This document shows positions 1 through 64,000 of a stretch of 64,000 bases of DNA, one piece after another. Each line of letters begins with the position of its first letter. Positions within the stretch are counted from its first letter, which is position 1. Origin of the DNA: Clostridia bacterium. Its GTDB lineage: Bacteria > Bacillota > Clostridia > Peptostreptococcales > Anaerovoracaceae. Made by a program: the position numbers and the translations under genes. The notes beneath the pieces are model-generated. The model saw only the letters and a list, made by a program, of their open reading frames with translations, did not search any database and was not told the DNA's origin. The DNA is taken from positions 1 through 64,000 of the forward strand of contig JAUNMH010000005.1 of NCBI GenBank assembly GCA_030537495.1, in the 5' to 3' direction.

Positions 1-105
1 CTTACGCTGTTCCCAATCATAAGCGCATTTGAAAAAATCGAGGGGGAGGTTATGGCGAATAACCATCATATGTTTCGGCTAAACGAAAATGGCACTTTAG
101 AATAG
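1..105 (+). CDS. 3' end of an unidentified gene entering from upstream (or a short ORF starting at 52)
   Basis: The frame starting at base 1 is open from the window edge to a TAG at 103-105 and encodes 34 residues. An internal ATG at 52 follows a GGGGGAGG stretch, so a 17-residue peptide starting there is also possible. I do not recognise the protein. It could be the tail of a larger gene, a remnant, or chance. Confidence 0.3.
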   Translation, partial: LTLFPIISAFEKIEGEVMANNHHMFRLNENGTLE

Positions 106-117
106 TCGAATTCATCG

Positions 118-146
118 TTGACATTCTCGCAAAACCTGGCTATAAT
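118..146 (+). promoter_or_regulatory. Consensus sigmaA promoter for the DUF4143 ATPase gene
   Basis: TTGACA at 118-123 and TATAAT at 141-146 are separated by 17 bp, a perfect match to the vegetative consensus. A second TATAAT lies at 192-197 without a clear -35. The ATPase gene starts at 221. Confidence 0.75.
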
Positions 147-220
147 AAAATCAGAATTTAGTTTGGACGAATATTCTGGCTAAAAAATGACTATAATACA
201 ACCGAAGGGGGGAGATTGTC

Positions 221-1495
221 ATGGCATATATTAAAAGAGCTGCCGAGGATACGATTGCACGGGTGTCCAAAATGTTTCCAGTACTATTGGTGACTGGTCC
301 AAGACAAGTTGGAAAAACGACTTTGCTGCAAAGACTGGCAGAGGCACAGAAAAGCGAAGGAATCGAGCGGAAATATGTAACCTTGGATGATCCCGATGTT
401 AGATATCTGGCAAAGAACGACCCTGCTTTATTTTTGCAGCGGTATTCGCCACCGGTACTGATTGACGAGATCCAGTATGCAACGGAGCTGTTACCTTACA
501 TCAAAATGAGCGTTGACCAGTCCAAAAAAAAGGGAGATTTCTGGATCACTGGTTCACAGGTTTTTCGTCTTATGAAGAATGTCAGTGAAAGTTTGGCTGG
601 ACGTGTCGGGATAGTAAATCTGCTGGGACTATCTGATGCAGAGATCTACCAGGAACTGAGTGAGCCGTTTCAAACAGATGCGGAATGTCTAATGAAGCGT
701 CTGCCCGGCAGAAGAAAAAAAGATTTGAATGAAATCTACCGCAGAATATTCAAAGGTTCCATGCCGGAACTCTATGCAGATGAATATGTGGATTGGGAGA
801 CGTATTACCGCTCCTATGTAGACACATATCTGCAAAGAGATATTCGAGATCTGGCACAAGTTGCGGATGAAATGCAGTTCTACAATTTTATGACGATTGT
901 AGCCGCTCAGACTTCAAAGCCTGTTGTCTATGAGGAACTGGCAAGCGCCGCAGGCATTTCGGCACCGACAGCGAAGAAATGGCTCTCTATTTTGGTATCG
1001 TCTCACATTATTGCACTTGTACAGCCGTACCATAACAACGCACTCAAACGAGCTGTGAAGATGCCGCTAATCCACTTCCTGGACACTGGTCTTGCTGCTT
1101 ACCTCTTAAAATGGGGAAATCCCGAAGCCTTGGAAAGAGGTGCTATGTCCGGAGCGTTCTTTGAGAGCTATGTGTTTTCAGAAATCTATAAGAGTTATCT
1201 GAACGCCGGTAAAGAACCGCCAATTTTCTACTACAGAGATAAAGACAAGAAAGAAATTGACCTGTTACTTTACCAGAACGGTGTGCTTTCGCCGATAGAA
1301 ATCAAAAAATCAGCGTCGCCGGGAAAAACGGCGATTAAGAACTTTAAAGTGCTGGAACCTGTTACCAAAGATTCTGCTTTTGAGGGTTTAGAGTCCTTGA
1401 AAGTTGAGATCGGAACCGGAAGTGTCGTTTGTATGACAAATGATTTGTTGCCTGTGGACGAAAAGAACTGGTATGTACCGGCTTGGTTAATTTAA
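221..1495 (+). CDS. AAA+ ATPase with DUF4143 C-terminal domain
   Basis: This 424-residue protein has the usual layout of the AAA_14/DUF4143 family. A Walker A loop (GPRQVGKTT, about residues 26-34) and a Walker B motif (LIDEIQY, about 80-86) sit in the N-terminal ATPase domain. The C-terminal half has the DUF4143 region, including a DYLxRD-like segment (YLQRDIRDL) and a PD-(D/E)xK-like stretch (EIDLLL, then PIEIKKS). The family is common in bacteria and archaea, often in accessory regions, and its cellular role is not settled. A GGGGGGAG ribosome site precedes the ATG. The gene stands alone, with its own promoter and a terminator at 1513-1543. Confidence 0.85.
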   Translation: MAYIKRAAEDTIARVSKMFPVLLVTGPRQVGKTTLLQRLAEAQKSEGIERKYVTLDDPDVRYLAKNDPALFLQRYSPPVLIDEIQYATELLPYIKMSVDQSKKKGDFWITGSQVFRLMKNVSESLAGRVGIVNLLGLSDAEIYQELSEPFQTDAECLMKRLPGRRKKDLNEIYRRIFKGSMPELYADEYVDWETYYRSYVDTYLQRDIRDLAQVADEMQFYNFMTIVAAQTSKPVVYEELASAAGISAPTAKKWLSILVSSHIIALVQPYHNNALKRAVKMPLIHFLDTGLAAYLLKWGNPEALERGAMSGAFFESYVFSEIYKSYLNAGKEPPIFYYRDKDKKEIDLLLYQNGVLSPIEIKKSASPGKTAIKNFKVLEPVTKDSAFEGLESLKVEIGTGSVVCMTNDLLPVDEKNWYVPAWLI

Positions 1496-1512
1496 TAAGT
1501 ATTTTGTAGAAT

Positions 1513-1543
1513 AAACGAGGACTTTAGCAGACCTCGTTTTTTT
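1513..1543 (+). terminator. Rho-independent terminator of the DUF4143 ATPase gene
   Basis: AAACGAGG at 1513-1520 pairs with CCTCGTTT from 1532, and the right arm runs into a tract of Ts ending at 1543. It lies 18 bp after the stop codon. Confidence 0.8.
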
Positions 1544-1549
1544 ATGCTA

Positions 1550-2057
1550 ATTTTCAAGGCAAGCAAGATGGAAGGAAATAATTTTTTAGGAAAAATTACG
1601 ATGGACTGCAAACTTTCATAAAAAATTATTGAAGATGTACCTCACTGCACAACTAATTATGCATAGATTTTCACTGACCGGGTTAGGATTTCGACAGCGC
1701 CAATCCATCCTTTTACACCATTAAGCATGTTTCATGTGCAAATGTGTTAAAGGATTCTTAAGCGCCAGAAAAATTTTATTAGACTAGAACAGAATCTGCT
1801 CAAAAAATAAGTTTTCCTGAGCTTTGGGGCGAGGCTGAATAGCAAATTAATATCTGAAATGGAATATTATGGATTCGAACGGCATTCAAAAGAAAAAGAT
1901 GAAAATGTCTAGATACAAAGTTATGAATAACTCTGCATATTCCACGCTTTTATGCAGAAAACATGCAAGAGAGTAGCTGAAAGCACGTGTTGCTTAACAC
2001 ATTTACCCTGCAAAATGGCCTGATGGTGTAAAACGATAGAATTTCACGGCTCACCGC
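1550..2057. other. Non-coding stretch, no supported gene
   Basis: About 500 bp of AT-rich sequence with stop codons in all frames and no ORF with a convincing ribosome site. A 17-codon ORF near 1569 has no Shine-Dalgarno sequence and was not called. I see nothing else I can name here. Confidence 0.5.
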
Positions 2058-2121
2058 ACACTTTCCAAGCGCAAACCCCTACAGTCCAAGCGTCACCCCA
2101 CACCCTTCAAGCGTAGACCCT
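2058..2121. repeat. Three degenerate 21-bp tandem repeats
   Basis: The core CCAAGCG occurs at 2065 and 2086, and its variant TCAAGCG at 2107, giving an exact 21-bp period. Each is followed within three bases by an ACCC run. One reverse-strand frame reads as short heptad-like units but contains a stop, so it may be a degraded coding repeat. Confidence 0.55.
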
Positions 2122-2138
2122 AGAGAAATCCACCGCGC

Positions 2139-2190
2139 AAAAAGAAAACGGAATGCAAGACGCCGCCTTGCGGTATCCCATGCATTCCGT
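2139..2190 (-). terminator. Terminator of the PhzF-family gene (minus strand)
   Basis: Read on the minus strand, ACGGAATGCA (2190-2181) pairs perfectly with TGCATTCCGT (2157-2148). The loop holds a small inner CCGC/GCGG stem. A T-rich run follows at 2147-2139. It lies about 80 bp past the stop of the minus-strand gene. Confidence 0.7.
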
Positions 2191-2271
2191 AAATTATCTC
2201 AATATAAAATTTCCCATTGCCACAGGCGTCATGCCATGCTCACAAATTTTCGCATATGCCCACACTGCGCA

Positions 2272-3147
2272 CTAAATATTAATCTCGCCTTCAACTACGA
2301 TACTTGCGGAGCCGCCGACCTTGATTAGGCAGTTTTCACCGTCAGCATTGATTTCGGTTAAAATTGTGGAAGGTCGATCCATCTTTTCGCCTTGTCTCAT
2401 GCAGCACTTGCTGACTGGATTGATGAGGCCCTGAAGGTGCAAGTAGTAAGTTAGAGCGCCGTTGGCTGTACCAGTGGCAGCTTCTTCGTCGATGTTGTAG
2501 AGAGGAGCAAAATTTCTTACGTAGGCAGTAACGCCGTCCTCTGCGTCCAATGTGAAAGCGTGGACACCTACAACATTGTAGCGCTTGGATAGGGCGGACA
2601 AAGCTCTCATATCCGGATCGATGGCGTCGAGGTCCTCGCGAGTTGCCACAGGCATCATGATGTCAGGAAGACCTGTAGAAACCAGCTTGGGTAGAAGCTT
2701 GATAGATGCCGGATCGTAAGAAGTTCCCATGACCTCGTAGAGTTCTGTCAATGCTGGGATGTCGTCAATAGTTGCAATTTCAACAGGTGTAGCCATATCC
2801 ATCATGACCGAACCATCGCGCAGTTCGATGTTTAGGACGCCGGCCTGAGTGTGGTTCAAATATATGCCATTGTCTTCGATTTTTCCCAAATAAAGTAATG
2901 CAACAAAACTAGCAATTGTCGCATGTCCGCAAAGTTCCACCTCACCAGCGGGTGTAAAATATCTAATATGGAATTCCTTATCATTTAACTGCTTGATAAA
3001 AGCTGTTTCTGAGTAACGCAGCTCCGCTGCCGCTTTTCTCATAGATTCATCTGACGGGAAGTCCTCTCCGTCGCGAAGTACAAGGACTCCAGCCGGATTC
3101 CCCCCAAAGATTGTATGGGTAAAAGCGTCAACAATCAGTAATTTCAT
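2272..3147 (-). CDS. PhzF-family isomerase/epimerase
   Basis: This 291-residue protein matches the PhzF family (diaminopimelate-epimerase fold) in length and motifs. The N-terminal GGNPAGV is at 15-21, the YSETAF segment carries the expected catalytic Glu (about residue 47), CGHATIAS is near 73-80, and a GTANGAL segment lies in the second half. PhzF itself isomerises a phenazine precursor, but most family members have unknown substrates and no phenazine genes are here. A GAGGTGAT ribosome site precedes the ATG. It is divergent from mtnA with overlapping promoters, so the two may be co-regulated. Substrate unknown. Confidence 0.85.
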   Translation of the reverse strand: MKLLIVDAFTHTIFGGNPAGVLVLRDGEDFPSDESMRKAAAELRYSETAFIKQLNDKEFHIRYFTPAGEVELCGHATIASFVALLYLGKIEDNGIYLNHTQAGVLNIELRDGSVMMDMATPVEIATIDDIPALTELYEVMGTSYDPASIKLLPKLVSTGLPDIMMPVATREDLDAIDPDMRALSALSKRYNVVGVHAFTLDAEDGVTAYVRNFAPLYNIDEEAATGTANGALTYYLHLQGLINPVSKCCMRQGEKMDRPSTILTEINADGENCLIKVGGSASIVVEGEINI

Positions 3148-3167
3148 AGTTTATCACCTCACCCCTT

Positions 3168-3196
3168 AGTATAACCCTAAAAATGATTGTGTGCAA
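3168..3196 (-). promoter_or_regulatory. SigmaA promoter of the PhzF-family gene
   Basis: On the minus strand, TTGCAC (3196-3191) and TATACT (3173-3168) are separated by 17 bp. The -35 box overlaps the -35 region of the opposing mtnA promoter. Confidence 0.65.
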
Positions 3197-3215
3197 CATA
3201 TTTAGATGGTATACT
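3187..3215 (+). promoter_or_regulatory. SigmaA promoter of the mtnA operon
   Basis: TTGTGT at 3187-3192 and TATACT at 3210-3215 are 17 bp apart. The promoter overlaps the divergent PhzF-family promoter, so polymerase binding at the two should be mutually exclusive. Confidence 0.6.
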
Positions 3216-3235
3216 AATTGAATGGAGGTTTTACT

Positions 3236-4420
3236 ATGGCAGTATTAGATATTTCACCATTAAGGTATGAGAATGATAAATTAATGATATTGGATCAGAC
3301 TAAGCTTCCCGGAGAAGAGGTCTTTGAGGAAATGACCTGTGCCGAGGACGTTTGGGACGCCATCTACAAGTTGAAGGTGCGCGGTGCTCCAGCCATTGGA
3401 GTTGCAGCGGCTTACGGTTTGTATATTTCCGTGCGCGACTACGAAGGAGACATGGATGGCTTCCTGAAATATGTCAAGGAAAAAGGCGATTACTTATGCA
3501 GCGCAAGGCCTACAGCGGTTAACCTGGAGTGGGCAATCAAGCGCATGACAGCCAAACTAACATCGCAATTAGACGATGCGTCATCCGAAGAGCGTAGCGA
3601 TGCGACGCCTGTGGAGGTTGGCGATGCGACGCTCGGGGAGCGCAGCGAAACGGTATGCGGAGCGTGCAGCAATGCCGATAGTGCAAAGAATGCTGACGCT
3701 ACTACATATGGATTAACTGTCCTAGACGCCAAGCAGGTTCTCGAGGACGAGGCTAAGCTCATTGAAAAAGAAGACATTGCGGCTTGCCTTGCTATGGGCG
3801 AGTATGGACTTAAGCTTTTGAAGCCGGGAATGGGAATCTTAACTCATTGCAACGCTGGAACCATTGCTACGGCAAAATATGGAACGTGCCTGGCGCCAAT
3901 ACATTTGGGTCAGGAGAGAGGATATAATTTCAAAGTATTCGCAGATGAGACTCGTCCGCTGCTTCAGGGGGCTAGACTTACGGCTTGGGAGCTGAACAAA
4001 GCCGGCGTGGACGTGACGCTGATCTGTGACAATATGGCTTCACAGGTAATGAAAAACGGCTGGGTTGACGCTATCGTTGTGGGTTGCGACAGAATGGCCG
4101 CCAACGGAGACGGCGCCAACAAAATCGGAACCTCAGGCGTGGCGATTTTGGCCAAAGAGTACGGCATCCCGTTCTATATGTTCGTGCCAACGTCAACCAT
4201 CGACATGAACACGCCGACCGGCGACGACATACACATCGAGCTGCGCGACGGCAACGAAATCAGAGAAATGTGGTACGAGAAGCCTATGGCACCAGATGGT
4301 ATCAAAACCTACAACCCTGCCTTCGATGTTACTCCTGCGGAGTACATCACGGCAGTAGTAACAGAAAAGGGAATCGTTTATCCGCCATATACAGAAAATT
4401 TGAAGGAGGTATTCAAGTAA
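3236..4420 (+). CDS. mtnA: S-methyl-5-thioribose-1-phosphate isomerase, with an unusual internal insert
   Basis: MtnA converts 5-methylthioribose-1-phosphate to methylthioribulose-1-phosphate in methionine salvage. The KVRGAPAIG motif, the catalytic Cys in LTHCNAG and the Asp in [11 protein letters not shown] are present. I chose the ATG at 3236 because GGAGG lies 8 bp before it; an ATG at 3218 overlaps that ribosome site. The protein is 394 residues, longer than the roughly 345-350 usual for the family. The excess sits between NLEWAIKRM and the helix before LTHCNAG, where a repeat-derived segment of about 45 residues is inserted in frame (bases 3555-3700). It heads a run with eamA, scpA, scpB and aroK. 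The insert is in a poorly conserved region, so activity may be intact. Confidence 0.9.
3555..3700 (+). repeat. Palindromic and 24-bp repeats inserted in frame within mtnA
   Basis: Bases 3561-3580 carry CATCGCAATTAGACGATGCG, a copy of the short palindromic repeat found near 28245, 28285, 61117 and 61157. It is followed by two copies of GCGATGCGACGC (3597-3608 and 3621-3632) with a 24-bp period. The whole stretch is open in the mtnA frame and coincides with residues that MtnA proteins normally lack. The outer limits are estimated from the protein family. Confidence 0.65.
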
Positions 4421-4424
4421 GTTA

Positions 4425-5342
4425 ATGGAGAATAATAAGCAGGGCTTTATCGCCCGTTACGTAAAAATAATTGTTGTTCTTGCAGTAGTTGCAGGATCAT
4501 CATCAGGAATATTTGGAAGTGTAATAGAGGCACCGTCAATGGCCATTGGATTCTGGAGACTGACAATGGGACTGCCGTTCTTTGCAGTGCCAGTGCTTTT
4601 GAAAAATAGAGATACCTTACGCAATATATCGAAAAAAGATTACATTTGGACCTTTGTGGCAGGAGCCTTTTTATTTGGCCACTTCTTCACATGGTTCAAT
4701 GCTGTTAAGATGACAAATATTGCAAGTGCAGTAGTGCTGGCAGCACTGCACCCGTTGGTGGTTTTGATAATCACTATTTTCGTGCTGAAGAGAAAGGTGG
4801 GCGTGAGACCGATTATGGGCATCGTGCTGGCGCTTCTTGGGGGTGCGCTTATTGCAGGGCTGGATTATAACCAGTTGTCGTCGGGAAACTTTACGGGAGA
4901 TATGTTGGCGTTTATGGCCGCTGTTTGTATGGGAATATATTTTGCCATAGGCAATGAAGTGCGTAAAAACGTGCCGGGAAGCACTTATGTATTCTTGGTG
5001 TTTTTTGCCTGCTGGATTTGTTTTGCTGTTGGAATGGTTGCAACGGGAACACCAGCACTGGGATACTCAACTTCAGACTACCTGTACATGATTGGTCTGA
5101 CACTTGTTTGTCAGATTGGGGCACACGCTGTATTCAACCTGTGCTTTGGATACGTTGACTCACTTTACGTTTCGGCGTGGGAGTCAGGAGAGGCTGTTTT
5201 TGCCATTATCCTGGGAATTATTTTCCTGAAGCAGATGCCGGAAAGCTGGGAGCTGCTAGGTTCAGCCATTGTAGTTATCGGATTGCTTTACTACAACTAC
5301 ACGACTAGCTTGGAAGAGAAAGAGGAAGAACATGAGTTATAA
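4425..5342 (+). CDS. EamA-family (DMT superfamily) inner-membrane transporter
   Basis: The 305-residue protein has about ten hydrophobic segments arranged as two EamA repeats, the standard layout of drug/metabolite transporters. Its substrate cannot be read from the sequence. It starts 4 bp after mtnA and overlaps scpA by 11 bp, so it belongs to the same transcript. A role in exporting or importing a metabolite is possible but only inferred. Confidence 0.8.
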   Translation: MENNKQGFIARYVKIIVVLAVVAGSSSGIFGSVIEAPSMAIGFWRLTMGLPFFAVPVLLKNRDTLRNISKKDYIWTFVAGAFLFGHFFTWFNAVKMTNIASAVVLAALHPLVVLIITIFVLKRKVGVRPIMGIVLALLGGALIAGLDYNQLSSGNFTGDMLAFMAAVCMGIYFAIGNEVRKNVPGSTYVFLVFFACWICFAVGMVATGTPALGYSTSDYLYMIGLTLVCQIGAHAVFNLCFGYVDSLYVSAWESGEAVFAIILGIIFLKQMPESWELLGSAIVVIGLLYYNYTTSLEEKEEEHEL

Positions 5343-6093
5343 GGTGAGCCTTCAGAGTTTTGAGGGACCTTTCGACTTGCTGGTTTACTTGATCGAGAAT
5401 GCGCAGATGAACATTTATGACATTAAGATAGCCGAGATTACAAGTCAGTACATGGAATATATAGAGCAGATGAAGTCTATGGACGTCAATGTTGCCACGG
5501 AGTTTATGGTCCTTGCGGCTACGTTAATTGACATTAAATCCAAGATGCTTCTGCCGAGGACTACAGGCGTTGGCGAAGCTTATGTGGATGAGGATCCAAG
5601 AAGCGAGCTGGTTGAACGCTTGCTGGAATACAAGAGGTATAAGAGAGGCGCTGATATGCTTCAGGAGAGGGAAGAAATTATGTCTCTGGTTTATGAGAAA
5701 CCGCAGGAAGATATTTCAGCATACCTTGAAGAGCCTGATGAATACCTATCGCTAGATATTAAGCAGTTTGCCAATGCTTTTCAGCTTTTCCTTCATAAGA
5801 AGAAAAAGGAAGAGGATGTAAGGGCGCATTATACTAGAATTGAAAGAGAAAAGGCGACTATTGAGTCGAGAATGAGCTACATTAAAGATAAATTTAAGAA
5901 TGCTTTTTCACATGGCTTGAGGAAGTTAAATCTTAAGGAGCTTATTCCGAACAAAAAAGACAGGTATGATGTTGTTGTTACCTTTGTTTCAGTGCTTCAG
6001 CTTATGAGAGACAAGTATCTAAATGCTGAGCAGAATAGTACCTACGGGGAAATTACCATAGTCCCTGGAGAAAGAGAGATGGAGAATGAATAG
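5332..6093 (+). CDS. scpA: Segregation and condensation protein A
   Basis: ScpA is the kleisin that bridges the SMC heads and, with ScpB, forms the bacterial condensin that organises chromosomes. The 253-residue protein starts with the conserved SLQSFEGPFDLLVYLIENA pattern and has MAATLIxIKSKMLLP-like sequence near residues 60-75. The C-terminal winged-helix region ends near VSVLQLMR. It overlaps eamA upstream and scpB downstream by 8 bp, indicating translational coupling. Confidence 0.95.
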   Translation: MSYKVSLQSFEGPFDLLVYLIENAQMNIYDIKIAEITSQYMEYIEQMKSMDVNVATEFMVLAATLIDIKSKMLLPRTTGVGEAYVDEDPRSELVERLLEYKRYKRGADMLQEREEIMSLVYEKPQEDISAYLEEPDEYLSLDIKQFANAFQLFLHKKKKEEDVRAHYTRIEREKATIESRMSYIKDKFKNAFSHGLRKLNLKELIPNKKDRYDVVVTFVSVLQLMRDKYLNAEQNSTYGEITIVPGEREMENE

Positions 6094-6733
6094 TAAGAAG
6101 ACGATTAAATCCGCCTTTGAATCTATGATGTATATTTGGGGCGAGCCTTTGGAAGTTAAGGCCGCAGCTGATATTTTCAATATCAGTGTAGAAGATGCTG
6201 AGGAGTATTTTCTGGAATTACAGCGTGAGTATGAACAGGAAGGCAGAGGTATTGTTATCAGACAGGTTAATAAGTCTTTTCAGTTTGTTACCAGACCTGA
6301 GAATGCAGAGTTTATTGAGAGACTTTGCACTCCTGTAAAAATTAAGAAATTATCCCAGTCTGCCCTAGAGGTTCTTGCAATTATTGCTTATAAGCAGCCT
6401 ATTACTAAGGGTGAAATTGAGGCAATCAGAGGAGTCAAGAGCGATAGAGTAATTGAGGGATTGACTAAGAAGGATTTGATAATGGTAAAAGGCAAGTCCA
6501 ATGGCATTGGAAGACCCCTTCTTTATGGAACAACAGAAAACTTCCTTAAGCAGTTTGGTTTTACAACTCTTAAGGAACTTCCCGATATTGACGACATTGA
6601 AAGTGCTATTAATGTGGAAGTTTCAGACGAGATTATTTATGATGATGTTGAAAAGAGTCAGATTTCTATAGACGAGGTGGAATATGAGACAAGAGAAGAT
6701 GAATCAGGCGAAGACAGCAAATCAGAAGAGTAA
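6086..6733 (+). CDS. scpB: Segregation and condensation protein B
   Basis: ScpB is the winged-helix partner of ScpA and SMC in chromosome condensation. The 215-residue sequence has two predicted winged-helix domains, the family motif LSQSALEVLAIIAYKQPIT (about 91-109), and an IRGVKSDR segment, followed by an acidic C-terminal tail. It overlaps scpA by 8 bp and aroK by about 50 bp. Confidence 0.95.
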   Translation: MNSKKTIKSAFESMMYIWGEPLEVKAAADIFNISVEDAEEYFLELQREYEQEGRGIVIRQVNKSFQFVTRPENAEFIERLCTPVKIKKLSQSALEVLAIIAYKQPITKGEIEAIRGVKSDRVIEGLTKKDLIMVKGKSNGIGRPLLYGTTENFLKQFGFTTLKELPDIDDIESAINVEVSDEIIYDDVEKSQISIDEVEYETREDESGEDSKSEE

Positions 6734-7232
6734 TATTGTCCTTGTAGGCATGCCGGCAAGTGGCAAGAGCACTATCGGCGTTGTCCTTGCAAAGATAATG
6801 GGAAAAGAATTTGTAGATACGGATATTAACATTCAGCATGTTGAGGGAAGAACTCTTCAGGAGATAATTGATACTGATGGAAATGATTACTTCAGAAAAG
6901 TTGAGGAAGAAGTCTTGCTTGGTTTTGATGAAGAAAACTCTGTCGTTGCAACAGGTGGAAGCGCTGCATATTATGAAGCAGCCATGGACCATTTGAGAGA
7001 AAACGGCATCGTGGTTTACCTTAACGTCCCACTTGAAGGAATTTTGGAGAGATTAACCAACCTAGAAACAAGAGGGGTGACTCTGAAACCTGGTCAGACC
7101 ATTGCCGACTTATATGAGGAAAGACGACCTTACTATGAGAAATGTAGCGACATAACTGTGGAAACTGACGAAATGGAAATTTGGAAGGCGGCAGAGGAAA
7201 TCGCTGAGAAAATTAAGGTGTTTACAAGATAA
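6684..7232 (+). CDS. aroK: Shikimate kinase
   Basis: Shikimate kinase phosphorylates shikimate in the chorismate pathway. The 182-residue protein has the P-loop GMPASGKST (22-30), the Asp pair in FVDTDINI, the shikimate-binding Arg in YFRKVEEE, the glycine pair in VVATGGS, and the RRPYY lid segment. The start at 6684 follows GAGGTGG by about 5 bp and overlaps the end of scpB by 50 bp. An in-frame ATG at 6699 is an alternative. It closes the mtnA-to-aroK run. Confidence 0.9.
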   Translation: MRQEKMNQAKTANQKSNIVLVGMPASGKSTIGVVLAKIMGKEFVDTDINIQHVEGRTLQEIIDTDGNDYFRKVEEEVLLGFDEENSVVATGGSAAYYEAAMDHLRENGIVVYLNVPLEGILERLTNLETRGVTLKPGQTIADLYEERRPYYEKCSDITVETDEMEIWKAAEEIAEKIKVFTR

Positions 7233-7250
7233 AATGTATTGTGTTATACT
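7221..7250 (+). promoter_or_regulatory. Promoter of the 76-residue gene
   Basis: TTTACA at 7221-7226 and TATACT at 7245-7250 are 18 bp apart. The -35 box overlaps the end of aroK. Confidence 0.6.
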
Positions 7251-7297
7251 TTAGAAAAATATCGTTTTGTTTTTATTTTTCGACGGAGGTAAACAAT

Positions 7298-7528
7298 ATG
7301 GTTAGTATGTTAGCAAAAGCTTTTTCAGAAGCAATGAATAATCCAGCACTAAGATTTGCTGATAGTAGTGCAGATCTTATCGTTATCAGAAGTGCTATGA
7401 TGGCATATCTTGATCGCAACGATTATGAGTATACCGATGAAGAAGTCGAAAATTACATTAAGGAACAGTTCGCAAAGATCAACGAATCACTTAAGGACTT
7501 CTCTTATGGCAGCAAGATAATGTTCTAA
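7298..7528 (+). CDS. Small hypothetical protein (76 residues)
   Basis: The gene has its own promoter, a GGAGG ribosome site 8 bp before the ATG at 7298, and a strong terminator. All three argue that it is real and expressed on its own. The product is soluble, acidic and mostly helical in appearance, with no cysteines, signal peptide or membrane segment. I do not recognise the family. An upstream in-frame start at 7241 lies inside the promoter and was not used. Confidence 0.75.
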   Translation: MVSMLAKAFSEAMNNPALRFADSSADLIVIRSAMMAYLDRNDYEYTDEEVENYIKEQFAKINESLKDFSYGSKIMF

Positions 7529-7563
7529 GAGATGTTACAATTCTAAACAAAGAGATGAAATGG

Positions 7564-7603
7564 AAAAGGCGGAAACCCTGGATGAAAGGTGTTTCCGCCT
7601 TTT
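7564..7603 (+). terminator. Rho-independent terminator of the 76-residue gene
   Basis: AAAAGGCGGAAAC (7564-7576) pairs with GTTTCCGCCTTTT (7591-7603). The T-run ends the right arm. Confidence 0.85.
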
Positions 7604-7644
7604 GCGCGTCATGAAAGGCGCCTTAGAGCAATTCATTTAAACTC

Positions 7645-7673
7645 TTTCAAATACAAGCACTCCGTGGTATAAT
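7645..7673 (+). promoter_or_regulatory. Promoter of the glycogen operon
   Basis: TTTCAA at 7645-7650 and TATAAT at 7668-7673 are 17 bp apart. About 100 bp of leader follows before the glucokinase start; I see no named regulatory structure in it apart from a short GAGGGCT direct repeat near 7746-7760. Confidence 0.6.
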
Positions 7674-7773
7674 TAGTGCAATAAAATAGTACGGTCGCGC
7701 ATACTTATGCACAAATGAAAATCGCAACTTTAGGGAGACAGCAAGAGGGCTCAAGAGGGCTAAGGTTAGGAGA

Positions 7774-8745
7774 ATGACGAGAAATTCAACTAAGGGTATA
7801 AGAGAATATATTATAGGTGCTGATATAGGCGGTACCTTCTGCAAACTGGGGCTTTTCAACGGTGAGGGAGAGCTTTTTGATAAATGGAAAATTCCGACTG
7901 CTAGAAATGATGAAGGGGATGTAAGAGACGCGGAGCGCAATATGAAAGTCTTTGACGATCTGGCAGAAAGCATAGAAAAACAGCTAACCCAGCATAATAT
8001 ATGCAAGAATGAAATTATAGGAATGGGCGTAGGAGTGCCAGGACCGGTGAATTTAGAGGGCGTAATTGACAATTGTCCGGCGCTAGGATGGAAAAATCTA
8101 AATATTCCTAAGATTTTACAGAAAAAAATTGGAATCAAAATTAGCTGTGGAAATGATGCGAATTTGGCAGCCTTAGGCGAAAGCTGGAGAGGTTTTGATC
8201 GGGCTTACAACGATGCAATTTTCATAACCCTAGGAACGGGAGTAGGTGGCGGCATTATTTGCAATGGTAAAATCCACAGAGGTGCACACGGATGCGGAGG
8301 CGAAATCGGTCATATTAAGGTGAACCCGTATGAAACCGAAATAGATGGATGTGGCGGGCGCGGATGCTTGCAGCAGTATGCCTCGGCAACGGGAATCATT
8401 AGACTGGCAGAAAAGCTGGGACAAGGGCGCGAAAAAATCACGGCCAAGGATATTTTCCAAAGGGCCAAGGCAGGCGACGAACTAGCTATTGAGGCAATAG
8501 AACAATTTGGTGAAATCCTGGGAAGGACACTGGCAGGAATCTGCCTGGTATTTGACCCAGAGGTAGTTATAATTGGCGGAGGCATAAGCGCAGCCGGAGA
8601 GGCTTTAGTAGATGTGGTGAGGAAACACTACAGAAATTGGGCATATCCGCCGACAAAAGATATGGAATTCAAACTTGCATCCCTAGGCAATGATGCGGGT
8701 ATTTATGGATGCGCCAAGCTGGTGCTGGAGCAAAAAGGAGATTAG
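7774..8745 (+). CDS. ROK-family glucokinase
   Basis: The 323-residue protein has the ROK ATP-binding motif GADIGGTFCKLGLF near residue 15 and the catalytic Asp in GNDANLAALGE. The zinc-site region reads GCGGRGCLQ. Only two of the usual CxCGxxGC cysteines are present, because Asp takes the first position. As first gene of the glycogen operon it most likely makes glucose-6-phosphate from glucose released by glycogen or maltodextrin breakdown. The start is poorly marked: AAGG lies 8 bp upstream and AGGAG is too close. Another ROK sugar kinase activity is possible. Confidence 0.85.
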   Translation: MTRNSTKGIREYIIGADIGGTFCKLGLFNGEGELFDKWKIPTARNDEGDVRDAERNMKVFDDLAESIEKQLTQHNICKNEIIGMGVGVPGPVNLEGVIDNCPALGWKNLNIPKILQKKIGIKISCGNDANLAALGESWRGFDRAYNDAIFITLGTGVGGGIICNGKIHRGAHGCGGEIGHIKVNPYETEIDGCGGRGCLQQYASATGIIRLAEKLGQGREKITAKDIFQRAKAGDELAIEAIEQFGEILGRTLAGICLVFDPEVVIIGGGISAAGEALVDVVRKHYRNWAYPPTKDMEFKLASLGNDAGIYGCAKLVLEQKGD

Positions 8746-8747
8746 AC

Positions 8748-10376
8748 ATGGAAAAAGCAATTATGACTCAGATTGAAAAATGGAAAAACAGCGCAGTTCT
8801 AACAGAAGCTGAAAAGAAGGAACTGGAGGCAATGACACAGGAAGAATTGGCGTCAGCCTTTGCCAGAGACCTTGAATTCGGAACTGCCGGACTTAGAGGT
8901 GTTATGGGACTTGGAACAGCGCGAATGAATATTTATGTAATAAGAAGAGCCACTAAGGGATTGGCAATTTATTTGAAAAACCACTTCCAGGCACCTAAGG
9001 TTGTCATCAGCTACGATAGCCGTAACCATTCAAGAGAGTACGCCGAGGCGGCTGCGGGAGTTTTAGCCAAGGCTGGCGTGGAGACATATATCTATGGGGA
9101 AATGATGCCGGTGCCAGTGCTTTCATACACCACTAGATATCTGAAATGCAACGCTGGAATCATGATTACGGCAAGCCACAACCCTAAGCAGTACAACGGC
9201 TACAAGGTTTATGCTGCAACGGGGGGACAGATTCTAGATGCAGCGGCTGATGAAATCCTAGGCGAAATCATGAGCCTGGACATGTTCGATGATGTGGACT
9301 ATTACGACTTCGATGAGGCAATGGCTAAAGACTGTAAATACGTGCCCGAGGAGGTTTACGAAAGCTTCCTGGCTCAGGCCGAAGCAGCGTCAAAACTCAC
9401 TAGTGAGAGGGACCTTGAAATCGTCTACACACCTCTTAACGGCTCCGGAGCCAGACCAGTCCAGGATATTTTAGCAAGAAATGGCTTCAATAAAGTTTCT
9501 GTAGTGAAAGAACAACTGGAACCAAATGGGGATTTCCCAACTTGTCCTTCACCAAATCCAGAGAAGGTAGAAGTATATGAGTTAGCTTTAGAGCTGGCAA
9601 AGGAAAAAAATGCAGACGTTATTGTGGCTACAGATCCTGATTGCGATAGAGTAGGAGTTATGGCAAAACGCGGAAGCCAGTGGGTTTTGATGACGGGAAA
9701 TCAGCTGGGCATTTTGTTAACTGACTACATTGCCGGACAGGTAGAAAATCCAGAAACTAAGACCATGGTAACTTCAGTGGTGAGCACGCCTATGGTAAAT
9801 AAGATTGCGGCGGCTTATGGAATCGGAATGAGAAGAACCCTTGTGGGATTCAAATATATTGGCGAGCAAATCGACTTGTTAGGCGATGGATTTATGTTCG
9901 GATTCGAGGAAAGCAACGGCTATCTGGTTGGACGTTATGCGAGAGACAAGGATGGAGTTGTGGCAGCTAAGCTGGCGTGCCAGATGGCTGCATTTTACAA
10001 GGCTCAGGGCAAGACTCTCATTGATGTTTTGGACGGACTGTATGAGAAATTCGGTCACTGCGTAGACCAGACTGTAAGCGTGGATTTAGACGACATTTCA
10101 CAGGCTAAGGGAATTATGGAAGCCATTGCTACAAGAGATGCGGCTGAGAAGGTTTTTGGCGAGACCAGCGAGTTTGTAAATTACAGTGCTGACGAGACTG
10201 GACTTCCAAAGGCTAATATGATTCAGATTGAGAAGGAAGACGGCACAAGAGTAATTGTAAGACCTTCAGGCACTGAACCTAAGGTTAAACTATATATGTC
10301 ATTCTATGAGGAAGACCAGGAAAAGCTTGAGGAAAGAAAAACAGAAATATTAACAAACTTTAAGAAAATCATTTAG
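8748..10376 (+). CDS. Alpha-phosphohexomutase (phosphoglucomutase/phosphomannomutase)
   Basis: This 542-residue enzyme interconverts glucose-1-phosphate and glucose-6-phosphate, linking GlgP and GlgC to glycolysis. It has the catalytic serine loop ITASHNPKQYNGYK (about residue 140), the metal loop DPDCDRVGV, the sugar loop FGFEESNGY, and the phosphate loop RPSGTEPKVK near the C-terminus. The ATG at 8748 follows AAGGAG by 7 bp; an earlier ATG at 8709 lies inside the glucokinase gene without a ribosome site. Length and motifs resemble PgcA-type enzymes. Confidence 0.92.
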   Translation: MEKAIMTQIEKWKNSAVLTEAEKKELEAMTQEELASAFARDLEFGTAGLRGVMGLGTARMNIYVIRRATKGLAIYLKNHFQAPKVVISYDSRNHSREYAEAAAGVLAKAGVETYIYGEMMPVPVLSYTTRYLKCNAGIMITASHNPKQYNGYKVYAATGGQILDAAADEILGEIMSLDMFDDVDYYDFDEAMAKDCKYVPEEVYESFLAQAEAASKLTSERDLEIVYTPLNGSGARPVQDILARNGFNKVSVVKEQLEPNGDFPTCPSPNPEKVEVYELALELAKEKNADVIVATDPDCDRVGVMAKRGSQWVLMTGNQLGILLTDYIAGQVENPETKTMVTSVVSTPMVNKIAAAYGIGMRRTLVGFKYIGEQIDLLGDGFMFGFEESNGYLVGRYARDKDGVVAAKLACQMAAFYKAQGKTLIDVLDGLYEKFGHCVDQTVSVDLDDISQAKGIMEAIATRDAAEKVFGETSEFVNYSADETGLPKANMIQIEKEDGTRVIVRPSGTEPKVKLYMSFYEEDQEKLEERKTEILTNFKKII

Positions 10377-10406
10377 TTTAAACTGAGGAAGGAAAAGCTG
10401 ATTATT

Positions 10407-12293
10407 ATGGCAAAGCAAGTTTTAGACAAAAATGAAAGATACTTTTTCGGTGAGGGAACTTACCTGAGGGCGTATGAGAAATTTGGAGCACATCCAGCCA
10501 GTGAGAAGGGATGTCAGGGCTATAGGTTTTGTCTTTGGGTGCCAGATGTTGAAAGCGTTAGAGTTGTAGGCGATTTCAACAATTGGGATGTAAATTCTCA
10601 TAAAATGAAAAAAGAAGCGGGAGATATTTATAGCCTGTTTATCGGAGGAGTCGAAGAGGGCGCTTTATATAAATATGTCATTGAGTGTAAGGATGGAAAG
10701 CTTTTATACAAGGCAGATCCCTATGCTTTCTATGCGGAAAAGAGACCGGAGACAGCGTCCAGAACCTTTGATATTTCAAAGTTTAAGTGGAATGATAAGA
10801 AATGGATGAACAAGAGGGCAAAGACTGACCATATGGCTAGCCCTATGAATATCTATGAGGTGAATCTGGCATCATGGAAGCAACATGAAGACGGAGAACT
10901 GTATGCTTATGAGGAATTGGCAGATGAACTGGTTAGCTATGTAAAGGATATGGGATATACCCATGTAGAGCTTATGCCTGTGGCGGAGCATCCTTTCGAC
11001 GGTTCTTGGGGATATCAGACTACAGGATACTATGCGGCTACTTCAAGATATGGAACACCTGAAGGCTTCAAGGAGCTTGTAGAAGCATTTCATAAGGCTG
11101 ATATCGGAGTTATTTTGGACTGGGTACCAGGGCATTTTTGCAGAGATTCCCATGGGCTGGGAATGTTTAACGGTGACAAGGTTTATGAGAAGAAAGACCA
11201 TCTTCACTGGGGAACTTATGTATTTGACTTTGGAAAAGGACAGGTCAAAAGTTTTCTGATTTCCAATGCCCTATTCTGGCTGGACAAGTACCATATAGAT
11301 GGAATCAGAGTTGATGGAGTAAGCAGCATCTTGTACATGAACTACGGAATCGAGGATGAGGCGGAAAAAACCTACAACCCTGACGGCAGCGAAGGCGACC
11401 TGGAAGCCATTAAATTCCTTCAGGAAACCAATGAAGCAGTTGGAAAAGAATATCCGGGAGTTTTTATGATTGCTGAGGAAAGCACAGCATGGCCCCTAGT
11501 AACCAGGCCCCCTGAAGTAGGAGGACTGGGATTCCACTATAAATGGGATATGGGATGGATGCACGATACCCTTAATTACATGCAGACGGATTTCCCATAC
11601 AGACCATACAATCATAATTTCCTTACATTTTCTATGATGTATGCATATAACGAAAACTTTATTCTGCCACTTTCCCACGACGAGGTGGTTCACGGTAAAT
11701 GCTCGCTTATTGAGAAAATGCCGGGAGACTACTGGCGAAAGTTTGCAGGACTAAGAACACTGCTGCTATATCAGCTGGCTCATCCGGGCCACAAGCTGAA
11801 CTTCATGGGCAGTGAAATTGCAGAATTCATAGAGTGGAGAGATTACGAGGGTCTGGAGTGGTTTCTGCCTGAAAAGTACGAGGCTCACAGAAAGCATCAA
11901 AACTTCGTCAGAGAGGCCAACGCTTTCTACAAAAAATATAAAGCCATGTGGCTTAAGGACTTTAGCTGGGAAGGGTTCACCTGGCTGGATGCTGACAACA
12001 GTGAACAAAGTGTATACTCATTTATCAGACACGGAAAAAACCAGATTGACGATTTAATTGTAGTAATAAATTTCACCCCTGCCACTTATGACCGCTACAG
12101 AGTAGGCGTGCCAAAGGCGGGACGATATGAGGAAATTTTTAACTCCGACAAAGAAGCCTATGGCGGTTCGGGAGTAGAAAACACAGAGTTAATTAAAAGC
12201 GAGAAAAAAGCTTATCACGGCATGGACAACTCTATTGAGTTTAAATTGCCACCATTGGGAGGAGTTGTTTTCAAGAGAACAACAAGGAGATAG
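10407..12293 (+). CDS. glgB: 1,4-alpha-glucan branching enzyme
   Basis: GlgB cuts alpha-1,4 chains and rejoins them as alpha-1,6 branches. The 628-residue protein has an N-terminal CBM48 domain (VVGDFNNWD, about 50-58) and a GH13 barrel. The barrel has region I DWVPGHF, the nucleophile Asp in GIRVDGVSS, the acid Glu in MIAEEST, and LSHDEVVHGK. The C-terminal all-beta domain follows. It starts 30 bp after the mutase gene and ends 8 bp before glgP. Confidence 0.95.
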   Translation: MAKQVLDKNERYFFGEGTYLRAYEKFGAHPASEKGCQGYRFCLWVPDVESVRVVGDFNNWDVNSHKMKKEAGDIYSLFIGGVEEGALYKYVIECKDGKLLYKADPYAFYAEKRPETASRTFDISKFKWNDKKWMNKRAKTDHMASPMNIYEVNLASWKQHEDGELYAYEELADELVSYVKDMGYTHVELMPVAEHPFDGSWGYQTTGYYAATSRYGTPEGFKELVEAFHKADIGVILDWVPGHFCRDSHGLGMFNGDKVYEKKDHLHWGTYVFDFGKGQVKSFLISNALFWLDKYHIDGIRVDGVSSILYMNYGIEDEAEKTYNPDGSEGDLEAIKFLQETNEAVGKEYPGVFMIAEESTAWPLVTRPPEVGGLGFHYKWDMGWMHDTLNYMQTDFPYRPYNHNFLTFSMMYAYNENFILPLSHDEVVHGKCSLIEKMPGDYWRKFAGLRTLLLYQLAHPGHKLNFMGSEIAEFIEWRDYEGLEWFLPEKYEAHRKHQNFVREANAFYKKYKAMWLKDFSWEGFTWLDADNSEQSVYSFIRHGKNQIDDLIVVINFTPATYDRYRVGVPKAGRYEEIFNSDKEAYGGSGVENTELIKSEKKAYHGMDNSIEFKLPPLGGVVFKRTTRR

Positions 12294-12301
12294 AGAAAAG
12301 G

Positions 12302-14728
12302 ATGAAAGTTATTTTTAAAGATAAAGAAGATTTTAAAGCAAAATACTTAGAATGGTTCAAGGCAGAGCTGGGAAAAGGCTATGAGGAAGGAACTACAGCT
12401 GTAGAAAGATACCAGGTTCTAGCCAAGTTGATTCTTTCAGAGGCAAAGACCATAGAATCAGATTGCAAGAAGAAGGTTAGAGATAAGGGGGAGAAAAAAG
12501 TTTACTATTTCTCCATGGAATTTCTAATCGGAAAACTTCTGAGAAATTACCTTATGAACTTCGGCATTGAGGATATGGTAAGAGAAGGCTTGGAGGACCT
12601 AGGTGAATCTCTTGACAATCTTTGCAATCAGGAAAAAGATCCAGGCCTTGGAAACGGGGGTCTGGGAAGACTGGCGGCTTGCTTCATTGACTCCCTTGCA
12701 AGTCTAGGATATGCAGGACACGGCAATGGAATCAGATACAATTATGGACTTTTCAAGCAGGAAATCAAAAATGGTCAGCAGGTTGAACTTCCAGACAACT
12801 GGCTAGAAGACGGTTTCCCATGGGAAACTAAGAGAATGGAAAAAGCAGTAGTCGTAAGATTTGGCGGCGAAGTTATAAAGCATTATGAGAACGGAAAGTT
12901 TTGGTGTTCATGGGAAGGCGGAGAACGCATTCTGGCAGTACCATATGATGTGCCAGTTGTAGGTTACGGCGGAGAAACCGTAAATAACCTGAGGCTTTGG
13001 AGCGCTCAGCCATATGAGGAAAACTTCGACATGGATGCCTTCAACAGAGGCGACTACAGCGGAGCAATGAAATTCCGTTCAGATGTGGAGGCCATAACAA
13101 GCCTTCTATATCCTAATGACAACGGCATGGCTGGAAAAATCCTGAGATTGAAACAGGAGTACATGTTCGTAGCTGCAGGAATTAGCAACATCGTGGAAAC
13201 CTTCAAGCACGAATACGGACCCGCTTGGGAGAAGTTCCCAGATTTAATTGCAATTCATACAAATGACACCCATCCGGCACTGTGTGCGCCGGAGCTTCTG
13301 AGGGTTTTGATAGATAATGAAGGCCTGGATTGGGATACTGCCTGGGATATTGTGACGCGCAGCATTTCATACACGAATCACACCATACTCCCTGAAGCCC
13401 TTGAAAAATGGCCCATTGACATGTTTAAGAGTCTGCTTCCGAGAGTCTATGATTTTGTGGAAGAAATAGATAGAAGATATAGAGAGAGCTTCCCAAGGGA
13501 TAGGGAAAACTGGCAGGAACTTCACCGCAATACGGCGATTCTATGGGATGGCCAGGTAAAAACAGCCAACCTTTCCATAATCGCTGGCCACTCTGTTAAC
13601 GGAGTGGCGGCCCTTCATACGGAAATCCTGAAGCACGATGTCCTCAAGGATTTCTACGCGCTGACCCCAGAGAAGTTCCAGAACAAAACCAACGGAATTA
13701 CCCATAGGCGTTTCCTTGCAGAGGCAAACCCCGGTCTGTCGGCTTTGATAACCGATGCCATAGGTGACGGCTGGATGAGGGATGCCTCCCAGCTATCAAA
13801 ACTCACAGCCCTAGAGTCTGATACGGCTTTCCTTTCCAAAATGGAGGAGAGCAAGATGGCGAATAAGAAAAGACTTGCAGGATACATATATGATAAAACA
13901 GGAATTGCTGTTGATTCTCATTCCATCTTCGACATTCAGGTTAAGAGATTTCATGCGTACAAGAGGCAGCTTCTCAATATTTTGAAGGTAATGTATCTAT
14001 ATAACGAAATCAAGGACAATCCAAATCTTGAGATTACGCCGGCTACCTTTATTTTCGCAGGAAAGGCGGCTCAGGGTTATGATTTTGCCAAAGATGTAAT
14101 CAGATTGGTTAACTCTGTGGCAGACGTTGTAAATGGAGATCCTAAGTGCCGCGATAAGATAAAAGTTGCTTTCGTGCCAAACTTCGCAGTTTCCAATGCT
14201 CAGCTGATTTATCCGGCAGCCAATATCAGTGAGCAGATTTCAACAGCCGGAATGGAAGCCTCAGGAACAGGTAATATGAAGTTCATGATGAACGGAGCCA
14301 TTACCTTGGGAACCATGGATGGCGCCAACGTTGAAATTTCAGAGCAGGTAGGACTGGATAACATAGAAATCTTCGGCCTTAGAAGCGAGGAAGTTGAGGC
14401 GTTTAAGAAAAATAGAAGCTACTATGCGTGGGATGAATATAATAAGAACCCAGCTTTGAAGAGGGTTGTTGACCAGCTAGTTGATGGAACCTATGGCAAA
14501 CTGTCTGGCAATTTCGACCATATTTATGACAGCTTGCTTCGTAGTAACGACGAGTTCTTTGTTCTGAAGGATTTTGATAGCTATGTGAAGGCTTGGAATG
14601 AATTAGAAAAACTATACACAGATAGAGATAAGTGGAATAAGATTTCACTTCATAACACTGCTTCATCGGGTTTCTTCTCCAGTGACCGTACTATTAAACA
14701 GTATGCTGAAGAAATCTGGAAGCTATAG
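12302..14728 (+). CDS. glgP: Glycogen/starch phosphorylase
   Basis: GlgP releases glucose-1-phosphate from chain ends using pyridoxal phosphate. The 808-residue length is standard for GT35. GNGGLGRLAACFIDSLA lies near residue 117, and the PLP-lysine motif EASGTGNMKFMMNGA is near 654-668. It belongs to the glycogen operon between glgB and glgC. Confidence 0.95.
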   Translation: MKVIFKDKEDFKAKYLEWFKAELGKGYEEGTTAVERYQVLAKLILSEAKTIESDCKKKVRDKGEKKVYYFSMEFLIGKLLRNYLMNFGIEDMVREGLEDLGESLDNLCNQEKDPGLGNGGLGRLAACFIDSLASLGYAGHGNGIRYNYGLFKQEIKNGQQVELPDNWLEDGFPWETKRMEKAVVVRFGGEVIKHYENGKFWCSWEGGERILAVPYDVPVVGYGGETVNNLRLWSAQPYEENFDMDAFNRGDYSGAMKFRSDVEAITSLLYPNDNGMAGKILRLKQEYMFVAAGISNIVETFKHEYGPAWEKFPDLIAIHTNDTHPALCAPELLRVLIDNEGLDWDTAWDIVTRSISYTNHTILPEALEKWPIDMFKSLLPRVYDFVEEIDRRYRESFPRDRENWQELHRNTAILWDGQVKTANLSIIAGHSVNGVAALHTEILKHDVLKDFYALTPEKFQNKTNGITHRRFLAEANPGLSALITDAIGDGWMRDASQLSKLTALESDTAFLSKMEESKMANKKRLAGYIYDKTGIAVDSHSIFDIQVKRFHAYKRQLLNILKVMYLYNEIKDNPNLEITPATFIFAGKAAQGYDFAKDVIRLVNSVADVVNGDPKCRDKIKVAFVPNFAVSNAQLIYPAANISEQISTAGMEASGTGNMKFMMNGAITLGTMDGANVEISEQVGLDNIEIFGLRSEEVEAFKKNRSYYAWDEYNKNPALKRVVDQLVDGTYGKLSGNFDHIYDSLLRSNDEFFVLKDFDSYVKAWNELEKLYTDRDKWNKISLHNTASSGFFSSDRTIKQYAEEIWKL

Positions 14729-14780
14729 GTAAGACAATTTTTAACGAGAAAACGACAAAAGGAAGGAGTGCTGTTCAAGG

Positions 14781-15929
14781 ATGAAGAGAAATGAATGTAT
14801 TGCAATGTTGCTAGCAGGTGGTCAGGGAAGCCGCTTGAAAGCATTGACAAAAAGTATCGCTAAACCGGCCGTTTCATTTGGGGGAAAATATAGAATTATT
14901 GACTTTTCCCTTTCCAATTGTGCTAACTCAGGGATTAACACTGTGGGAGTTTTGACTCAGTACAGGCCATTTCTGCTCAACTCATATATTAGCTCCGGTG
15001 CAAGCTGGAACCTGAACAGCAGAGACGGAGGAGTCTTCGTACTGCCACCATACGCTACAGAATCCGGTGGCTCTTGGTATGAGGGAACTGCTGACGCCAT
15101 TTTCAGGAATTTAGAGTTCTTGGATATTTATGACTCCGAGTATGTTTTGATATTGTCTGGAGACCACCTTTACCGCATGGACTACAGAAAAATGTTGAAA
15201 AACCATAAGGAAAAGGGCGCGGATTTGTCAGTATCGGTTATGCAGGTGCCTTGGGATGAGGCGTCAAGATTCGGCATAATTACAGCCGATGAGGACGGCA
15301 GAATCGTCAAGTTCACGGAAAAACCGGCAGAGCCTGACTCCAACCTGGCGTCTATGGGAATTTACATCTTCAGCAAAGATATTTTGGTTAAGGCTCTTAT
15401 TGAGGATAGCACCGACGAGAATTCCGACCACGACTTTGGTAAAAACATTATTCCTAAGCTTCTTGCCGAGGGCAAAAACCTGTTTACTTACGAATTCTCC
15501 GGTTTCTGGAAGGACGTGGGAACCATTCCTGCATACCACGAGACGAGCATGAGTCTTCTTGACGACGACCCAGCCTTCGTGCTCGACGATCCGGAATTCC
15601 CGTTCATGAGTAATTCCAACATCTATCCGCCTCAGTACATCGGCGCAAATGCGGACATTAAGCAGTCCCTGGTTGCAAACGGTTGCTATGTCAAGGGCAC
15701 TGTGCACCACAGCATTTTGAGCATTAATGCCTCCGTTGACGAGGGCGCAGTGGTTAAAGATTCTGTGCTTCTGCCTGGCGCCCACGTGGAGAAAGACGCC
15801 GTGGTTATCAAAGCCATCTTAGGCGAAAACGCCGTAGTCAAGAGTGGATGCACCTTTGGCAGCGGCGAAGACGATGCAGAAATTGCCTTGCTTGGAAATC
15901 ACGAGGTTTATGAAGGAGGTCAGCAGTAA
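14781..15929 (+). CDS. glgC: Glucose-1-phosphate adenylyltransferase, catalytic subunit
   Basis: GlgC makes ADP-glucose, the donor for GlgA. The 382-residue protein has the nucleotidyltransferase loop [14 protein letters not shown] (about 11-24), [15 protein letters not shown], the GTADAIF segment, and a C-terminal left-handed beta-helix with hexapeptide repeats. A GGAAGGAG ribosome site lies upstream with loose spacing. The stop overlaps the glgD start (TAATG), so both subunits are translationally coupled. Confidence 0.95.
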
Positions 15930-17023
15930 TGGATAAGGTAATAGGAATTATCGCAGCAAACTATGATACACCGGATTTGGAAACTTTAACCCACGACAGA
16001 ACAATTGCGTCACTTCCATATTGCGGAAGATATCGTCTCATTGACTTCGCTCTTTCAAATATGGTAAATTCGGGAATCGAGACAGTGGGTCTGGTTTTAC
16101 CATATAAATATCGTTCCATTATCGACCACATCGGCATCGGTAAGGAATGGTCCCTAGATAAGAAAAACGGAGGTCTGTTTATACTTCCAGGCTCAGCCTT
16201 TGGTATTTCGGCCTCCACAGACAGATTTATAGTTAGAGACTTCGGCAGAAACAGCGTATATCTTCACCGTTCACCGGCACCTCACGTGGTTGTTACAGCA
16301 TCCAACATGGTCTGCAATATCGACTACTCAGGACTCTACGAGGAACACCTGAAGAGCGGAGCGGACATTACCATGGTTCAGACTGTAGCAAAACATGATA
16401 ATGAATATGTATCCAGAATCATCTCCGAAAACGGAAGAGTTAAAGATGTCATTAAGGGCGTAAGGAAAGGTGAAGAAGCCTTCATTGACAGCTTTATTAT
16501 AAATAGAGAACTTCTTACAGACATTATTGAAGGATACAAGGCTGTAAGCTATTCCGACATGTTCCAGTGCCTGAGGGATTCTTATGATCAACTTAATGTC
16601 AGAACCTATGACTACGACGGGTACGTAAAGAGCATTTTCAATATTAACTCGTACTTTGAGGGAAATATGGAATCTTTGGCAAACGAGGTGGATAAGGCCC
16701 TGTTCTGCCCAGATAGACCGATTCTCACAAAGGAGCAGGATTCTGTTCCAACTAAGTATGGCAGAGAGTGTGAAGTCAGAAATTCCATTATTCCTGCAGG
16801 TTGCAAAATCGAAGGAAATGTGGAAAACAGCGTACTATTCAGACATGTGGTAGTGGAGAAAGATGCCATTGTCAGGAACAGCATCATCATGCAGGACTGC
16901 GTAATTAAGAGCGGTGCCATCGTCGAAAATGCCATAATTGACAGAGGCAATATTGTGGGCGAAGACACAGTAATCAAGGGCACAGAAGAAAAGAAATTCA
17001 TTTTGCCAAAGAAGAAAGATTAA
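15929..17023 (+). CDS. glgD: GlgD, degenerate partner subunit of ADP-glucose pyrophosphorylase
   Basis: The 364-residue protein is a GlgC paralogue whose nucleotide loop is lost: the region equivalent to GGQGSRL reads NYDTPDLETL. Later parts such as GRYRLIDFALSNMVNSGI and the C-terminal hexapeptide repeats are kept. In Firmicutes GlgD combines with GlgC and raises its activity. The one-base overlap with glgC fits a fixed subunit ratio. Confidence 0.93.
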   Translation: MDKVIGIIAANYDTPDLETLTHDRTIASLPYCGRYRLIDFALSNMVNSGIETVGLVLPYKYRSIIDHIGIGKEWSLDKKNGGLFILPGSAFGISASTDRFIVRDFGRNSVYLHRSPAPHVVVTASNMVCNIDYSGLYEEHLKSGADITMVQTVAKHDNEYVSRIISENGRVKDVIKGVRKGEEAFIDSFIINRELLTDIIEGYKAVSYSDMFQCLRDSYDQLNVRTYDYDGYVKSIFNINSYFEGNMESLANEVDKALFCPDRPILTKEQDSVPTKYGRECEVRNSIIPAGCKIEGNVENSVLFRHVVVEKDAIVRNSIIMQDCVIKSGAIVENAIIDRGNIVGEDTVIKGTEEKKFILPKKKD

Positions 17024-17045
17024 GATTAAATAGAGGAAATTATAT

Positions 17046-18551
17046 ATGAAACGTAAACTTAGAGTGTTATTTGCAGCTTCTGAGGCCGTTCCATTTATTA
17101 AGACAGGGGGCCTTGGCGATGTTGCCGGCTCCCTTCCTAAAGCCTTAAATGAAACAGGTGAAGCGGAAGTTCGCGTAATTATACCAAAATACAAGGATAT
17201 CCCTGAAAAATATAAGGCAAAGATGCACCACCTATGCGACTTCAATCTGATGCTAGGGTGGAGAAATATGTATTGCGGCATCGAAACCATGAAACATGAA
17301 GGCGTAACCTATTATTTTGTAGACAACGAGTACTATTTCGGCAGGGAAGGCGCCTACGGCTATTTCGACGACGGCGAGAGAATTGCTTTCTTCTCCAAGG
17401 CCGTATGCGAATTCATTCAGTACGTCGACTTCAAGCCCGATGTGCTTCACTGCAACGACTGGCACACAGCTCTTTCCACGGTTTTTCTGAGGGAGTTCTA
17501 CCACGATGTTGAGGGTTACGACAATATCAAAACTTTATTCACCGTGCACAACCTGAAATTCCAGGGGCAGATGTCCGACTATGTTTTAGGTGATATTTTA
17601 GGCCTTCAGGACAACTATGCGGCGGCAACCCAGCTTAGAAGCGACAGCACATCCATTAACTTTATGAAGGGAGCTCTGTGCTATAGTGACCTTCTGTCCA
17701 CAGTAAGTGAAACTTACGCCGAGGAAATCCAGACTGCTTTCTACGGAGAGCATATGGAGGATATATATAGAAGACGTAAGAATGACCTTTATGGCATTAT
17801 GAATGGAATTGATCAGGACCTATATAATCCTGAAACTAATAAAAGCCTGCCTGCCAACTTTGATACAGCAAATATGGAAGGCAAGGCAATTTGTAAGGCT
17901 GCCCTTCAGGAGGAGCTGGGACTTGAAGTTAACCCTGACGTCCCCCTTATTACTATGTGCGGAAGATTGACTCAGCAGAAAGGGTTGGATCTGGTTCAGC
18001 ATGTTTTAGATGAGCTAATGCAGCTTCCTGTGCAGTTTGCAGTTCTTGGAACTGGGGACAAGGAATATGAGGATATGTTCAGGTACTTCCAGGGCAAATA
18101 TCCAGGAAAACTGGCCGCAGCAATTACATTTAGCGAAGACTTGGCTAATAGGCTATACGCCGGAGGCGACTTCTTCCTAATGCCTTCACTATTTGAACCA
18201 TGTGGCCTTTCACAGATGATGGCCATGAGATATGGAAATCTTCCAATTGTTCGTGAAACAGGAGGACTACGTGACAGCGTGATTCCATATAACAGATATA
18301 CAGGAGAAGGCACAGGCTTTAGCTTCGCCAACTACAACGCTCACGAAATGCTATTTGTCATTAAGGATGCTTTAGGTGTCTATTACGATGATAAGGAAGA
18401 CTTTGAGGGCTTGAGAAGACAGGCCATGAGCAAGGATTTCAGCTGGAATGTGGCAGCGAAAAAATACATGGAAGTCTACCACAGGTTGCATCCGGAAATT
18501 GAGCCGAGAGTTAAGAAGACACCGTCTAGAAGAAAGGCCGTAAAGAAATGA
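17046..18551 (+). CDS. glgA: Glycogen synthase (ADP-glucose-dependent)
   Basis: GlgA adds glucose from ADP-glucose to alpha-1,4 chains. The 501-residue GT5 protein has the N-terminal motif KTGGLGDVAGSLPKAL near residue 20, HCNDWHTALS in the first Rossmann domain, and FEPCGLSQMMAMRYG in the second. A GAGGAAA ribosome site precedes the ATG. The C-terminal tail is Lys/Arg rich, and its stop overlaps the next ATG (ATGA). Confidence 0.95.
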   Translation: MKRKLRVLFAASEAVPFIKTGGLGDVAGSLPKALNETGEAEVRVIIPKYKDIPEKYKAKMHHLCDFNLMLGWRNMYCGIETMKHEGVTYYFVDNEYYFGREGAYGYFDDGERIAFFSKAVCEFIQYVDFKPDVLHCNDWHTALSTVFLREFYHDVEGYDNIKTLFTVHNLKFQGQMSDYVLGDILGLQDNYAAATQLRSDSTSINFMKGALCYSDLLSTVSETYAEEIQTAFYGEHMEDIYRRRKNDLYGIMNGIDQDLYNPETNKSLPANFDTANMEGKAICKAALQEELGLEVNPDVPLITMCGRLTQQKGLDLVQHVLDELMQLPVQFAVLGTGDKEYEDMFRYFQGKYPGKLAAAITFSEDLANRLYAGGDFFLMPSLFEPCGLSQMMAMRYGNLPIVRETGGLRDSVIPYNRYTGEGTGFSFANYNAHEMLFVIKDALGVYYDDKEDFEGLRRQAMSKDFSWNVAAKKYMEVYHRLHPEIEPRVKKTPSRRKAVKK

Positions 18552-21500
18552 GGGCCCTTCATAATAGCAGATTAAAAGAATATAGAGAACCCTTCGGTGC
18601 CATCAAATTAGGTGGCACTGTTTGTCTTGCTTTTGACCTTTTCGAAGAAGAGAGGGCAAATGTCGTTCTCAGAATCTGGATAGACGGCATAGGCGAGACT
18701 TTTTATGAAATGGAAAAACAAGAACTGCCTGATAGAAAGAGATATACCTATGAGCTAAAATGTGATACACAGGCATTATATTGGTATTCTTTTAGAATCG
18801 ATCGAAGCGACGGCACTGGCCCCGCCGAAGGCGACGGCACTTGTATGTACTACGGCGCTAAAGAAGGCAGCACGGGAGGCGAAGGTCAGATGTACTTCTG
18901 GCAACCACCTTCATTTCAGATTACGTGCTATAAAGAAAGAAAACTACCTGAGTGGTATAAAAATGCCATGGTTTATCAAATCTTCCCGGATAGATTCAAT
19001 CGAGGCAAAGAATTTAAGGCAGAGGATTTCTGCTTGCAGCCAGATGGCCGAAAAGGCCCTGAGCGCAGATTTTGTGAGGACTGGTCTAAAATTCCGTCAT
19101 ATGACAAGGATGAAAAAGGCAGGATGAAAAGCTGGGAGTTCTATGGTGGTACACTTAACGGCATAAGAGAAAAACTGGATTATCTAGTCTCCATAGGCGT
19201 TACAGCAATTTACTTAAACCCTATTTTTCAGGCAGCAAGCAATCACAGATATGATACTGGCGACTTCATGAAAATTGACAGCCTTCTAGGCACTGAAGAG
19301 GATTTCAAGGAGCTTTGCCAAGAAGCAGAGTCAAAGGGCATATCCATTATCTTAGATGGCGTCTTTAATCACGTGGGCTGCGACAGCAAATATTTCAATA
19401 AATATGGAAATTATCCCGACAAGGGAGCATGGCAAGGAGAAGATTCCCCTTATCGCAACTGGTTCAGCTTCAACGAAGATGGAAGCTACCAGTGCTGGTG
19501 GGGAGTGGACGACTTACCGACTGTGAGAAAGGATGCTGAAAGCTACAGACAGTTCATTTACGGTACTGGCCCCGCTGAAGGCGACGGCACTGGCCTCGCT
19601 GAAGGCGACGGTACTGGCCCCGCTGTTGTGAGCAAGTGGCTAAGACTTGGAGCTAAAGGCTTCAGACTGGATGTCGCCGACGAGCTTCCTGACGATTTTA
19701 TTGCGGGAATCAAAGATGCCGTCCTTAGCGAAAAAGGCGAAGAAGGCTTGCTCATGGGTGAGGTCTGGGAAGATGCATCTAATAAAATAAGTTACAGCCA
19801 GCTGAGAAAATACTTTCTTGGAGACGAGCTGGACTGCGTAATGAACTACCCTTTTCGAGATGGAATAGAAGAATTTATTATGGGGAAAATCTCTGCCTAT
19901 GACCTGGCGGAGAAGCTTATGAGCCTCTATGAAAACTACCCTCACGAGAATTTCTATGGTAATCTCAATCTATTAGGAAGCCATGACAGGAAGAGAGTTT
20001 TGACCTTGTTTGACGCTGGTCCTGAAGAGGGCGGTAAAAGCCTTGCCTTGGGAAGGCTGTGGCTGGCGGTTTTGACACAGATGGCAATGCCTGGTGTGCC
20101 GTGCATTTACTACGGCGACGAGGCCGGGCTGGAAGGTGGCGATGACCCGCAAAATCGTGGCGCTTATCCTTGGGGCCGTGAGGACAAGGATGCGGGGAAT
20201 ATTTACCGAAATGCCACTTCTTTGAGGAAGTTGTATCCGCTGCTGACAGATGGTGATTTCGAGCCGGTGGCATATAACGACGACGTGTTTGGTTTCTATA
20301 GGCGCGGGGACAGCCAGACCATGCTGCTTCTGATTAACCGTAGCAGGGGACAGGGTTACGAGGTGAAGATCAAGGCTGTGGACACTGGTTTTGACGCGGT
20401 GAACGGGGCTTGGCACGTTCCGGATGCAGATGGAAATATCAATCTGTACATAGGTCCCATGGGGTCTGCCCTCGTTGATTTGTCGGGCACAAAGAGGCTA
20501 TCAAAACCTCTAGAGCCAGGCCACGGCGTTCTTGCTCACGTTACCTCTATTCCTGGGGGAACCTTGGGAGAACCTGCCTTTGAGTTCATAGATTTTCTAG
20601 CCGAAACAGGACAGAAATATTGGCAGATATTGCCGCTAAATCCGACGGATTCATTTGGTTCCCCTTATGCAGGAAGATCTGCTTTTGCAGGAAACATGGA
20701 CCTTACAGGCCTTAGTGAAAAGGAACTAGAAGATGGCTTGAAGGTTTTACTGTCGCCGGAGAAGGCTGAGGAAAGGGCGCGATATGAGCGGTTTAAGGAA
20801 AGAAATCGGTACTGGCTAGATGATTATGCAAAATATTGCGCCCTTAAGGAGGCTGGACAGGAGGAATTCTATAAATATGGCCAGTTTGTCTTTGAGGAAA
20901 TGTGGCAGGAAGTGAGAAACTATGCCCATAGCAAGGGAATTAAGATTATAGGGGACATGCCTATGTATGTTTCTGCCGATTCTGCCGATGTTTGGGCTAA
21001 TCCGCAGCTTTTTACCGTAGATGAAAAAGGTCATGTGACTGTGGAGGCAGGTGTTCCGCCTGATTATTTCAGTGCCGAGGGTCAGCTATGGGGAAATCCT
21101 ATTTATAAATGGGAGGACATGAAGGCTGACGGCTATCAATGGTGGAAAAATAGGTTTAGACGAGCAATAGAGCTTTATGATTATACTAGATTGGACCATT
21201 TTAGAGGTTTCGAAGCTTACTGGAGCGTTCCTAAGGGGAAGAAGGCCGCAGAAGGCTTTTGGTCCCTTGGCGTAGGTGCCGATTTCTTTAGGGAATGTTA
21301 TAGGGAGCTAGGCGAGCTGCCTTTTATTGCTGAGGACCTGGGGACTATAACTCCCGGAGTTAATGCATTAAGAGAAATCTGTGGATTCTATGGAGCAGAT
21401 GTTATGCAGTTTACCGATTCAGATCCTCTTGAAGGATATAATCCGCCGGCTGGAAAGATTGCCTATAGTGGAACTCACGATAACGAGACCTTAAAGGGAT

Positions 21501-21754
21501 GGTCAGAAAAAAGATATGGAAAATCTGAAGAGGAAACTCTTGAGATTGTTCATAGGCTTAAGGAAAACCTTCTTAGCTCAGATGCGGATGTTGTGATTAT
21601 GCCACTTCAGGATATTTTAGAATTGGGCGACGAGGCAAGAATGAATGTGCCGGGAGTAGCTGAAGGAAACTGGTCGTGGAGAGCGGACAAAAAACAATTA
21701 AAAAAGGTGTTGACATCTAACAAAAAACGTAATAGACTATTGTCATCAACTTAA
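18548..21754 (+). CDS. Fusion of a GH13 amylase/neopullulanase and a GH77 4-alpha-glucanotransferase
   Basis: The 1068-residue protein joins two glucan enzymes. Residues about 1-130 form a beta-rich N-terminal domain. A GH13 barrel follows, with region I DGVFNH (about 270), the nucleophile Asp in GFRLDVADE (about 375), the acid Glu in MGEVWED, and LLGSHD. From about residue 652 a MalQ-type GH77 domain begins at GHGVLAHVTSIPGG, with catalytic Asp in RLDHFRGFEAYW, Glu in FIAEDLG and Asp in SGTHDNET. The two halves would debranch or hydrolyse and then disproportionate maltodextrins. No signal peptide is seen, so it acts in the cytosol. Two in-frame 24-bp repeat insertions interrupt the GH13 half. 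Its 3' end contains the promoter for the next operon. Confidence 0.9.
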   Translation: MRALHNSRLKEYREPFGAIKLGGTVCLAFDLFEEERANVVLRIWIDGIGETFYEMEKQELPDRKRYTYELKCDTQALYWYSFRIDRSDGTGPAEGDGTCMYYGAKEGSTGGEGQMYFWQPPSFQITCYKERKLPEWYKNAMVYQIFPDRFNRGKEFKAEDFCLQPDGRKGPERRFCEDWSKIPSYDKDEKGRMKSWEFYGGTLNGIREKLDYLVSIGVTAIYLNPIFQAASNHRYDTGDFMKIDSLLGTEEDFKELCQEAESKGISIILDGVFNHVGCDSKYFNKYGNYPDKGAWQGEDSPYRNWFSFNEDGSYQCWWGVDDLPTVRKDAESYRQFIYGTGPAEGDGTGLAEGDGTGPAVVSKWLRLGAKGFRLDVADELPDDFIAGIKDAVLSEKGEEGLLMGEVWEDASNKISYSQLRKYFLGDELDCVMNYPFRDGIEEFIMGKISAYDLAEKLMSLYENYPHENFYGNLNLLGSHDRKRVLTLFDAGPEEGGKSLALGRLWLAVLTQMAMPGVPCIYYGDEAGLEGGDDPQNRGAYPWGREDKDAGNIYRNATSLRKLYPLLTDGDFEPVAYNDDVFGFYRRGDSQTMLLLINRSRGQGYEVKIKAVDTGFDAVNGAWHVPDADGNINLYIGPMGSALVDLSGTKRLSKPLEPGHGVLAHVTSIPGGTLGEPAFEFIDFLAETGQKYWQILPLNPTDSFGSPYAGRSAFAGNMDLTGLSEKELEDGLKVLLSPEKAEERARYERFKERNRYWLDDYAKYCALKEAGQEEFYKYGQFVFEEMWQEVRNYAHSKGIKIIGDMPMYVSADSADVWANPQLFTVDEKGHVTVEAGVPPDYFSAEGQLWGNPIYKWEDMKADGYQWWKNRFRRAIELYDYTRLDHFRGFEAYWSVPKGKKAAEGFWSLGVGADFFRECYRELGELPFIAEDLGTITPGVNALREICGFYGADVMQFTDSDPLEGYNPPAGKIAYSGTHDNETLKGWSEKRYGKSEEETLEIVHRLKENLLSSDADVVIMPLQDILELGDEARMNVPGVAEGNWSWRADKKQLKKVLTSNKKRNRLLSST
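18812..18841 (+). repeat. In-frame 24-bp repeat, single copy, in the GH13-GH77 gene
   Basis: One unit encoding GTGPAEGD plus the first two codons of a second unit lies in the N-terminal beta-rich domain (residues 89-98). The same unit recurs at 19562-19624. Confidence 0.7.
19562..19624 (+). repeat. In-frame 24-bp tandem repeats, 2.6 copies, in the GH13-GH77 gene
   Basis: Two full units (GTGPAEGD, GTGLAEGD) and a partial third (GTGPA) lie between IYG and VVSKWL, just before the catalytic nucleophile motif. Related enzymes have only a few residues here. All units are in phase with the codons. Confidence 0.75.
21709..21737 (+). promoter_or_regulatory. Promoter of the T-box/ABC transporter operon, inside the preceding gene
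   Basis: TTGACA (21709-21714) and TAGACT (21732-21737) are 17 bp apart. The promoter lies in the last codons of the GH13-GH77 gene, so the T-box leader begins just at the end of that gene. Confidence 0.7.
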
Positions 21755-22068
21755 TAGTTTACAAACCGATGATTGAGAGTAGTAGTTACTGATACCAAGT
21801 TTGGAGAGAGCCGCAGATGGTGAGATTGCGGTGGCGAGGCCGGTGATGAATGGACTCATGAGGGCAGGAAGAACGGATTACAAGTTTGGGGGTTTTGATA
21901 TACGAAAAGCCTCGAGCGCATCTCAGTAATGCCTGACGGGAGCTCCGCCCGTTACCCAGGGAGCAGGTATCACGCTGTACCTGAAATCAGTGCAGAATTT
22001 CTACTGCACGGGGTGGCACACATTGACTTACAAGTCTTTGTCCTCTATATAGCGGGCAAAGGCTTTTT
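21745..22068 (+). ncRNA. T-box leader, probably tryptophan-specific
   Basis: The leader has T-box landmarks: AGTAG near the 5' side, GAGAGAGCCGC and GGTGAGATTGCGG making the Stem I arm, and the T-box core GGGGTGGCAC at 22010-22019. It ends in a terminator with GTCTTTG (22034-22040) pairing with CAAAGGC (22057-22063) before a T-run. The probable specifier triplet is TGG at 21851-21853, within GATGAATGGAC. The T-box bulge UGGC fits a tRNA with discriminator G, as tRNA-Trp has. Both agree with the TrpXYZ-like transporter downstream. Uncharged tRNA-Trp would favour read-through. Exact 5' end and folding are inferred. Confidence 0.8.
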
Positions 22069-22121
22069 TCTTTAGTCAGATTTATCCCCAAATGTTTGAC
22101 AGCGTAGGAAGGAAGAGAGAA

Positions 22122-23114
22122 ATGAAAAAACTTATTACACTGGCACTAACACTTGCACTTGTAGCATCCACTTTATTTGTAACAGGCTGCGGCGGCAACT
22201 CCGGCGACAGCGGCGACAAGAAGGAAACCTTCAAGATCGGCATCGTTCAGCTGGTTGAACACCCATCACTGGACACAATTAGAGAAAATATTATCAAGGG
22301 CCTTGAAGATGAAGGCTTCAAGGAAGGGGAAAATCTAGAAATAGATTATCAAAACGGACAGAACGACATGAGCACAATGAAGAATATTGCACAGAAGTTC
22401 GTAGGCGATGAAGTGGACGTAATCGTTGCCATTGCAACACCTGCGGCTCAGGCTGCTTTGAGCGAGACAACGGATATTCCTATTATTTTCGCAGCAGTAA
22501 CTGACCCTGCGAAGGCTGAGCTTGTAATGGATAACGATGCTCCTGGCGGAAACGTAACAGGAACATCCGATGCAATTGCAGTTGACAAAATCATGGCTCT
22601 TGCAGAACAGATGACACCAGGTTTCAAAACTATCGGAGCTCTATATAACTCTGGTGAAGCTAACTCAGCATCAGTAATCGAAGACCTGAAAGCATATGCT
22701 AAGAAAAATGGCCTGAAGCTAGAAACTTCAACAGTTACAAATACAAGCGAAGTTCAGCAGGCTGCTCAGACATTAGCTGACAAATGCGACATCGTATTCT
22801 CACCAATTGACAACACTGTAGCTTCTTCAATGAAGGTTGCAACAGACGTATTCAATAAGGCGAAGGTTCCGTTCTATGTAAGCGCTGACTCTATGGTAAA
22901 CGATGGCGGCCTTGCAACTTGCGGAATCGACTACAGCGTACTAGGTAAGGAAACAGGCAAGATGGTTGCACAGGTTCTTAATGGCAGCGATCCGGCAACA
23001 ATGGCTGTAAAAACAATGTCAGACTTACAGGTTTACATCAATCAGGAAACAGCTGATACAATCGGCGTAAAAATCCCTCAGGATTTAATTGACAAAGGAG
23101 CTAATATTTTATGA
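22122..23114 (+). CDS. ABC transporter substrate-binding lipoprotein, TrpX-like
   Basis: The 330-residue protein starts with a lipoprotein signal ending in the lipobox LFVTGCGG, so Cys becomes the lipidated N-terminus. The mature part is a two-lobed binding protein of the ABC_sub_bind (DUF534) family. I chose the ATG at 22122 because MKKLITLAL gives a proper signal peptide; the start at 22092 adds ten polar residues. Tryptophan as ligand is inferred from the T-box specifier and from known trpXYZ loci. Confidence 0.85.
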   Translation: MKKLITLALTLALVASTLFVTGCGGNSGDSGDKKETFKIGIVQLVEHPSLDTIRENIIKGLEDEGFKEGENLEIDYQNGQNDMSTMKNIAQKFVGDEVDVIVAIATPAAQAALSETTDIPIIFAAVTDPAKAELVMDNDAPGGNVTGTSDAIAVDKIMALAEQMTPGFKTIGALYNSGEANSASVIEDLKAYAKKNGLKLETSTVTNTSEVQQAAQTLADKCDIVFSPIDNTVASSMKVATDVFNKAKVPFYVSADSMVNDGGLATCGIDYSVLGKETGKMVAQVLNGSDPATMAVKTMSDLQVYINQETADTIGVKIPQDLIDKGANIL

Positions 23115-24028
23115 TGACTTTAAGCGCTCTGCTGGGAGCAGTAGAGCTAGGAACAATATATGCAGTTCTGGCACTGGGAATTTTCCTTTCATTCAGAACA
23201 CTTAATATGCCGGACCTTACAGTAGATGGTTCAATCGTAACTGGAATGGCAACCTCTGCTATGCTTTGCACAGCAGGTGTAAATCCATATATCTCACTCA
23301 TTGGCGCATTCATTACAGGTGGATGCGCTGGTTTGCTCACTGGAATTCTCCACACCAAATTCAAGATTCAGGCAATTCTGGCCGGAATTCTGGTAATGCT
23401 TGGATCCTACTCCATTAACCTTAGAATAATGGGAAAAACCCCAAATGTTCCCCTAGTTAACAGCGATACCATTTATTCTATGGCCGACAAAATCATGCCA
23501 GCAAGGTATTCGGGAATCGTAATCGGAGTAGTGCTTCTGGCAGTGGTAATTGCCCTATTATATATGTTCTTGAACACCAGGCTCGGTTTTGTCTTCCGTG
23601 CCACTGGAGACAATGAGGATATGGTAAGGGCATCGGGCGTATCTGCTGACAGCATGAAGGTTCTAGGACTGGCACTTTCCAATGGATTAGTTGGTCTTTC
23701 CGGCGGAATGCTGGCGCAGAATCAGGGCTTTGCTGACATCAGTAGCGGAACAGGAATGATGGTTATCGGCCTTGCTTCTGTAATTTTAGGTGAGGTTGTC
23801 TTTGGAACAAGCACATTGCTGAGAAGATTAGTTGCAGCATCTCTAGGTGCTGTGCTTTACAGAATAATTATTTCCCAGGCCTTATATCTGGGAATGGAAT
23901 CCAGCGATCTGAAGCTGGTATCTGCAGTAATCGTAGCCGCAGCCTTATACTTGGGCGTATTAGGAGAGCGCGGAGCAAGAATCAGAAGGAGGAAAGGTCA
24001 AAATGGAAAAGCTGCTTCAAATTCATAA
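23111..24028 (+). CDS. ABC transporter permease, TrpY-like
   Basis: This 305-residue protein has about eight to nine hydrophobic segments and belongs to the permease family found with DUF534 binding proteins, related to branched-chain amino acid permeases. It overlaps the binding-protein gene by 4 bp and the ATPase gene by 26 bp. Its basic C-terminal tail (RGARIRRRKG) is probably cytosolic. Confidence 0.85.
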   Translation: MMTLSALLGAVELGTIYAVLALGIFLSFRTLNMPDLTVDGSIVTGMATSAMLCTAGVNPYISLIGAFITGGCAGLLTGILHTKFKIQAILAGILVMLGSYSINLRIMGKTPNVPLVNSDTIYSMADKIMPARYSGIVIGVVLLAVVIALLYMFLNTRLGFVFRATGDNEDMVRASGVSADSMKVLGLALSNGLVGLSGGMLAQNQGFADISSGTGMMVIGLASVILGEVVFGTSTLLRRLVAASLGAVLYRIIISQALYLGMESSDLKLVSAVIVAAALYLGVLGERGARIRRRKGQNGKAASNS

Positions 24029-24785
24029 TCTGACCAAGGTTTTTGGCGAGGGCACTATTAACGAAAAGATTGCCCTTTCAGATCTTTCCTTGGATGTGAA
24101 AAGTGGAGACTTCATAACTATTATAGGTAATAACGGGGCGGGCAAGTCCACCCTCCTTAACTGCATCTCCGGCGTTTTCCCCATAGACAAGGGCGAAATA
24201 ATAATTGCCGGCAAGGACAGAACCAAGGAACCGGAACACAAGCGGGCAAAACACATAGGGCGCGTTTTCCAGGATCCTCTTAAGGGAACTGCCTTTGATA
24301 TGACTATTGAAGAAAACCTGGCAATTGCCTCTGCCAAGAACAAGTCAAGAGGCCTGCAACGCGGAATTACCAAAACTGATAAGGACATGTTCCGACAGCA
24401 ACTGGCGACTCTTGAAATGGGGCTAGAGGACAAGATGACCCAAAAGGTCAAGCTACTTTCTGGTGGGCAGAGACAGGCTTTGACGCTGTTTATGGCAGTA
24501 ACTTCCGAACCGTCTGTTTTGTTATTGGATGAGCATACGGCAGCTCTTGACCCGTCGGCGGCAGCCAAGGTGCTTGAGCTTACTGAAAAATTTTCTCAGA
24601 GAGAGAATATGTGCACCATGATGATTACTCACAATATGAAGGATGCTCTTCGCTACGGAAATAGAACAATTCTGATGCAGAGTGGTCGCATCGTTATGGA
24701 CATTTCAGGTGAGGAACGTGCGCAGATGACAGTGGAAAGACTTATCGAAAAGTTTAAAATTGATAACGACAGAATGTTACTGTAG
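24003..24785 (+). CDS. ABC transporter ATP-binding protein, TrpZ-like
   Basis: The 260-residue ATPase has Walker A GNNGAGKST (about 40-48), the signature LLSGGQRQA, Walker B VLLLDEHTAALD and the H-loop ITHN. It powers the permease encoded just upstream, whose gene it overlaps by 26 bp. The three genes together form a complete importer. Confidence 0.9.
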   Translation: MEKLLQIHNLTKVFGEGTINEKIALSDLSLDVKSGDFITIIGNNGAGKSTLLNCISGVFPIDKGEIIIAGKDRTKEPEHKRAKHIGRVFQDPLKGTAFDMTIEENLAIASAKNKSRGLQRGITKTDKDMFRQQLATLEMGLEDKMTQKVKLLSGGQRQALTLFMAVTSEPSVLLLDEHTAALDPSAAAKVLELTEKFSQRENMCTMMITHNMKDALRYGNRTILMQSGRIVMDISGEERAQMTVERLIEKFKIDNDRMLL

Positions 24786-24797
24786 CAATTCTCACAG

Positions 24798-24815
24798 GGA
24801 ATCCTTGGGGATTCC
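24798..24815 (+). terminator. Weak hairpin after the ABC transporter operon
   Basis: GGAATCC (24798-24804) pairs perfectly with GGATTCC (24809-24815). No T-run follows because the -35 box of the next promoter begins at the next base, so termination may be partial. Confidence 0.4.
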
Positions 24816-24844
24816 TTGACAAGTCTGCTTATTTTCAGTACAAT
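24816..24844 (+). promoter_or_regulatory. Promoter of the SCIFF operon
   Basis: TTGACA (24816-24821) and TACAAT (24839-24844) are 17 bp apart. The SCIFF peptide starts 54 bp later after an AGAAAGGTGA ribosome site. Confidence 0.75.
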
Positions 24845-24897
24845 AGAAAGGTCTTTACGGACGTAATTTGAATCAAATTTAGAAAGGTGAAATAGAT

Positions 24898-25041
24898 ATG
24901 AAAAGAATTAAGACAATCGAAACAAGAAATCTTGAAAATAGCATGAAAGACGGCGGATGCGGCGAATGCCAGACTTCATGTCAGTCAGCATGCAAGACAT
25001 CCTGCGGAGTTGCTAACCAGGAGTGTGAAAAGAAGAACTAA
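24898..25041 (+). CDS. scfA: SCIFF ranthipeptide precursor
   Basis: This 47-residue peptide has six cysteines at positions 21, 24, 28, 32, 36 and 43. That is the hallmark of the SCIFF family (six cysteines in forty-five residues), which is widespread in Clostridia. The leader part (KRIKTIETRNLENS) is followed by a Cys/Ser/Thr-rich core. The maturase installs thioether links from cysteine sulfur to other residues. The stop overlaps the maturase start by one base (TAATG), which confirms the pairing. Ranthipeptides are thought to act in signalling. Confidence 0.93.
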   Translation: MKRIKTIETRNLENSMKDGGCGECQTSCQSACKTSCGVANQECEKKN

Positions 25042-26414
25042 TGATACATCAGTATAAACTTAACGGTTTCAATATCGTTATAGATGTTTATAGTGGTTCA
25101 GTACATGTAGTGGATGATGTTGCCTATGACATCATCCAACTTTTTTGTACAGAGGAAAAAGAGACCATTATTGAGAAGATGCTGGACAAGTACTCCGACG
25201 AGCAGGATGTAACAAGAGAGGAGCTTGAAGAGGTCTTCAGCGATATTGAGGAACTGAAAAAAGATAGAAAACTATTTACCGATGACATATATGAACCAAA
25301 TGCCTTTGACCTGAAGAACAGACACACTGAGGTTAAGGCTCTTTGCCTGCATGTTGCTCACACATGTAATCTGAACTGTTCATATTGCTTCGCGAGCCAG
25401 GGAAATTTCAACGGCGAGCGAGGCTTAATGAGTTTTGATACTGGTAAGAGAGCGCTGGATTTTCTTATTGAAAACTCCGGGGACAGACGTAATCTGGAGG
25501 TGGACTTCTTTGGTGGCGAACCGCTGATGAACTGGCAGGTTGTGAAGGATTTGGTGAACTACGCGAGAAGCGTTGAGAAGGAGCACAACAAGAACTTCAG
25601 ATTCACTCTGACAACTAACGGTGTCGGAATCGACGACGATGTAATTGAATTTGCAAATAAGGAAATGCATAATGTTGTTTTGAGCTTGGACGGACGCAAG
25701 GAGGTTCACGACCACCTGCGTAAGACTATTAATGGCGAAGGCAGCTATGACATGATTATTCCAAAGTTCAAGAAGCTGGTTGAGTCAAGGGGCGGCAAGG
25801 ACTACTACATGCGTGGAACTTTTACTCACAACAATGTAGATTTTACTGAGGATATTTTCCATATGGCAGACCTAGGTTTCACGGAACTTTCCATGGAGCC
25901 AGTTGTGTGTGCGCCTGAAGATCCTTATGCTCTGACAGAGGAGGATTTGCCTAAGCTTTTTGAGCAGTATGAAATTCTTGCCAAGGAAATGATTAAGAGA
26001 AAGAAGGCCGGAAATGGCTTCACTTTCTATCATTATATGATTGACCTTAATCACGGACCTTGCATTTACAAGAGAATTTCCGGTTGCGGCTCTGGAACTG
26101 AATATTTTGCAGTAACTCCTTGGGGAGATCTTTACCCATGCCATCAGTTTGTCGGCGATGAAAAATACAAAATGGGTGACATCTGGAACGGAATCACTAA
26201 GGAAGATATTCGTGACGAATTCAAATCTTGCAATGTTTACTCTCGCGATGAATGCAGAGATTGCTGGGCGAGACTTTACTGCAGCGGTGGCTGTGCGGCT
26301 AACGCTTATCATGCAACAGGTTCAGTTAAGGGCGTATATGAATACGGCTGCGAATTGTTCAAGAAGAGAATTGAATGTGCAATAATGATGCAGATTGCAA
26401 TGATGGAGGAATAA
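25041..26414 (+). CDS. scfB: Radical SAM/SPASM SCIFF-peptide maturase
   Basis: The 457-residue enzyme forms thioether cross-links in the SCIFF peptide. The N-terminal part resembles a peptide-recognition domain. The radical SAM cluster motif HTCNLNCSYCF has cysteines at 109, 113 and 116, followed by the FFGGEPLMNW motif. The C-terminal SPASM region binds extra iron-sulfur clusters through cysteines in CGSGTEYFAVTPWGDLYPC and DECRDCWARLYCSGGC. It is translationally coupled to the precursor and followed after 4 bp by an exported protein gene. Confidence 0.95.
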   Translation: MIHQYKLNGFNIVIDVYSGSVHVVDDVAYDIIQLFCTEEKETIIEKMLDKYSDEQDVTREELEEVFSDIEELKKDRKLFTDDIYEPNAFDLKNRHTEVKALCLHVAHTCNLNCSYCFASQGNFNGERGLMSFDTGKRALDFLIENSGDRRNLEVDFFGGEPLMNWQVVKDLVNYARSVEKEHNKNFRFTLTTNGVGIDDDVIEFANKEMHNVVLSLDGRKEVHDHLRKTINGEGSYDMIIPKFKKLVESRGGKDYYMRGTFTHNNVDFTEDIFHMADLGFTELSMEPVVCAPEDPYALTEEDLPKLFEQYEILAKEMIKRKKAGNGFTFYHYMIDLNHGPCIYKRISGCGSGTEYFAVTPWGDLYPCHQFVGDEKYKMGDIWNGITKEDIRDEFKSCNVYSRDECRDCWARLYCSGGCAANAYHATGSVKGVYEYGCELFKKRIECAIMMQIAMMEE

Positions 26415-26418
26415 TTCT

Positions 26419-27819
26419 ATGAATTGTAAGCTAATGAGAAAATTCATGGCTCTGCTTTTGGTCTTTTCCATGATGTTTGCTATGATGCCGGCAATGGTTT
26501 GGGCAGATAGCAGCGCTGACCGCAGTGCAAAGCTTGTTGAAGAGGGGCTGAAGGATGCGACAAACTACTGGACATCAAAACAAGCAGCAGACTTTGCCTC
26601 ATTTGATAATGAATGGTATTTCTTCGACCTAAGCCGTGCAGGGGTATCTATTGACCCTGCAGTTGTGGAAAAATACGTTGCATCCGTTACAGAAACATAT
26701 GCAGGAAGATTGACCTTCAAATATACGAAGCCGACAACTTTAGCTCGCGTTACCCTGGCCTTAGGTGCTGTAGGCGCTGACCCTACAAAGGTTGGAAAAA
26801 TCAACCTTGTGGAAATGCTTTATAACAACAAGGATATAGGCGGCGATAATACAAGTAATGAGGCTATGTGGGCTTTGATTGCCTTAGATAGCAAAAATTA
26901 TGCTATTCCTGCAGGAGCAGCATGGACTAGGGATAAGCTGATTGACGCGACCTTAGAATATCAAAACGCCGACAAGGGTTTTGTCCTTTTCAAGGGTGGC
27001 AAAACAGATATTGATATGACTGCTATGGCAATTCAGGCATTGGCGCCTTACTATAATAAGAATGCTAAGGTTAAGAAGGCTGTAGACGGAGCACTTGAAT
27101 TCTTAAAATCAAATCTGAACAAGAACTGTCAGTTTGAAAGAAAAGAGCAGGGTGGAACATCTGTAATAAGCTCTGAGACCAGCTCACAGGTTTTGATTGC
27201 TTTAGTTGCTATGGGAATGGATCCGCTGGATGCTAATAATGGCTTCGTTAAGGGCGATAAAAACCTACTTACTGGCCTGGACGCTTTCCGCGTTAAGGGC
27301 AAGGGCTTCAAGCACGTGGCTAGCGTAGGCGTAAACGCTATGGCAACTGAACAGGCGATGCGTGGACTTGAATCTTGCAGAAGATTGTCTGCAGGCGAGA
27401 AGTCTCTATATGACTTGTCTGACGCCGGAAATCAGCCTGGAGATGACACATCTGTCGACAACGCTAAGAAGGCAAAGCAGATTGTCTCCAAGATGAGCCT
27501 GACAACTGTTGCGACAAAGACAAAGAAGAAGACTGTAACAGTTAAGGTAAATATGACTAATAAGACAGCGGCAGACCTTAAGTCTATCCAGAAGCTTGGC
27601 TATAATGTAAAGTACAGCTTCTACAGCGCTGCAAAGCAGAACGGAGCTTATAAGGTAGCGGCAACTAAGAAAGCCAATTCTTATATTTTCGCCAAGGGCA
27701 AGAAAGGCGCACGCTTCTACTATAAAACCCAGGTTCGCGTGTACGACAAAAAGGGCAAGTTAATAGCTCAGACTTCTTTAGCAAAGAGCAAGAGCGCAAG
27801 CCAGGCTTGGGGAAAATAA
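26419..27819 (+). CDS. Exported alpha/alpha-toroid protein with Lys-rich C-terminal domain
   Basis: The 466-residue protein has a signal peptide (about 1-30, ending AMVWADS). A helical repeat domain of the terpenoid-cyclase/prenyltransferase or transcobalamin-alpha type follows (about 31-330). Repeating helices contain NEAMWALIALDS, TAMAIQALAPYY and TEQAMRGLESCRR. Residues about 350-466 form a very basic domain shared with the 2056-residue protein at 28736, which also has the same toroid. There is no LPXTG motif. The gene lies 4 bp after the SCIFF maturase, with GGAGG at the maturase end as ribosome site, so it is in that operon. The function is unknown; ligand binding (perhaps a corrinoid) at the cell surface is inference. 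Confidence 0.8.
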   Translation: MNCKLMRKFMALLLVFSMMFAMMPAMVWADSSADRSAKLVEEGLKDATNYWTSKQAADFASFDNEWYFFDLSRAGVSIDPAVVEKYVASVTETYAGRLTFKYTKPTTLARVTLALGAVGADPTKVGKINLVEMLYNNKDIGGDNTSNEAMWALIALDSKNYAIPAGAAWTRDKLIDATLEYQNADKGFVLFKGGKTDIDMTAMAIQALAPYYNKNAKVKKAVDGALEFLKSNLNKNCQFERKEQGGTSVISSETSSQVLIALVAMGMDPLDANNGFVKGDKNLLTGLDAFRVKGKGFKHVASVGVNAMATEQAMRGLESCRRLSAGEKSLYDLSDAGNQPGDDTSVDNAKKAKQIVSKMSLTTVATKTKKKTVTVKVNMTNKTAADLKSIQKLGYNVKYSFYSAAKQNGAYKVAATKKANSYIFAKGKKGARFYYKTQVRVYDKKGKLIAQTSLAKSKSASQAWGK

Positions 27820-27823
27820 ATTC

Positions 27824-27852
27824 TTGCGGCTGCGGAGAATTCGTGATACAAT
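27824..27852 (+). promoter_or_regulatory. Promoter of the cobalamin-riboswitch leader
   Basis: TTGCGG (27824-27829) and TACAAT (27847-27852) are 17 bp apart. The aptamer begins 11 bp after the -10 box. Confidence 0.65.
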
Positions 27853-27862
27853 TATTTGGTTT

Positions 27863-27956
27863 GGAAATGACTAACGGAAGTGGGGTGAGAGTCCCCGACT
27901 GGCCGGCAACTGTGATGCCTGCTTAGACAGGACAAGTCAGGAGACGAGTTATTTCC
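27863..27956 (+). ncRNA. Cobalamin (B12) riboswitch aptamer, compact form
   Basis: The outer stem pairs GGAAATGACT (27863-27872) with AGTTATTTCC (27947-27956). Inside are GGTGAGAGTCC, the GCAACTGTGA segment (the usual GCCACTG region) and the B12 box AGTCAGGAGAC at 27935-27945. The aptamer is about 94 nt, shorter than typical AdoCbl riboswitches, so it may be a variant class. A terminator hairpin at 28103-28174 is the likely expression platform. The next gene downstream is the 2056-residue exported protein. Confidence 0.85.
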
Positions 27957-28102
27957 TTGATGTTAATGATTTCTCTGGGAATAGGAACCGCATCGAAAAC
28001 TTTATATCTCAGATTATCAGGTTGCAAGGCATCTTCAGTATTCAATCAAATGAATTTGCTCTGCATCTTTGAGTGCGCGGATATAAAGCAAAGTGACAAT
28101 GC

Positions 28103-28174
28103 AAACCGTCCAGAGGGGACATGAGACTTTTATCTTTTATGTTAAAAGGCGAGTGTCAGAAGGACGGTTTTTCT
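28103..28174 (+). terminator. Terminator of the riboswitch expression platform
   Basis: AAACCGTCC (28103-28111) pairs with GGACGGTTT (28162-28170) before a T-run. An inner stem (GACA...CTTTTA with TAAAAG...TGTC) supports a long hairpin. B12 binding would be expected to favour this hairpin. Confidence 0.7.
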
Positions 28175-28218
28175 ATTATGCAGGATAAATCGATATCGAA
28201 ATTAGAATGTGCTAAACG

Positions 28219-28308
28219 CGCGACGCATCGCGAAAAAAATGCATGATGCATCGCAATTAGGCGATGCAATGCTGAGAAATGTGCGACGCATCGCAATTAG
28301 GCGATGCA
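28219..28308. repeat. Short palindromic repeats preceding the TIR element, copy 1
   Basis: Two near-identical 24-bp units, GATGCATCGCAATTAGGCGATGCA (written as its 20-bp core GCATCGCAATTAGGCGATGC) lie at 28245-28268 and 28285-28308, 40 bp apart. A half copy (CGACGCATCGCG) is near 28221. Each unit can form a hairpin with arms GCATCGC/GCGATGC. Confidence 0.75.
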
Positions 28309-28311
28309 GCT

Positions 28312-28618
28312 CTATCATTTATGGCACATTCGCTCACTTTTGGGGTCGCCAGTACCAAGGGAAGACGAAAAACAGTGTAAGGCCACTACGTTTTTCTATT
28401 GCGTCAGGTCCCAGAAAGACTCTTGTACTGTTTTCTATGCAAGAATTGTCCCTTTACTAGAGATAATGCTTGGATTGTGGGTAAAACCGCTGGCAATATG
28501 TGGAAGACTCACCGGAAAGCTAAGGAAAAACAGAGAAAACCTGAGGCGTTAGACTCTCCAAGACATGAATTTTGGTACTGGGAGGGCCGAAATACCCCAA
28601 ATGTGCCATAAATGATAG
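28312..28618. mobile_element. MITE-like element with 19-bp terminal inverted repeats, copy 1 (307 bp)
   Basis: The left end CTATCATTTATGGCACATT (28312-28330) is a perfect inverted match to the right end (28600-28618). Inner terminal blocks (TTGGGGT, CCAGTACC) are also inverted. The interior has no convincing protein and shares a core of about 95 bp (near 28390-28484) with copy 2 at 61184-61457. A small stem TCTTGTA...TGCAAGA in the core keeps pairing in copy 2 with a base change (TACAAGA), hinting at selected RNA structure. No transposase is nearby. Confidence 0.7.
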
Positions 28619-28735
28619 AATGGAGACAGGGCGTCAGGATAGATATCGATAAAATCTATGCATTATTTAATGGAAACGAACATCGAAATATAAGTTATAG
28701 TTAATTCAGCTTATATAGCGAAGGAAAGGAAAAGT

Positions 28736-31700
28736 ATGAAGGAAATGAAGCAAAAGCCAATGTCAAGAGTGTTGGCACTGCTACTGGCATTCACTATGAT
28801 TTTCACCATGATGCCTGGAATGGTCTGGGCAGATGATGTAGCCTCTAATGTAGTGACTGTTAGCAGTAGTGAAAACTTACCTAGCACAATTGATGCGGGT
28901 ACAACTGTAAAACTTGACGCAGATATTACCTTGGCAAGTGGACAGCAGATTGAAAACTTAGAAGGCGTACTTGATGGTCAAGGCCATACAATTACCCTGG
29001 CAGACAAGCCTTTGGCAAACGATGTAAAGGGTACTATACAGAATCTGCTAGTAACATCTGATGATGTAATTAAAGATTCAAAGACATTTGGAGCCATGGC
29101 GGTAACTCTTACAGGTACTATTAGAAACTGCGGATGTATCGCGAAACTTGAATTAGAAGGATGGAATGGAAGTGTTGGAGGGGTCGTAGGTGCCTTCAAC
29201 GATGGAATAATCCAAAATGTATATTTTGCAGGTAGCGTTGTTGATTATGAAGGTGGTATCGCTGGTGAGGTTCAAAAAGGGACCAAAGCGCACAATTCGT
29301 ACTACACAATAGGATTAGGCCCTAATACAAATTGTGAAACAAAAAACTGCGAAAAGGTAAAAGCAGATGACCTAAAAGCAGGTAAGATTAACAAAAAGCT
29401 TAACAATGATTTACCTGACACTGGATTCTATTGGGCTAGCCCTGATGAAGGAACCGGTTTTCCGATATTAAAGCTTGGCAAACCACCTGTTGCAAAAGAA
29501 GAACTCGTAGAGAAAATTGCAACAGCGAAGAAGATTGAAAATGACAACTATACTGATGCAACTTGGAAAAAACTGCAGGATACAATCGCAGAAGCGGAGG
29601 TACTTGCAGGTGAAGAAACTGTTACGCAGCAACAAGTTGATGATATGGTTTCCAAGCTAAGTGATGCAATTAGCGGGTTACTTAAGAACAAAATAACCGA
29701 GCCAGTTGCACCACCTGAAGATGAAAAAGAAATTAAACACATTAAGACGGCAGATGAACTACAAAATATCAAAAGCCCAGGATATTATGTGCTAGATAAT
29801 GACTTGACGCTGGGAGATGAAATGTACTGGGCAGAGAATACCTTTAACGGAGTGCTTGAAGGTAATGGACACACGATAACCCTAAAGGACTCATTTACTG
29901 GTATGTTCGATAGCGTAGGACCTGATGGAGTGGTGCAGAACTTGCATATAACTGGCAGCTCTGATATGGCTAAAGGAAGTGTTGCCCACAACAGTTTAGA
30001 AGGTGTTATCATTAACTGTTTCATAGACGCAACTGGAGCAAATGTCTCTGGATTTACTGAGACACTTAAAGGTGGGGCTATCGTAAATTCTTACTCAGTA
30101 AGTAAAGCGAAAAATGGAGTTTTATTTAAAAGATATGAAAAAGGATACCTAAAGAACACTTACTGGAGAGAAGATTTATCAAGTTCTGCAATTGATAATA
30201 TTTCAGAAGAAAATTTGATCAACTCAGGTGCAAAACTTGACTCTGAACTGAAGAGCGGGGATTTTGTAGAATTACTTAATGCCAATCGCGGAACATACGG
30301 AACGAAGTGGGGGCAGAATGCAGAAACTGGTTATCCATACTTTGGTGAGAACCAGCAATATGTACCAGAATGGGAGCGTCCAGTTCCAGAAAACAAGACA
30401 GCAGTTTCATTTAAAACATGTAATGGCAAGAGCTCAGTGATAGAAAATCAGCAACTGACGGTTAATCTTAACTCAACGAAGAACAAGTGGGCGGGAGATT
30501 TTGAACTGCCAGGATATAATTTGAAGGAAAATGAAAAAATTACTTGGTCTATATCCACGGAAGAACCTGAGGGGACTGGTGCTATTGGTGAGGATAAAGG
30601 AAACCTCCATGTATACAAAAGAGGAAGACTAAAAGTTGTTGCGACTCTGCACAAAGCTGACAACACTACAGAGGTTCTGGCAACGATAAAGGTTACAGTT
30701 ATTAAATCAGCAGTTGACGGGATCCAGCTTTGTTTAGCTGATGAAAAAGGCGAAAATGTAGTGGCTGTTACAGATGGGAAAGCCACAGTGCAGGGATCCG
30801 AATGGAAAAAAGTGGTTGTTAAAGCTAAGTCAGCCGGCGAGTCTGAATATCAAGTGTTGGCTTCGGACGCATACAATCTTGAGTTTATAGATGGAACTGG
30901 AAAAGTATTTCGTATGGATGAAAAATCAAAGGATTTCCAATTTACTAGCCCAGGTACAGCTAAAATCAAGGTGACATATAATAATGATAAAAATAGCGAT
31001 AGCATCACTGCAACTGCAGAAATCACTTCAACTTACGTCCCACTTAAATCCATCAAACCAGGAATCAGTGGCACAATTACTCTTCATGGCAGGAACGCAA
31101 ACAGCGATGGTGGTAAGGACTTTAACGCAAACTATGCTGGCGTTATCGTAACACCAAGCAATGCCAGCGTTTGTCACTACAACACAAAGTACAAAATAAC
31201 AAGCAGCGACAAGACTGTGGGCGAGTATATTGACTATCTTGTAAAGGGCTATGTGCCATACAAGGCAGGAAAAGTAAAATATACGGCATCAGTAGAAGAC
31301 AATGGCAAAACTATCTCAGGTTCATCTGACGTTGAATATGTTTACAAGAATCCGCTGAAATATATTACAGTAAATAATAAGAGACTGACTGTTGAAGCAA
31401 ATCAGAGCATTCCGGCAGGTCTAGTATTCCATGGTGCTCTAAATGATGGTCATGAAGTATCTGACACAACTATGGAATGGACATACAGCAAGAATGGAAT
31501 CGTTACAATCGAACGAGAAAATGGCGGTTTTAAGAGAGACGAAAATGCTCCGGACAACAACCAGTATTTCCTAAGTAGCGAATATACAATTCGCGGACTA
31601 GAAGAAGGAACCGTAACTGTAACGGGTACGCCAGTAGATAAAACAGGTGGGGCTAGTGCAGTAAGTTTTGATGTAACTGTTACTCCGGGAGAAGCTGAGG

Positions 31701-34700
31701 AACCTGTAGATAGCGACGCGCTAATCGCGGCAGGCCTTACAGATGCAAAAAACTTCTGGAAGTCCAAGAACGCTAAAGAAATGGCAAGCTTCGGCAACGA
31801 GTGGTACTTCTTCTCATTGTCACGTGCGGGCGTTTCCATAGATTCCAAGGCGGTTGAAGACTATCTTGCCTCAGTGGCGAAGGCATACACAACAGATTTC
31901 GACAACGACAAAGCCAACAAGCTTAAGCCAACGACAATTGCGCGTACAATTCTAGCCGTAGGCGCTTTAGGCAAGGACCCGGCAAACGTTGGCGGAGTAA
32001 ATCTTATTGAGATGCTTTACAACAGCGATAAAATTAGCGACGGCGGAAACGAAGCTATGTGGGCACTTATTGCTTTAAATAGTGGAAATTACACCGTTCC
32101 AGCTGACGCAAAATGGAACAGCGAAAAACTGGTTACGGAAATTCTTGAATACCAGTCAAAGGATGAGAAAGGATTCTCATGGTCAGGTAAGGGTGCAAAG
32201 GCTGACATTGACGGAACAGCTATGGCAATTCAGGCGCTAGCACCTTATTACAAGAACAATGAAAAGGTTAAGAAAGCAGTCGATGGAGCTCTGGAATATC
32301 TCAAAGATAAGATGAACAGCAACTGCCAGTTCGGAACATCAGAAGCGGGCGCACAGGTTTTGATCGCCTTGACTTCTTTAGGAAAAGATCCTCTTAATAA
32401 AGAAAATGGCTTCGTTAAGAGTGTAGCAAGAAACCTGGTTACAGGTCTGGACGCGTACAGAATTGAAGGCAGAGGCTTCAAGCACTTGCTGACAGATTCT
32501 TCCTCTAACAATATGGCAACACAGCAGGCTCTTCTAGCTCTTGAATCATGCAGAAGACTTAAGGCGGGAGAGGCGTCAATTTACGACATTACTGATCTTG
32601 ACCTTAGAAAAACTTTAGAAAATCGTGTAGCTGAAGCCGAAGCGTTAAAGGAAGATTACTATAAGGCAGACTTATGGAAGACAATGGTTGAAGCTAAGGA
32701 CGCCGCAAAGGCAGTCCTTGCAAAGGCAGGGGCTACTGACGAAGAACTTAAGGCTGCGGACAAAACTCTTGCAGACGCTTTATCTGCTCTTTATGTTTAC
32801 AACCCTAACCCAGGTGTTGCAGCAGAAGATATCATTGTTAACATAACAATTGCAGAGCAGGGCAAGTTAGCCGTTGGACGCTTCGAGGATGAAAACGTTA
32901 CAATTGGTGCTATTCCAATTACTGTTCAGGATAGAAACAAAGACGGCAAGCAGGACATCGATGAAGTTCTATATGCTCTTCATGAAAAATATTATGCTGG
33001 CGGCGCAAAGGCTGGCTACGCATGCGATTCAAACGGCTGGCTGAAGATGCTATGGGGGAAAGACGCTTCTGCATCAGGCATGTGGGTTAACAACATTTCA
33101 GCTGGCACTGGTGCAAAAGACACTGTAAACGCAGGCGACAATGTTTCAGTATTTACATACAAGGACACGTCAAAATATAGCGATAAGTTTACTAAGTTCG
33201 ACAAGAACGAATATAAAGTAACTGCAGGCGAAGACGTAAATATGAGCCTGGAGGCTGCTCGTTTTGATGAAAATTATCAGACTGTATGGGAGCATGCGGG
33301 CAGCGTGACAATCAGTCTTCTGAATGGTCGCGTACTGGGCACAACTGGCGCTGACGGTAAGGTGAAACTTTCCGGACTAGCGCAGGGAACACACAAGGTT
33401 ATAGCAAGCGCAGCTGACGGCCTAACAGTTCCAGCTGTTGCAACAATCGTGGTAAGAGACCCACAGGCACCGCAGGACAAGGTTTCCGTAAGCGTTGTAG
33501 ATCCAAACGGCAAAACCTACTTAGCTAAAACAAGCTACGACTTTGAAGCTGGAGACACAGCACTGTCCTTACTTGCAAAAACCAACTTAAAATACACAGC
33601 AAAATATTATGGTATGTATGGTGGATACTATGTAAGCGAAATCGAAGGTCTAGCTGAATTTGACAAGGGACCTAAGAGTGGCTGGATGTATAAGGTAAAC
33701 GGCTCCTTCCCGGGAGTTGCATGCTCTGAGTACAAACTAAACTCTGGCGACTATGTTGAATGGCTATACACTACAGACTTGGGCAACGACATCGGCGCAC
33801 CATCTGAGTCAAAGGGCGACGTAACAACTTCCGGCGGCGCAGTTGGCGGTAACGTAACTTCTTCACCTACGGAAGTAACAGTTTCTAACAAAACCAACAC
33901 AGACGGAACTACTGAATCTACAGCGGTTGTAACTGTTAAGAAGGAAAACCAGGAAGAAATCATCAAGCAGGCTAAGGAAAACAATTCCAAGGATATCGTT
34001 CTAGATGTTGCAGCATCTGACTCAAAGGGTGCAGACAATATTCAGTTAGAACTTCCTAAGGATATGGTAAATTCAATTGTTAAGGAAACTGAAGCTACTG
34101 TAACTGTTAAGTCAGAACAGGGTGAAATGACAATTGACAAGGAAACTTTAATTCAGATTTCAAAGGAAGCAAAGGGAGCAACTGTTGTTGTTAATATTAA
34201 CAAGGCTAAGACTGCAACAGAAGGACAGAAGAAGCTAACTGGCGAAAACACAACTGTTTACAAGCTAACTGTTAAATCAGGAAACGATGTAATCAGCCAG
34301 TTCAATGGTAAGGTTACTGTTAAACTTCCAATCCCTGCAGCACTTCTAGATAAGAAGGTTGCAGCAGTTCACTTCGACAGTGCAGACAAGTTCACAGAAA
34401 TGACTGGTAAGAGAGTAAGCGTATCTGGTGAAGAATACTACGTATTTGATACTACACACTTCAGTGAATTCGGACTAGTTGATGCTAAGGAAGCAGGAAT
34501 TGCAGGGGATGAACCTGGCAAGGACGACAAGCCAGCTAAGGTTGATAAGGTCAAGGAAGCAAAGGAGATTGCTTCTAAGATGAATCTTACAACAGTTGCA
34601 ACAAAGACAAAGAAGAAGACTGTAAAAGTTAACGTTAAGATGACTAAGAAGACTAAGACAGACATTAAGGCACTTAAGAAACTTGGTTACAACGTTAAGT

Positions 34701-34906
34701 ACAGTTTCTACCGTTCAACAAAGAAGAACGGAAGCTATAAGGTAGCAGCGACTAAGAAAGCAAACACTTACACTTATACTAAGGGTAAGAAGGCTAAACG
34801 TTACTACTACAAGACTCAGGTTCGCGTATACGACAAGAAGGGCAAGTTAATCACAAAGACTACTCTTAAGAACAGCAAGTACGCAAGCAGAGTTTGGGTT
34901 AAATAA
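28736..34906 (+). CDS. Giant exported protein with beta-helix, FIVAR, toroid and transcobalamin-like (DUF4430) domains
   Basis: This 2056-residue protein has a signal peptide (about 1-33, ending MVWADD). In order come a beta-helix/GLUG-like region (to about 240), a FIVAR-like helical module (250-320), a second beta-helix region (335-560) and Ig-like domains (565-985). An alpha/alpha toroid homologous to the 26419 protein follows (990-1290), then a second FIVAR module (1291-1360). A DUF4430-like beta domain (about 1361-1482), an Ig-like stretch, a clear DUF4430 domain (about 1582-1687, with GWMYKVNGSFPGV) and a ZU5-like region come next. A Lys-rich C-terminal domain (about 1935-2056) is shared with the 26419 protein. 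Toroid plus DUF4430 matches the two-domain plan of intrinsic factor and transcobalamin. A B12 riboswitch lies upstream. An AAGGAAAGG ribosome site precedes the ATG. No sortase signal is seen. Cobalamin binding is inferred. Confidence 0.82.
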   Translation: MKEMKQKPMSRVLALLLAFTMIFTMMPGMVWADDVASNVVTVSSSENLPSTIDAGTTVKLDADITLASGQQIENLEGVLDGQGHTITLADKPLANDVKGTIQNLLVTSDDVIKDSKTFGAMAVTLTGTIRNCGCIAKLELEGWNGSVGGVVGAFNDGIIQNVYFAGSVVDYEGGIAGEVQKGTKAHNSYYTIGLGPNTNCETKNCEKVKADDLKAGKINKKLNNDLPDTGFYWASPDEGTGFPILKLGKPPVAKEELVEKIATAKKIENDNYTDATWKKLQDTIAEAEVLAGEETVTQQQVDDMVSKLSDAISGLLKNKITEPVAPPEDEKEIKHIKTADELQNIKSPGYYVLDNDLTLGDEMYWAENTFNGVLEGNGHTITLKDSFTGMFDSVGPDGVVQNLHITGSSDMAKGSVAHNSLEGVIINCFIDATGANVSGFTETLKGGAIVNSYSVSKAKNGVLFKRYEKGYLKNTYWREDLSSSAIDNISEENLINSGAKLDSELKSGDFVELLNANRGTYGTKWGQNAETGYPYFGENQQYVPEWERPVPENKTAVSFKTCNGKSSVIENQQLTVNLNSTKNKWAGDFELPGYNLKENEKITWSISTEEPEGTGAIGEDKGNLHVYKRGRLKVVATLHKADNTTEVLATIKVTVIKSAVDGIQLCLADEKGENVVAVTDGKATVQGSEWKKVVVKAKSAGESEYQVLASDAYNLEFIDGTGKVFRMDEKSKDFQFTSPGTAKIKVTYNNDKNSDSITATAEITSTYVPLKSIKPGISGTITLHGRNANSDGGKDFNANYAGVIVTPSNASVCHYNTKYKITSSDKTVGEYIDYLVKGYVPYKAGKVKYTASVEDNGKTISGSSDVEYVYKNPLKYITVNNKRLTVEANQSIPAGLVFHGALNDGHEVSDTTMEWTYSKNGIVTIERENGGFKRDENAPDNNQYFLSSEYTIRGLEEGTVTVTGTPVDKTGGASAVSFDVTVTPGEAEEPVDSDALIAAGLTDAKNFWKSKNAKEMASFGNEWYFFSLSRAGVSIDSKAVEDYLASVAKAYTTDFDNDKANKLKPTTIARTILAVGALGKDPANVGGVNLIEMLYNSDKISDGGNEAMWALIALNSGNYTVPADAKWNSEKLVTEILEYQSKDEKGFSWSGKGAKADIDGTAMAIQALAPYYKNNEKVKKAVDGALEYLKDKMNSNCQFGTSEAGAQVLIALTSLGKDPLNKENGFVKSVARNLVTGLDAYRIEGRGFKHLLTDSSSNNMATQQALLALESCRRLKAGEASIYDITDLDLRKTLENRVAEAEALKEDYYKADLWKTMVEAKDAAKAVLAKAGATDEELKAADKTLADALSALYVYNPNPGVAAEDIIVNITIAEQGKLAVGRFEDENVTIGAIPITVQDRNKDGKQDIDEVLYALHEKYYAGGAKAGYACDSNGWLKMLWGKDASASGMWVNNISAGTGAKDTVNAGDNVSVFTYKDTSKYSDKFTKFDKNEYKVTAGEDVNMSLEAARFDENYQTVWEHAGSVTISLLNGRVLGTTGADGKVKLSGLAQGTHKVIASAADGLTVPAVATIVVRDPQAPQDKVSVSVVDPNGKTYLAKTSYDFEAGDTALSLLAKTNLKYTAKYYGMYGGYYVSEIEGLAEFDKGPKSGWMYKVNGSFPGVACSEYKLNSGDYVEWLYTTDLGNDIGAPSESKGDVTTSGGAVGGNVTSSPTEVTVSNKTNTDGTTESTAVVTVKKENQEEIIKQAKENNSKDIVLDVAASDSKGADNIQLELPKDMVNSIVKETEATVTVKSEQGEMTIDKETLIQISKEAKGATVVVNINKAKTATEGQKKLTGENTTVYKLTVKSGNDVISQFNGKVTVKLPIPAALLDKKVAAVHFDSADKFTEMTGKRVSVSGEEYYVFDTTHFSEFGLVDAKEAGIAGDEPGKDDKPAKVDKVKEAKEIASKMNLTTVATKTKKKTVKVNVKMTKKTKTDIKALKKLGYNVKYSFYRSTKKNGSYKVAATKKANTYTYTKGKKAKRYYYKTQVRVYDKKGKLITKTTLKNSKYASRVWVK

Positions 34907-34934
34907 AGCATAATTCAAAAATACCACATCATAC

Positions 34935-34958
34935 AGGCCTCCGGATTTCCGGAGGCCT
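34935..34958 (+). terminator. Strong hairpin after the giant exported-protein gene
   Basis: AGGCCTCCGG (34935-34944) pairs perfectly with CCGGAGGCCT (34949-34958) across an ATTT loop. The following bases are only moderately T-rich. Confidence 0.65.
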
Positions 34959-35019
34959 GATTTACTGGGCATGCCATATCTGATAGAATAACATGAAGAA
35001 ATGAAAAATAAAAAAAGAG

Positions 35020-35048
35020 TTGTAAAAAAATGTTAAATAAGGTAGAAT
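35020..35048 (+). promoter_or_regulatory. Promoter of the ORF6N-domain gene
   Basis: TTGTAA (35020-35025) and TAGAAT (35043-35048) are 17 bp apart, upstream of the start at 35110. Confidence 0.55.
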
Positions 35049-35109
35049 AAAGAAAATATGGATATAGATAAGTTATACTGAATTACAGAGAAAACCAGGA
35101 GAAATTCAA

Positions 35110-36072
35110 ATGGCAGATGAAAAAGAAAGGGATGCTATTCCGTCGGAAACACACTTGGCGGAAAGTATGGACCCTGATATAAGAAGTCTTATTTATGTTG
35201 TACGAAATAAACAAGTGATGTTGGATAGTGATTTAGCATTGTTGTACCAGGTGGAAACAAAAGCTTTGAACCGTGCTGTAAAACGAAACATAAAACGTTT
35301 CCCAGACGATTTTTGTTTTCAGTTAACAGATGAGGAAGCTCAGATTTTGCGGTGCCAATCTGGCACCGCAAAATCTACAGAAGAGGAAAAGAAGGATAGG
35401 CGAGGTGGTAGGAGAACGTTACCATATGTGTTCACCGAACAGGGGATATCTATGCTGGCTAGTGTATTACATAGTGATGTAGCGATAAGTGTTAGCATAG
35501 GTATTATGCGAGCTTTTGTAGAAATGAGACGTTTTATAGCAAACAATACATTTCTTTTTGAAAAGATTAGTGATGTCGAACTAAGACAACTTGAGTATCA
35601 AAAAAAGACGGATAAAAAACTGGAGGAAATCTTCAAGCATATTTCTGAGAATGAGGAGACCAATCAGAAGGTGTTCTTTTCGGGTCAAATCTACGATGCG
35701 TTTAGTTTGTTAGTCGACATTATTCAGGAAGCAGAGAACAGTATTATTTTGGTAGATGGTTATGTGGATGTAGGAACTCTCAATATTATATCAAAAAAGA
35801 AAGCGAATGTATCGGTAAAAATTTACACATCTCAAAGAGCAAAACTCAATCAAAAGGACGTGGCTAATTTCAATGCCCAATATCCCAAGCTAGGTGTGGA
35901 ATATACAAGTAGTTTTCATGACCGATTTTTAGTAATAGATGATAAAAAAGCCTATCATATAGGAGCATCTCTAAAAGATGCAGGAAAAAAATGTTTTGGA
36001 ATAAACCTGATTGAAGATATGAATATTCTAAGGAATATTGTTAAAAGTTTGGAAAAAGAATCTAACGACTAG
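35110..36072 (+). CDS. ORF6N-domain protein with PLD-like C-terminal domain
   Basis: The 320-residue protein has an N-terminal ORF6N domain (about 20-165), a DNA-binding fold found in phage antirepressors and related chromosomal proteins, with LDSDLALLYQVETKALNRAVKRN and RTLPYVFTEQGISML as conserved parts. A short coiled region follows. The C-terminal third resembles phospholipase-D-like proteins, with FHDRFLVIDD near residue 274 providing an HxD-type motif. An AGGAGAAATTCAA sequence precedes the ATG. A perfect 16-bp inverted repeat (35342-35376) lies inside the coding region. Its role is unknown; regulator or phage-derived accessory gene are options. Confidence 0.8.
   Translation: MADEKERDAIPSETHLAESMDPDIRSLIYVVRNKQVMLDSDLALLYQVETKALNRAVKRNIKRFPDDFCFQLTDEEAQILRCQSGTAKSTEEEKKDRRGGRRTLPYVFTEQGISMLASVLHSDVAISVSIGIMRAFVEMRRFIANNTFLFEKISDVELRQLEYQKKTDKKLEEIFKHISENEETNQKVFFSGQIYDAFSLLVDIIQEAENSIILVDGYVDVGTLNIISKKKANVSVKIYTSQRAKLNQKDVANFNAQYPKLGVEYTSSFHDRFLVIDDKKAYHIGASLKDAGKKCFGINLIEDMNILRNIVKSLEKESND
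35342..35376. repeat. Perfect 16-bp inverted repeat inside the ORF6N gene
   Basis: AGATTTTGCGGTGCCA (35342-35357) is followed by the loop ATC and its exact reverse complement (35361-35376). It encodes the ILRCQSGTAKS segment, which is in a variable part of the ORF6N domain. Confidence 0.85.
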
Positions 36073-36106
36073 TGCTTTAGGCCCGCAGGCCATACTGTCA
36101 ACTCCA

Positions 36107-36136
36107 TTGACGAACCGCTTGCAAATATGCTAAAAT
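36107..36136 (+). promoter_or_regulatory. Promoter of rluB
   Basis: TTGACG (36107-36112) and TAAAAT (36131-36136) are 18 bp apart, 48 bp before the rluB start. Confidence 0.6.
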
Positions 36137-36183
36137 GACATGGCTTATAAAAGGACATTAAAGAAAAAAGGAAGATAGATGCT

Positions 36184-36888
36184 ATGAGAATTAACAAATA
36201 CATAGCTAGCGCAGGGCTGGCAAGCAGAAGAAAGGCAGACGAGCTTATTGCTAATGGAAATGTAAGAGTCAATGGGGCTGTTTTGAAGGAGCCGGGATAT
36301 GATGTAGCTGAAGGTGACGTAGTTGAGGTTAACGGCCGCAGAATTGAAAGTAATGAGAAGAAGGTTTACATACTGTTAAATAAGCCTGTTGGATTCGTTA
36401 CAACTGTTAGCGACGATAAAGATAGAGACACAGTTATGGATCTTGTGGCTGATGTGGACAGCAGAATTTTCCCTGTAGGAAGACTCGACTACAACACTTG
36501 CGGAATGCTTATTATGACCAACGATGGCGACTTCGCATACAGATTGACACATCCTAAGCACGAGATGCCAAAGACATATAGGGCCTTAGTTGCAGGTGTG
36601 CTTTCAGATGAAAAGTGCAGACGCCTGGAGAGAGGCGTGGATATTGGAGGGTTCAAAACTTCGCCTGCTAAGGTGCGCGTCGTTAGGGGGACTCCAAAGA
36701 CTACACTTGTAGACATCACTATTCACGAAGGAAAGAATCGCCAGGTTCGCAAGATGTTCAAGGCTGTTGGCAACAACGTACAGCAGCTACAGAGAATTGC
36801 TATCGGAGACATTAAGCTAGGTAGACTGGCAGAAGGGCACTACAGAAAGCTGACCCGCGAAGAAGTCGAATACCTAAAGAGCAGATAA
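36184..36888 (+). CDS. rluB: 23S rRNA pseudouridine synthase, RluB/RsuA family
   Basis: The 234-residue protein has an N-terminal S4 RNA-binding domain (MRINKYIASAGLASRRKADELI) and a pseudouridine synthase domain with the catalytic Asp in GRLDYNTCGMLIMTNDG. IHEGKNRQVRKMF is the typical C-terminal motif. Family members modify rRNA in the large or small subunit. RluB is the usual assignment in Firmicutes for this length, but the exact target is not visible. It ends at a bidirectional terminator shared with kal. Confidence 0.88.
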   Translation: MRINKYIASAGLASRRKADELIANGNVRVNGAVLKEPGYDVAEGDVVEVNGRRIESNEKKVYILLNKPVGFVTTVSDDKDRDTVMDLVADVDSRIFPVGRLDYNTCGMLIMTNDGDFAYRLTHPKHEMPKTYRALVAGVLSDEKCRRLERGVDIGGFKTSPAKVRVVRGTPKTTLVDITIHEGKNRQVRKMFKAVGNNVQQLQRIAIGDIKLGRLAEGHYRKLTREEVEYLKSR

Positions 36889-36939
36889 ACGCCGAGCGTG
36901 GCAGGCGCGGTAGACAAAAAACGAAATTCAAAGTAAAAT

Positions 36940-36978
36940 AAAAACTGCCTGAAATGCAGAAGCACTCAGGCAGTTTTT
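36940..36978. terminator. Bidirectional terminator between rluB and kal
   Basis: AAAAACTGCCTGA (36940-36952) pairs with TCAGGCAGTTTTT (36966-36978). A- and T-runs on both sides let it serve rluB on the plus strand and kal on the minus strand. Confidence 0.9.
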
Positions 36979-37001
36979 ATTTTTTGGAGTATGTATAAAC
37001 A

Positions 37002-37394
37002 CTATTTTCTCTTGAAATCCTTAGGAGTTACACAAGTTCCTGTTGCTCTAGCAACAACGATTGGTTCTTCTAAGAAGTCAGCAGCTGAAGCGTTGATGTC
37101 TTTTCTTGAAACGATAACTTTTCTAGCTTCAAATTTCATCTTTCTTGAAGTGTTTCCGATCTTAGTGATTTCCCCGTAAGCTTCGATGTAGTCACCAGCG
37201 TAAGTTGGAGCTAAGAATTCTACGTTGTCATATGCGCAGAATAAACCTTCGTCACCGTCTAACTTGATTAAAAGTTCAGTAGCAACGTCACCGAAAAGGT
37301 GAACCATGTGAGCTCCGTCTACTAATTCTCCACCGTAGTGAGCGTCTTTAGCGGACATTCTTACTCTGATTAATGATGTGATTTTCTCTTCCAT
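37002..37394 (-). CDS. kal: 3-aminobutyryl-CoA ammonia-lyase (hotdog fold)
   Basis: Kal removes ammonia from L-3-aminobutyryl-CoA to give crotonyl-CoA in lysine fermentation. The 130-residue hotdog protein begins [24 protein letters not shown] and ends in a Lys-rich tail. I chose the ATG at 37394 because AAGGAGAAC lies just upstream on the minus strand; the longer ORF from 37457 starts in the promoter. It is divergent from the regulator and points away from the rest of the lysine cluster. Length and position in the cluster fit known Kal. Confidence 0.88.
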
Positions 37395-37446
37395 TGGTCT
37401 GTTCTCCTTTATGTTATAATGTAATATCAATAAATATATCTTCTTT

Positions 37447-37475
37447 AGTATACACATAAATCAAAACGGTGTAAA
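37447..37475 (-). promoter_or_regulatory. SigmaA promoter of kal
   Basis: On the minus strand TTTACA (37475-37470) and TATACT (37452-37447) are 17 bp apart. It sits back to back with the regulator promoter, whose -35 starts 7 bp away. Confidence 0.7.
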
Positions 37476-37481
37476 TAATAT

Positions 37482-37510
37482 TTGCAAAATATCTGAGAAG
37501 GTTGTATTAT
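37482..37510 (+). promoter_or_regulatory. SigmaA promoter of the lysine-cluster regulator
   Basis: TTGCAA (37482-37487) and TATTAT (37505-37510) are 17 bp apart, which places the transcript start near 37517. That is after the first possible ATG (37515) and supports translation from 37566. Confidence 0.65.
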
Positions 37511-37524
37511 TGATATGAAAAGGA

Positions 37525-37575
37525 GTGAACCGAAATGTGTTCACAAAGAAAGGTTTGAAACGAATATGGCACAAA
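37525..37575. promoter_or_regulatory. Putative operator in the regulator leader (one strong, one degenerate site)
   Basis: GTGAACCGAAATGTGTTCAC (37525-37544) is a 20-bp palindrome with arms GTGAAC/GTTCAC. A degenerate copy, TTGAAACGAATATGGCACAA, starts exactly 31 bp later (37556-37575) and overlaps the chosen start codon. The strong site lies at about +8 to +27 of the predicted transcript, a repressor-like position, suggesting autorepression. Confidence 0.55.
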
Positions 37576-39635
37576 ACTACGGCACAAACAGGGTACTCGA
37601 GCCTCAGTATGTTTTGCCCACCTCCGCTTGGAGACTGGACAACAGCAGACGCCTCAACCCCGAAGAGATACGCGTAAATGTGAAAAAAATTCATATAGAA
37701 GGTACCAGCTTCAAGGAAATCTGCCTGGAGGCTAACTACAACGAGCAGAAAATCAAGCAGATGATTTTGGACATTGTCATTCGTAGAGGCAAGCTGCACA
37801 ACCCGGTTACCGATACCGGCGGGCTGTTCTACGGCGTCGTTGACGAAATCGGCAAGAGTTTTCGCAACGCTAAAGGTTTTGTTGTTGGCGATGAGGTTGT
37901 GTGCAACGCCAGCCTTGCGTCGGTGCCTATTTACATAGAAAAAATTCTTTCTGTAGACCGCGCTTTCGGACAGATCGACGTGGAGGGGTACGCCATACTC
38001 TACGACGAAATACCCCTGGTATCAAAACCCCCAGAGGTTCCCACCAATATGTTGCTTTACACTCTGAACGAGTCGGGAACTCTGTACCGCATATCCACAG
38101 AGGCTGTTGGTAAGAAGAGGATATTAGTAGTAGGGAATAACCTGCTGTCTAACCTGCTATTTGGATACGCAATTCGAAGAGTGGCGAGAGACGATGCAGA
38201 AATAGTGTGTCTGCTAGACAGGAAGACGGATTATGTACTAAAAGGAAAAAGTATAGATGAACTGACTGAGAAGGTTTTTACCGAGGTGCATTATGTGGAT
38301 ATTTTGAAGCCGCTGGAATGTTTGACTAAGGTAAAAGCTGAGTCGTATTTTGACTTGTCGGTAAACTGTGCCGATATTCCAGGTGCGGAGACGATTAATA
38401 TTTTAGCAACGAAGAGTGGCGGAACTGTAGTATTCGCAAACCTAATCAACAACTACAACATCGCCCTTTATATCACTGAGTCAATTTCCAAACAGCTAGA
38501 AATCAAGTGCGCCGATGGTTACGTTGAAGCTTACGACGAATTTGACATTAGCATAGTTGAGGCCATGAATCCGTACATCAGTGATGCAATTGCATCGGAT
38601 CCAAGCATTAACGACGACCCGGCATATGCGTACACGAGAGAGTCTCGTATAATGGAAGCTTCTGGGCAGCGCCGAACCGTAATGAGCGATTTTGTCTGCG
38701 AAAGTAGAGCTATGGCTAAGGTTGTTGAAGATATTTTTAAAGCAGCTAAGTACGATTGTAACGTTTTGATAACGGGAGACTCCGGAGTAGGCAAGGCAAC
38801 CGTTGCATCAAGCATACATAAAAATAGTAGCAGAAAGATGCAACCGCTTATCAATATAAACTGCGCATCGATTTCTGCTAATATAATAGAAGCAGAATTC
38901 TTCGGAGTGGAGCGCGACGAAGAAAATGGAATTCAAGGGAAGAAGGGATATTTTGAGCTGGCTGACAAAGGAAGTATTTTCCTTAATGAAATAAATTATC
39001 TGCCTATGGAAATGCAGGCCAAGCTTCTGCGGGTAGTTCAAGATGGAGAATTCTACAGAGTGGGCGGAACCCAGCTGATAAAAACCGACGTAAGAATTCT
39101 TTGCGCCACCGATGGTACCCTAGAAGAGGACGTGGAAAACGATCGATTCAGACGAGATCTTTTCTATCAGTTAAATGTAGTAAAAATCAAGGTGCCTAAT
39201 TTAAGTGAGAGAATGGGCGACATACCGGCACTTGTAAGCTATTTCATCAGCAAATATAATAGGAAATACGAAATCAAGAGAAAAATGGACCCCGATGCCA
39301 TAGAATATTTGAAGCAGTGCGAGTGGCCGGGCAACATCAGACAGTTGGAAACTGTAGTTCAAAGACTTATGATTACGGCAAAGAGCGAAAAAATCTCACT
39401 TCTTGACGTAATGAGAGAGTTGCACGCCGATGTCTTCGATGGAGGCAACCCGTTACCTGAAGGGGCGAAAAATGATGCCGAGGGCGAAATTGACCTGGAA
39501 AAAATGGTAAACAATTTCGAGCGCACCCTAATAAAACATGCTTGCCAGCAGCATGGGTCTACGCGAAAAGCAGCCAAAGCCATTGGTATCAGTCAGACAC
39601 AGCTTGTTCGTAAAAAGAAGAAATACGGCATATAG
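37566..39635 (+). CDS. Regulator fusing a Kdd-like pseudo-dehydrogenase domain to an AAA+/Fis-HTH module
   Basis: The 689-residue protein starts at 37566, where MAQNYGTNRVLEP aligns with the first residues of Kdd. Residues 1 to about 345 are homologous to L-erythro-3,5-diaminohexanoate dehydrogenase throughout. However, the nucleotide-binding loop (GGGGKSG in both Kdd copies) reads GNNLLSN. Residues about 378-610 are a sigma54-activator-type AAA+ domain with Walker A GDSGVGKAT. Walker B reads IFLNEINYL, with Asn for Asp. The GAFTGA loop is absent (RDEENGIQG at that place), and the Arg-finger region reads FRRDLFYQLN. The C-terminus is a Fis-type helix-turn-helix (TRKAAKAIGISQTQL). Loss of GAFTGA is known from TyrR, which works with sigma70. 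It most likely senses a lysine-pathway intermediate and controls kdd and its own gene. Confidence 0.85.
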   Translation: MAQNYGTNRVLEPQYVLPTSAWRLDNSRRLNPEEIRVNVKKIHIEGTSFKEICLEANYNEQKIKQMILDIVIRRGKLHNPVTDTGGLFYGVVDEIGKSFRNAKGFVVGDEVVCNASLASVPIYIEKILSVDRAFGQIDVEGYAILYDEIPLVSKPPEVPTNMLLYTLNESGTLYRISTEAVGKKRILVVGNNLLSNLLFGYAIRRVARDDAEIVCLLDRKTDYVLKGKSIDELTEKVFTEVHYVDILKPLECLTKVKAESYFDLSVNCADIPGAETINILATKSGGTVVFANLINNYNIALYITESISKQLEIKCADGYVEAYDEFDISIVEAMNPYISDAIASDPSINDDPAYAYTRESRIMEASGQRRTVMSDFVCESRAMAKVVEDIFKAAKYDCNVLITGDSGVGKATVASSIHKNSSRKMQPLININCASISANIIEAEFFGVERDEENGIQGKKGYFELADKGSIFLNEINYLPMEMQAKLLRVVQDGEFYRVGGTQLIKTDVRILCATDGTLEEDVENDRFRRDLFYQLNVVKIKVPNLSERMGDIPALVSYFISKYNRKYEIKRKMDPDAIEYLKQCEWPGNIRQLETVVQRLMITAKSEKISLLDVMRELHADVFDGGNPLPEGAKNDAEGEIDLEKMVNNFERTLIKHACQQHGSTRKAAKAIGISQTQLVRKKKKYGI

Positions 39636-39713
39636 GCACCAATGTCAAAACCGACAAGTATGGGTAGGCTTTGGTGGTTTTGATGTTGCGAGGTTGAAAA
39701 GCGGTACGTGAGG

Positions 39714-39745
39714 CGAGTGAACCATAAACGGTTCACTCGTTTTTT
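39714..39745 (+). terminator. Terminator of the regulator gene
   Basis: CGAGTGAACC (39714-39723) pairs perfectly with GGTTCACTCG (39730-39739), followed by six Ts. The stem contains one of the putative operator palindromes. Confidence 0.85.
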
Positions 39746-39767
39746 GTATGAACCGCTTTGTGTTCAA
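39717..39767. promoter_or_regulatory. Paired putative operators upstream of kdd copy 1
   Basis: GTGAACCATAAACGGTTCAC (39717-39736) and ATGAACCGCTTTGTGTTCAA (39748-39767) share the GAAC-N8-GTTC core. They start exactly 31 bp apart, about three helical turns. They lie about 45 bp upstream of the kdd promoter -35, where an activator could bind. Confidence 0.6.
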
Positions 39768-39811
39768 AAACGGATTGTCAGTAATTTCAAGCAAAAACGC
39801 AATTAATTTTA

Positions 39812-39840
39812 TTGACTGTTATGCCATTTTTGAATAAAAT
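39812..39840 (+). promoter_or_regulatory. SigmaA promoter of kdd copy 1
   Basis: TTGACT (39812-39817) and TAAAAT (39835-39840) are 17 bp apart. A strong GGAGG ribosome site lies just before the start at 39897. Confidence 0.75.
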
Positions 39841-39896
39841 TTTATACGTAATTTATAGGAGATAAAATTTATTCGTATTAACGGAGGTAGGAAACA

Positions 39897-40934
39897 ATGG
39901 AGTACAAGAAAGGTGACATTTACGGATCACACAGAGTAATCAGCCCAAAAGGAGTTCTTCCACAGCCGGCTGAAGTAATTGATAACACAATGGAAATCTA
40001 TGATAACGAAGTATTAATCGACGTTCAGACTTTAAACATCGACTCAGCTTCTTTCACTGAAATTTCCAGACGTTCAGATGGCGATATCGAAAAGATTAAG
40101 GAAACAATCATGGGTATCGTTGAAAAGACTGGTAAGCACAAGAACCCATGGACTGGTTCCGGCGGAATGCTTATCGGTACAGTTAAAGAAATCGGACCTA
40201 ACTTCAAGGGAGACCTAAAGGTTGGAGATAAGATTGCTACATTAGTATCATTATCACTTACACCACTGAAGTTAGATGAAATCTTAGAAATCAGACCTGA
40301 AATCGACCAGGTTGACGTTAAAGGACAGGCAATTCTGTTCCAGAGCGGAATCTACGGAATTCTTCCAGACGACATTCCTGAAAACCTTGCTCTTTCCGTA
40401 TTAGACGTTGCAGGTGCACCAGCACAGACTGCAAAGATCTGCCACCCAGGACAGACAGTAGTTATCCTAGGCGGAGGCGGAAAGTCCGGTATGCTTTGCT
40501 GCTACGAAGCAAAGAGACAGGTTGGAGTTAACGGAAGAGTTATCTGCGTAGACGGATTCGAATCTTCAATCGAAAGAGCTAAGAGCATCAACTGTGCACA
40601 CGACTACGTTGTAGCTGACGCTACTGATGCTGTTGCTATGTACAGACTAATCAGCGACCTAACTGATGGCGAATTAGCTGACGTTGTAGTAAACGTAGTA
40701 AACATCCCTAACACAGAAATGGCTTCAATCCTAGCATGTAAGGACGACGGTCTGGTATACTTCTTCTCAATGGCAACTTCATTCACTAAGGCTGCTCTTG
40801 GTGCTGAAGGTGTTGGTAAGGACGTTACAATGATGATGGGTAACGGATATACTAAGGGACACGCTAAGGTTGCTCTAGAAATCTTAAGAGAAAGCAAAGA
40901 AATCAGAGACTTATTTGCTAAGCTTTACGCTTAA
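39897..40934 (+). CDS. kdd: L-erythro-3,5-diaminohexanoate dehydrogenase, copy 1
   Basis: Kdd oxidatively deaminates 3,5-diaminohexanoate to 5-amino-3-oxohexanoate with NAD+ in lysine fermentation. The 345-residue protein has the family N-terminus (YGSHRVISPKGVLPQPAE), the Rossmann loop VVILGGGGKSG (about 185-195), and the conserved FFSMATSFTKAALGAEGVGKD segment near the C-terminus. The second copy follows at 41128 and is closely similar. The codon use is strongly biased, as expected for a highly expressed catabolic enzyme. Two putative operators and a sigmaA promoter lie upstream. Confidence 0.92.
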   Translation: MEYKKGDIYGSHRVISPKGVLPQPAEVIDNTMEIYDNEVLIDVQTLNIDSASFTEISRRSDGDIEKIKETIMGIVEKTGKHKNPWTGSGGMLIGTVKEIGPNFKGDLKVGDKIATLVSLSLTPLKLDEILEIRPEIDQVDVKGQAILFQSGIYGILPDDIPENLALSVLDVAGAPAQTAKICHPGQTVVILGGGGKSGMLCCYEAKRQVGVNGRVICVDGFESSIERAKSINCAHDYVVADATDAVAMYRLISDLTDGELADVVVNVVNIPNTEMASILACKDDGLVYFFSMATSFTKAALGAEGVGKDVTMMMGNGYTKGHAKVALEILRESKEIRDLFAKLYA

Positions 40935-40948
40935 TTCAGAAAATAACG

Positions 40949-40986
40949 GAACTGCAAAAGGTTAATTACTGAACCTTTTGCGGTTC
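40949..40986 (+). terminator. Terminator-like hairpin after kdd copy 1
   Basis: GAACTGCAAAAGGTT (40949-40963) pairs with AACCTTTTGCGGTTC (40972-40986) with one T-G pair. The following T-run is weak, so read-through into kdd copy 2 is likely. The right arm contains an operator palindrome. Confidence 0.5.
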
Positions 40987-41019
40987 GTTTGTGAGTCTTT
41001 CGAACCGATAATGGTTCGA
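40969..41019. promoter_or_regulatory. Paired putative operators upstream of kdd copy 2
   Basis: CTGAACCTTTTGCGGTTCGT (40969-40988) and TCGAACCGATAATGGTTCGA (41000-41019) share the GAACC-N6-GGTTC core. Their starts are 31 bp apart, the same distance as the pair before kdd copy 1. A TATAAT-like box follows at about 41089-41094 with a poor -35, which would suit an activated promoter. Confidence 0.6.
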
Positions 41020-41127
41020 AAAGGTTTTGGTTGAAGATAGTTGACTACGCAATTAATGCCTTTGTAGATTTTGCCTCTAGAATCATCTATAATTTAAGTA
41101 AGATTTATTTTTAGGAGGATTAAAATT

Positions 41128-42189
41128 ATGAAAAAAGGATGCCCATACGGAACACACAGAGTTATTTCTCCTGCAGGAGTTTTACCTCAGCCGGCAGATA
41201 AGATTGATAACACAATGGAACTATATGATAACGAAGTTCTAATTGATGTTAAGACTTTAAACATCGACTCAGCATCATTTACAGAAATTTGCAAGAGAGT
41301 TCTTAACAAGAAGCCTTCCGAAGTAACTACTCAGGAAGAAATGGATAAGATCGGTGCAAAGATGATGGAAATCGTTGATAAAGCCGGCAAACATAAGAAC
41401 CCATGGACTGGATCTGGCGGTATGCTTCTAGGTACTGTAGAAGAAATCGGACCAAACTACGTTGGAGATCTTAAAGTTGGCGACAAGATTGCTACATTAG
41501 TATCACTTTCACTAACTCCATTAAGAATCGACGAAATCGTTGCTATGAGACCTGCTATTGACCAGGTTGACATTAAGGGTAAAGCAATTCTGTTCCAGTC
41601 TGGTATCTACGGAATCATTCCTGACGATATGCCTGAAAAGACAGCTTTATCAGCATTAGACGTTGCAGGAGCACCTGCACAGGCTGCTAAGCTATGCCAG
41701 CTTAACCAGAAAGTACTGGTTATCGGTGGTGGCGGAAAATCCGGTCTTCTATGCTTATACGAAGCAAAGAAGAGAGTTGGAGTTAACGGTCTAGTAGCAT
41801 GCGCTGCTGGTTCACAGAAATCAGAAGATAGAGCTAGAGCTCTAGATTTAGCTGACGTATACTTCCACATGGATGCTACAGATGCAGTTGGAATGTATCA
41901 CAAGGCAATGGAAATTACTAATGGCGAATTATTCGACATCGTAATCAACTGTGTATCAATCGAGAACACAGAAATGGCTTCAATCCTTGCATGTAAGGAC
42001 GAAGGTACTGTTTACTTCTTCTCAATGGCAACTTCATTCACTAAGGCTGCTCTTGGTGCTGAAGGTGTTGGTAAAGACGTTAACATGATCATCGGTAACG
42101 GATACACTAAGGGTCACGCAGCTGTTACTCTTCAGTGCTTAAGAGAACATGAAGGATTAAGAAAACTGTTTGAAGAATTATATGCATAA
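41128..42189 (+). CDS. kdd: L-erythro-3,5-diaminohexanoate dehydrogenase, copy 2
   Basis: The 353-residue protein has the family N-terminus MKKGCPYGTHRVISPAGVLP, the loop VLVIGGGGKSG and the same C-terminal FFSMATSFTKAALGAEG segment as copy 1. It is slightly longer because of an insert after EICKRVLNKKPSEVTTQEE. A 62-bp stretch is identical in DNA between the copies, which points to recent duplication or gene conversion. A TTTTTAGGAGG ribosome site precedes the ATG. It is followed after 44 bp by kamA. The two copies may differ in expression or kinetic properties. Confidence 0.92.
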   Translation: MKKGCPYGTHRVISPAGVLPQPADKIDNTMELYDNEVLIDVKTLNIDSASFTEICKRVLNKKPSEVTTQEEMDKIGAKMMEIVDKAGKHKNPWTGSGGMLLGTVEEIGPNYVGDLKVGDKIATLVSLSLTPLRIDEIVAMRPAIDQVDIKGKAILFQSGIYGIIPDDMPEKTALSALDVAGAPAQAAKLCQLNQKVLVIGGGGKSGLLCLYEAKKRVGVNGLVACAAGSQKSEDRARALDLADVYFHMDATDAVGMYHKAMEITNGELFDIVINCVSIENTEMASILACKDEGTVYFFSMATSFTKAALGAEGVGKDVNMIIGNGYTKGHAAVTLQCLREHEGLRKLFEELYA

Positions 42190-42233
42190 TTCATAAATAT
42201 TTTTAAATACCATATTTTATAAGGAGATATAAA

Positions 42234-43493
42234 ATGGCAACTAGAAATTGGAAAGATATTCCTCTATTTAAGGACGTTACAGACGAACAGTGGAACGACT
42301 GGCATTGGCAGGTAAGCCACAGACTTTCAACTGTAGAAGACATCGCACAGGTTATCAACTTAACTGAACAGGAAAGAGCTGACATCGAAAAGGTTATCGG
42401 CGGATTCAGAGTTGGTATCACTCCTTACTATGCATCATTAATGGATCCAGATGATCCAAGATGTCCAGTAAGAATGCAGGCTGTTCCTACTCTTGCTGAA
42501 ATGCACAGATCAGAAGCTGACGATGCTGACCCACTTCACGAAGATGCTGACTCCCCAGCTCCTGGATTAACTCACAGATATCCAGACAGAGTTTTATTCT
42601 TAATCACTGACCAGTGCTCAATGTACTGCCGTCACTGCACAAGAAGAAGACTTGCTGGTGAAACTGACGGAGCTAGATCAAGAGAAGATATCGATGCATG
42701 TATCGATTACATCAGAAGAACTCCTGTAGTTAGAGACGTTCTTCTATCAGGTGGAGACGCCCTTTGCGTTGAAGACGAAACATTGGAATACATCATCAGC
42801 GAACTAAGAAAGATCCCTCATGTAGAAATCGTTAGAATTGGTTCAAGAACACCAGTTGTAATGCCTCAGAGAATCACTGATGATCTAGTAAACATGCTTA
42901 AGAAGTACCACCCAGTATGGCTGAACACACACTTTAACCATCCTAAGGAAATCACTCCAGAATCAAGAGAAGCTTTAAGAAAGCTTGCTGATGCTGGTGT
43001 ACCTCTAGGAAACCAGTCAGTACTATTAAGAGGTGTTAACGACTGTAAGCACATCATGAGAGAATTAGTTCACGAACTAGTTAAGAACAGAGTAAGACCT
43101 TACTACATCTACATCTGTGACCTTTCAGTAGGTATCGAACACTTCAGAACTTCAGTTGCTAAGGGAATTGAAATCATCGAAGGATTAAGAGGTCACACTT
43201 CAGGATATGCTGTTCCTACATTCGTAGTGGACGCTCCTGGTGGCGGTGGTAAGACTCCTGTAATGCCTCAGTACGTAATTTCAGAAACTCCTGATAAGGT
43301 AATCCTGAGAAACTACGAAGGTGTTATCACTACATACACTCAGCCTCGTCTTCCAGACCTTAAGTGCACTTGCGATTACTGCACAGGTAAGAAGACTTAC
43401 AGATACGAAGGCGTATCCGCTCTAGGCGAAGGTTTACAGATTAAGTCAATGGAACCTGCTCACCTTCTGAGACATGAGAGAAACAAACACTAA
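42234..43493 (+). CDS. kamA: L-lysine 2,3-aminomutase
   Basis: KamA converts L-lysine to L-beta-lysine, the first step of the pathway, using SAM, a 4Fe-4S cluster and pyridoxal phosphate. The 419-residue protein has the radical SAM cysteines in CSMYCRHC near residue 128, followed by TRRR, the VLLSGGDAL motif, and a C-terminal zinc-type Cys motif (CTCDYC). The ribosome site AAGGAGATATAAA is well placed. Length is nearly that of the characterised clostridial enzyme. Confidence 0.96.
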   Translation: MATRNWKDIPLFKDVTDEQWNDWHWQVSHRLSTVEDIAQVINLTEQERADIEKVIGGFRVGITPYYASLMDPDDPRCPVRMQAVPTLAEMHRSEADDADPLHEDADSPAPGLTHRYPDRVLFLITDQCSMYCRHCTRRRLAGETDGARSREDIDACIDYIRRTPVVRDVLLSGGDALCVEDETLEYIISELRKIPHVEIVRIGSRTPVVMPQRITDDLVNMLKKYHPVWLNTHFNHPKEITPESREALRKLADAGVPLGNQSVLLRGVNDCKHIMRELVHELVKNRVRPYYIYICDLSVGIEHFRTSVAKGIEIIEGLRGHTSGYAVPTFVVDAPGGGGKTPVMPQYVISETPDKVILRNYEGVITTYTQPRLPDLKCTCDYCTGKKTYRYEGVSALGEGLQIKSMEPAHLLRHERNKH

Positions 43494-43509
43494 TTTGTAA
43501 GTTTTATAT

Positions 43510-43537
43510 CTAAAGGGAGACAACAGTCTCCCTTTAG
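43510..43537 (+). promoter_or_regulatory. Intercistronic hairpin between kamA and kamB
   Basis: CTAAAGGGAGAC (43510-43521) pairs perfectly with GTCTCCCTTTAG (43526-43537) over an AACA loop. No T-run follows. It could stabilise the kamA message or partly attenuate the downstream genes. Confidence 0.55.
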
Positions 43538-43581
43538 TGACTAATTTAGAAATATTGAAATAAAGGAAGATTCAGACAGTA

Positions 43582-44601
43582 ATGGGATTGTTATACGAGT
43601 TATCAAATAAATACAAGACTTTATCCATTGTCGGCATGGCTAAAAATGCTGGTAAAACTACAGCACTGAATTATCTTATTGAAGAAGCAATGGATGATGG
43701 AATTGCATTGGGTATAACCTCCACAGGAAGAGACGGCGAAATGGAAGACCTGGTAACAGGCACTGAAAAGCCTAGAGTTTTCTTGGACGAGGGATCTTTA
43801 GTAGCAGTTCCTGCACAGCTGTATGAACTTGCAGATGCAGGTCTAGAAGTAGTTAAGAAGACCAAATATTCTACAGCTATTGGTACACTACTAGTTTGCA
43901 GAGTTATGCAAGCTGGATATGTACAGGTTGCAGGACCTGTAATCAACGCTGAACAGAAGAAGCTTTGTGCTGATATGCTTGAACTGGGATGCGACCTAGT
44001 GCTTATAGACGGCGCTATAGACAGAAAATCCATTGCATCACCCGATACTTCAGATGCAATTATCTTAGCCACTGGTGCAGTTCTTTCTAGAAGAATGCAG
44101 AAGGTTGTGGAAGACACAGCTCACGTGGTAAATCTGTACAAGACAGAAGAATTAGAAGAAGGTATCTACAGAGATGCCATTGAAGAACATAATTTTGACG
44201 ACAAGATTATGCTTGTCAGTGAAGACGGCAAAGTAACTAAGTTAGGTTTGTTAACGGGCCTGGGCGAATCAAGAAAGATCGACCATGCCATTCAGCCTGA
44301 CACAAAATATGTTTACATACCGGGAGCATTTACTAACAGCGTAGTAAATGAAATGAATCTTAAGAAGCTGAAGCAGGTGGAATTCGTGTTCAAGGACCCG
44401 ACAAAGATATTTGTGAATTCCATGGACTGGAGAAACCTGAAGAAAAAGGGATTCACTGCAAGCGTACTTAAGAATATAGAAATCGCAGCAATTACAGTCA
44501 ATCCGTGGGCTCCGGCAGGATACACGTTTGACAATGCATTGCTAGTTAAGGAAATGCAAGAAGCAATTCCTGATATACCTGTTATCGATGTAAGGATGTA
44601 G
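43582..44601 (+). CDS. kamB: KamB, P-loop protein of the lysine aminomutase cluster
   Basis: The 339-residue protein has a P-loop near its start (GMAKNAGKTTALNYL, about 18-32) and an ATP- or GTP-binding domain of the MobB/DUF type. LVLIDGAIDRKS near residue 138 may be Walker B. It sits between kamA and kamC, as in other lysine-fermenting Clostridia. Its function is not proven; a chaperone or reactivation role for the B12-dependent aminomutase, together with KamC, is inferred from position. No signal or membrane segments are seen. Confidence 0.85.
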   Translation: MGLLYELSNKYKTLSIVGMAKNAGKTTALNYLIEEAMDDGIALGITSTGRDGEMEDLVTGTEKPRVFLDEGSLVAVPAQLYELADAGLEVVKKTKYSTAIGTLLVCRVMQAGYVQVAGPVINAEQKKLCADMLELGCDLVLIDGAIDRKSIASPDTSDAIILATGAVLSRRMQKVVEDTAHVVNLYKTEELEEGIYRDAIEEHNFDDKIMLVSEDGKVTKLGLLTGLGESRKIDHAIQPDTKYVYIPGAFTNSVVNEMNLKKLKQVEFVFKDPTKIFVNSMDWRNLKKKGFTASVLKNIEIAAITVNPWAPAGYTFDNALLVKEMQEAIPDIPVIDVRM

Positions 44602-44605
44602 AAAA

Positions 44606-46249
44606 ATGATAGTGAAAAGCAACTGGCGTCTTGCCAATGTTAAGACCAGAAGAGAAACTGGCCTAGACTATGTAATACAGAATATCAATTTGATTACACC
44701 ATTCGGTAAGAAGCAATTAAAAGACCTGAAGGCATTTCCGCCAGGCATGGAAGCAGAACTTAACGAAGAGTTTGACAGAGTTGAAAAAATGATTACCTAC
44801 ATAAAGGAAAATCAGAAAAAAGCAACGCAGCTGTCAGAAGTCTTCATGGAAATGAAGGATACAACTCTTACTGTTGAGAGAAGCCGCACTGACATTCTGT
44901 CAGTAGTTGAACTTTATGAAATGAAGTCCTTGCTATTGCAGATGCGCCAGGTATTAAAATTTACAGCAACAGAGGATTTCAATATTCCTAAAGCATTTGT
45001 TCTCGAAGACACTGAAAGCTTATTAGACGAACTGGATCCAAGTGGAGATCGACTAAACACATTTTATATCTACGACGAATTCAGTGCTAAGCTACATGAG
45101 CTAAGAGTTAAGAAACATGATTTTGAGATTCTGATTAGAAAGTCTCAGAAGAAGCGTAGAGAAGAAATCCGTAAGGAATATGGAATTCAGCTGACACCTA
45201 AATTTGACATTGTGGTCGCAAAATCACATGCAGACTATGATAAAATCTTAAATATATCTGACCTGGAATTAGTTGACCAGGACTATATGAGCGCAACCTT
45301 CCAACTCAAACTTAACGACGAAGCTTACGCTTATATGGGGAAAATAGAAGAACTGAACGGTGAGATTGAAGTAGAAGAAGAACTTATTAGAAAAGACCTT
45401 TCCGAAAAAATCGCACAGTACAGTGACGTGCTCCTTGAAAACTGCACTAAGATTGGAGCTCTTGACCTAGCCCTTGCAAAGGCATACTTCTTTATTGAAA
45501 GAAATCTAACTAGACCTGAAATTGTTGCAGAACATGTGATAGAATTTATAGACGGCAGAAACCTTGCAGTAGAAGAAGTAGTTAAAAAGAAGGGTAAGGA
45601 ATACTGTCCGGTATCTCTGAGTCTGAGAGATGGCGTTACAGTTATTACCGGTGCAAACATGGGTGGTAAGACCATTTCCCTGAAGCTTGCAGGACAGGTA
45701 GCAATTTTAGCCCAGTACGGATTCTTCGTACCAGCTGTGAAGGCTAAAGTTGGACTGTCAAACTATATGCAGATGCTTATCGGAGACTCACAGTCTGTTG
45801 AAAGAGGTCTGTCCAGCTTCGGTTCAGAAATGGAAGAACTTAAGGAAATTCTTGATAAGGGTGAAGACAGAAGCTTGATTCTAGTAGATGAAATCGCTTC
45901 AGGTACTAACCCTACAGAAGGAACCGCTCTTACAAAGAGCTTGGTTGATTATCTAATTGAAAGACCTTATATTTCATTGATTACAACCCACTTTGAAACA
46001 GTTACAGAACGCGAAGGCGTTGTAAATATGCAGGTCCGCGGGTTAGCAGATTGCGACTTTGTTCTCTTGGGAAGAGAGTTACAGTATGCAAATCGTAAAG
46101 ACCGAATTAACATTATTTCCAAATACATGGATTATAGACTATGTAAGGTGGAAAACGAGAAACAAGTTCCTAAAGATGCTCTTAATATAGCCACTATGCT
46201 AGGAATAGACAAAGTGATTATTGACGGAGCGAAGAAGTATATTAAATGA
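44606..46249 (+). CDS. kamC: KamC, MutS-like ATPase of the lysine aminomutase cluster
   Basis: The 547-residue protein has an N-terminal helical region and a C-terminal MutS-type ATPase domain with Walker A ITGANMGGKTISLK (about 349-362), the switch segment SSFGSEMEELKEIL, Walker B LILVDEIASGTNPTEG and the TTHF motif. It lacks the mismatch-recognition domain of MutS, so DNA repair is unlikely. With KamB it is likely a helper for KamDE, perhaps exchanging damaged corrinoid; this is inferred from gene order. It starts 4 bp after kamB. Confidence 0.87.
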   Translation: MIVKSNWRLANVKTRRETGLDYVIQNINLITPFGKKQLKDLKAFPPGMEAELNEEFDRVEKMITYIKENQKKATQLSEVFMEMKDTTLTVERSRTDILSVVELYEMKSLLLQMRQVLKFTATEDFNIPKAFVLEDTESLLDELDPSGDRLNTFYIYDEFSAKLHELRVKKHDFEILIRKSQKKRREEIRKEYGIQLTPKFDIVVAKSHADYDKILNISDLELVDQDYMSATFQLKLNDEAYAYMGKIEELNGEIEVEEELIRKDLSEKIAQYSDVLLENCTKIGALDLALAKAYFFIERNLTRPEIVAEHVIEFIDGRNLAVEEVVKKKGKEYCPVSLSLRDGVTVITGANMGGKTISLKLAGQVAILAQYGFFVPAVKAKVGLSNYMQMLIGDSQSVERGLSSFGSEMEELKEILDKGEDRSLILVDEIASGTNPTEGTALTKSLVDYLIERPYISLITTHFETVTEREGVVNMQVRGLADCDFVLLGRELQYANRKDRINIISKYMDYRLCKVENEKQVPKDALNIATMLGIDKVIIDGAKKYIK

Positions 46250-46261
46250 GGAGAAAAAGAG

Positions 46262-47815
46262 ATGAAAAGCAAACTAAATCTTGATTCAAAGATTGTTGAC
46301 AGTGCACGTGCTCATGCTGCAAATATCGCTCATGATATGCAGTCATTCATCGACAGACACACTACAGTGTCAACAGAAAGAACAATCTTGAGACTCTTAG
46401 GCGTTGACGGCGTTGACGACGTTGACAACCCACTTCCAAACGTAGTAGTTGACCAGTTAAAGGATGCTGGTGCACTTCCTACAGGAGTAGCTTACTGGAT
46501 TGGTAACGCAATGGTACAGACAGGTAAAAATCCTCAGGCTATTGCTGAAGAAATGGCTGCAGGAAAGCTAGATATCACTAAGCTTGACCACTGCACACAG
46601 GAAGAAGCTGCAGAAGCTCTTAAACCTGTAATCAAAGAAACTTTCGCTAAGATTGATGCTCAGAAGGCAAAGCGTCAGGAATATCTTGACACAATCGGCG
46701 AAGGACCAGAACCTTACATCTACGTAATCGTAGCTACTGGTAACATCTATGAAGACGTTATCCAGGCACAGGCTGCTGCTAGACAGGGTGCTGACATCAT
46801 CGCTGTAATCAGAACTACAGCTCAGTCACTTCTTGACTACGTTCCATTCGGAGCTACAACTGAAGGTTTCGGTGGTACTTACGCTACTCAGGAAAACTTC
46901 AGAATCATGAGAAAAGCTCTTGACGAAGTTGGTGAAGAAGTTGGTAGATACATCAGATTATGTAACTACTCATCCGGTATGTGTATGCCTGAAATCGCTG
47001 CTATGGGAGCACTAGAAAGACTAGACGTTATGCTGAACGACGCTATTTATGGTATCCTGTTCAGAGACATCAACATGCAGAGAACATTAGTAGACCAGTT
47101 CATGTCCAGAGTTATCATCGGATACTGCGGTATCATCTTCAACTCCGGAGAAGACAACTACTTAACTACAGACGATGCTATTGAAGCTGCTCACACAGTT
47201 ACAGCTTCCCAGTTCATCAACGAACAGTTCGCTGTTCTAGCTAACATCCCTGAAGAACAGATGGGATTAGGACACGCATTCGAAATGGACCCAGCTACAG
47301 AAGACGGATTCCTTCTTGAATTAGCTCAGGCTCAGATGGCAAGAGAAATCTTCCCTAAGGCAAGATTAAAGTACATGCCACCTACAAAGTTCATGACAGG
47401 AAACATCTTCAGAGGTCACTTACAGGATGCTCTGTTCAATCTAGTAACAGTTTGGACAAACCAGTCATTACTATTAACTGGTATGCTTACAGAAGCTATT
47501 CACACTCCATTAATGCAGGACAGATACCTAGCTATCGAAAATGCTAAGTATATCTTCAACAACTGCAGACATATCGGTGATGAAGTTGAATTCAAAGAAG
47601 GCGGAATTATCCAGAGCCGTGCTCAGGAAGTATTAGCTAAGGCTGATAATCTTCTTGCAGAAGTAGAAAAAGAAGGTCTATTCTCAACTATCGAAAAGGG
47701 AATCTTCGGCGGAGTTAAGAGACCATTCGACGGCGGACATGGACTTGAAGGCGTTTGCGTTAGAGGCGAAAACTACTTCAACCCATTCATTCCACTATTC
47801 ATGGATCACGAGTAA
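46262..47815 (+). CDS. kamD: Lysine 5,6-aminomutase, alpha subunit
   Basis: KamD is the large subunit of the adenosylcobalamin- and PLP-dependent enzyme that turns beta-lysine into 3,5-diaminohexanoate. The 517-residue length is standard. The barrel region contains YIYVIVATGNIYEDVIQAQAAARQG, and MKYMPPTKFMTGNIFRGHLQDALF lies in the second half. A GAGGAG ribosome site precedes the ATG. It is followed 14 bp later by kamE. Confidence 0.95.
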   Translation: MKSKLNLDSKIVDSARAHAANIAHDMQSFIDRHTTVSTERTILRLLGVDGVDDVDNPLPNVVVDQLKDAGALPTGVAYWIGNAMVQTGKNPQAIAEEMAAGKLDITKLDHCTQEEAAEALKPVIKETFAKIDAQKAKRQEYLDTIGEGPEPYIYVIVATGNIYEDVIQAQAAARQGADIIAVIRTTAQSLLDYVPFGATTEGFGGTYATQENFRIMRKALDEVGEEVGRYIRLCNYSSGMCMPEIAAMGALERLDVMLNDAIYGILFRDINMQRTLVDQFMSRVIIGYCGIIFNSGEDNYLTTDDAIEAAHTVTASQFINEQFAVLANIPEEQMGLGHAFEMDPATEDGFLLELAQAQMAREIFPKARLKYMPPTKFMTGNIFRGHLQDALFNLVTVWTNQSLLLTGMLTEAIHTPLMQDRYLAIENAKYIFNNCRHIGDEVEFKEGGIIQSRAQEVLAKADNLLAEVEKEGLFSTIEKGIFGGVKRPFDGGHGLEGVCVRGENYFNPFIPLFMDHE

Positions 47816-47829
47816 GGAGGTGCACATAA

Positions 47830-48624
47830 ATGTCAGAATGTAAGACAGCAACAACACAGGTTGATTTAACATGCGTAAAGCCATATGGTGACGCATTAAA
47901 CGACGGTAAAGTACAGATCGCATTCACACTGCCAGTTCCATATGGTGAAGAAGCAGAAGAATGTGCTAAGCAGTATGTTAGAAAATTAGGATTAGAAGAA
48001 CCAAACGTATGCTACTACTGTGAATTAACAGAAGGTTATACTTTCTTCAACGTATACGGATGCGCTACTCCTACTATCGACTACACAGCAATTAAGGTTC
48101 CAAAGGTAGAAGGAACTGTTATGGATCGTGTAGAATGTGGTGAATGGATTGGCGAAAACATCGGTAGAGATATCGTTGTAGTAGGTGCTTCAATCGAATC
48201 CGACGCTCATACAGTAGGTATCGACGCTATCATTCAGATGAAGGGCTTCCACGGTCACTTCGGTCTTGAAAGATTCAAGCACGTAGTTGCTTACAACATG
48301 GGTTCACAGGTTCCTTGCGAAAAGCTTATCGCTAAGGCTAAAGAAGTTAACGCTGATGCTATCTTAGTATCACAGACTGTAACTCAGAAGGATATCCACA
48401 TCATGAACCTAACTAAGATGGAAGAACTTCTTGAAGCTGAAGGCCTTCGTGACAAGATCATCCTAACTTGCGGTGGTCCAAGAATTTCTCACGAACTTGC
48501 TCAGGAATTAGGTTACGATGCAGGATTCGGTCCTGGAAAGTATGCTGAACACGTAATGTCATACGTAATGCAGGAAGTTCAGAAGCGTGGATGGGAAAAG
48601 AAAGCTAACATCGACGAACGTTAA
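47830..48624 (+). CDS. kamE: Lysine 5,6-aminomutase, beta subunit (B12-binding)
   Basis: KamE carries the Rossmann domain that binds adenosylcobalamin through a His on the DxHxxG motif, here DAHTVG near residue 128. The PLP-linked Lys is expected in the YNMGSQVPCEKLIAK region. The 264-residue length is typical. An AAGGAGG ribosome site precedes the ATG, and a terminator follows at 48670-48707. Its need for B12 connects this cluster to the riboswitch locus at 27863-34906. Confidence 0.95.
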   Translation: MSECKTATTQVDLTCVKPYGDALNDGKVQIAFTLPVPYGEEAEECAKQYVRKLGLEEPNVCYYCELTEGYTFFNVYGCATPTIDYTAIKVPKVEGTVMDRVECGEWIGENIGRDIVVVGASIESDAHTVGIDAIIQMKGFHGHFGLERFKHVVAYNMGSQVPCEKLIAKAKEVNADAILVSQTVTQKDIHIMNLTKMEELLEAEGLRDKIILTCGGPRISHELAQELGYDAGFGPGKYAEHVMSYVMQEVQKRGWEKKANIDER

Positions 48625-48669
48625 TTGATAGTTTTCAATCAAAACGTGATAAGATTATTTTCTGAATAA

Positions 48670-48707
48670 AAAAAGAAGATGAAATTCAAACATTTCATCT
48701 TCTTTTT
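48670..48707 (+). terminator. Terminator of the kdd-kam operon
   Basis: AAAAAGAAGATGAAA-type left arm (48670-48684) pairs with TTTCATCTTCTTTTT (48693-48707). The right arm ends in five Ts. Confidence 0.85.
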
Positions 48708-48720
48708 GCTTGTAATTGTG

Positions 48721-48749
48721 TTGCTAAATTAACAAATTTGGTGTAAGAT
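48721..48749 (+). promoter_or_regulatory. Promoter of the CoA-transferase genes
   Basis: TTGCTA (48721-48726) and TAAGAT (48744-48749) are 17 bp apart. It gives the CoA-transferase pair its own transcript after the kam terminator. No GAACC-N6-GGTTC palindrome is seen here. Confidence 0.5.
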
Positions 48750-48803
48750 AGAAGAATAGATAGTTATGTTTAGTATTATTTTTATAGAAAGGTGATTGGT
48801 ACA

Positions 48804-49526
48804 ATGATCAACAAAATTATGACTGCTGATGAAGCAGTAGCTGGCGTTCAGGACGGAATGACCATCATGGTCGGTGGATTCCTAGGAACAGGTTCACCTG
48901 AAGTTCTAATGGATGCTCTTGTAAGAAAAGGTGTTAAACACTTAACTGTAATCGGTAATGACGGTGGTTTACACACTGGTCAGCCTGCTCAGTTTGGTGG
49001 AAAGACTCCTAGAGGAATTGGTAAGCTTTTGGAACACCACATGGTGGATCATCTTATCGCTTCACACATCGGAGTTAACCCTCTAATCAATGAACAGATT
49101 GCTGAGGGTACACTAAGATATACTCTTGTTCCACAGGGAACTTTAGCTGAAAAGATCAGAGCTGCAGCTTATGGTCTTGGTGGTGTTCTTACTCCAACTG
49201 GTGTAGGTACTCCAATGGAAACTGAAGTTGATGAATTAGGAAGAGAAAAGAAAGTTGTAGAAATCGAAGGAGTTAAGTACTTATTCGAAATGCCTCTACG
49301 TGCTGACTACTCATTCATCAGACCTTCCGTTGCTGACAAGTTTGGTAACTTCTACTGCGCTAAGGCAACTAAGAACTTTAACTACGTAATGACTGGTGCA
49401 TCAGATCACACTATCATCGCACCTGAAAAGCTTGTAGAAATCGGTGAAATCGATCCTGATTACTTTGCAGTTGCAGGCGTACTTGTAGATACTATTGTGG
49501 AAGGAGAACAGAAATGGCAGATTTAA
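48804..49526 (+). CDS. atoD: Butyrate/acetoacetate CoA-transferase, alpha subunit
   Basis: The alpha subunit of a two-subunit CoA-transferase, which in lysine fermentation moves CoA between butyryl-CoA and acetoacetate. The 240-residue protein has the subunit-A glycine-rich segment MVGGFLGTGSPE and the GNDGG motif. I use the ATG at 48804 with AAAGGTGA upstream; a GTG at 48792 overlaps that site. It overlaps the beta gene by 13 bp. The exact acyl substrate is inferred from context. Confidence 0.88.
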   Translation: MINKIMTADEAVAGVQDGMTIMVGGFLGTGSPEVLMDALVRKGVKHLTVIGNDGGLHTGQPAQFGGKTPRGIGKLLEHHMVDHLIASHIGVNPLINEQIAEGTLRYTLVPQGTLAEKIRAAAYGLGGVLTPTGVGTPMETEVDELGREKKVVEIEGVKYLFEMPLRADYSFIRPSVADKFGNFYCAKATKNFNYVMTGASDHTIIAPEKLVEIGEIDPDYFAVAGVLVDTIVEGEQKWQI

Positions 49527-50173
49527 AAACAAGAATCGCAAAGAGATGTGCGAAAGAATTTAAAGACGGCGAATTCGTAAACTTAGGTATCGGCCTTCCT
49601 ACAATGGTAGCTGACTACATTCCTGATGATATTATGGTTACATTCCATTCAGAAAATGGATTCGCAGGTATCGACGCTGTAGTTGATAAGGAAGAAGACG
49701 TTGACGTAGATATCATCAACTCAGGTGGTACTTATGTAACAGCAGTTCCTAGAGTTAAGTACTTCGATACAGCTGAATCATTTGGTCTAGTAAGAGGCGG
49801 ACACGTAAGAGCTACAGTTCTTGGAGCTATGCAGGTTGCTGAAAACGGAGACCTGGCTAACTGGATCATACCTGGCAAGAAAGTTGCTGGTATGGGTGGA
49901 GCAATGGACCTTTGTGCTGGTTGCCCAGAAGTTATCATCGTTATGCTTCACACTCAGAAGGGAAATCATAAGATCCTTAAGGAATGCACACTTCCGCTTA
50001 CAGCTGAAAGATGCGTAAGCAAGATCATCACTGAAATGGGAGTTATGGAAGTTACTGACGAAGGTATCGTTGTAACTGAATTACACCCTGACTACACTAA
50101 GGAAGATATCCAGGCTGCTACAGGTTGCGAATTAAAGTTCTCACCTGACTTAAAGCCAATGGAAGAAGAATAA
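49514..50173 (+). CDS. atoA: Butyrate/acetoacetate CoA-transferase, beta subunit
   Basis: The beta subunit carries the catalytic Glu in the HSENG motif (residues 45-49), which forms a CoA thioester during catalysis. NLGIGLPT (about 24-31) and GGAMDLCAGC are further family motifs. The 219-residue length is standard. It is translationally coupled to the alpha gene and ends at a strong terminator. Confidence 0.92.
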   Translation: MADLKTRIAKRCAKEFKDGEFVNLGIGLPTMVADYIPDDIMVTFHSENGFAGIDAVVDKEEDVDVDIINSGGTYVTAVPRVKYFDTAESFGLVRGGHVRATVLGAMQVAENGDLANWIIPGKKVAGMGGAMDLCAGCPEVIIVMLHTQKGNHKILKECTLPLTAERCVSKIITEMGVMEVTDEGIVVTELHPDYTKEDIQAATGCELKFSPDLKPMEEE

Positions 50174-50190
50174 TTAGAAAAGTTATTATG

Positions 50191-50219
50191 GAGCTGCTTG
50201 GTTCAAGCAGCTCTTTTTT
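50191..50219 (+). terminator. Terminator of the CoA-transferase genes
   Basis: GAGCTGCTTG (50191-50200) pairs perfectly with CAAGCAGCTC (50204-50213), followed by six Ts. The possible ATG at 50188 falls in this structure, which argues against it as a start. Confidence 0.92.
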
Positions 50220-50268
50220 CAAATTGCAGGAATTCAAATTGCAAGATATAACAGAAGAGGAACACGAT

Positions 50269-51144
50269 ATGGGAGAAGTATTACAGTTTAAGAGAAGAAG
50301 TATAGCTTTTTTTGGAGAATTACTTGGTGAGGATGGAGCAATACTGCACACACCATATCTTCATAAGATTTGCGATCCGGACACAGGGGAAGAAGTTTGT
50401 CCGAGATTGTTCACCATTGATTGTTTTGATGATTTTCCGGCGGATGATGCAAAAGTCAACATTGCTATGGGCCTTATGTACCTGGAGTTTTGGACATATT
50501 TTGCAACTTTGCAGGACGAGAACAGCGAAAGCTTCAAGGCCTACGCTGTGTCAGTAGATGACGGTCGCATTTTGTATAGCTTGGTTATGACTGATGAAAT
50601 GTGGCTGGGCGGAGAAAAATATGGAAGTAATGCAGCTATGGCAGTACGCCTTGGCAAGGAAAAGGGAATACCCATGGAAGAGCCGTCCCATAAGGGGAAC
50701 TCAATTTACGTGGCTGGCTCGGTGAGGACACCAGAAGGCGAGTGCTATCAGACGCCAGTGGTTAGACGCATTAACAACGTGGAAAACAACAAGGTTCTGT
50801 TTCCAGGAATGTTCACACTTAGAACCATTGAGAGTTTCTTTGGCTATGGGGACTGCGATGGAATCATCAGTTGTCTTGCTCAGTGCCTTCTTGCAGAGGC
50901 TGAGGAAATGGGCGCTGACACATGGCTTGAGGGTGATACGGGACCTTTCCAGGCGGTGGAATTGAGTTTTGTTGACCGAGAAAGTGGAAGAGTGCTTTAT
51001 GCCATGGACGCCATAAATTCTGTTAACGACGGAAATATTTTGATTCCGGAAAGATGGGAGCCAGGGAAGACATACCCTAAGTATTTCGATTTAGAGAATG
51101 CAACATTCATCGATCTAAACGTGGGTTTGGAGTACGATGAGTAG
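50269..51144 (+). CDS. Conserved-looking hypothetical protein (291 residues)
   Basis: I do not recognise this protein. It starts at the ATG at 50269, preceded by AGAGGAA; an upstream ATG at 50188 lies in the previous terminator. It is acidic, soluble, and without signal or membrane segments. A middle segment (SIYVAGSVRTPEGECYQTPVVRRI) and the C-terminal DLNVGLEYDE look structured. It lies between the CoA-transferase genes and an AlaX-type gene and ends with its own terminator. Link to lysine metabolism cannot be shown. Confidence 0.7.
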   Translation: MGEVLQFKRRSIAFFGELLGEDGAILHTPYLHKICDPDTGEEVCPRLFTIDCFDDFPADDAKVNIAMGLMYLEFWTYFATLQDENSESFKAYAVSVDDGRILYSLVMTDEMWLGGEKYGSNAAMAVRLGKEKGIPMEEPSHKGNSIYVAGSVRTPEGECYQTPVVRRINNVENNKVLFPGMFTLRTIESFFGYGDCDGIISCLAQCLLAEAEEMGADTWLEGDTGPFQAVELSFVDRESGRVLYAMDAINSVNDGNILIPERWEPGKTYPKYFDLENATFIDLNVGLEYDE

Positions 51145-51170
51145 CGGTACAATTTAATATCAAAACTAAC

Positions 51171-51203
51171 AGATGCTTGACTGCTTTCAGTGGGCATCTT
51201 TTT
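51171..51203 (+). terminator. Terminator of the 291-residue gene
   Basis: AGATGC (51171-51176) pairs with GCATCT (51194-51199), followed by Ts. Confidence 0.65.
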
Positions 51204-51282
51204 GTGTTTTTGAATTTATTTCTATTAGAATTTGTGATATAATTAATTATTATTGTTCAAATGCAAATTAAGGAGAATAGAA

Positions 51283-52512
51283 GTGAAAAACAGACGTCTT
51301 TTTAAGGAAAATGTATATATGAAGGAAGCCACGGCTAAGATTACCGGCATAAGTGAAAAAGATGGTAAAACGCTAGTTACTTTGGACCAGACGATTTTCT
51401 TCCCAACCGGTGGAGGACAGAGCTGTGATGTGGGTAAACTAGGCGGATATGACGTAGTGGATGTTTTCGAGGCGGACGATGATATTTTCCATGAGGTTTG
51501 CACCACACAGGTTTTGGACGGTGACAGAGAACAAAATTCACTGCAAATAGGCGATGAGATTGAAATTTCAATAGATTGGGCTCATAGATTCGACAATATG
51601 CAGCGTCACTGTGGCGAGCATATTATGTCAGGAATTTTCTTCGAACTTTACGGTGGAGTCAACAGAGGTTTCCACATGGGTGAGGACTATATGACTATAG
51701 ATATTAGTCTGGAGGAAAAGCCTGAATTCAATAAAATTACCTGGGAAATGGCCAAGGAAGTTGAGCTTAGAACTAATATGGTAATTTGGCAGAACCTGCC
51801 CGTAATTACCAGACATTTTGATAAAAGGGAAGAAGCTGAGAACTTGCCTCTTAGAAAGGCCTTGGCTTTTGATGAAGATATTACCATAGTTTGCGTGGGA
51901 AGTGTAGATAATCCAGCGGACTGCGTGGCTTGTTGCGGAACACATCCGGCAACAGTAGGTCAGGTTGGAATGGTAAAAATATATAAGGTAGAGAGCAACA
52001 AGGGCATGTTCCGAATCTATTTTGAAGCAGGAGAAAGAGCGTTTAGGCAGTACCAAGAACGCTTCGATGTGCTTACAATCCTTGAAAATAAGCTTTCAGC
52101 GGGTTTTTCCGATTTAATGGACAAGTATGAAGCTCAGCAGGAAAAAGTCAAGGAAAGCAAGAATCAGCTGTACCATTTAAAGAAGGCTGTAATCAAGAAG
52201 GAAGCCGAAGAAATCAAAAATAACATGAGGCCTGCTTTCGCTAAAAAATATGATATATTGTCAATTAACGATATACTGGATATAGGTAAAGAATTGCAGG
52301 GAAGCATTGATACAATTGCCTTCTTAGTTCACAGCCCAAGCAATACAGTGCTTCTGTTCTCGGACAAGCACGATTGCGGAAAGCTAGTAAAGGAAAATGC
52401 TTCAATTTACGGTGGCAAAGGTGGCGGTGGAAAGCAGTCGGCAAGAGCCATTTTTACAAAAGAAGAGTATGTGGATACCTTCATGGACCTAATCGAGAAG
52501 CATCTAAGGTAG
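51283..52512 (+). CDS. AlaX-L-type alanyl-tRNA editing protein
   Basis: Free-standing AlaX proteins remove wrongly attached amino acids (typically Ser or Gly) from tRNA-Ala. The 409-residue protein starts at a GTG (51283) with AAGGAG 7 bp upstream. It has the N-terminal FFPTGGGQSCDVG motif and the editing-site metal motifs HCGEH (about 107-111) and CCGTH. A coiled-coil (about 275-310) and a C-terminal DHHA1 domain with GGKGGGGKQSARA follow, which makes it the long AlaX-L form. There is no aminoacylation domain, so it is not AlaRS itself. Confidence 0.88.
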   Translation: MKNRRLFKENVYMKEATAKITGISEKDGKTLVTLDQTIFFPTGGGQSCDVGKLGGYDVVDVFEADDDIFHEVCTTQVLDGDREQNSLQIGDEIEISIDWAHRFDNMQRHCGEHIMSGIFFELYGGVNRGFHMGEDYMTIDISLEEKPEFNKITWEMAKEVELRTNMVIWQNLPVITRHFDKREEAENLPLRKALAFDEDITIVCVGSVDNPADCVACCGTHPATVGQVGMVKIYKVESNKGMFRIYFEAGERAFRQYQERFDVLTILENKLSAGFSDLMDKYEAQQEKVKESKNQLYHLKKAVIKKEAEEIKNNMRPAFAKKYDILSINDILDIGKELQGSIDTIAFLVHSPSNTVLLFSDKHDCGKLVKENASIYGGKGGGGKQSARAIFTKEEYVDTFMDLIEKHLR

Positions 52513-52625
52513 CGGCGGCACACAGGATTACAAAGCCACGCATACGACATCACCGCGCATGGGATTCGCAGCGTCCTAATGGACCTCGCGACGGCGCAGC
52601 ATCACACTAAACAAAAGGAGTAAAC

Positions 52626-53993
52626 ATGGAAAAAAATATTCAACTTGAACGTAAGCTGAACCCGTTAAATGTCTGGTCTTTGGCACTGGGCAGCATTATC
52701 GGATGGGGAGCTTTTGTAATGCCGGGAACTACCTTCCTTCCGAGAGCAGGTACACTTGGAACTGGAATCGGTATGGCAATCGGCGCCTTAGTAATGATAA
52801 TTATAGCTATGAACTATGGATATATGGTAGAAAAATATCCAGTGGCAGGAGGAGAATATACCTTCACCGTCAACACATATGGTAAAAAGCATGCCTATGT
52901 GTGCGGATGGTTCCTGGGTCTTTCTTACCTGGCAATAGTTCCGCTAAATGCTACAGCCTTGGGGCTCGTAAGTAGAAAGCTCCTTGGAGGAATTCTGGAA
53001 GTGGGATATATGTATACTGTTGCAGGATGGGATGTTTATGCAGGAGAAGTAATTCTTGCGTCAGTGGCACTGATACTATTTGCCATACTTTCAATTAAGG
53101 GAATAAGTGTGGCTGGCTGGCTACAGACAGTTATTGCATTGGCCCTGGTTGCATCAGTGTTCATACTGGTTGTTGCAGCAATTATCAGTCCATACACAAG
53201 CGTAGAAAATCTGAAACCAGTTTATCCTGAAGGCAAGAGCTCAATGGCTGCTATCGTTGCAATTGTTGCTGTTGCGCCTTGGGCCTTTGTAGGTTTCGAC
53301 TCTATACCGCAGGCGGCGGAAGAGTTCAATTTCTCGCCGAAAAAGGCTAATGGAATAATGATAATTGCCATTGTATTTGGTGGTTTTGTTTACGTGGCGC
53401 TGAACACAATTACGGCATCTGTAATGCCTTGGCAGGAGATGATGGAGAAGGGATATGACTGGCCGGCTGGCGAGGCTGTGGAAATTATGATGGGCAAGGC
53501 AGGGCTGTTCTTCCTTGGAATCGCACTGGTTTGCGCTGTTCTGTCAGGCATCATCGGATTCTATATGGCCACAAGCAGACTGCTTTATTCAATGGCTAGA
53601 GAAGGAGCGTTGCCGCAGTGGTTCGCCAAACTGGACGTGAAAACCAAGACACCAAAGAACGCAATTCTCTTCGTTATGCTAATTTCATTGACCGCACCGT
53701 GGTTCGGTAGAGAAGTTTTGTGCTGGGTTGTTGACATGTCATCAATCGGCGCGGCTATCGGCTATGGCTACACGTCACTGGCTACGTTTAAGACTTTGCA
53801 ACAAAACCCACAGGACAAGAGACCTGTGCTTAAGATTATGTCAGCTTTGGGAGTTTTGTTCGCTGTCATATTTGTAATTTTGCTAGTTGTTCCGGGAATG
53901 CCGTCATACTTGGCACTTGAGTCAAGAGTTTGCCTGGTGGGCTGGATCATACTTGGAATTGTTTTTTACTATGTTTCTCATAAGAGAAAGTAG
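52626..53993 (+). CDS. APC-family amino acid permease
   Basis: The 455-residue membrane protein has about 12 hydrophobic segments and the APC signature near its N-terminus (ALGSIIGWGAFVMPGTTFLP). PWAFVGFDSIPQAAEEF corresponds to the family's TM6 region. AAAAGGAG lies before the ATG. It is close to the lysine cluster, so lysine or another amino acid is a reasonable guess for its substrate, but the sequence does not show it. The 113 bp upstream hold no named feature. Confidence 0.85.
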   Translation: MEKNIQLERKLNPLNVWSLALGSIIGWGAFVMPGTTFLPRAGTLGTGIGMAIGALVMIIIAMNYGYMVEKYPVAGGEYTFTVNTYGKKHAYVCGWFLGLSYLAIVPLNATALGLVSRKLLGGILEVGYMYTVAGWDVYAGEVILASVALILFAILSIKGISVAGWLQTVIALALVASVFILVVAAIISPYTSVENLKPVYPEGKSSMAAIVAIVAVAPWAFVGFDSIPQAAEEFNFSPKKANGIMIIAIVFGGFVYVALNTITASVMPWQEMMEKGYDWPAGEAVEIMMGKAGLFFLGIALVCAVLSGIIGFYMATSRLLYSMAREGALPQWFAKLDVKTKTPKNAILFVMLISLTAPWFGREVLCWVVDMSSIGAAIGYGYTSLATFKTLQQNPQDKRPVLKIMSALGVLFAVIFVILLVVPGMPSYLALESRVCLVGWIILGIVFYYVSHKRK

Positions 53994-54034
53994 ATAATAT
54001 AAAGATGTAAGACACACCGACGGGAGGGATTATA

Positions 54035-55324
54035 ATGTCAAATTGTGCAATCGTAGGTATTAACTGGGGAGACGAAGGAAAGGGCCGCATGGTAGACCTT
54101 CTGACTGAAAATTATGACGTAGTAGTTAGGTTCCAGGGGGGAGGTAATGCAGGTCACACCATCGTAACAGACCAGGGAAAATTTGCATTACACTTGCTTC
54201 CATCGGGAATTTTCAGAGACGGCGTTATTAACGTTTTAGGTAACGGCGTAGCTGTTGACCCAGAGAATTTGCTTGATGAAATTGAACAGGTTAGAGCTAA
54301 AGGGGTTAAAATCGATAGCACTAATCTTAAAATAAGTGACAGAGCATCTATTTTGATGCCTTGGCACAGAGACCTTGATGGCCTGGAAGAGGCAAGACTT
54401 GCTGATAAGAAATATGGTTCTACTAAGCAGGGAATCGCACCTTTTTACTCAGACAAATATCAGAAGAAGACAATTCTTGCAGGAGAATTGCTTTATAGAG
54501 AGGATGCCAAGGCACACCTTCTTGAAATTATGGAATGGAAGAATCTGATTTTGACAAAGGTTTATGGTGCGCCAGCTTATACTGAAGAAATGATTGATCA
54601 GTGGCTTGACGAATATGCTGAAAAAATAGTACCATATGTTTGTGATACAGGAAGTCTTCTGAAGAACGCTCATGAAGCCGGCAAGCAGATTATGTTTGAG
54701 GCTCAGCTTGGTTCACTTAGAGACCTGGATTACGGCATTTACCCATATACAACATCTTCTAACACAACTGCTGCTTTTGCGCCAATCGGTTCAGGATACC
54801 CAGGTGCGAAAATTGACAGCATTCTAGGAGTTGTAAAGGCTTACTCAACTTGCGTAGGTGAAGGTCCTTTCGTTTGCGAAATGTTTGGGGAAGAGGCTGA
54901 AGAACTTCGTAAGGAAGGTGCTGAATACGGTGCTAAGACTGGTAGACCTCGTAGAGTTGGACCTCTTGATTTAGTTGCTACTTCCTACGGTATCGAAGTT
55001 CAGGCAGCAACAGAAATTGCCCTTACTAAACTAGACGTGCTGAGCTATCTTGACAAGATTCCTGTGTGCACAGCTTACGAAATTAACGGCGAAAAAACTA
55101 CACGCTTCCCATTCACTGCAGCTCAGTATCGAGCAAAACCAGTAGTGGAGTATCTTGATGGTTGGAAGTGTGATATCAGTAAGGTAAGAACATGGGACGA
55201 CCTTCCGGCCAATGCCCGTGCTTATGTTGAATATATTGAGAAGGCAGTAAATTGCCCAATCACCTACGTTTCAGTAGGACCTGAAAGAGATAGCATTATT
55301 ATTAGAACTGTGGAGGACAAGTAA
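54035..55324 (+). CDS. purA: Adenylosuccinate synthetase
   Basis: PurA makes adenylosuccinate from IMP, aspartate and GTP in AMP synthesis. The 429-residue protein has the GTP-binding loop GDEGKG near residue 12, the catalytic His in GGGNAGHT, and the C-terminal T(R)FPFTA region. The usual GIGPAY motif reads GIAPFY, a small departure. GGGAGGGA precedes the ATG. The stop codon adjoins the purB start. Confidence 0.93.
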   Translation: MSNCAIVGINWGDEGKGRMVDLLTENYDVVVRFQGGGNAGHTIVTDQGKFALHLLPSGIFRDGVINVLGNGVAVDPENLLDEIEQVRAKGVKIDSTNLKISDRASILMPWHRDLDGLEEARLADKKYGSTKQGIAPFYSDKYQKKTILAGELLYREDAKAHLLEIMEWKNLILTKVYGAPAYTEEMIDQWLDEYAEKIVPYVCDTGSLLKNAHEAGKQIMFEAQLGSLRDLDYGIYPYTTSSNTTAAFAPIGSGYPGAKIDSILGVVKAYSTCVGEGPFVCEMFGEEAEELRKEGAEYGAKTGRPRRVGPLDLVATSYGIEVQAATEIALTKLDVLSYLDKIPVCTAYEINGEKTTRFPFTAAQYRAKPVVEYLDGWKCDISKVRTWDDLPANARAYVEYIEKAVNCPITYVSVGPERDSIIIRTVEDK

Positions 55325-56740
55325 ATGACAAACGAATACGTATCACCTTTATCAACGAGATATGCGTCAAAGTACATGAGAGAGCTTTTTTCTTCTGATA
55401 CAAGATATAAGACATGGAGAAAGCTTTGGATTTCACTGGCTGAGGCAGAAATGAAACTTGGCCTTCCAATTACTGCAGATCAGGTTGAAGAATTAAAGGC
55501 ACACATCGATGAAATCGATTATGATGTTGTAGCAAAACGTGAAAAGGAAGTTAGACACGACGTTATGGCACATGTATACGCTTATGGTCAGGTTGCACCA
55601 AGTGCGGCAGGAATCATTCATCTAGGCGCAACAAGCTGCTATGTAACAGATAACGCTGACATTGTAATTTACAGAGATGCGTTAAGATATGTAAGAGAAG
55701 AACTTCTAGTAGTTATTGCAAACCTTGCAAAATTCGCTGAAGAGTACAAGGCTACTCCAACTTTAGGATACACTCACTATCAGCCTGCACAGCTGGTAAC
55801 TGTAGGTAAGAGAGCAACTCTCTGGATGCAGGATTTATATGCAGACCTAGAAGAAATCGATTTCGTTTTAGATAGCTTCAAGTTTTTGGGATGTCGTGGA
55901 ACTACTGGAACAGAAGCAAGCTTCATGGAATTATTTGATGGAGATGAAGCTAAGATCGACAAGATGAATGAAATGATCGCTGCAGACTTTGGCTTCGATA
56001 AGAGATTCCACGTTTGTGGACAGACATACCCAAGAAAGACAGATAGCAGAATTCTAAACTGCCTATCATCTCTTGCACAGAGCTGCTACAGAATGGCTAA
56101 CGATATCCGTCTTCTTCAGCACGACAGACAGGTTGAAGAACCATTCGAAAAAAACCAGATTGGTTCATCTGCTATGGCTTACAAGCGTAACCCAATGAGA
56201 AGTGAAAGAATCTGCTCACTGGCAAGATACCTAATGTCAGATGCATCAAATGCGGCTCAGACTGCGGCTGTTCAGTGGTTAGAAAGAACTTTAGACGACT
56301 CAGCAAACAGAAGAATTTCAATGCCTGAAGGTTTCCTTTGCGCTGACGCAATTCTTCGTCTTGCACAGAACGTAACTGACGGACTTCACGTAAACGAAAA
56401 AATCGTGGAAAAGACTGTTGATGAATATCTTCCATTCATTGCAACTGAAAATCTTATGATGGAAGCTGTAAAGAGAGGTGGAGACAGACAGGAAATCCAC
56501 GAAATCATTCGTTCATGCTCCATGGAAGCAACCGCAAATATGAAGAACGGTCTATCCTGCAACCTGCTTGAATTACTGAGCCAGGTTAAGGAATTCGGAC
56601 TTACTCTTGAAGAAATGAAGGAACTTCTGCAGGCAGACAAGTACATCGGTCGTTGCCCTCAGCAGGTAGATGCATTCCTTGAAGTTGTTAAGCCGGCAAT
56701 TGCAGGCGTTCACAACGAATCCGCAGAAATTAATCTGTAA
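55325..56740 (+). CDS. purB: Adenylosuccinate lyase
   Basis: PurB releases fumarate from adenylosuccinate and from SAICAR in purine synthesis. The 471-residue protein has the HGVMAHV-like DVMAHVYAYG near residue 76, LGYTHYQPAQ and the fumarase/lyase signature GSSAMAYKRNP. It begins at the base after the purA stop, so the pair form one transcription unit that makes AMP. Confidence 0.94.
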   Translation: MTNEYVSPLSTRYASKYMRELFSSDTRYKTWRKLWISLAEAEMKLGLPITADQVEELKAHIDEIDYDVVAKREKEVRHDVMAHVYAYGQVAPSAAGIIHLGATSCYVTDNADIVIYRDALRYVREELLVVIANLAKFAEEYKATPTLGYTHYQPAQLVTVGKRATLWMQDLYADLEEIDFVLDSFKFLGCRGTTGTEASFMELFDGDEAKIDKMNEMIAADFGFDKRFHVCGQTYPRKTDSRILNCLSSLAQSCYRMANDIRLLQHDRQVEEPFEKNQIGSSAMAYKRNPMRSERICSLARYLMSDASNAAQTAAVQWLERTLDDSANRRISMPEGFLCADAILRLAQNVTDGLHVNEKIVEKTVDEYLPFIATENLMMEAVKRGGDRQEIHEIIRSCSMEATANMKNGLSCNLLELLSQVKEFGLTLEEMKELLQADKYIGRCPQQVDAFLEVVKPAIAGVHNESAEINL

Positions 56741-56746
56741 AAAATT

Positions 56747-56774
56747 CAGGCAGGTTTTCTAACTTGCCTGTTTT
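56747..56774. terminator. Shared terminator between purB and the histidine kinase gene
   Basis: CAGGCAGGTT (56747-56756) pairs with AACTTGCCTG (56761-56770) with one G-T pair, then TTTT. The stop of the minus-strand kinase gene (56759) lies inside the stem. Confidence 0.7.
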
Positions 56775-58039
56775 AGTATAACTCTCATTGTAAATATTCC
56801 ATTATTAGCATCGAAGGTGTATATGCCGTTATGCCTCTGAGCGATGTTGCTTATACTCTTAACACCGAACCCATGTCCCTTTTCCTCTGTTACCGGCAGG
56901 CCATTTTCCATAACAACCTCTCCAAGATATGGATTTTCAATGGAAATAAGAAGGCTGGACTTGTGGGTTTTGAAATCCAGATGTACCCAGCGGCGGTCGC
57001 CTTTGCACTGAGACACCGCGTTAAGGGCATTCTCAAGGCCGTTGGACAAGAGGGTGCAAAGTTCCGTTTCTGAGAGCATGAGCTCCTCAGGCAGTGAAAC
57101 GTTAGCCGCAAAGTCGACTTCCAGCTGCTCAGCGCGAGACGCGAAGTAGGAAATAATCAGGTTCACAGACTTATTTCTGCAGTAGCGCGTCGGCGTCAAG
57201 CGATCTAAATCTTTCTGAGTTTCATGAATATATTCCAAAGCTTTCTCAGTTTCCCCATTAAAAATATACTCTCCCAAAATAATGAAATGGTGGCGCATAT
57301 CGTGCCTGTAAGTAGCTGTCTCCTCAATGGAACGCTGCAGCATGGTTAGCTCCGCGTCGGACTGCTTCAGCTCCATGGTCAGGTGGGTGTTCTCCAGCTC
57401 AGCCGAATAACGGTTCTCCAGGGCCCGGTGATACATGGCCACAAAGGTGATATAGAACAAAGCCGTCATAGTCGTGATAAATTCATTAAATGGAAGAATC
57501 GCCGAGTAAAGCAGGTGGGTGTACACCGTAGTCACATAGTCAAAGATGTAATACAGTATCGGCAGGCTGCCGAGCCAGGCAAGCACTGTCTTGGAGTAGT
57601 TCATCGCCTCGTTTGCCGGTCGCACAAGGTATCTCTCCAGAAGAACAAAACTCACAATGGCTATAACCGTATAACTGATTTCTGAAACAAGGTCAGATTT
57701 CGTAAGGCTGAGAATCGTAGTGGAAAACCAGTGGGGAATCTGGCAGCACAAATATGCGGTAAAAACTGACACAGTTGATATGCTAAATGGCCTTTTCATA
57801 ATAAAGGTCAGGGCCAAAATTAAGGGGATATGGGTTATGAAGGGATACCATTTTTCCGTTACGTCAACTCCTAAGGTAGAATAAAAAATTCCTTGCACAG
57901 CAAGAAGCACTATAGCTATTGCTACAGTGAGATATGTATCCTTCTTTGATTTAATTTCTCCCGTTAGTTCGGCGGATAAGAAGACGCCGTATAGGAGAAC
58001 TATGCCATAGTTGACTATGGTCAGAATTGTGCAAGCCAT
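56759..58039 (-). CDS. AgrC-like sensor histidine kinase (GHKL type)
   Basis: The 426-residue protein has about six hydrophobic segments in its first half, then a kinase core. The phospho-acceptor region is YRHDMRHHF, and the GHKL ATPase has NALNAV (N box) and GHGFGVKSI (G box). This layout is that of AgrC/ComD-type peptide-sensing kinases. AAGGG precedes the ATG on the minus strand. It follows the response regulator by 24 bp in the same transcript. No agrB- or agrD-like gene is in the window, so its signal is unknown. Confidence 0.88.
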   Translation of the reverse strand: MACTILTIVNYGIVLLYGVFLSAELTGEIKSKKDTYLTVAIAIVLLAVQGIFYSTLGVDVTEKWYPFITHIPLILALTFIMKRPFSISTVSVFTAYLCCQIPHWFSTTILSLTKSDLVSEISYTVIAIVSFVLLERYLVRPANEAMNYSKTVLAWLGSLPILYYIFDYVTTVYTHLLYSAILPFNEFITTMTALFYITFVAMYHRALENRYSAELENTHLTMELKQSDAELTMLQRSIEETATYRHDMRHHFIILGEYIFNGETEKALEYIHETQKDLDRLTPTRYCRNKSVNLIISYFASRAEQLEVDFAANVSLPEELMLSETELCTLLSNGLENALNAVSQCKGDRRWVHLDFKTHKSSLLISIENPYLGEVVMENGLPVTEEKGHGFGVKSISNIAQRHNGIYTFDANNGIFTMRVILKQAS

Positions 58040-58063
58040 ATGTATCCCTTCCTGGCTGTCGCC

Positions 58064-58780
58064 CTAGTCTTTGGCGAACATATAGTTCATATATTGGTCC
58101 TTAATGTCACGGACTAGGAGCCTGGAAACAGGAAACTCCTTTCCGCTGTAGGTTTTGATCGTTGTTGGTTCGATGGAACTGATGTAGTCCATGTTCAGAA
58201 TGTAGGAGCGGTGAATCTTCTTGAACTCTGTGCGACTTAGGAATGCCTCTTCGTAGTCGGACATGGAGCCGCGAATTTCTTTGTTACTGCCGTCGCTAAG
58301 GTGGAAGACTAGATGTTTGTTGTAGACTTCCAGGCACTCGATTTTGGCAAAAGGTATGTTGACTATTCCCATAGGCGTGTAGATGACGCAAACTTGATTC
58401 CTTGCTTTTCGCTCAAGCATAATCTTGTCGATGAGAGGGAATAAGGCCTCCTCTTTTACCGGCTTCAGCAAATAGTAGTAGGCATCTACGGCGTAGCTGT
58501 CAATGGCAAACTCCTTGGACGAGGTCAGAAAGATAATTTTAATTTCCTCATTGAATTTCCTTATTTCCTGAGCCGCCTGCATGCCTGTGAATCCGGGCAT
58601 TATAATATCGAGAATGAGAATGCCGTAGTCGTTTTTTCTAAGGGCGTCCATTAGCTCTATGGCGCTTTCATAAGTGTCGACGCTCATGGGCACATCGTTG
58701 ATTTTTCTATAGTTCTGCAGGATGCCTTCAACCTTATCCAGCATCTGCCTATTGTCATCACATACTGCAATTTTTAACAT
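58064..58780 (-). CDS. LytTR-type response regulator (AgrA-like)
   Basis: The 238-residue protein has a receiver domain with Asp in ILDIIMPG (about 54-61) and a C-terminal LytTR DNA-binding domain (about 140-235) with FKKIHRSYILN and the LLVRD tail. It works with the adjacent AgrC-like kinase. LytTR proteins bind direct repeats about 21 bp apart, and such a pair lies in the intergenic region at 58836-58866. The transcribed order is regulator first, kinase second. Confidence 0.92.
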   Translation of the reverse strand: MLKIAVCDDNRQMLDKVEGILQNYRKINDVPMSVDTYESAIELMDALRKNDYGILILDIIMPGFTGMQAAQEIRKFNEEIKIIFLTSSKEFAIDSYAVDAYYYLLKPVKEEALFPLIDKIMLERKARNQVCVIYTPMGIVNIPFAKIECLEVYNKHLVFHLSDGSNKEIRGSMSDYEEAFLSRTEFKKIHRSYILNMDYISSIEPTTIKTYSGKEFPVSRLLVRDIKDQYMNYMFAKD

Positions 58781-58800
58781 TTCTCTTCACTCCTTCCTTA

Positions 58801-58829
58801 ATTTTAGCATAGCACAAAACGCAAGTAAA
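58801..58829 (-). promoter_or_regulatory. Promoter of the two-component genes
   Basis: On the minus strand TTTACT (58829-58824) and TAAAAT (58806-58801) are 17 bp apart, followed by an AAGGAAGGAG ribosome site. The predicted LytTR repeats sit just upstream of this promoter too. Confidence 0.65.
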
Positions 58830-58835
58830 GTAGTT

Positions 58836-58903
58836 ACATTTCGGGTCGCCATTTCGACATTTCGGGCAATTTCTCTCTGAACGGGTTTTTTCGGGAGTAT
58901 AAT
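58836..58903 (+). promoter_or_regulatory. Putative LytTR binding repeats and promoter of the exported-protein gene
   Basis: ACATTTCGGG occurs at 58836-58845 and 58857-58866, a direct repeat with 21-bp period. A TATAAT box is at 58898-58903, but the -35 region (CTCTGA, 58875-58880) is poor. Repeats placed directly upstream of a weak -35 are the usual arrangement of a LytTR-activated promoter. Confidence 0.6.
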
Positions 58904-58963
58904 TTAGCTACGAAAACCTGATGAGGGTGGAAAATTCTTAACATATATAGAAAGGGAGTAGTT

Positions 58964-60988
58964 ATGAAAAAGAAGATTTTTAGCATCGTATTATCATTGT
59001 GTATGGTAGTAGCGATGATGCCTATGGCAAGCGGATTTGCATGGGCAGAGGAAACAAGTAGCGAAGGTAGCGGAAGTACAACCGAAAGCACAATTGTGGG
59101 AACGGCAGTGGAGAATGTGACATTTACTCATACATATGATGTGCAGAGAAATCCCGCGTATCCTGCAAAAGGGGGGGAAGTAAAATTATCAGGACTAAGT
59201 AAACCTTATACTGCTCCTTCTGCAACGACAACAACCGAAGGAATTTGGAAATTGCGCAAGGTGGGAACATATGCCTATGTTAAAAGCAAGAATCAGAATA
59301 GCGCAGCTCTAGATAGTATTGTAGGTACAGTTGCAACGAACTACGGGATAACGGACAAGGACTCAATGGCCATTCATGAACTTATTAAAGACGAAACTCA
59401 TATTGCATATGGAGTCGTTGTTGCATACGAAAAAGATAAAGGTCGTGCATGCTTCATAGGAGATGCTCTTAATAGCAGCACTGGGTATTTCTTATCCATC
59501 CAGGCAGAGACTGGTTCCGTTACAATGAAAGCTGGCGAAGTTGCATCAGATATGACTAAGAACCTGAGTATATCCTTAGACCAGACAGGAAATCTTGACT
59601 TTGGATCTAAAGATAAAGGCTATACAGTAGATACAAGTGAAGCCAAAGCTGTGACAATTTCTAACGTTGGTAATGCAGAAACAGGTGCTTTAAATATTAG
59701 CGTGTCACAACCAGATGCATTTGAATTGAGTAAAACCAATGTTGGTAGTATCGCTGTTGGAGGATCTGATAGCTTTACTGTAATTCCTAAGGCTGGCTTA
59801 CCTGCAGGCACATACAATGCCACTGTTACAGTAAGCGGCACAGACCTAGATCCGCAGTCATTTACTGTAAGCTTCACAGTAAATGATAACTCTACGCCAA
59901 TAACGCCGCCAACACCACCGGTAGTTCATACTCACAATTATGGAGAGCCAACTTACGTGTGGGCAGATGACGGCAAGACATGCACAGCAACTAAAATTTG
60001 TAAAGATGGAAGTTGCCTAAGTACAGTAGAAGGTAACACTGTTACAGAAAGCGGAGTTATCACGTCAGCAGTAAAAACTCCTGCAACTTACACATCCAAG
60101 GGAACAACAACTTACACTGCAACATTTACAGACAGTGATTTCACAACCCAGACAAAGGATGTTGACGACATTCCGCAGCTAGTATATGTTCCAGTACATT
60201 CACATGACTATTCACAGCACATTGCCAGCGACAGATATAAGAAGTCTGACGCAACTTGCCTGTCACCAGCAGTATACTACGTATCCTGCATCTGCGGGGC
60301 AAAGGGAACTGCAACATTTGAAAGTGGCGAAAAGGGTGCACACAACTATGTAGATGGAAAATGCACAGTTTGCGGAGAAATCAGCAAGGCCCTTGCAAAG
60401 AGCGAGCTTTCATCAGACTTTGAGGCAGTACCTACAGCAGAAGCCATGAAGGTTTTCTGGGGCAGGGTTGAAGGCGCTGAAGGATACGACGTTTATGTAC
60501 AGATCTGCGGCAAGAGATTTACTGCAAAGTCAATTACAAATGTAGCTGATGGCAACGCAACAGAAACAGTAATCAAAAAAATCAACGGCAAAAAGATTGA
60601 CCTGAACAGAAATTACAAGATTTTCGTGAAGGCATATAAGCTTGTTGATGGCAAGAAGGTTATACTTTCAAGAACTGTCATCGCTCACAGCACTAGCGTA
60701 AAGAATGCAAAGTATACTAACGTTAAGGATATCACAGTATCCAAGAATTCATATGACCTGAGCGTAGGCACTACTGCCAATATAGTAGCTCATTCAGTTA
60801 AGGCTGACGGCAAGAAGCAGATTCTTGGCGACAATCACGTAAAAGAATTCAGATATGCTTCCTCAAACGAAGCAGTTGCAACAGTTTCCAAGTCAGGAAA
60901 AATCACTGCTTTAACAGCAGGAAACTGCGAAATTTACGTATACGGAATCAACGGAAGCCGCGAAGTAGTTGAAGTAACTGTTAAATAG
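58964..60988 (+). CDS. Exported multidomain surface protein
   Basis: The 674-residue protein has a signal peptide (about 1-30, ending SGFAWAEE). An ASH/HYDIN-like beta domain (about 205-308) precedes a PPTPPVVHTHNYG linker. Two Cys-containing repeats with HxHxY starts follow (about 323-410 and 414-470). The C-terminal part contains an Fn3-like domain and a Big2 (Ig-like) domain ending at the terminus. No LPXTG motif is visible. It is divergent from, and likely controlled by, the LytTR pair. Function is unknown; adhesion or cell-wall association is inferred. Confidence 0.82.
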   Translation: MKKKIFSIVLSLCMVVAMMPMASGFAWAEETSSEGSGSTTESTIVGTAVENVTFTHTYDVQRNPAYPAKGGEVKLSGLSKPYTAPSATTTTEGIWKLRKVGTYAYVKSKNQNSAALDSIVGTVATNYGITDKDSMAIHELIKDETHIAYGVVVAYEKDKGRACFIGDALNSSTGYFLSIQAETGSVTMKAGEVASDMTKNLSISLDQTGNLDFGSKDKGYTVDTSEAKAVTISNVGNAETGALNISVSQPDAFELSKTNVGSIAVGGSDSFTVIPKAGLPAGTYNATVTVSGTDLDPQSFTVSFTVNDNSTPITPPTPPVVHTHNYGEPTYVWADDGKTCTATKICKDGSCLSTVEGNTVTESGVITSAVKTPATYTSKGTTTYTATFTDSDFTTQTKDVDDIPQLVYVPVHSHDYSQHIASDRYKKSDATCLSPAVYYVSCICGAKGTATFESGEKGAHNYVDGKCTVCGEISKALAKSELSSDFEAVPTAEAMKVFWGRVEGAEGYDVYVQICGKRFTAKSITNVADGNATETVIKKINGKKIDLNRNYKIFVKAYKLVDGKKVILSRTVIAHSTSVKNAKYTNVKDITVSKNSYDLSVGTTANIVAHSVKADGKKQILGDNHVKEFRYASSNEAVATVSKSGKITALTAGNCEIYVYGINGSREVVEVTVK

Positions 60989-61030
60989 AAATAAATAAAA
61001 GTTCGCCCAAAGGGTGAAAGCAAAAGTGTT

Positions 61031-61066
61031 AAAGGAGCTGTAATCCCGCAAGGTTACAGCTCCTTT
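61031..61066 (+). terminator. Terminator of the exported-protein gene
   Basis: AAAGGAGCTGTAA (61031-61043) pairs perfectly with TTACAGCTCCTTT (61054-61066). Confidence 0.8.
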
Positions 61067-61073
61067 AGATATG

Positions 61074-61180
61074 CGTCACATCACAATTAGGTAAAGATAT
61101 ATCCAGACTTTATGATACGCATCGTAATTAGACGATGATTTATCGAAATTTTACGTCACGCATCGCAATTAGGCGATGTA
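61074..61180. repeat. Short palindromic repeats preceding the TIR element, copy 2
   Basis: Units lie at 61117-61138 (ACGCATCGTAATTAGACGATGA) and 61157-61180, with a degenerate one near 61076-61095 (CACATCACAATTAGG). The ATTAG core recurs about every 41 bp. The order, repeats then TIR element, is the same as at 28219-28618. Confidence 0.7.
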
Positions 61181-61183
61181 TTT

Positions 61184-61457
61184 CTATCATCTGTGGCACA
61201 TTTGTACCTCTTGGACATGTCCAGTTCCAAAACCACGCTAAAAACCTGCAAAAACCTATGCATGCCGCCATGTTTTTCTATTGCACCAGATCCCAAGAAG
61301 ACTCTTGTATAGCTTTCTGTACAAGAATTGTCCCTTTACTTGTGATAACGCTGGGGATGTGGGTAAAGTGAGAGAAAAAAACTGACAAGAATCAGAATTT
61401 AGACTGGCGCGTTGGTACTGGCACGAGGGAAAAGCCGAAATGTGCCACGATTGATAG
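61184..61457. mobile_element. MITE-like element with terminal inverted repeats, copy 2 (274 bp)
   Basis: The left end CTATCATCTGTGGCACATT (61184-61202) and right end AATGTGCCACGATTGATAG (61439-61457) are imperfect inverted repeats related to copy 1. The interior shares a core of about 95 bp with copy 1 (61271-61368 against 28390-28484). No protein is encoded. It lies between the exported-protein terminator and pyrG. Confidence 0.7.
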
Positions 61458-61552
61458 AATAGCCGCACCTTTTATTTAAAAAATTAAGAAACAGGGCATG
61501 CCGGGCCAGACGAAAGCATCGTAAGCGGCCGGCAGCGCCTATCAGATATGTA

Positions 61553-63187
<1,635 letters not shown>

Positions 63188-63190
63188 TTA

Positions 63191-63219
63191 ATTCTATATT
63201 TTTATAATGTAAATGTCAA
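63191..63219 (-). promoter_or_regulatory. Promoter of pyrG
   Basis: On the minus strand TTGACA (63219-63214) and TAGAAT (63196-63191) are 17 bp apart, close to consensus. Confidence 0.75.
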
Positions 63220-63272
63220 TAGAGTATGAGTGGGAAAGTTGTGATTTTTTACAAAAAACTCTAGAATCTTTG

Positions 63273-63301
63273 TTGACACAGAACATTTATAGGGGTATAA
63301 T
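63273..63301 (+). promoter_or_regulatory. Consensus promoter of an orphan small RNA
   Basis: TTGACA (63273-63278) and TATAAT (63296-63301) are exactly 17 bp apart, a perfect consensus promoter on the plus strand with no plus-strand gene downstream. Confidence 0.75.
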
Positions 63302-63307
63302 CCATGG

Positions 63308-63379
63308 CATGAATTGAAGATTATACGGCAACGGTGTCGTGAAGTCAGAAGGGCTGACTCCATCCACCGTTGTTTTTTT
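63308..63379 (+). ncRNA. Predicted orphan small RNA ending in a terminator
   Basis: From the predicted start near 63308, a transcript of about 72 nt would end in a terminator made of CAACGGTG (63329-63336) and CACCGTTG (63365-63372) plus seven Ts. Inside the loop, AGTCAG (63343-63348) pairs with CTGACT (63354-63359). No ORF follows on this strand; the next coding sequence (63509-64000) is on the minus strand. I do not recognise a known RNA family. Confidence 0.6.
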
Positions 63380-63463
63380 GTAAACTCGCTCGAAGCCCAC
63401 GTCCTTTCCAACTACGGTGCTAGCGGCCAGCAAGGCGCTAGAGATGCAATTAGAACAATCAAA

Positions 63464-63487
63464 AGCCCCGGCCGGATGGTCGGGGCT
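63464..63487 (-). terminator. Terminator of the partial exported-protein gene
   Basis: On the minus strand AGCCCCG (63487-63481) pairs with CGGGGCT (63470-63464), followed by Ts. It lies 22 bp past the stop of the minus-strand gene. Confidence 0.8.
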
Positions 63488-63508
63488 GAATTACTTTTCT
63501 GGTATGGA

Positions 63509-64000
63509 TTAGTACCAGGAATTGTATGCACTATATATGTATGCTGTGTCGCATTTTACCTTATTCACATAAGGTACGAATTTGATGTAGTAAGTCTGAC
63601 TCTTAGACATGTTTTTCTTTCCAATTTTGTTAATCAGATAAGAGGATGTCTTGCCTGCTTTTGGAGTAACAGTCTTTGTCAGCTTGTAGCTTCCATCACG
63701 ATCTTTAGCTACGTAAATTTGATACTTAACATTCTTTGCGCCTTTGATATTTACAGTGATTCCGTTTCTAGATGAATTGTTGCTACCTGAAATAGTTGGG
63801 TTGATGAAATATCTGTAAGGGCTGTAGTTGCCATAGTAGGTTTTGCCATTAGTCTGGTTCGCATAGTAGTTACGTGCTCTATATTTGTATGGCACGTTTT
63901 TGGAAATTGCGAAGCTGTTTGTCATGCTTGAAGTAGTAAGGATTTTCTTCGCTTTACCTCCATTAGCAGGTGCATATTGGTATTCTATACCAGTCGCACA
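63509..64000 (-). CDS. C-terminal part of an exported or surface protein (partial)
   Basis: The reading frame is open from the window edge at 64000 through 63512, so this is the C-terminal 163 residues of a longer gene; the Met at 63925 is internal, not a start. The sequence is rich in Tyr, Lys, Asn and Ser and beta-like. It ends with KYQIYVAKDRDGSYKLTKTV and a VNKVKCDTAYIYS strand pattern. This recalls the Lys-rich C-terminal domains of the 26419 and 28736 proteins (KYSFY...NGxYKVAAT...YYYKTQVRVY), so it may be an Fn3-like surface module. Function unknown. Confidence 0.7.
   Translation of the reverse strand, partial: CATGIEYQYAPANGGKAKKILTTSSMTNSFAISKNVPYKYRARNYYANQTNGKTYYGNYSPYRYFINPTISGSNNSSRNGITVNIKGAKNVKYQIYVAKDRDGSYKLTKTVTPKAGKTSSYLINKIGKKNMSKSQTYYIKFVPYVNKVKCDTAYIYSAYNSWY

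Follow-up and report, generated by a model that had tools for sequence, protein, structure and literature searches.

A giant exported clostridial protein with the domain plan of intrinsic factor, encoded downstream of a cobalamin riboswitch, as a putative corrinoid trap

Our data indicate that P0001, a giant exported protein of a gut-type Clostridia bacterium (Anaerovoracaceae; GCA_030537495.1), is most likely a surface corrinoid trap of the transcobalamin plan that is induced when B12 is scarce. P0001 is encoded on the forward strand at 28736..34906 of the window, the whole stretch of 64,000 nt that was analysed (positions 1 to 64,000 of contig JAUNMH010000005.1). The preliminary description of this DNA had read the protein as one with the intrinsic-factor plan, linked to a riboswitch. 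Structure prediction, fold search, a beta-domain profile match to the transcobalamin family and, independently, the linkage of toroid, DUF4430, aptamer and CbrT-like ECF genes in comparative genomics support this reading.

The translated open reading frame has 2056 residues, as described before. It starts with a signal-peptide-like segment (residues 1-32, 28736..28831), in which residues 12-32 form a hydrophobic stretch. The alpha/alpha toroid, which is the alpha-domain of the transcobalamin plan, occupies residues 991-1288 (31706..32599). It was unmatched in a Pfam search of P0001, and the profile made here from the family matched it at residues 993-1288 with 356.5 bits. The beta-domain, DUF4430, follows after a gap of about 290 residues at residues 1580-1690 (33473..33805). 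PF14478 matched residues 1606-1679 with 67.5 bits (gathering cut-off 23.8), and local profiles gave residues 1580-1690 with 133 bits. DUF4430 is presumably the family named 'transcobalamin-like' in InterPro. One or two DUF4430 domains had been proposed. The one at residues 1580-1690 stands, and the second (residues 1361-1477, 32816..33166) was rejected, with a profile score of 0.7 bits or none and a low pLDDT. The proposal should therefore read 'one'.

Two AlphaFold2 models were made, the first with the toroid and only residues 1361-1477, and the second including the supported DUF4430. The pLDDT was mostly above 90 in the toroid and mostly 87-96 in DUF4430. For each model, all 14 PDB matches of the fold search at E<=0.001 were transcobalamin, intrinsic factor or haptocorrin. 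Sequence identity in these structural alignments was 9-18%. The second model superposed on intrinsic factor (3kq4) with 348 of 385 residues at an rmsd of 5.0 Å over the model range 7-697, and the placement of its two domains, as judged from pTM (0.56), may follow that of 3kq4. In the first model, whose partner for the toroid was the unsupported segment, the beta part was misplaced (rmsd about 16 Å). The beta-domain of the model also matched 5no0 and 5np4, the beta-domain of transcobalamin, and 3u7z. The toroid superposed on 2pmv_B over 243 residues (Z 18.9, rmsd 3.4). For the toroid taken alone, terpene cyclases reached Z of about 21 compared with 18.5-18.9 for intrinsic factor; judged from the model, the toroid fold by itself is non-specific.

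Profile comparison gave a similar division between the two domains. The beta-domain profile matched the profile of intrinsic factor, haptocorrin and transcobalamin with an hhalign probability of 84% (E 7.4e-6, 87 columns). The toroids matched intrinsic factor and transcobalamin weakly (29.6%), in a register that is probably shifted, and their sequence profile matched entries of the squalene-cyclase type. A direct relationship in sequence between the toroid and intrinsic factor or transcobalamin was rejected, since profile searches of the PDB led to terpene cyclases, prenyltransferases and complement, and to neither of these two carriers. Searches of PDB sequences with the DUF4430 profiles returned nothing useful. 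PF01122, which we take to be the eukaryotic family of cobalamin-binding proteins, was not among the Pfam matches of P0001 at E<=1.

The association of these domains with cobalamin riboswitches recurs in other Bacillota. Selection solely by similarity to the toroid gave 80 loci, and 79 of them, in 74 genomes, were counted (L069 was left out). A cobalamin aptamer was found upstream on the same strand at 54 of the 79 loci and in 53 of the 74 genomes (expected, 0.28). In genomes with a single copy of RF00174, the aptamer was upstream of the toroid locus in 26 of 29 loci. The first gene 3' of the aptamer encoded a toroid and/or DUF4430 at 51 of the 54 loci; DUF4430 was present at 76 and an EcfT homologue at 58 of all 79. 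The number of 54 was reached after a sequence motif check, by which some false placements of coordinate-mapped RF00174 matches were removed (for example L045 at 2209, L074 at 6275, L084 and L091). It includes L044 and L094, and L104, with three confirmed upstream aptamers, was counted once. Four loci had a confirmed aptamer also downstream or on the opposite strand. The control for the motif scan of loci without an RF00174 match was 1.36 Mb of reversed sequence, in which the motif matched 13 times. Because a regular-expression scan for aptamers found only 3 of the 8 known copies, RF00174 was used instead. The 25 loci without an upstream aptamer include the two closest relatives found (L035 and L036), and several of the 25 end at contig ends. 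In many relatives the toroid and DUF4430 are split over two chains, and in ECF operons with a cobalamin riboswitch they recur as short stand-alone proteins that are exported and membrane-anchored.

The genome that encodes P0001 has eight copies of RF00174, and four of them are ahead of toroid or DUF4430 genes. No importer gene lies alongside P0001. Contig 9 carries a riboswitch-controlled operon of DUF4430, toroid and CbrT-like ECF genes, and contig 15 a BtuFCD-like system. The only PDB match of the EcfS protein from this genome was 6fnp_A (E 4e-7), and the EcfS family profile matched 6fnp_A at 2.9e-21 compared with 2.3e-6 for RibU. 6FNP is ECF-CbrT, described in the cited sections of PMC5997447 as an ECF transporter of B12. 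By sequence, the S component predicted in the operons linked to toroid and DUF4430 resembles CbrT, the S component for B12, most closely. The same genome encodes the B12-dependent lysine 5,6-aminomutase named in the preliminary description, with both subunits above the NCBIfam cut-offs and on the forward strand of the window: KamD, the alpha subunit (46262..47815; NF052384, 899 bits, cut-off 600), and KamE, the beta subunit (47830..48624; NF052385, 375.3 bits, cut-off 280).

The ligand could be another cobamide, cobinamide or another tetrapyrrole and not cobalamin itself, which we consider rather unlikely. Under a cobalamin riboswitch, this genome has genes for an exported protein resembling CbiK and for a BtuFCD-like system, cobinamide is also bound by the beta-domain of transcobalamin according to the part of PMC5599065 cited here, and it is also taken up by CbrT, as stated in the CbrT sections of PMC5997447. 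However, the aptamers and the CbrT-like S component indicate corrinoids as a class, and hemin is given in those sections as non-competing in CbrT.

The riboswitch upstream of P0001 consists of a short cobalamin aptamer of 136 nt (27832..27967, forward strand), which scored 38.1 bits in a search of the window with RF00174 (gathering score 31.5, E 4.3e-6) and reached E 8.4e-8 when the leader was searched alone. No family except RF00174 matched 27500-28740 in Rfam at E<=1. The B12 box AGTCAGGAGAC was read directly at 27935..27945, where it had been placed before, and aligned with the RF00174 consensus. A terminator-like hairpin with a U run at 28104..28172, on the same strand, is a candidate expression platform, in agreement with the terminator reported earlier between the aptamer and the open reading frame. 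The region 28095-28182 folded with -25.3 kcal/mol (z -2.9; 1 of 200 shuffles was equally good), and a short U run comes after the 8-bp stem of the hairpin (28104-28111/28162-28169). An automated terminator scan with a loop limit of 8 did not report this hairpin. On the 5' side, P0002 (26419..27819, forward strand), an exported toroid-only paralogue of 466 residues, ends 12 nt before the aptamer. Its toroid (residues 36-336) is 53% identical to that of P0001 and scored 368 bits against the family profile. On the 3' side, a dispersed repeat with inverted ends lies at about 28243..28627, between the terminator and the open reading frame; its arms are 48 nt each (28311-28358/28572-28619), and 33 further partial matches were found elsewhere in the genome. 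Both P0002 and the repeat were missing from the preliminary description.

The leader of P0001 is 769 nt in length and contains this repeat, and for both reasons the link between aptamer and open reading frame is weaker here than in most relatives. P0001 may belong to a corrinoid-capture family and yet be made regardless of B12, if the repeat cut the link to the riboswitch and brought or uncovered a promoter. The leader is longer than the spacings of all 54 relatives, which range from overlap to 750 nt, and two P0001-like giants of the same genus (L133 and L134) have no aptamer directly upstream. However, a promoter scan of 27600-28800 gave one site (2.2 expected), which lies within the open reading frame, and no good promoter in 28180-28736. 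The sibling short aptamer, on contig 15, has a long leader too, and the aptamer and hairpin of P0001 look intact. We regard this loss of control as unlikely. That P0001 works at the surface as an ordinary adhesin or glycan binder, with a sugar-binding or inert toroid and an aptamer that merely co-regulates it with metabolism, is very improbable, since toroid and DUF4430 recur as short proteins within riboswitch-controlled ECF operons and all 14 top fold matches are B12 carriers, although residues 1-980 and the C-terminal part resemble surface-protein repeats and have no recognised Pfam domain, and toroid folds were also found in sugar epimerases and hydrolases.

The explanation that we hold to be quite probable as a whole is that P0001 has the architecture of transcobalamin and serves, once exported, to capture corrinoids. 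The toroid and DUF4430 would close on a corrinoid between them, like the domains of intrinsic factor. The riboswitch would act as an OFF-switch: with plentiful B12, transcription would end at the hairpin around 28170, and with scarce B12 it would continue into P0001. The captured corrinoid may then be handed over to an importer encoded elsewhere, either that of contig 9 or the BtuFCD-like system of contig 15. For many Bacillota, we lean towards a wider reading in which transcobalamin-like proteins are displayed at the surface, come together round a corrinoid and deliver it to a dedicated CbrT-like ECF importer, with cobalamin riboswitches controlling the whole set. These proteins would take the form of one giant chain, or of a wall- or dockerin-attached toroid with a membrane-anchored DUF4430 partner. 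On this wider reading, bacteria would have a counterpart, and perhaps even the origin, of intrinsic factor and transcobalamin.

According to the cited part of PMC6593275, finding the B12 transport systems of numerous gut genomes is still an open problem. If toroid and DUF4430 proteins bind corrinoids, B12 uptake would be explained in many species, including Ruminococcus bromii. They would then be a Gram-positive counterpart of BtuG, and would raise the question of whether animal and bacterial B12 carriers share ancestry.

Like other cobalamin riboswitches of RF00174, the one upstream of P0001 has an aptamer, a B12 box and a downstream hairpin, but its target is a giant surface protein and it is of the short 136-nt form. 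RUMGNA_00854 of Ruminococcus gnavus (3u7z) matches the modelled beta-domain (TM 0.67-0.71 on the target), although it is a single domain annotated as 'putative metal binding protein'. The linked operons resemble ECF-CbrT (6FNP) in their S component, but co-encode an exported toroid and DUF4430, whereas the sections of PMC5997447 cited here describe ECF-CbrT without an extracellular carrier. The Bacteroides surface lipoprotein BtuG, as presented in the cited part of PMC6143338, captures B12 at the surface before an importer and is linked to B12 transport loci; it is Gram-negative and partners BtuB, and the likeness lies in role and loci. In the vertebrate carriers intrinsic factor, transcobalamin and haptocorrin (3kq4, 2bb5/2bb6, 4kki), a single exported chain carries a toroid and, after it, a small beta-domain, and their domain closure depends on B12 in the account cited from PMC11107200. 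P0001 differs in that its domains are embedded far apart in a large surface protein, in that many of its relatives carry them on separate chains, and in its PF01122 result, but it shares with these carriers the predicted fold and, in one model, perhaps the relative placement of the domains.

The cobalamin aptamer at 27832-27967 was the sole Rfam match at the gathering threshold across the whole 64 kb, and it lies upstream of P0001, the giant exported protein of 2056 residues (28736-34906, forward strand). It is a short form, in which about 60 positions of the Rfam cobalamin riboswitch model RF00174 are replaced by 11 nt, and its length suggests class II membership. Next come a hairpin and U run (28104-28172) and, between the hairpin and the ORF start, a dispersed repeat with inverted ends (28243-28627), for which the host's own genome gave 33 additional rows of partial matches. 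The distance from aptamer to ORF is 769 nt, exceeding that of all 54 relatives measured (maximum 750). In P0001, a signal-like segment at the N-terminus is combined with an alpha/alpha toroid (residues 991-1288) and one DUF4430 domain (PF14478, residues 1580-1690). The second DUF4430 that the preliminary description placed at about residues 1361-1477 was without sequence support; real DUF4430 domains occur at that spacing in the two closest relatives found (L035 and L036). Just upstream of the aptamer is the gene for P0002, an exported, toroid-only protein of 466 aa (26419-27819, forward strand) to which the P0001 toroid is 53% identical. It starts 4 nt past the SCIFF maturase gene scfB (25041-27819 for the stretch), and the Rfam search of the window found no aptamer upstream of it. 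Elsewhere in the window, a sigma-54 activator (37515-39635) matches a 3,5-diaminohexanoate dehydrogenase model over residues 23-188 (133.6 bits, cut-off 200), and would be a lysine-fermentation regulator with an enzyme-like sensor domain.

In the host genome (1.92 Mb, 37 contigs), four of the eight RF00174 copies precede toroid or DUF4430 genes. They lie ahead of P0001, a 3292-aa protein with two DUF4430 domains and a toroid (contig 36), DUF4430 proteins of 245 and 1529 aa (contig 15:85406), and, on contig 9, a membrane-anchored DUF4430 protein and an exported toroid followed by the ECF importer genes EcfT, fused EcfA and EcfS. The copy at contig 15:85406 is also short (138 nt), and the other six span 175-219 nt. 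Between this short aptamer (L009:17407-17544) and the 245-aa DUF4430 gene sits a second, degenerate cobalamin aptamer (L009:16802-17130, reverse strand; 23.2 bits, below the cut-off), giving a tandem arrangement. Downstream of a fifth copy are BtuFCD-like genes and the gene for an exported CbiK-like protein. This cobalt-chelatase-like protein, encoded on contig 15 (L010:8532-10409, reverse strand) next to the BtuFCD-like genes, combines a signal-like N-terminus with an fn3 domain at the C-terminus. The C-terminal 420 residues of P0001 (1639-2056) are 76-80% identical to each of the 1529-aa (L009) and 3292-aa (L014) giants, whose tails share 71% identity over 486 residues. Outside this tail the three proteins differ, and the common tail probably arose by recent exchange or duplication.

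Four further loci of the host's genus (L135, L137, L138 and L140) combine an aptamer, EcfT-EcfAA-EcfS, a toroid and DUF4430. Giants resembling P0001, in the genus and in the family, differ in aptamer placement. The aptamer lies 246 nt upstream in L139 and about 190 nt upstream in L136; in L133 the nearest is 2.7 kb upstream and separated from the giant by other ORFs, and in L134 none was found within 2.8 kb upstream.

GTDB genomes were scanned on toroid similarity alone, and the best 80 of 203 confirmed matches were taken as loci. These include Ruminococcus bromii, Lysinibacillus, Solibacillus, Paenibacillus, Emergencia, Tissierella, Clostridium tagluense, Terrisporobacter, Lutispora, Enterococcus canis and many metagenome-assembled Bacillota. 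Of 79 searchable toroid loci from this best 80, spread over 74 genomes, 54 are preceded on their own strand by an aptamer that was checked in the sequence; aptamer density would predict 0.28. The first gene of at least 150 aa past the aptamer encodes a toroid and/or DUF4430 in 51 of these 54. Whole-genome searches found RF00174 in 33 of 37 and 37 of 40 genomes (two sets sharing 3 genomes), and where a genome has a single copy, it was upstream on the same strand in 26 of 29 loci. Eight of the 25 aptamer-less loci belong to genomes without any RF00174 match, and several of the 25 begin at a contig edge. DUF4430 is present in 76 and EcfT in 58 of the 79 loci. Short aptamers of the form ATTACTGT ... 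CATAAGTCAG occur upstream of toroid genes in L041, L046, L047, L062, L078, L085 and L105, and in two genomes without an RF00174 match (L057:8433 and L077:8939). Their scores of 25.7-28.8 bits fall short of the RF00174 cut-off (31.5), and the aptamer-like motifs of L057 and L077 are missed altogether; all of them likely represent an under-annotated variant. One 80-kb stretch (G052:C12, about 92.7-174.7 kb) holds all 18 toroid matches of its genome and at least six cobalamin aptamers, a pattern indicating massive local expansion.

The intrinsic-factor domain plan proposed for P0001 in the preliminary description was supported by predicted structures. Two AlphaFold2 models were made, model 1 of residues 985-1480 (50 sequences; no real DUF4430 included) and model 2 of residues 985-1695 (55 sequences). 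Mean pLDDT was 83 for model 1, with the toroid mostly above 90 and the beta part low, and 78 for model 2, with toroid and DUF4430 mostly above 90 and the linker largely below 50. For each model, all 14 Foldseek matches in the PDB at E<=0.001 were transcobalamin, intrinsic factor or haptocorrin. With the toroid alone, terpene cyclases ranked first in VIA-align (Z about 21), ahead of intrinsic factor (18.5-18.9); the toroid fold is therefore not diagnostic on its own. Superposing the toroid and DUF4430 of model 2 together on intrinsic factor (3kq4) aligned 348 of 385 residues at 5.0 A, and 335-352 residues at 5.0-5.5 A for other transcobalamin and haptocorrin chains, although the AlphaFold2 training set included PDB entries and may bias this model toward an intrinsic factor-like domain pose. 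Model 1 gave about 16 A against the same chains. In the predicted structures it is this two-domain match, unlike the toroid alone, that would be diagnostic. A profile of 40 DUF4430 domains matched the C-terminal domain of the intrinsic factor/haptocorrin/transcobalamin profile (84% probability, E 7.4e-6), and the toroid profile matched weakly.

The linked importer also points to corrinoids. Against the PDB, the host's EcfS matched a single entry, 6fnp_A (E 4e-7), and a 21-member EcfS profile matched 6fnp_A at 2.9e-21, RibU at 2.3e-6 and others more weakly. 6FNP is ECF-CbrT, for which transport of cobalamin and cobinamide has been demonstrated (PMC5997447).

An N-terminal hydrophobic segment is present in 56 of 58 stand-alone DUF4430 proteins, some of them lipoprotein-like, and in 79 of 95 toroid ORFs. 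Toroid ORFs of various lineages bear S-layer domains, dockerins or a C-terminal membrane segment. In Ruminococcus bromii, toroid/DUF4430 proteins with a C-terminal type I dockerin (L041:9140-11041 and L046:9050-11035) follow a short cobalamin aptamer and may dock on a scaffoldin complex. We infer that the toroid would be on the wall side and DUF4430 on the membrane side, that the two would close around a corrinoid positioned over the S component of the ECF importer, and that the captured corrinoid would be handed over to the importer. Giants such as P0001 might serve as outer traps in a single chain.

In transcobalamins, the beta-domain takes cobalamin first and the alpha-domain closes later, and the domains are able to bind in isolation (PMC11107200). 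Toroid and DUF4430 on separate chains in bacterial relatives would be consistent with such stepwise binding. We found no published description of toroid/DUF4430/ECF operons in the literature searched. A DUF4430-only protein resembling cobalamin binders is mentioned in teleosts (PMC4350170), and a survey of cobalamin regulons lists B12 transport genes, apparently without surface carriers (PMC3766115). The component parts are of known kinds; their combination, read as a surface carrier of bacteria that works with ECF import, seems to be a new variation.

What the first reader, a model, noticed from the sequence alone, without database searches (positions are those of the whole stretch)
37566..39635. 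Transcriptional regulator built from a retired pathway enzyme and a GAFTGA-less AAA+ module
The first half aligns from its first residues with Kdd, the dehydrogenase encoded twice just downstream. Its glycine-rich nucleotide loop is replaced (GNNLLSN for GGGGKSG), so it probably binds a ligand without catalysis. The second half looks like a sigma54 enhancer-binding protein but lacks GAFTGA and has Asn for the Walker B Asp (IFLNEINYL). That argues against sigma54 activation and for a TyrR-like regulator of sigmaA promoters. The sensor would have been derived from the enzyme whose substrate it monitors. The family precedents (TyrR, enzyme-derived sensors) are known; this combination is, to my knowledge, not described.
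Basis: partly seen in the sequence, partly recalled or inferred. Interest (0 to 1): 0.88.

Follow-up and report, generated by a model that had tools for sequence, protein, structure and literature searches.

The report
Enzyme-derived regulator that switched sigma factors
A Clostridium relative controls lysine fermentation with a regulator whose sensor half is a retired copy of a pathway enzyme; close relatives of this protein still use sigma-54 RNA polymerase, and here both the protein and its promoters appear converted to the housekeeping sigma factor, a change that happened about six times independently.

Summary
The gene (37566-39635) fuses a Kdd-like domain (3,5-diaminohexanoate dehydrogenase fold, cofactor glycine loop lost) to an AAA+ enhancer-binding module and a TyrR-type HTH. 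The same fusion occurs throughout the window's family (100 distinct fusion proteins). The surprise is that 65 of 87 orthologues keep GAFTGA and every ATP-hydrolysis motif. GAFTGA was lost about six times (at least four on well-supported branches). The loss tracks promoter type exactly. Upstream of kdd, 54/54 GAFTGA+ loci have a -24/-12 promoter and 17/17 GAFTGA- loci have none. At divergent kal the counts are 47/53 and 0/22. rpoN is still present in nearly all GAFTGA- genomes. In GAFTGA- lineages, operators (GAACC-N6-GGTTC, usually paired) sit at a fixed distance from a sigmaA promoter (-10 at +75..79 in 17/17), whereas operator-to-(-24) distance at kdd varies from 49 to 304. GAFTGA+ Emergencia-group genomes already carry the fixed sigmaA geometry at their second kdd, implying a dual-mode ancestor. 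Best reading: a ligand-responsive, GAFTGA-less sigmaA regulator of lysine fermentation, produced by a replicated sigma54-to-sigmaA switch. Activation and ligand are inferred, not shown. It is a new variant of a known kind (TyrR, R. capsulatus NtrC).

The parts
37566..39635 (+). Kdd-domain / AAA+ / TyrR-type HTH regulator, 689 aa
   Evidence: true start from conserved ATG and upstream operator
37572..38558 (+). Kdd-like sensor domain (cofactor glycine loop replaced by GNNLLSN)
   Evidence: predicted fold matches 7DL0, TM-score 0.81 by target length
38694..39191 (+). AAA+ (Sigma54_activat) module
38916..38933 (+). DEENGI in place of GAFTGA in the L1 loop
38985..38987 (+). Asn codon in place of the Walker B Asp
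   Evidence: sequence
39486..39632 (+). HTH_50 (TyrR-type) DNA-binding domain
   Evidence: Pfam PF18024, 5e-16
37526..37543 (.). Operator TGAACCGAAATGTGTTCA between kal and the regulator
   Evidence: conserved about 31 bp before the ATG in most orthologues
37482..37510 (+). Putative sigmaA promoter of the regulator, TTGCAA-17-TATTAT; the operator lies just downstream, so autorepression is likely
   Evidence: read from the sequence, (inference)
37447..37475 (-). Putative sigmaA promoter of divergent kal, TTTACA-17-TATACT, -10 at +82 from the operator centre
37002..37394 (-). kal, 3-aminobutyryl-CoA ammonia lyase (start probably 37394, not 37457)
   Evidence: NF052388; start by inspection
39718..39735 (.). 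Distal operator upstream of kdd1, TGAACCATAAACGGTTCA
39749..39766 (.). Proximal operator upstream of kdd1, 31 bp from the distal one
39812..39840 (+). sigmaA promoter of kdd1, TTGACT-17-TAAAAT; no -24/-12
39897..40934 (+). kdd1
   Evidence: NF052381
40970..40987 (.). Distal operator upstream of kdd2
41001..41018 (.). Proximal operator upstream of kdd2, 31 bp from the distal one
41065..41093 (+). sigmaA promoter of kdd2, TAGATT-17-TATAAT, found at the position expected from the kdd1 geometry
41128..42189 (+). kdd2, followed by kamA, kamB, kamC, kamD, kamE
   Evidence: NF052381 and Kam models

Best explanation
The protein is the local regulator of lysine fermentation. Its N-terminal domain descends from the pathway's own dehydrogenase Kdd, has lost the cofactor loop, and most likely binds the diamine substrate or a close pathway compound as a signal (inferred). 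Its TyrR-type HTH binds palindromes GAACC-N6-GGTTC (inferred from conservation). Ancestrally it was a standard sigma54 activator: GAFTGA and ATP hydrolysis drove -24/-12 promoters at kdd and kal. In a subclade the same operator pair was also placed at a fixed distance upstream of a sigmaA promoter at a second kdd, implying a second, GAFTGA-independent mode by direct contact with sigmaA polymerase (inferred). In the window's lineage and about five others the last sigma54 target was lost, either because kdd1 disappeared or because its promoter was converted. GAFTGA and the hydrolysis motifs then decayed while Walker A, the first arginine finger, the HTH and the operators were kept. The window protein would therefore be a nucleotide-binding, non-hydrolysing activator of sigmaA promoters at kdd1 and kdd2, probably acting at kal too and repressing itself.
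For: Family-wide fusion. 65/87 orthologues keep GAFTGA; losses nested among them: six changes on the ML tree, four forced by well-supported branches, 5-6 in bootstraps. At kdd: 54/54 GAFTGA+ with -24/-12 and 17/17 GAFTGA- without, no exception. At divergent kal: 47/53 GAFTGA+ with and 0/22 GAFTGA- with; the six GAFTGA+ exceptions still have a -24/-12 at kdd. All three hydrolysis motifs intact in 65/65 GAFTGA+ against 2/22 GAFTGA-, Walker A intact in 87/87. rpoN present in all but one searched GAFTGA- genome, and at least six other activators in the window's genome keep GAFTGA-like motifs. Best sigmaA -10 at 75-79 bp from the proximal operator centre in 17/17 GAFTGA- loci covering six lineages; shuffled chance for the 76-80 window about 0.05 per lineage; 3/54 in GAFTGA+. 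Operator to -24 distance at kdd in GAFTGA+ ranges 49-304. kdd2 in the window and in GAFTGA+ Emergencia-group genomes shows the same sigmaA geometry without -24/-12. Substrate-site E310 and G323 kept, glycine loop lost.
Against: No expression, binding or transcription data exist. The sigmaA promoters could be constitutive with the operators serving another role. -35 and -10 matches are consensus-based, and several -35 elements are imperfect (TAGACA, TAGATT). Fixed geometry at kdd2 may be shared by descent in lineages that lost kdd1, so the six lineages are not six fully independent tests of geometry. At kal the sigmaA spacing is less uniform (about +77 to +88). At kal the -24/-12 of GAFTGA+ genomes also sits at a fixed 38-39 bp from the operator, so variable spacing is a property of the kdd promoter only. 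The ligand is untested, and many Kdd-invariant residues besides the glycine loop have changed in the fusion.
Confidence: 0.72

Rival explanations
1. A pure repressor: the GAFTGA-less protein only represses, binding upstream of constitutive sigmaA promoters or blocking its own gene.
For: TyrR is mostly a repressor (PMC1173090). The operator at 37526-37543 lies just downstream of the regulator's own -10, which suits autorepression.
Against: At kdd1 the operators are centred about 54 and 85 bp upstream of the -35 (kdd2 alike), too far for simple occlusion, and the distance is held to a few bases across six lineages. The orthologous operators serve sigma54 promoters, which need an activator.
Confidence: 0.15
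2. A decaying gene: after the promoters became constitutive the regulator is a dying relic.
For: GAFTGA and most hydrolysis motifs have decayed.
Against: Reading frames are intact; dN 0.06-0.17 in the AAA+ domain with saturated dS; Walker A 22/22, arginine finger 1 22/22 and sensor II 21/22 kept; operators and spacing conserved.
Confidence: 0.05
3. It still activates sigma54 by a non-canonical loop at promoters elsewhere in the genome.
For: rpoN is present in the genome. Operator-like palindromes occur elsewhere, though no more often than the reversed control pattern.
Against: GAFTGA is absent and Walker B, sensor I and arginine finger 2 are changed. No -24/-12 remains at kdd or kal.
Confidence: 0.04
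4. A rival for the sensor half only (compatible with the best explanation otherwise): the Kdd-like domain is a scaffold or oligomerisation domain, or senses the cofactor rather than a pathway metabolite.
For: Many Kdd-invariant residues have changed. More distant fusions such as L043 keep a more cofactor-like loop, GANGKIG.
Against: Residues altered in solved Kdd mutants (E310, G323) are conserved in both Kdds and fusions, and the domain is at least as well conserved as the rest of the protein in most pairs compared.
Confidence: 0.3

Closest known systems
TyrR (E. coli) and its sigma54 relative PhhR
   Same: TyrR-type HTH, AAA+ module without GAFTGA, sigma70 promoters, amino-acid ligands; loss of GAFTGA from a sigma54 ancestor, proposed in PMC1173090
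   Different: Sensor is Kdd-derived, not ACT/PAS; here the loss recurs about six times with matching promoter conversion and an apparent dual-mode stage; hydrolysis motifs also decay
NtrC of Rhodobacter capsulatus and Caulobacter
   Same: GAFTGA-less enhancer-binding proteins regulating sigma70 promoters; PMC10274813 states that some such proteins are reported to work without ATP hydrolysis
   Different: Phosphorylation-controlled two-component regulators; here a ligand-type sensor derived from a pathway enzyme
Clostridial amino-acid EBPs (PrdR and others, PMC6615313)
   Same: Local sigma54 activators of amino-acid fermentation operons; the GAFTGA+ members of this family belong with them
   Different: Lysine is not mentioned in that survey's text; window member has lost the sigma54 contact motif
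L-erythro-3,5-diaminohexanoate dehydrogenase (Kdd; PDB 7DL0, 7DL1, 7DL3, 7DL7)
   Same: Full-length fold match of the N-half; E310 and G323 conserved
   Different: Cofactor loop lost; fused to a transcription module; 27% identity to the window's own Kdds

Membership tests
sigma54 enhancer-binding proteins (bEBP) | Sigma54_activat AAA+ domain | tested here: met
   PF00158 1.3e-54
sigma54 enhancer-binding proteins (bEBP) | GAFTGA loop | tested here: not met
   DEENGI; met in 65/87 orthologues
sigma54 enhancer-binding proteins (bEBP) | Walker B Asp-Glu, sensor I Asn, two arginine fingers | tested here: not met
   LNE, ATD, YYR->FYQ
sigma54 enhancer-binding proteins (bEBP) | -24/-12 promoter at the target | tested here: not met
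   absent at kdd1, kdd2 and kal
GAFTGA-less sigma70/sigmaA bEBP (TyrR, R. capsulatus NtrC type) | AAA+ fold with Walker A but no GAFTGA | tested here: met
GAFTGA-less sigma70/sigmaA bEBP (TyrR, R. capsulatus NtrC type) | Regulation of a housekeeping-sigma promoter | tested here: inconclusive
   Promoter elements and fixed spacing found; no transcription data
TyrR family proper | ACT/PAS sensor and aromatic amino acid ligands | tested here: not met
   N-half is Kdd-like; NCBIfam TyrR model far below cut-off (244 of 576 bits); ligand not testable
TyrR family proper | TyrR-type HTH | tested here: met
   HTH_50 5e-16
Kdd enzymes | Kdd fold | tested here: met
   predicted fold against 7DL0
Kdd enzymes | NCBIfam KDD model over its cut-off | tested here: not met
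   133.6 bits against cut-off 200
Kdd enzymes | Cofactor-binding glycine loop | tested here: not met
   GNNLLSN
Kdd enzymes | Dehydrogenase activity | not testable with these tools
   needs an enzyme assay

The most novel reading that the evidence does not exclude
The ancestral, GAFTGA-bearing proteins are true dual-mode activators: one protein, bound to one kind of operator pair, opens a sigma54 promoter at kdd1 or kal by ATP-driven remodelling and activates a sigmaA promoter at kdd2 by fixed-position contact. Repeated loss of the sigma54 targets then produced sigmaA-only regulators such as the window's.
Probability: 0.5. Interest if true: 0.88.

Novelty: new variant of a known kind. Interest (0 to 1): 0.82.

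Why it matters
How an activator leaves the sigma54 system is known, to my knowledge, only from isolated end points such as TyrR and R. capsulatus NtrC. Here about six replicate switches, an apparent dual-mode stage, overlapping -24/-12 and -10 elements and a possible relic promoter (L013) all occur among relatives, several with named strains (Emergencia timonensis GAFTGA+; Aminicella lysinilytica, Hornefia butyriciproducens, [Eubacterium] infirmum and E. minutum GAFTGA-). That makes the order and mechanism of a sigma-factor switch directly testable. It also adds a kind of sensor domain for enhancer-binding proteins derived from the enzyme of the pathway it controls, and offers a candidate regulator for anaerobic lysine-to-butyrate fermentation.

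Tried and rejected
Loss of GAFTGA because the genome lost sigma54: rejected, rpoN is present (one genome, that of L084, gave no hit). Sequencing error or pseudogene: rejected. A wide regulon: exact palindromes occur six times in the genome, three in this locus, and near matches are no commoner than the reversed control, so only the local sites are claimed. A single origin of GAFTGA loss: 0% of bootstrap trees. An independent-pairs sign test had only four pairs on well-supported branches and could not reach significance. Most dN/dS ratios could not be computed because dS is saturated. Literature on the Kdd crystal structures was not found in the library, so pocket residues were taken from the PDB entry titles. 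Lysine-fermentation papers held do not describe a regulator of the pathway.

Full report
Observation. The ORF at 37515/37566-39635 encodes one protein: a Kdd-like N-half, a Sigma54_activat AAA+ domain with lid, and a TyrR-type HTH. The N-half matches both downstream Kdd proteins over their length at 27% identity and the solved 3,5-diaminohexanoate dehydrogenase structures by sequence and by predicted fold (7DL0, TM-score 0.81 by target length; model mean pLDDT 82). GAFTGA is replaced by DEENGI, Walker B Asp by Asn, sensor I Asn by Asp and the second arginine finger by Gln.

Family. A search of 61 related genomes found the full-length fusion in all same-genus genomes and in many other genera of the family. 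A scan of genome contigs added 80 loci, among them Emergencia, Aminicella, Hornefia, Sinanaerobacter, Clostridium aminobutyricum, [Eubacterium] infirmum, E. minutum and Anaerovorax. Two further families of the class also have it. The combination is therefore a stable protein family, not a local accident.

GAFTGA is ancestral and was lost repeatedly. Of 87 orthologues, 65 keep GAFTGA or GSFTGA, and so do the more divergent fusions (GAFTGA, or GAFTGS in two) and the two from other families. On a maximum-likelihood tree built without the motif columns, the 22 GAFTGA-less proteins need six changes, four forced by well-supported branches; no bootstrap tree makes them one group, and the outgroup rows are GAFTGA+. 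ATP-hydrolysis motifs follow: Walker B Asp-Glu, sensor I Asn and arginine finger 2 are all intact in 65/65 GAFTGA+ and in 2/22 GAFTGA-, while Walker A is intact in 87/87. dN stays low (0.06-0.17 in the AAA+ domain of GAFTGA- pairs) with saturated dS, so the proteins are under constraint.

Promoters changed with the protein. Behind the regulator, upstream of kdd, all 54 assessable GAFTGA+ loci have a -24/-12 element and all 17 assessable GAFTGA- loci have none. A second promoter, that of divergent kal, gives 47/53 and 0/22; the six GAFTGA+ exceptions retain a -24/-12 at kdd. The rule that fits is that GAFTGA survives while at least one sigma54 target survives; one GAFTGA+ locus, L095, is cut off before its targets and could not be judged. 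The genomes still have rpoN and the window's genome has at least six other activators with GAFTGA-like loops, so the switch is local.

Geometry. The operators are palindromes GAACC-N6-GGTTC, usually in pairs about 31-33 bp apart, as at kdd1 and kdd2 in the window. In GAFTGA+ loci their distance to the -24 element at kdd varies from 49 to 304 bp, as for enhancers; at kal, by contrast, the -24/-12 sits at a fixed 38-39 bp. In GAFTGA- loci the best-scoring sigmaA promoter downstream of the proximal operator has its -10 at 75-79 bp from the operator centre in 17/17, against a shuffled expectation of 3-5% per lineage for the 76-80 window and 3/54 in GAFTGA+. The same rule placed the kdd2 promoter of the window: TATAAT at 41088-41093.

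A dual-mode ancestor. In GAFTGA+ genomes of the Emergencia group and of L055-L062 the second kdd has an operator pair (a single recognisable site in L062), no -24/-12, and TAGACA or TGGACA-17-TATAAT at the same fixed distance, while the first kdd has -24/-12. At kal several of these carry both -24/-12 and a sigmaA-type promoter. The Kdd tree (a quick tree, many weak branches) suggests two routes to loss: kdd1 disappears and the regulator faces the sigmaA promoter of the remaining kdd (L014/L066-L069/L083, L070/L076/L078/L087, L111/L118, L084), or kdd1 stays and its promoter is converted (window clade; L013, where TTGGAATTTTTGCATTATAAT looks like a relic of TTGGCAC-N5-TTGC, although the automatic alignment does not place it unambiguously).

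Sensor. Positions conserved in both Kdds and fusions include E310 and G323 of 7DL numbering, sites altered in the deposited mutant structures, whereas the cofactor glycine loop and many other Kdd-conserved residues have changed. Binding of the diamine substrate or a relative is the natural inference; it is untested.

Comparison. TyrR has been proposed to derive from the sigma54 activator PhhR with GAFTGA loss (PMC1173090), and NtrC of R. capsulatus and Caulobacter are GAFTGA-less sigma70 regulators (PMC10274813). A survey of 263 clostridial EBPs in 39 groups does not mention lysine (PMC6615313). So the working principle is known; the sensor, the replication of the switch and the apparent intermediate are new as far as could be checked.

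Shown from sequence: domain make-up, family-wide fusion, repeated GAFTGA loss, promoter correlation, fixed spacing, rpoN retention. Inferred: DNA binding to the palindromes, activation at sigmaA promoters, nucleotide binding without hydrolysis, ligand identity, autorepression.

Noticed in passing
L034-L040 (second fusions in Emergencia-group genomes): A second, diverged Kdd-domain EBP (about 36-39% identity to the window protein, GAFTGA intact) lies elsewhere in the genome; in E. timonensis CoA-transferase genes lie close by. It may sense another diamine or amino acid.
   Followed up: partly
L031, L032: Two fusion regulators in tandem in genomes of another family of the order; a -24/-12 follows the second copy.
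   Followed up: partly
L041, L042, L043: Fusions whose N-half is much closer to Kdd (about 245 bits against about 130) and, in L043, with a near-complete cofactor loop: candidate early stages of enzyme-to-sensor evolution.
   Followed up: partly
L045:7462-9523: Fusion split into two overlapping frames (sensor ORF and AAA+/HTH ORF) in G031; kdd downstream still has -24/-12.
   Followed up: no
L005 and L008, kdd1 promoter: TATAAT sits at +76/77 directly behind an intact -24/-12, possibly an overlapping dual promoter.
   Followed up: partly
37002-37457: kal is probably called too long by mechanical ORF finding; the likely start is near 37394.
   Followed up: partly
28736-34906: 2056-aa ORF with an N-terminal signal-like sequence upstream of the lysine locus; looks like a large surface protein.
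   Followed up: no
genome of L084 (G072): The only GAFTGA- genome searched with no rpoN hit, and one of the most degraded AAA+ motif sets; it may have lost sigma54 altogether or be incomplete.
   Followed up: no
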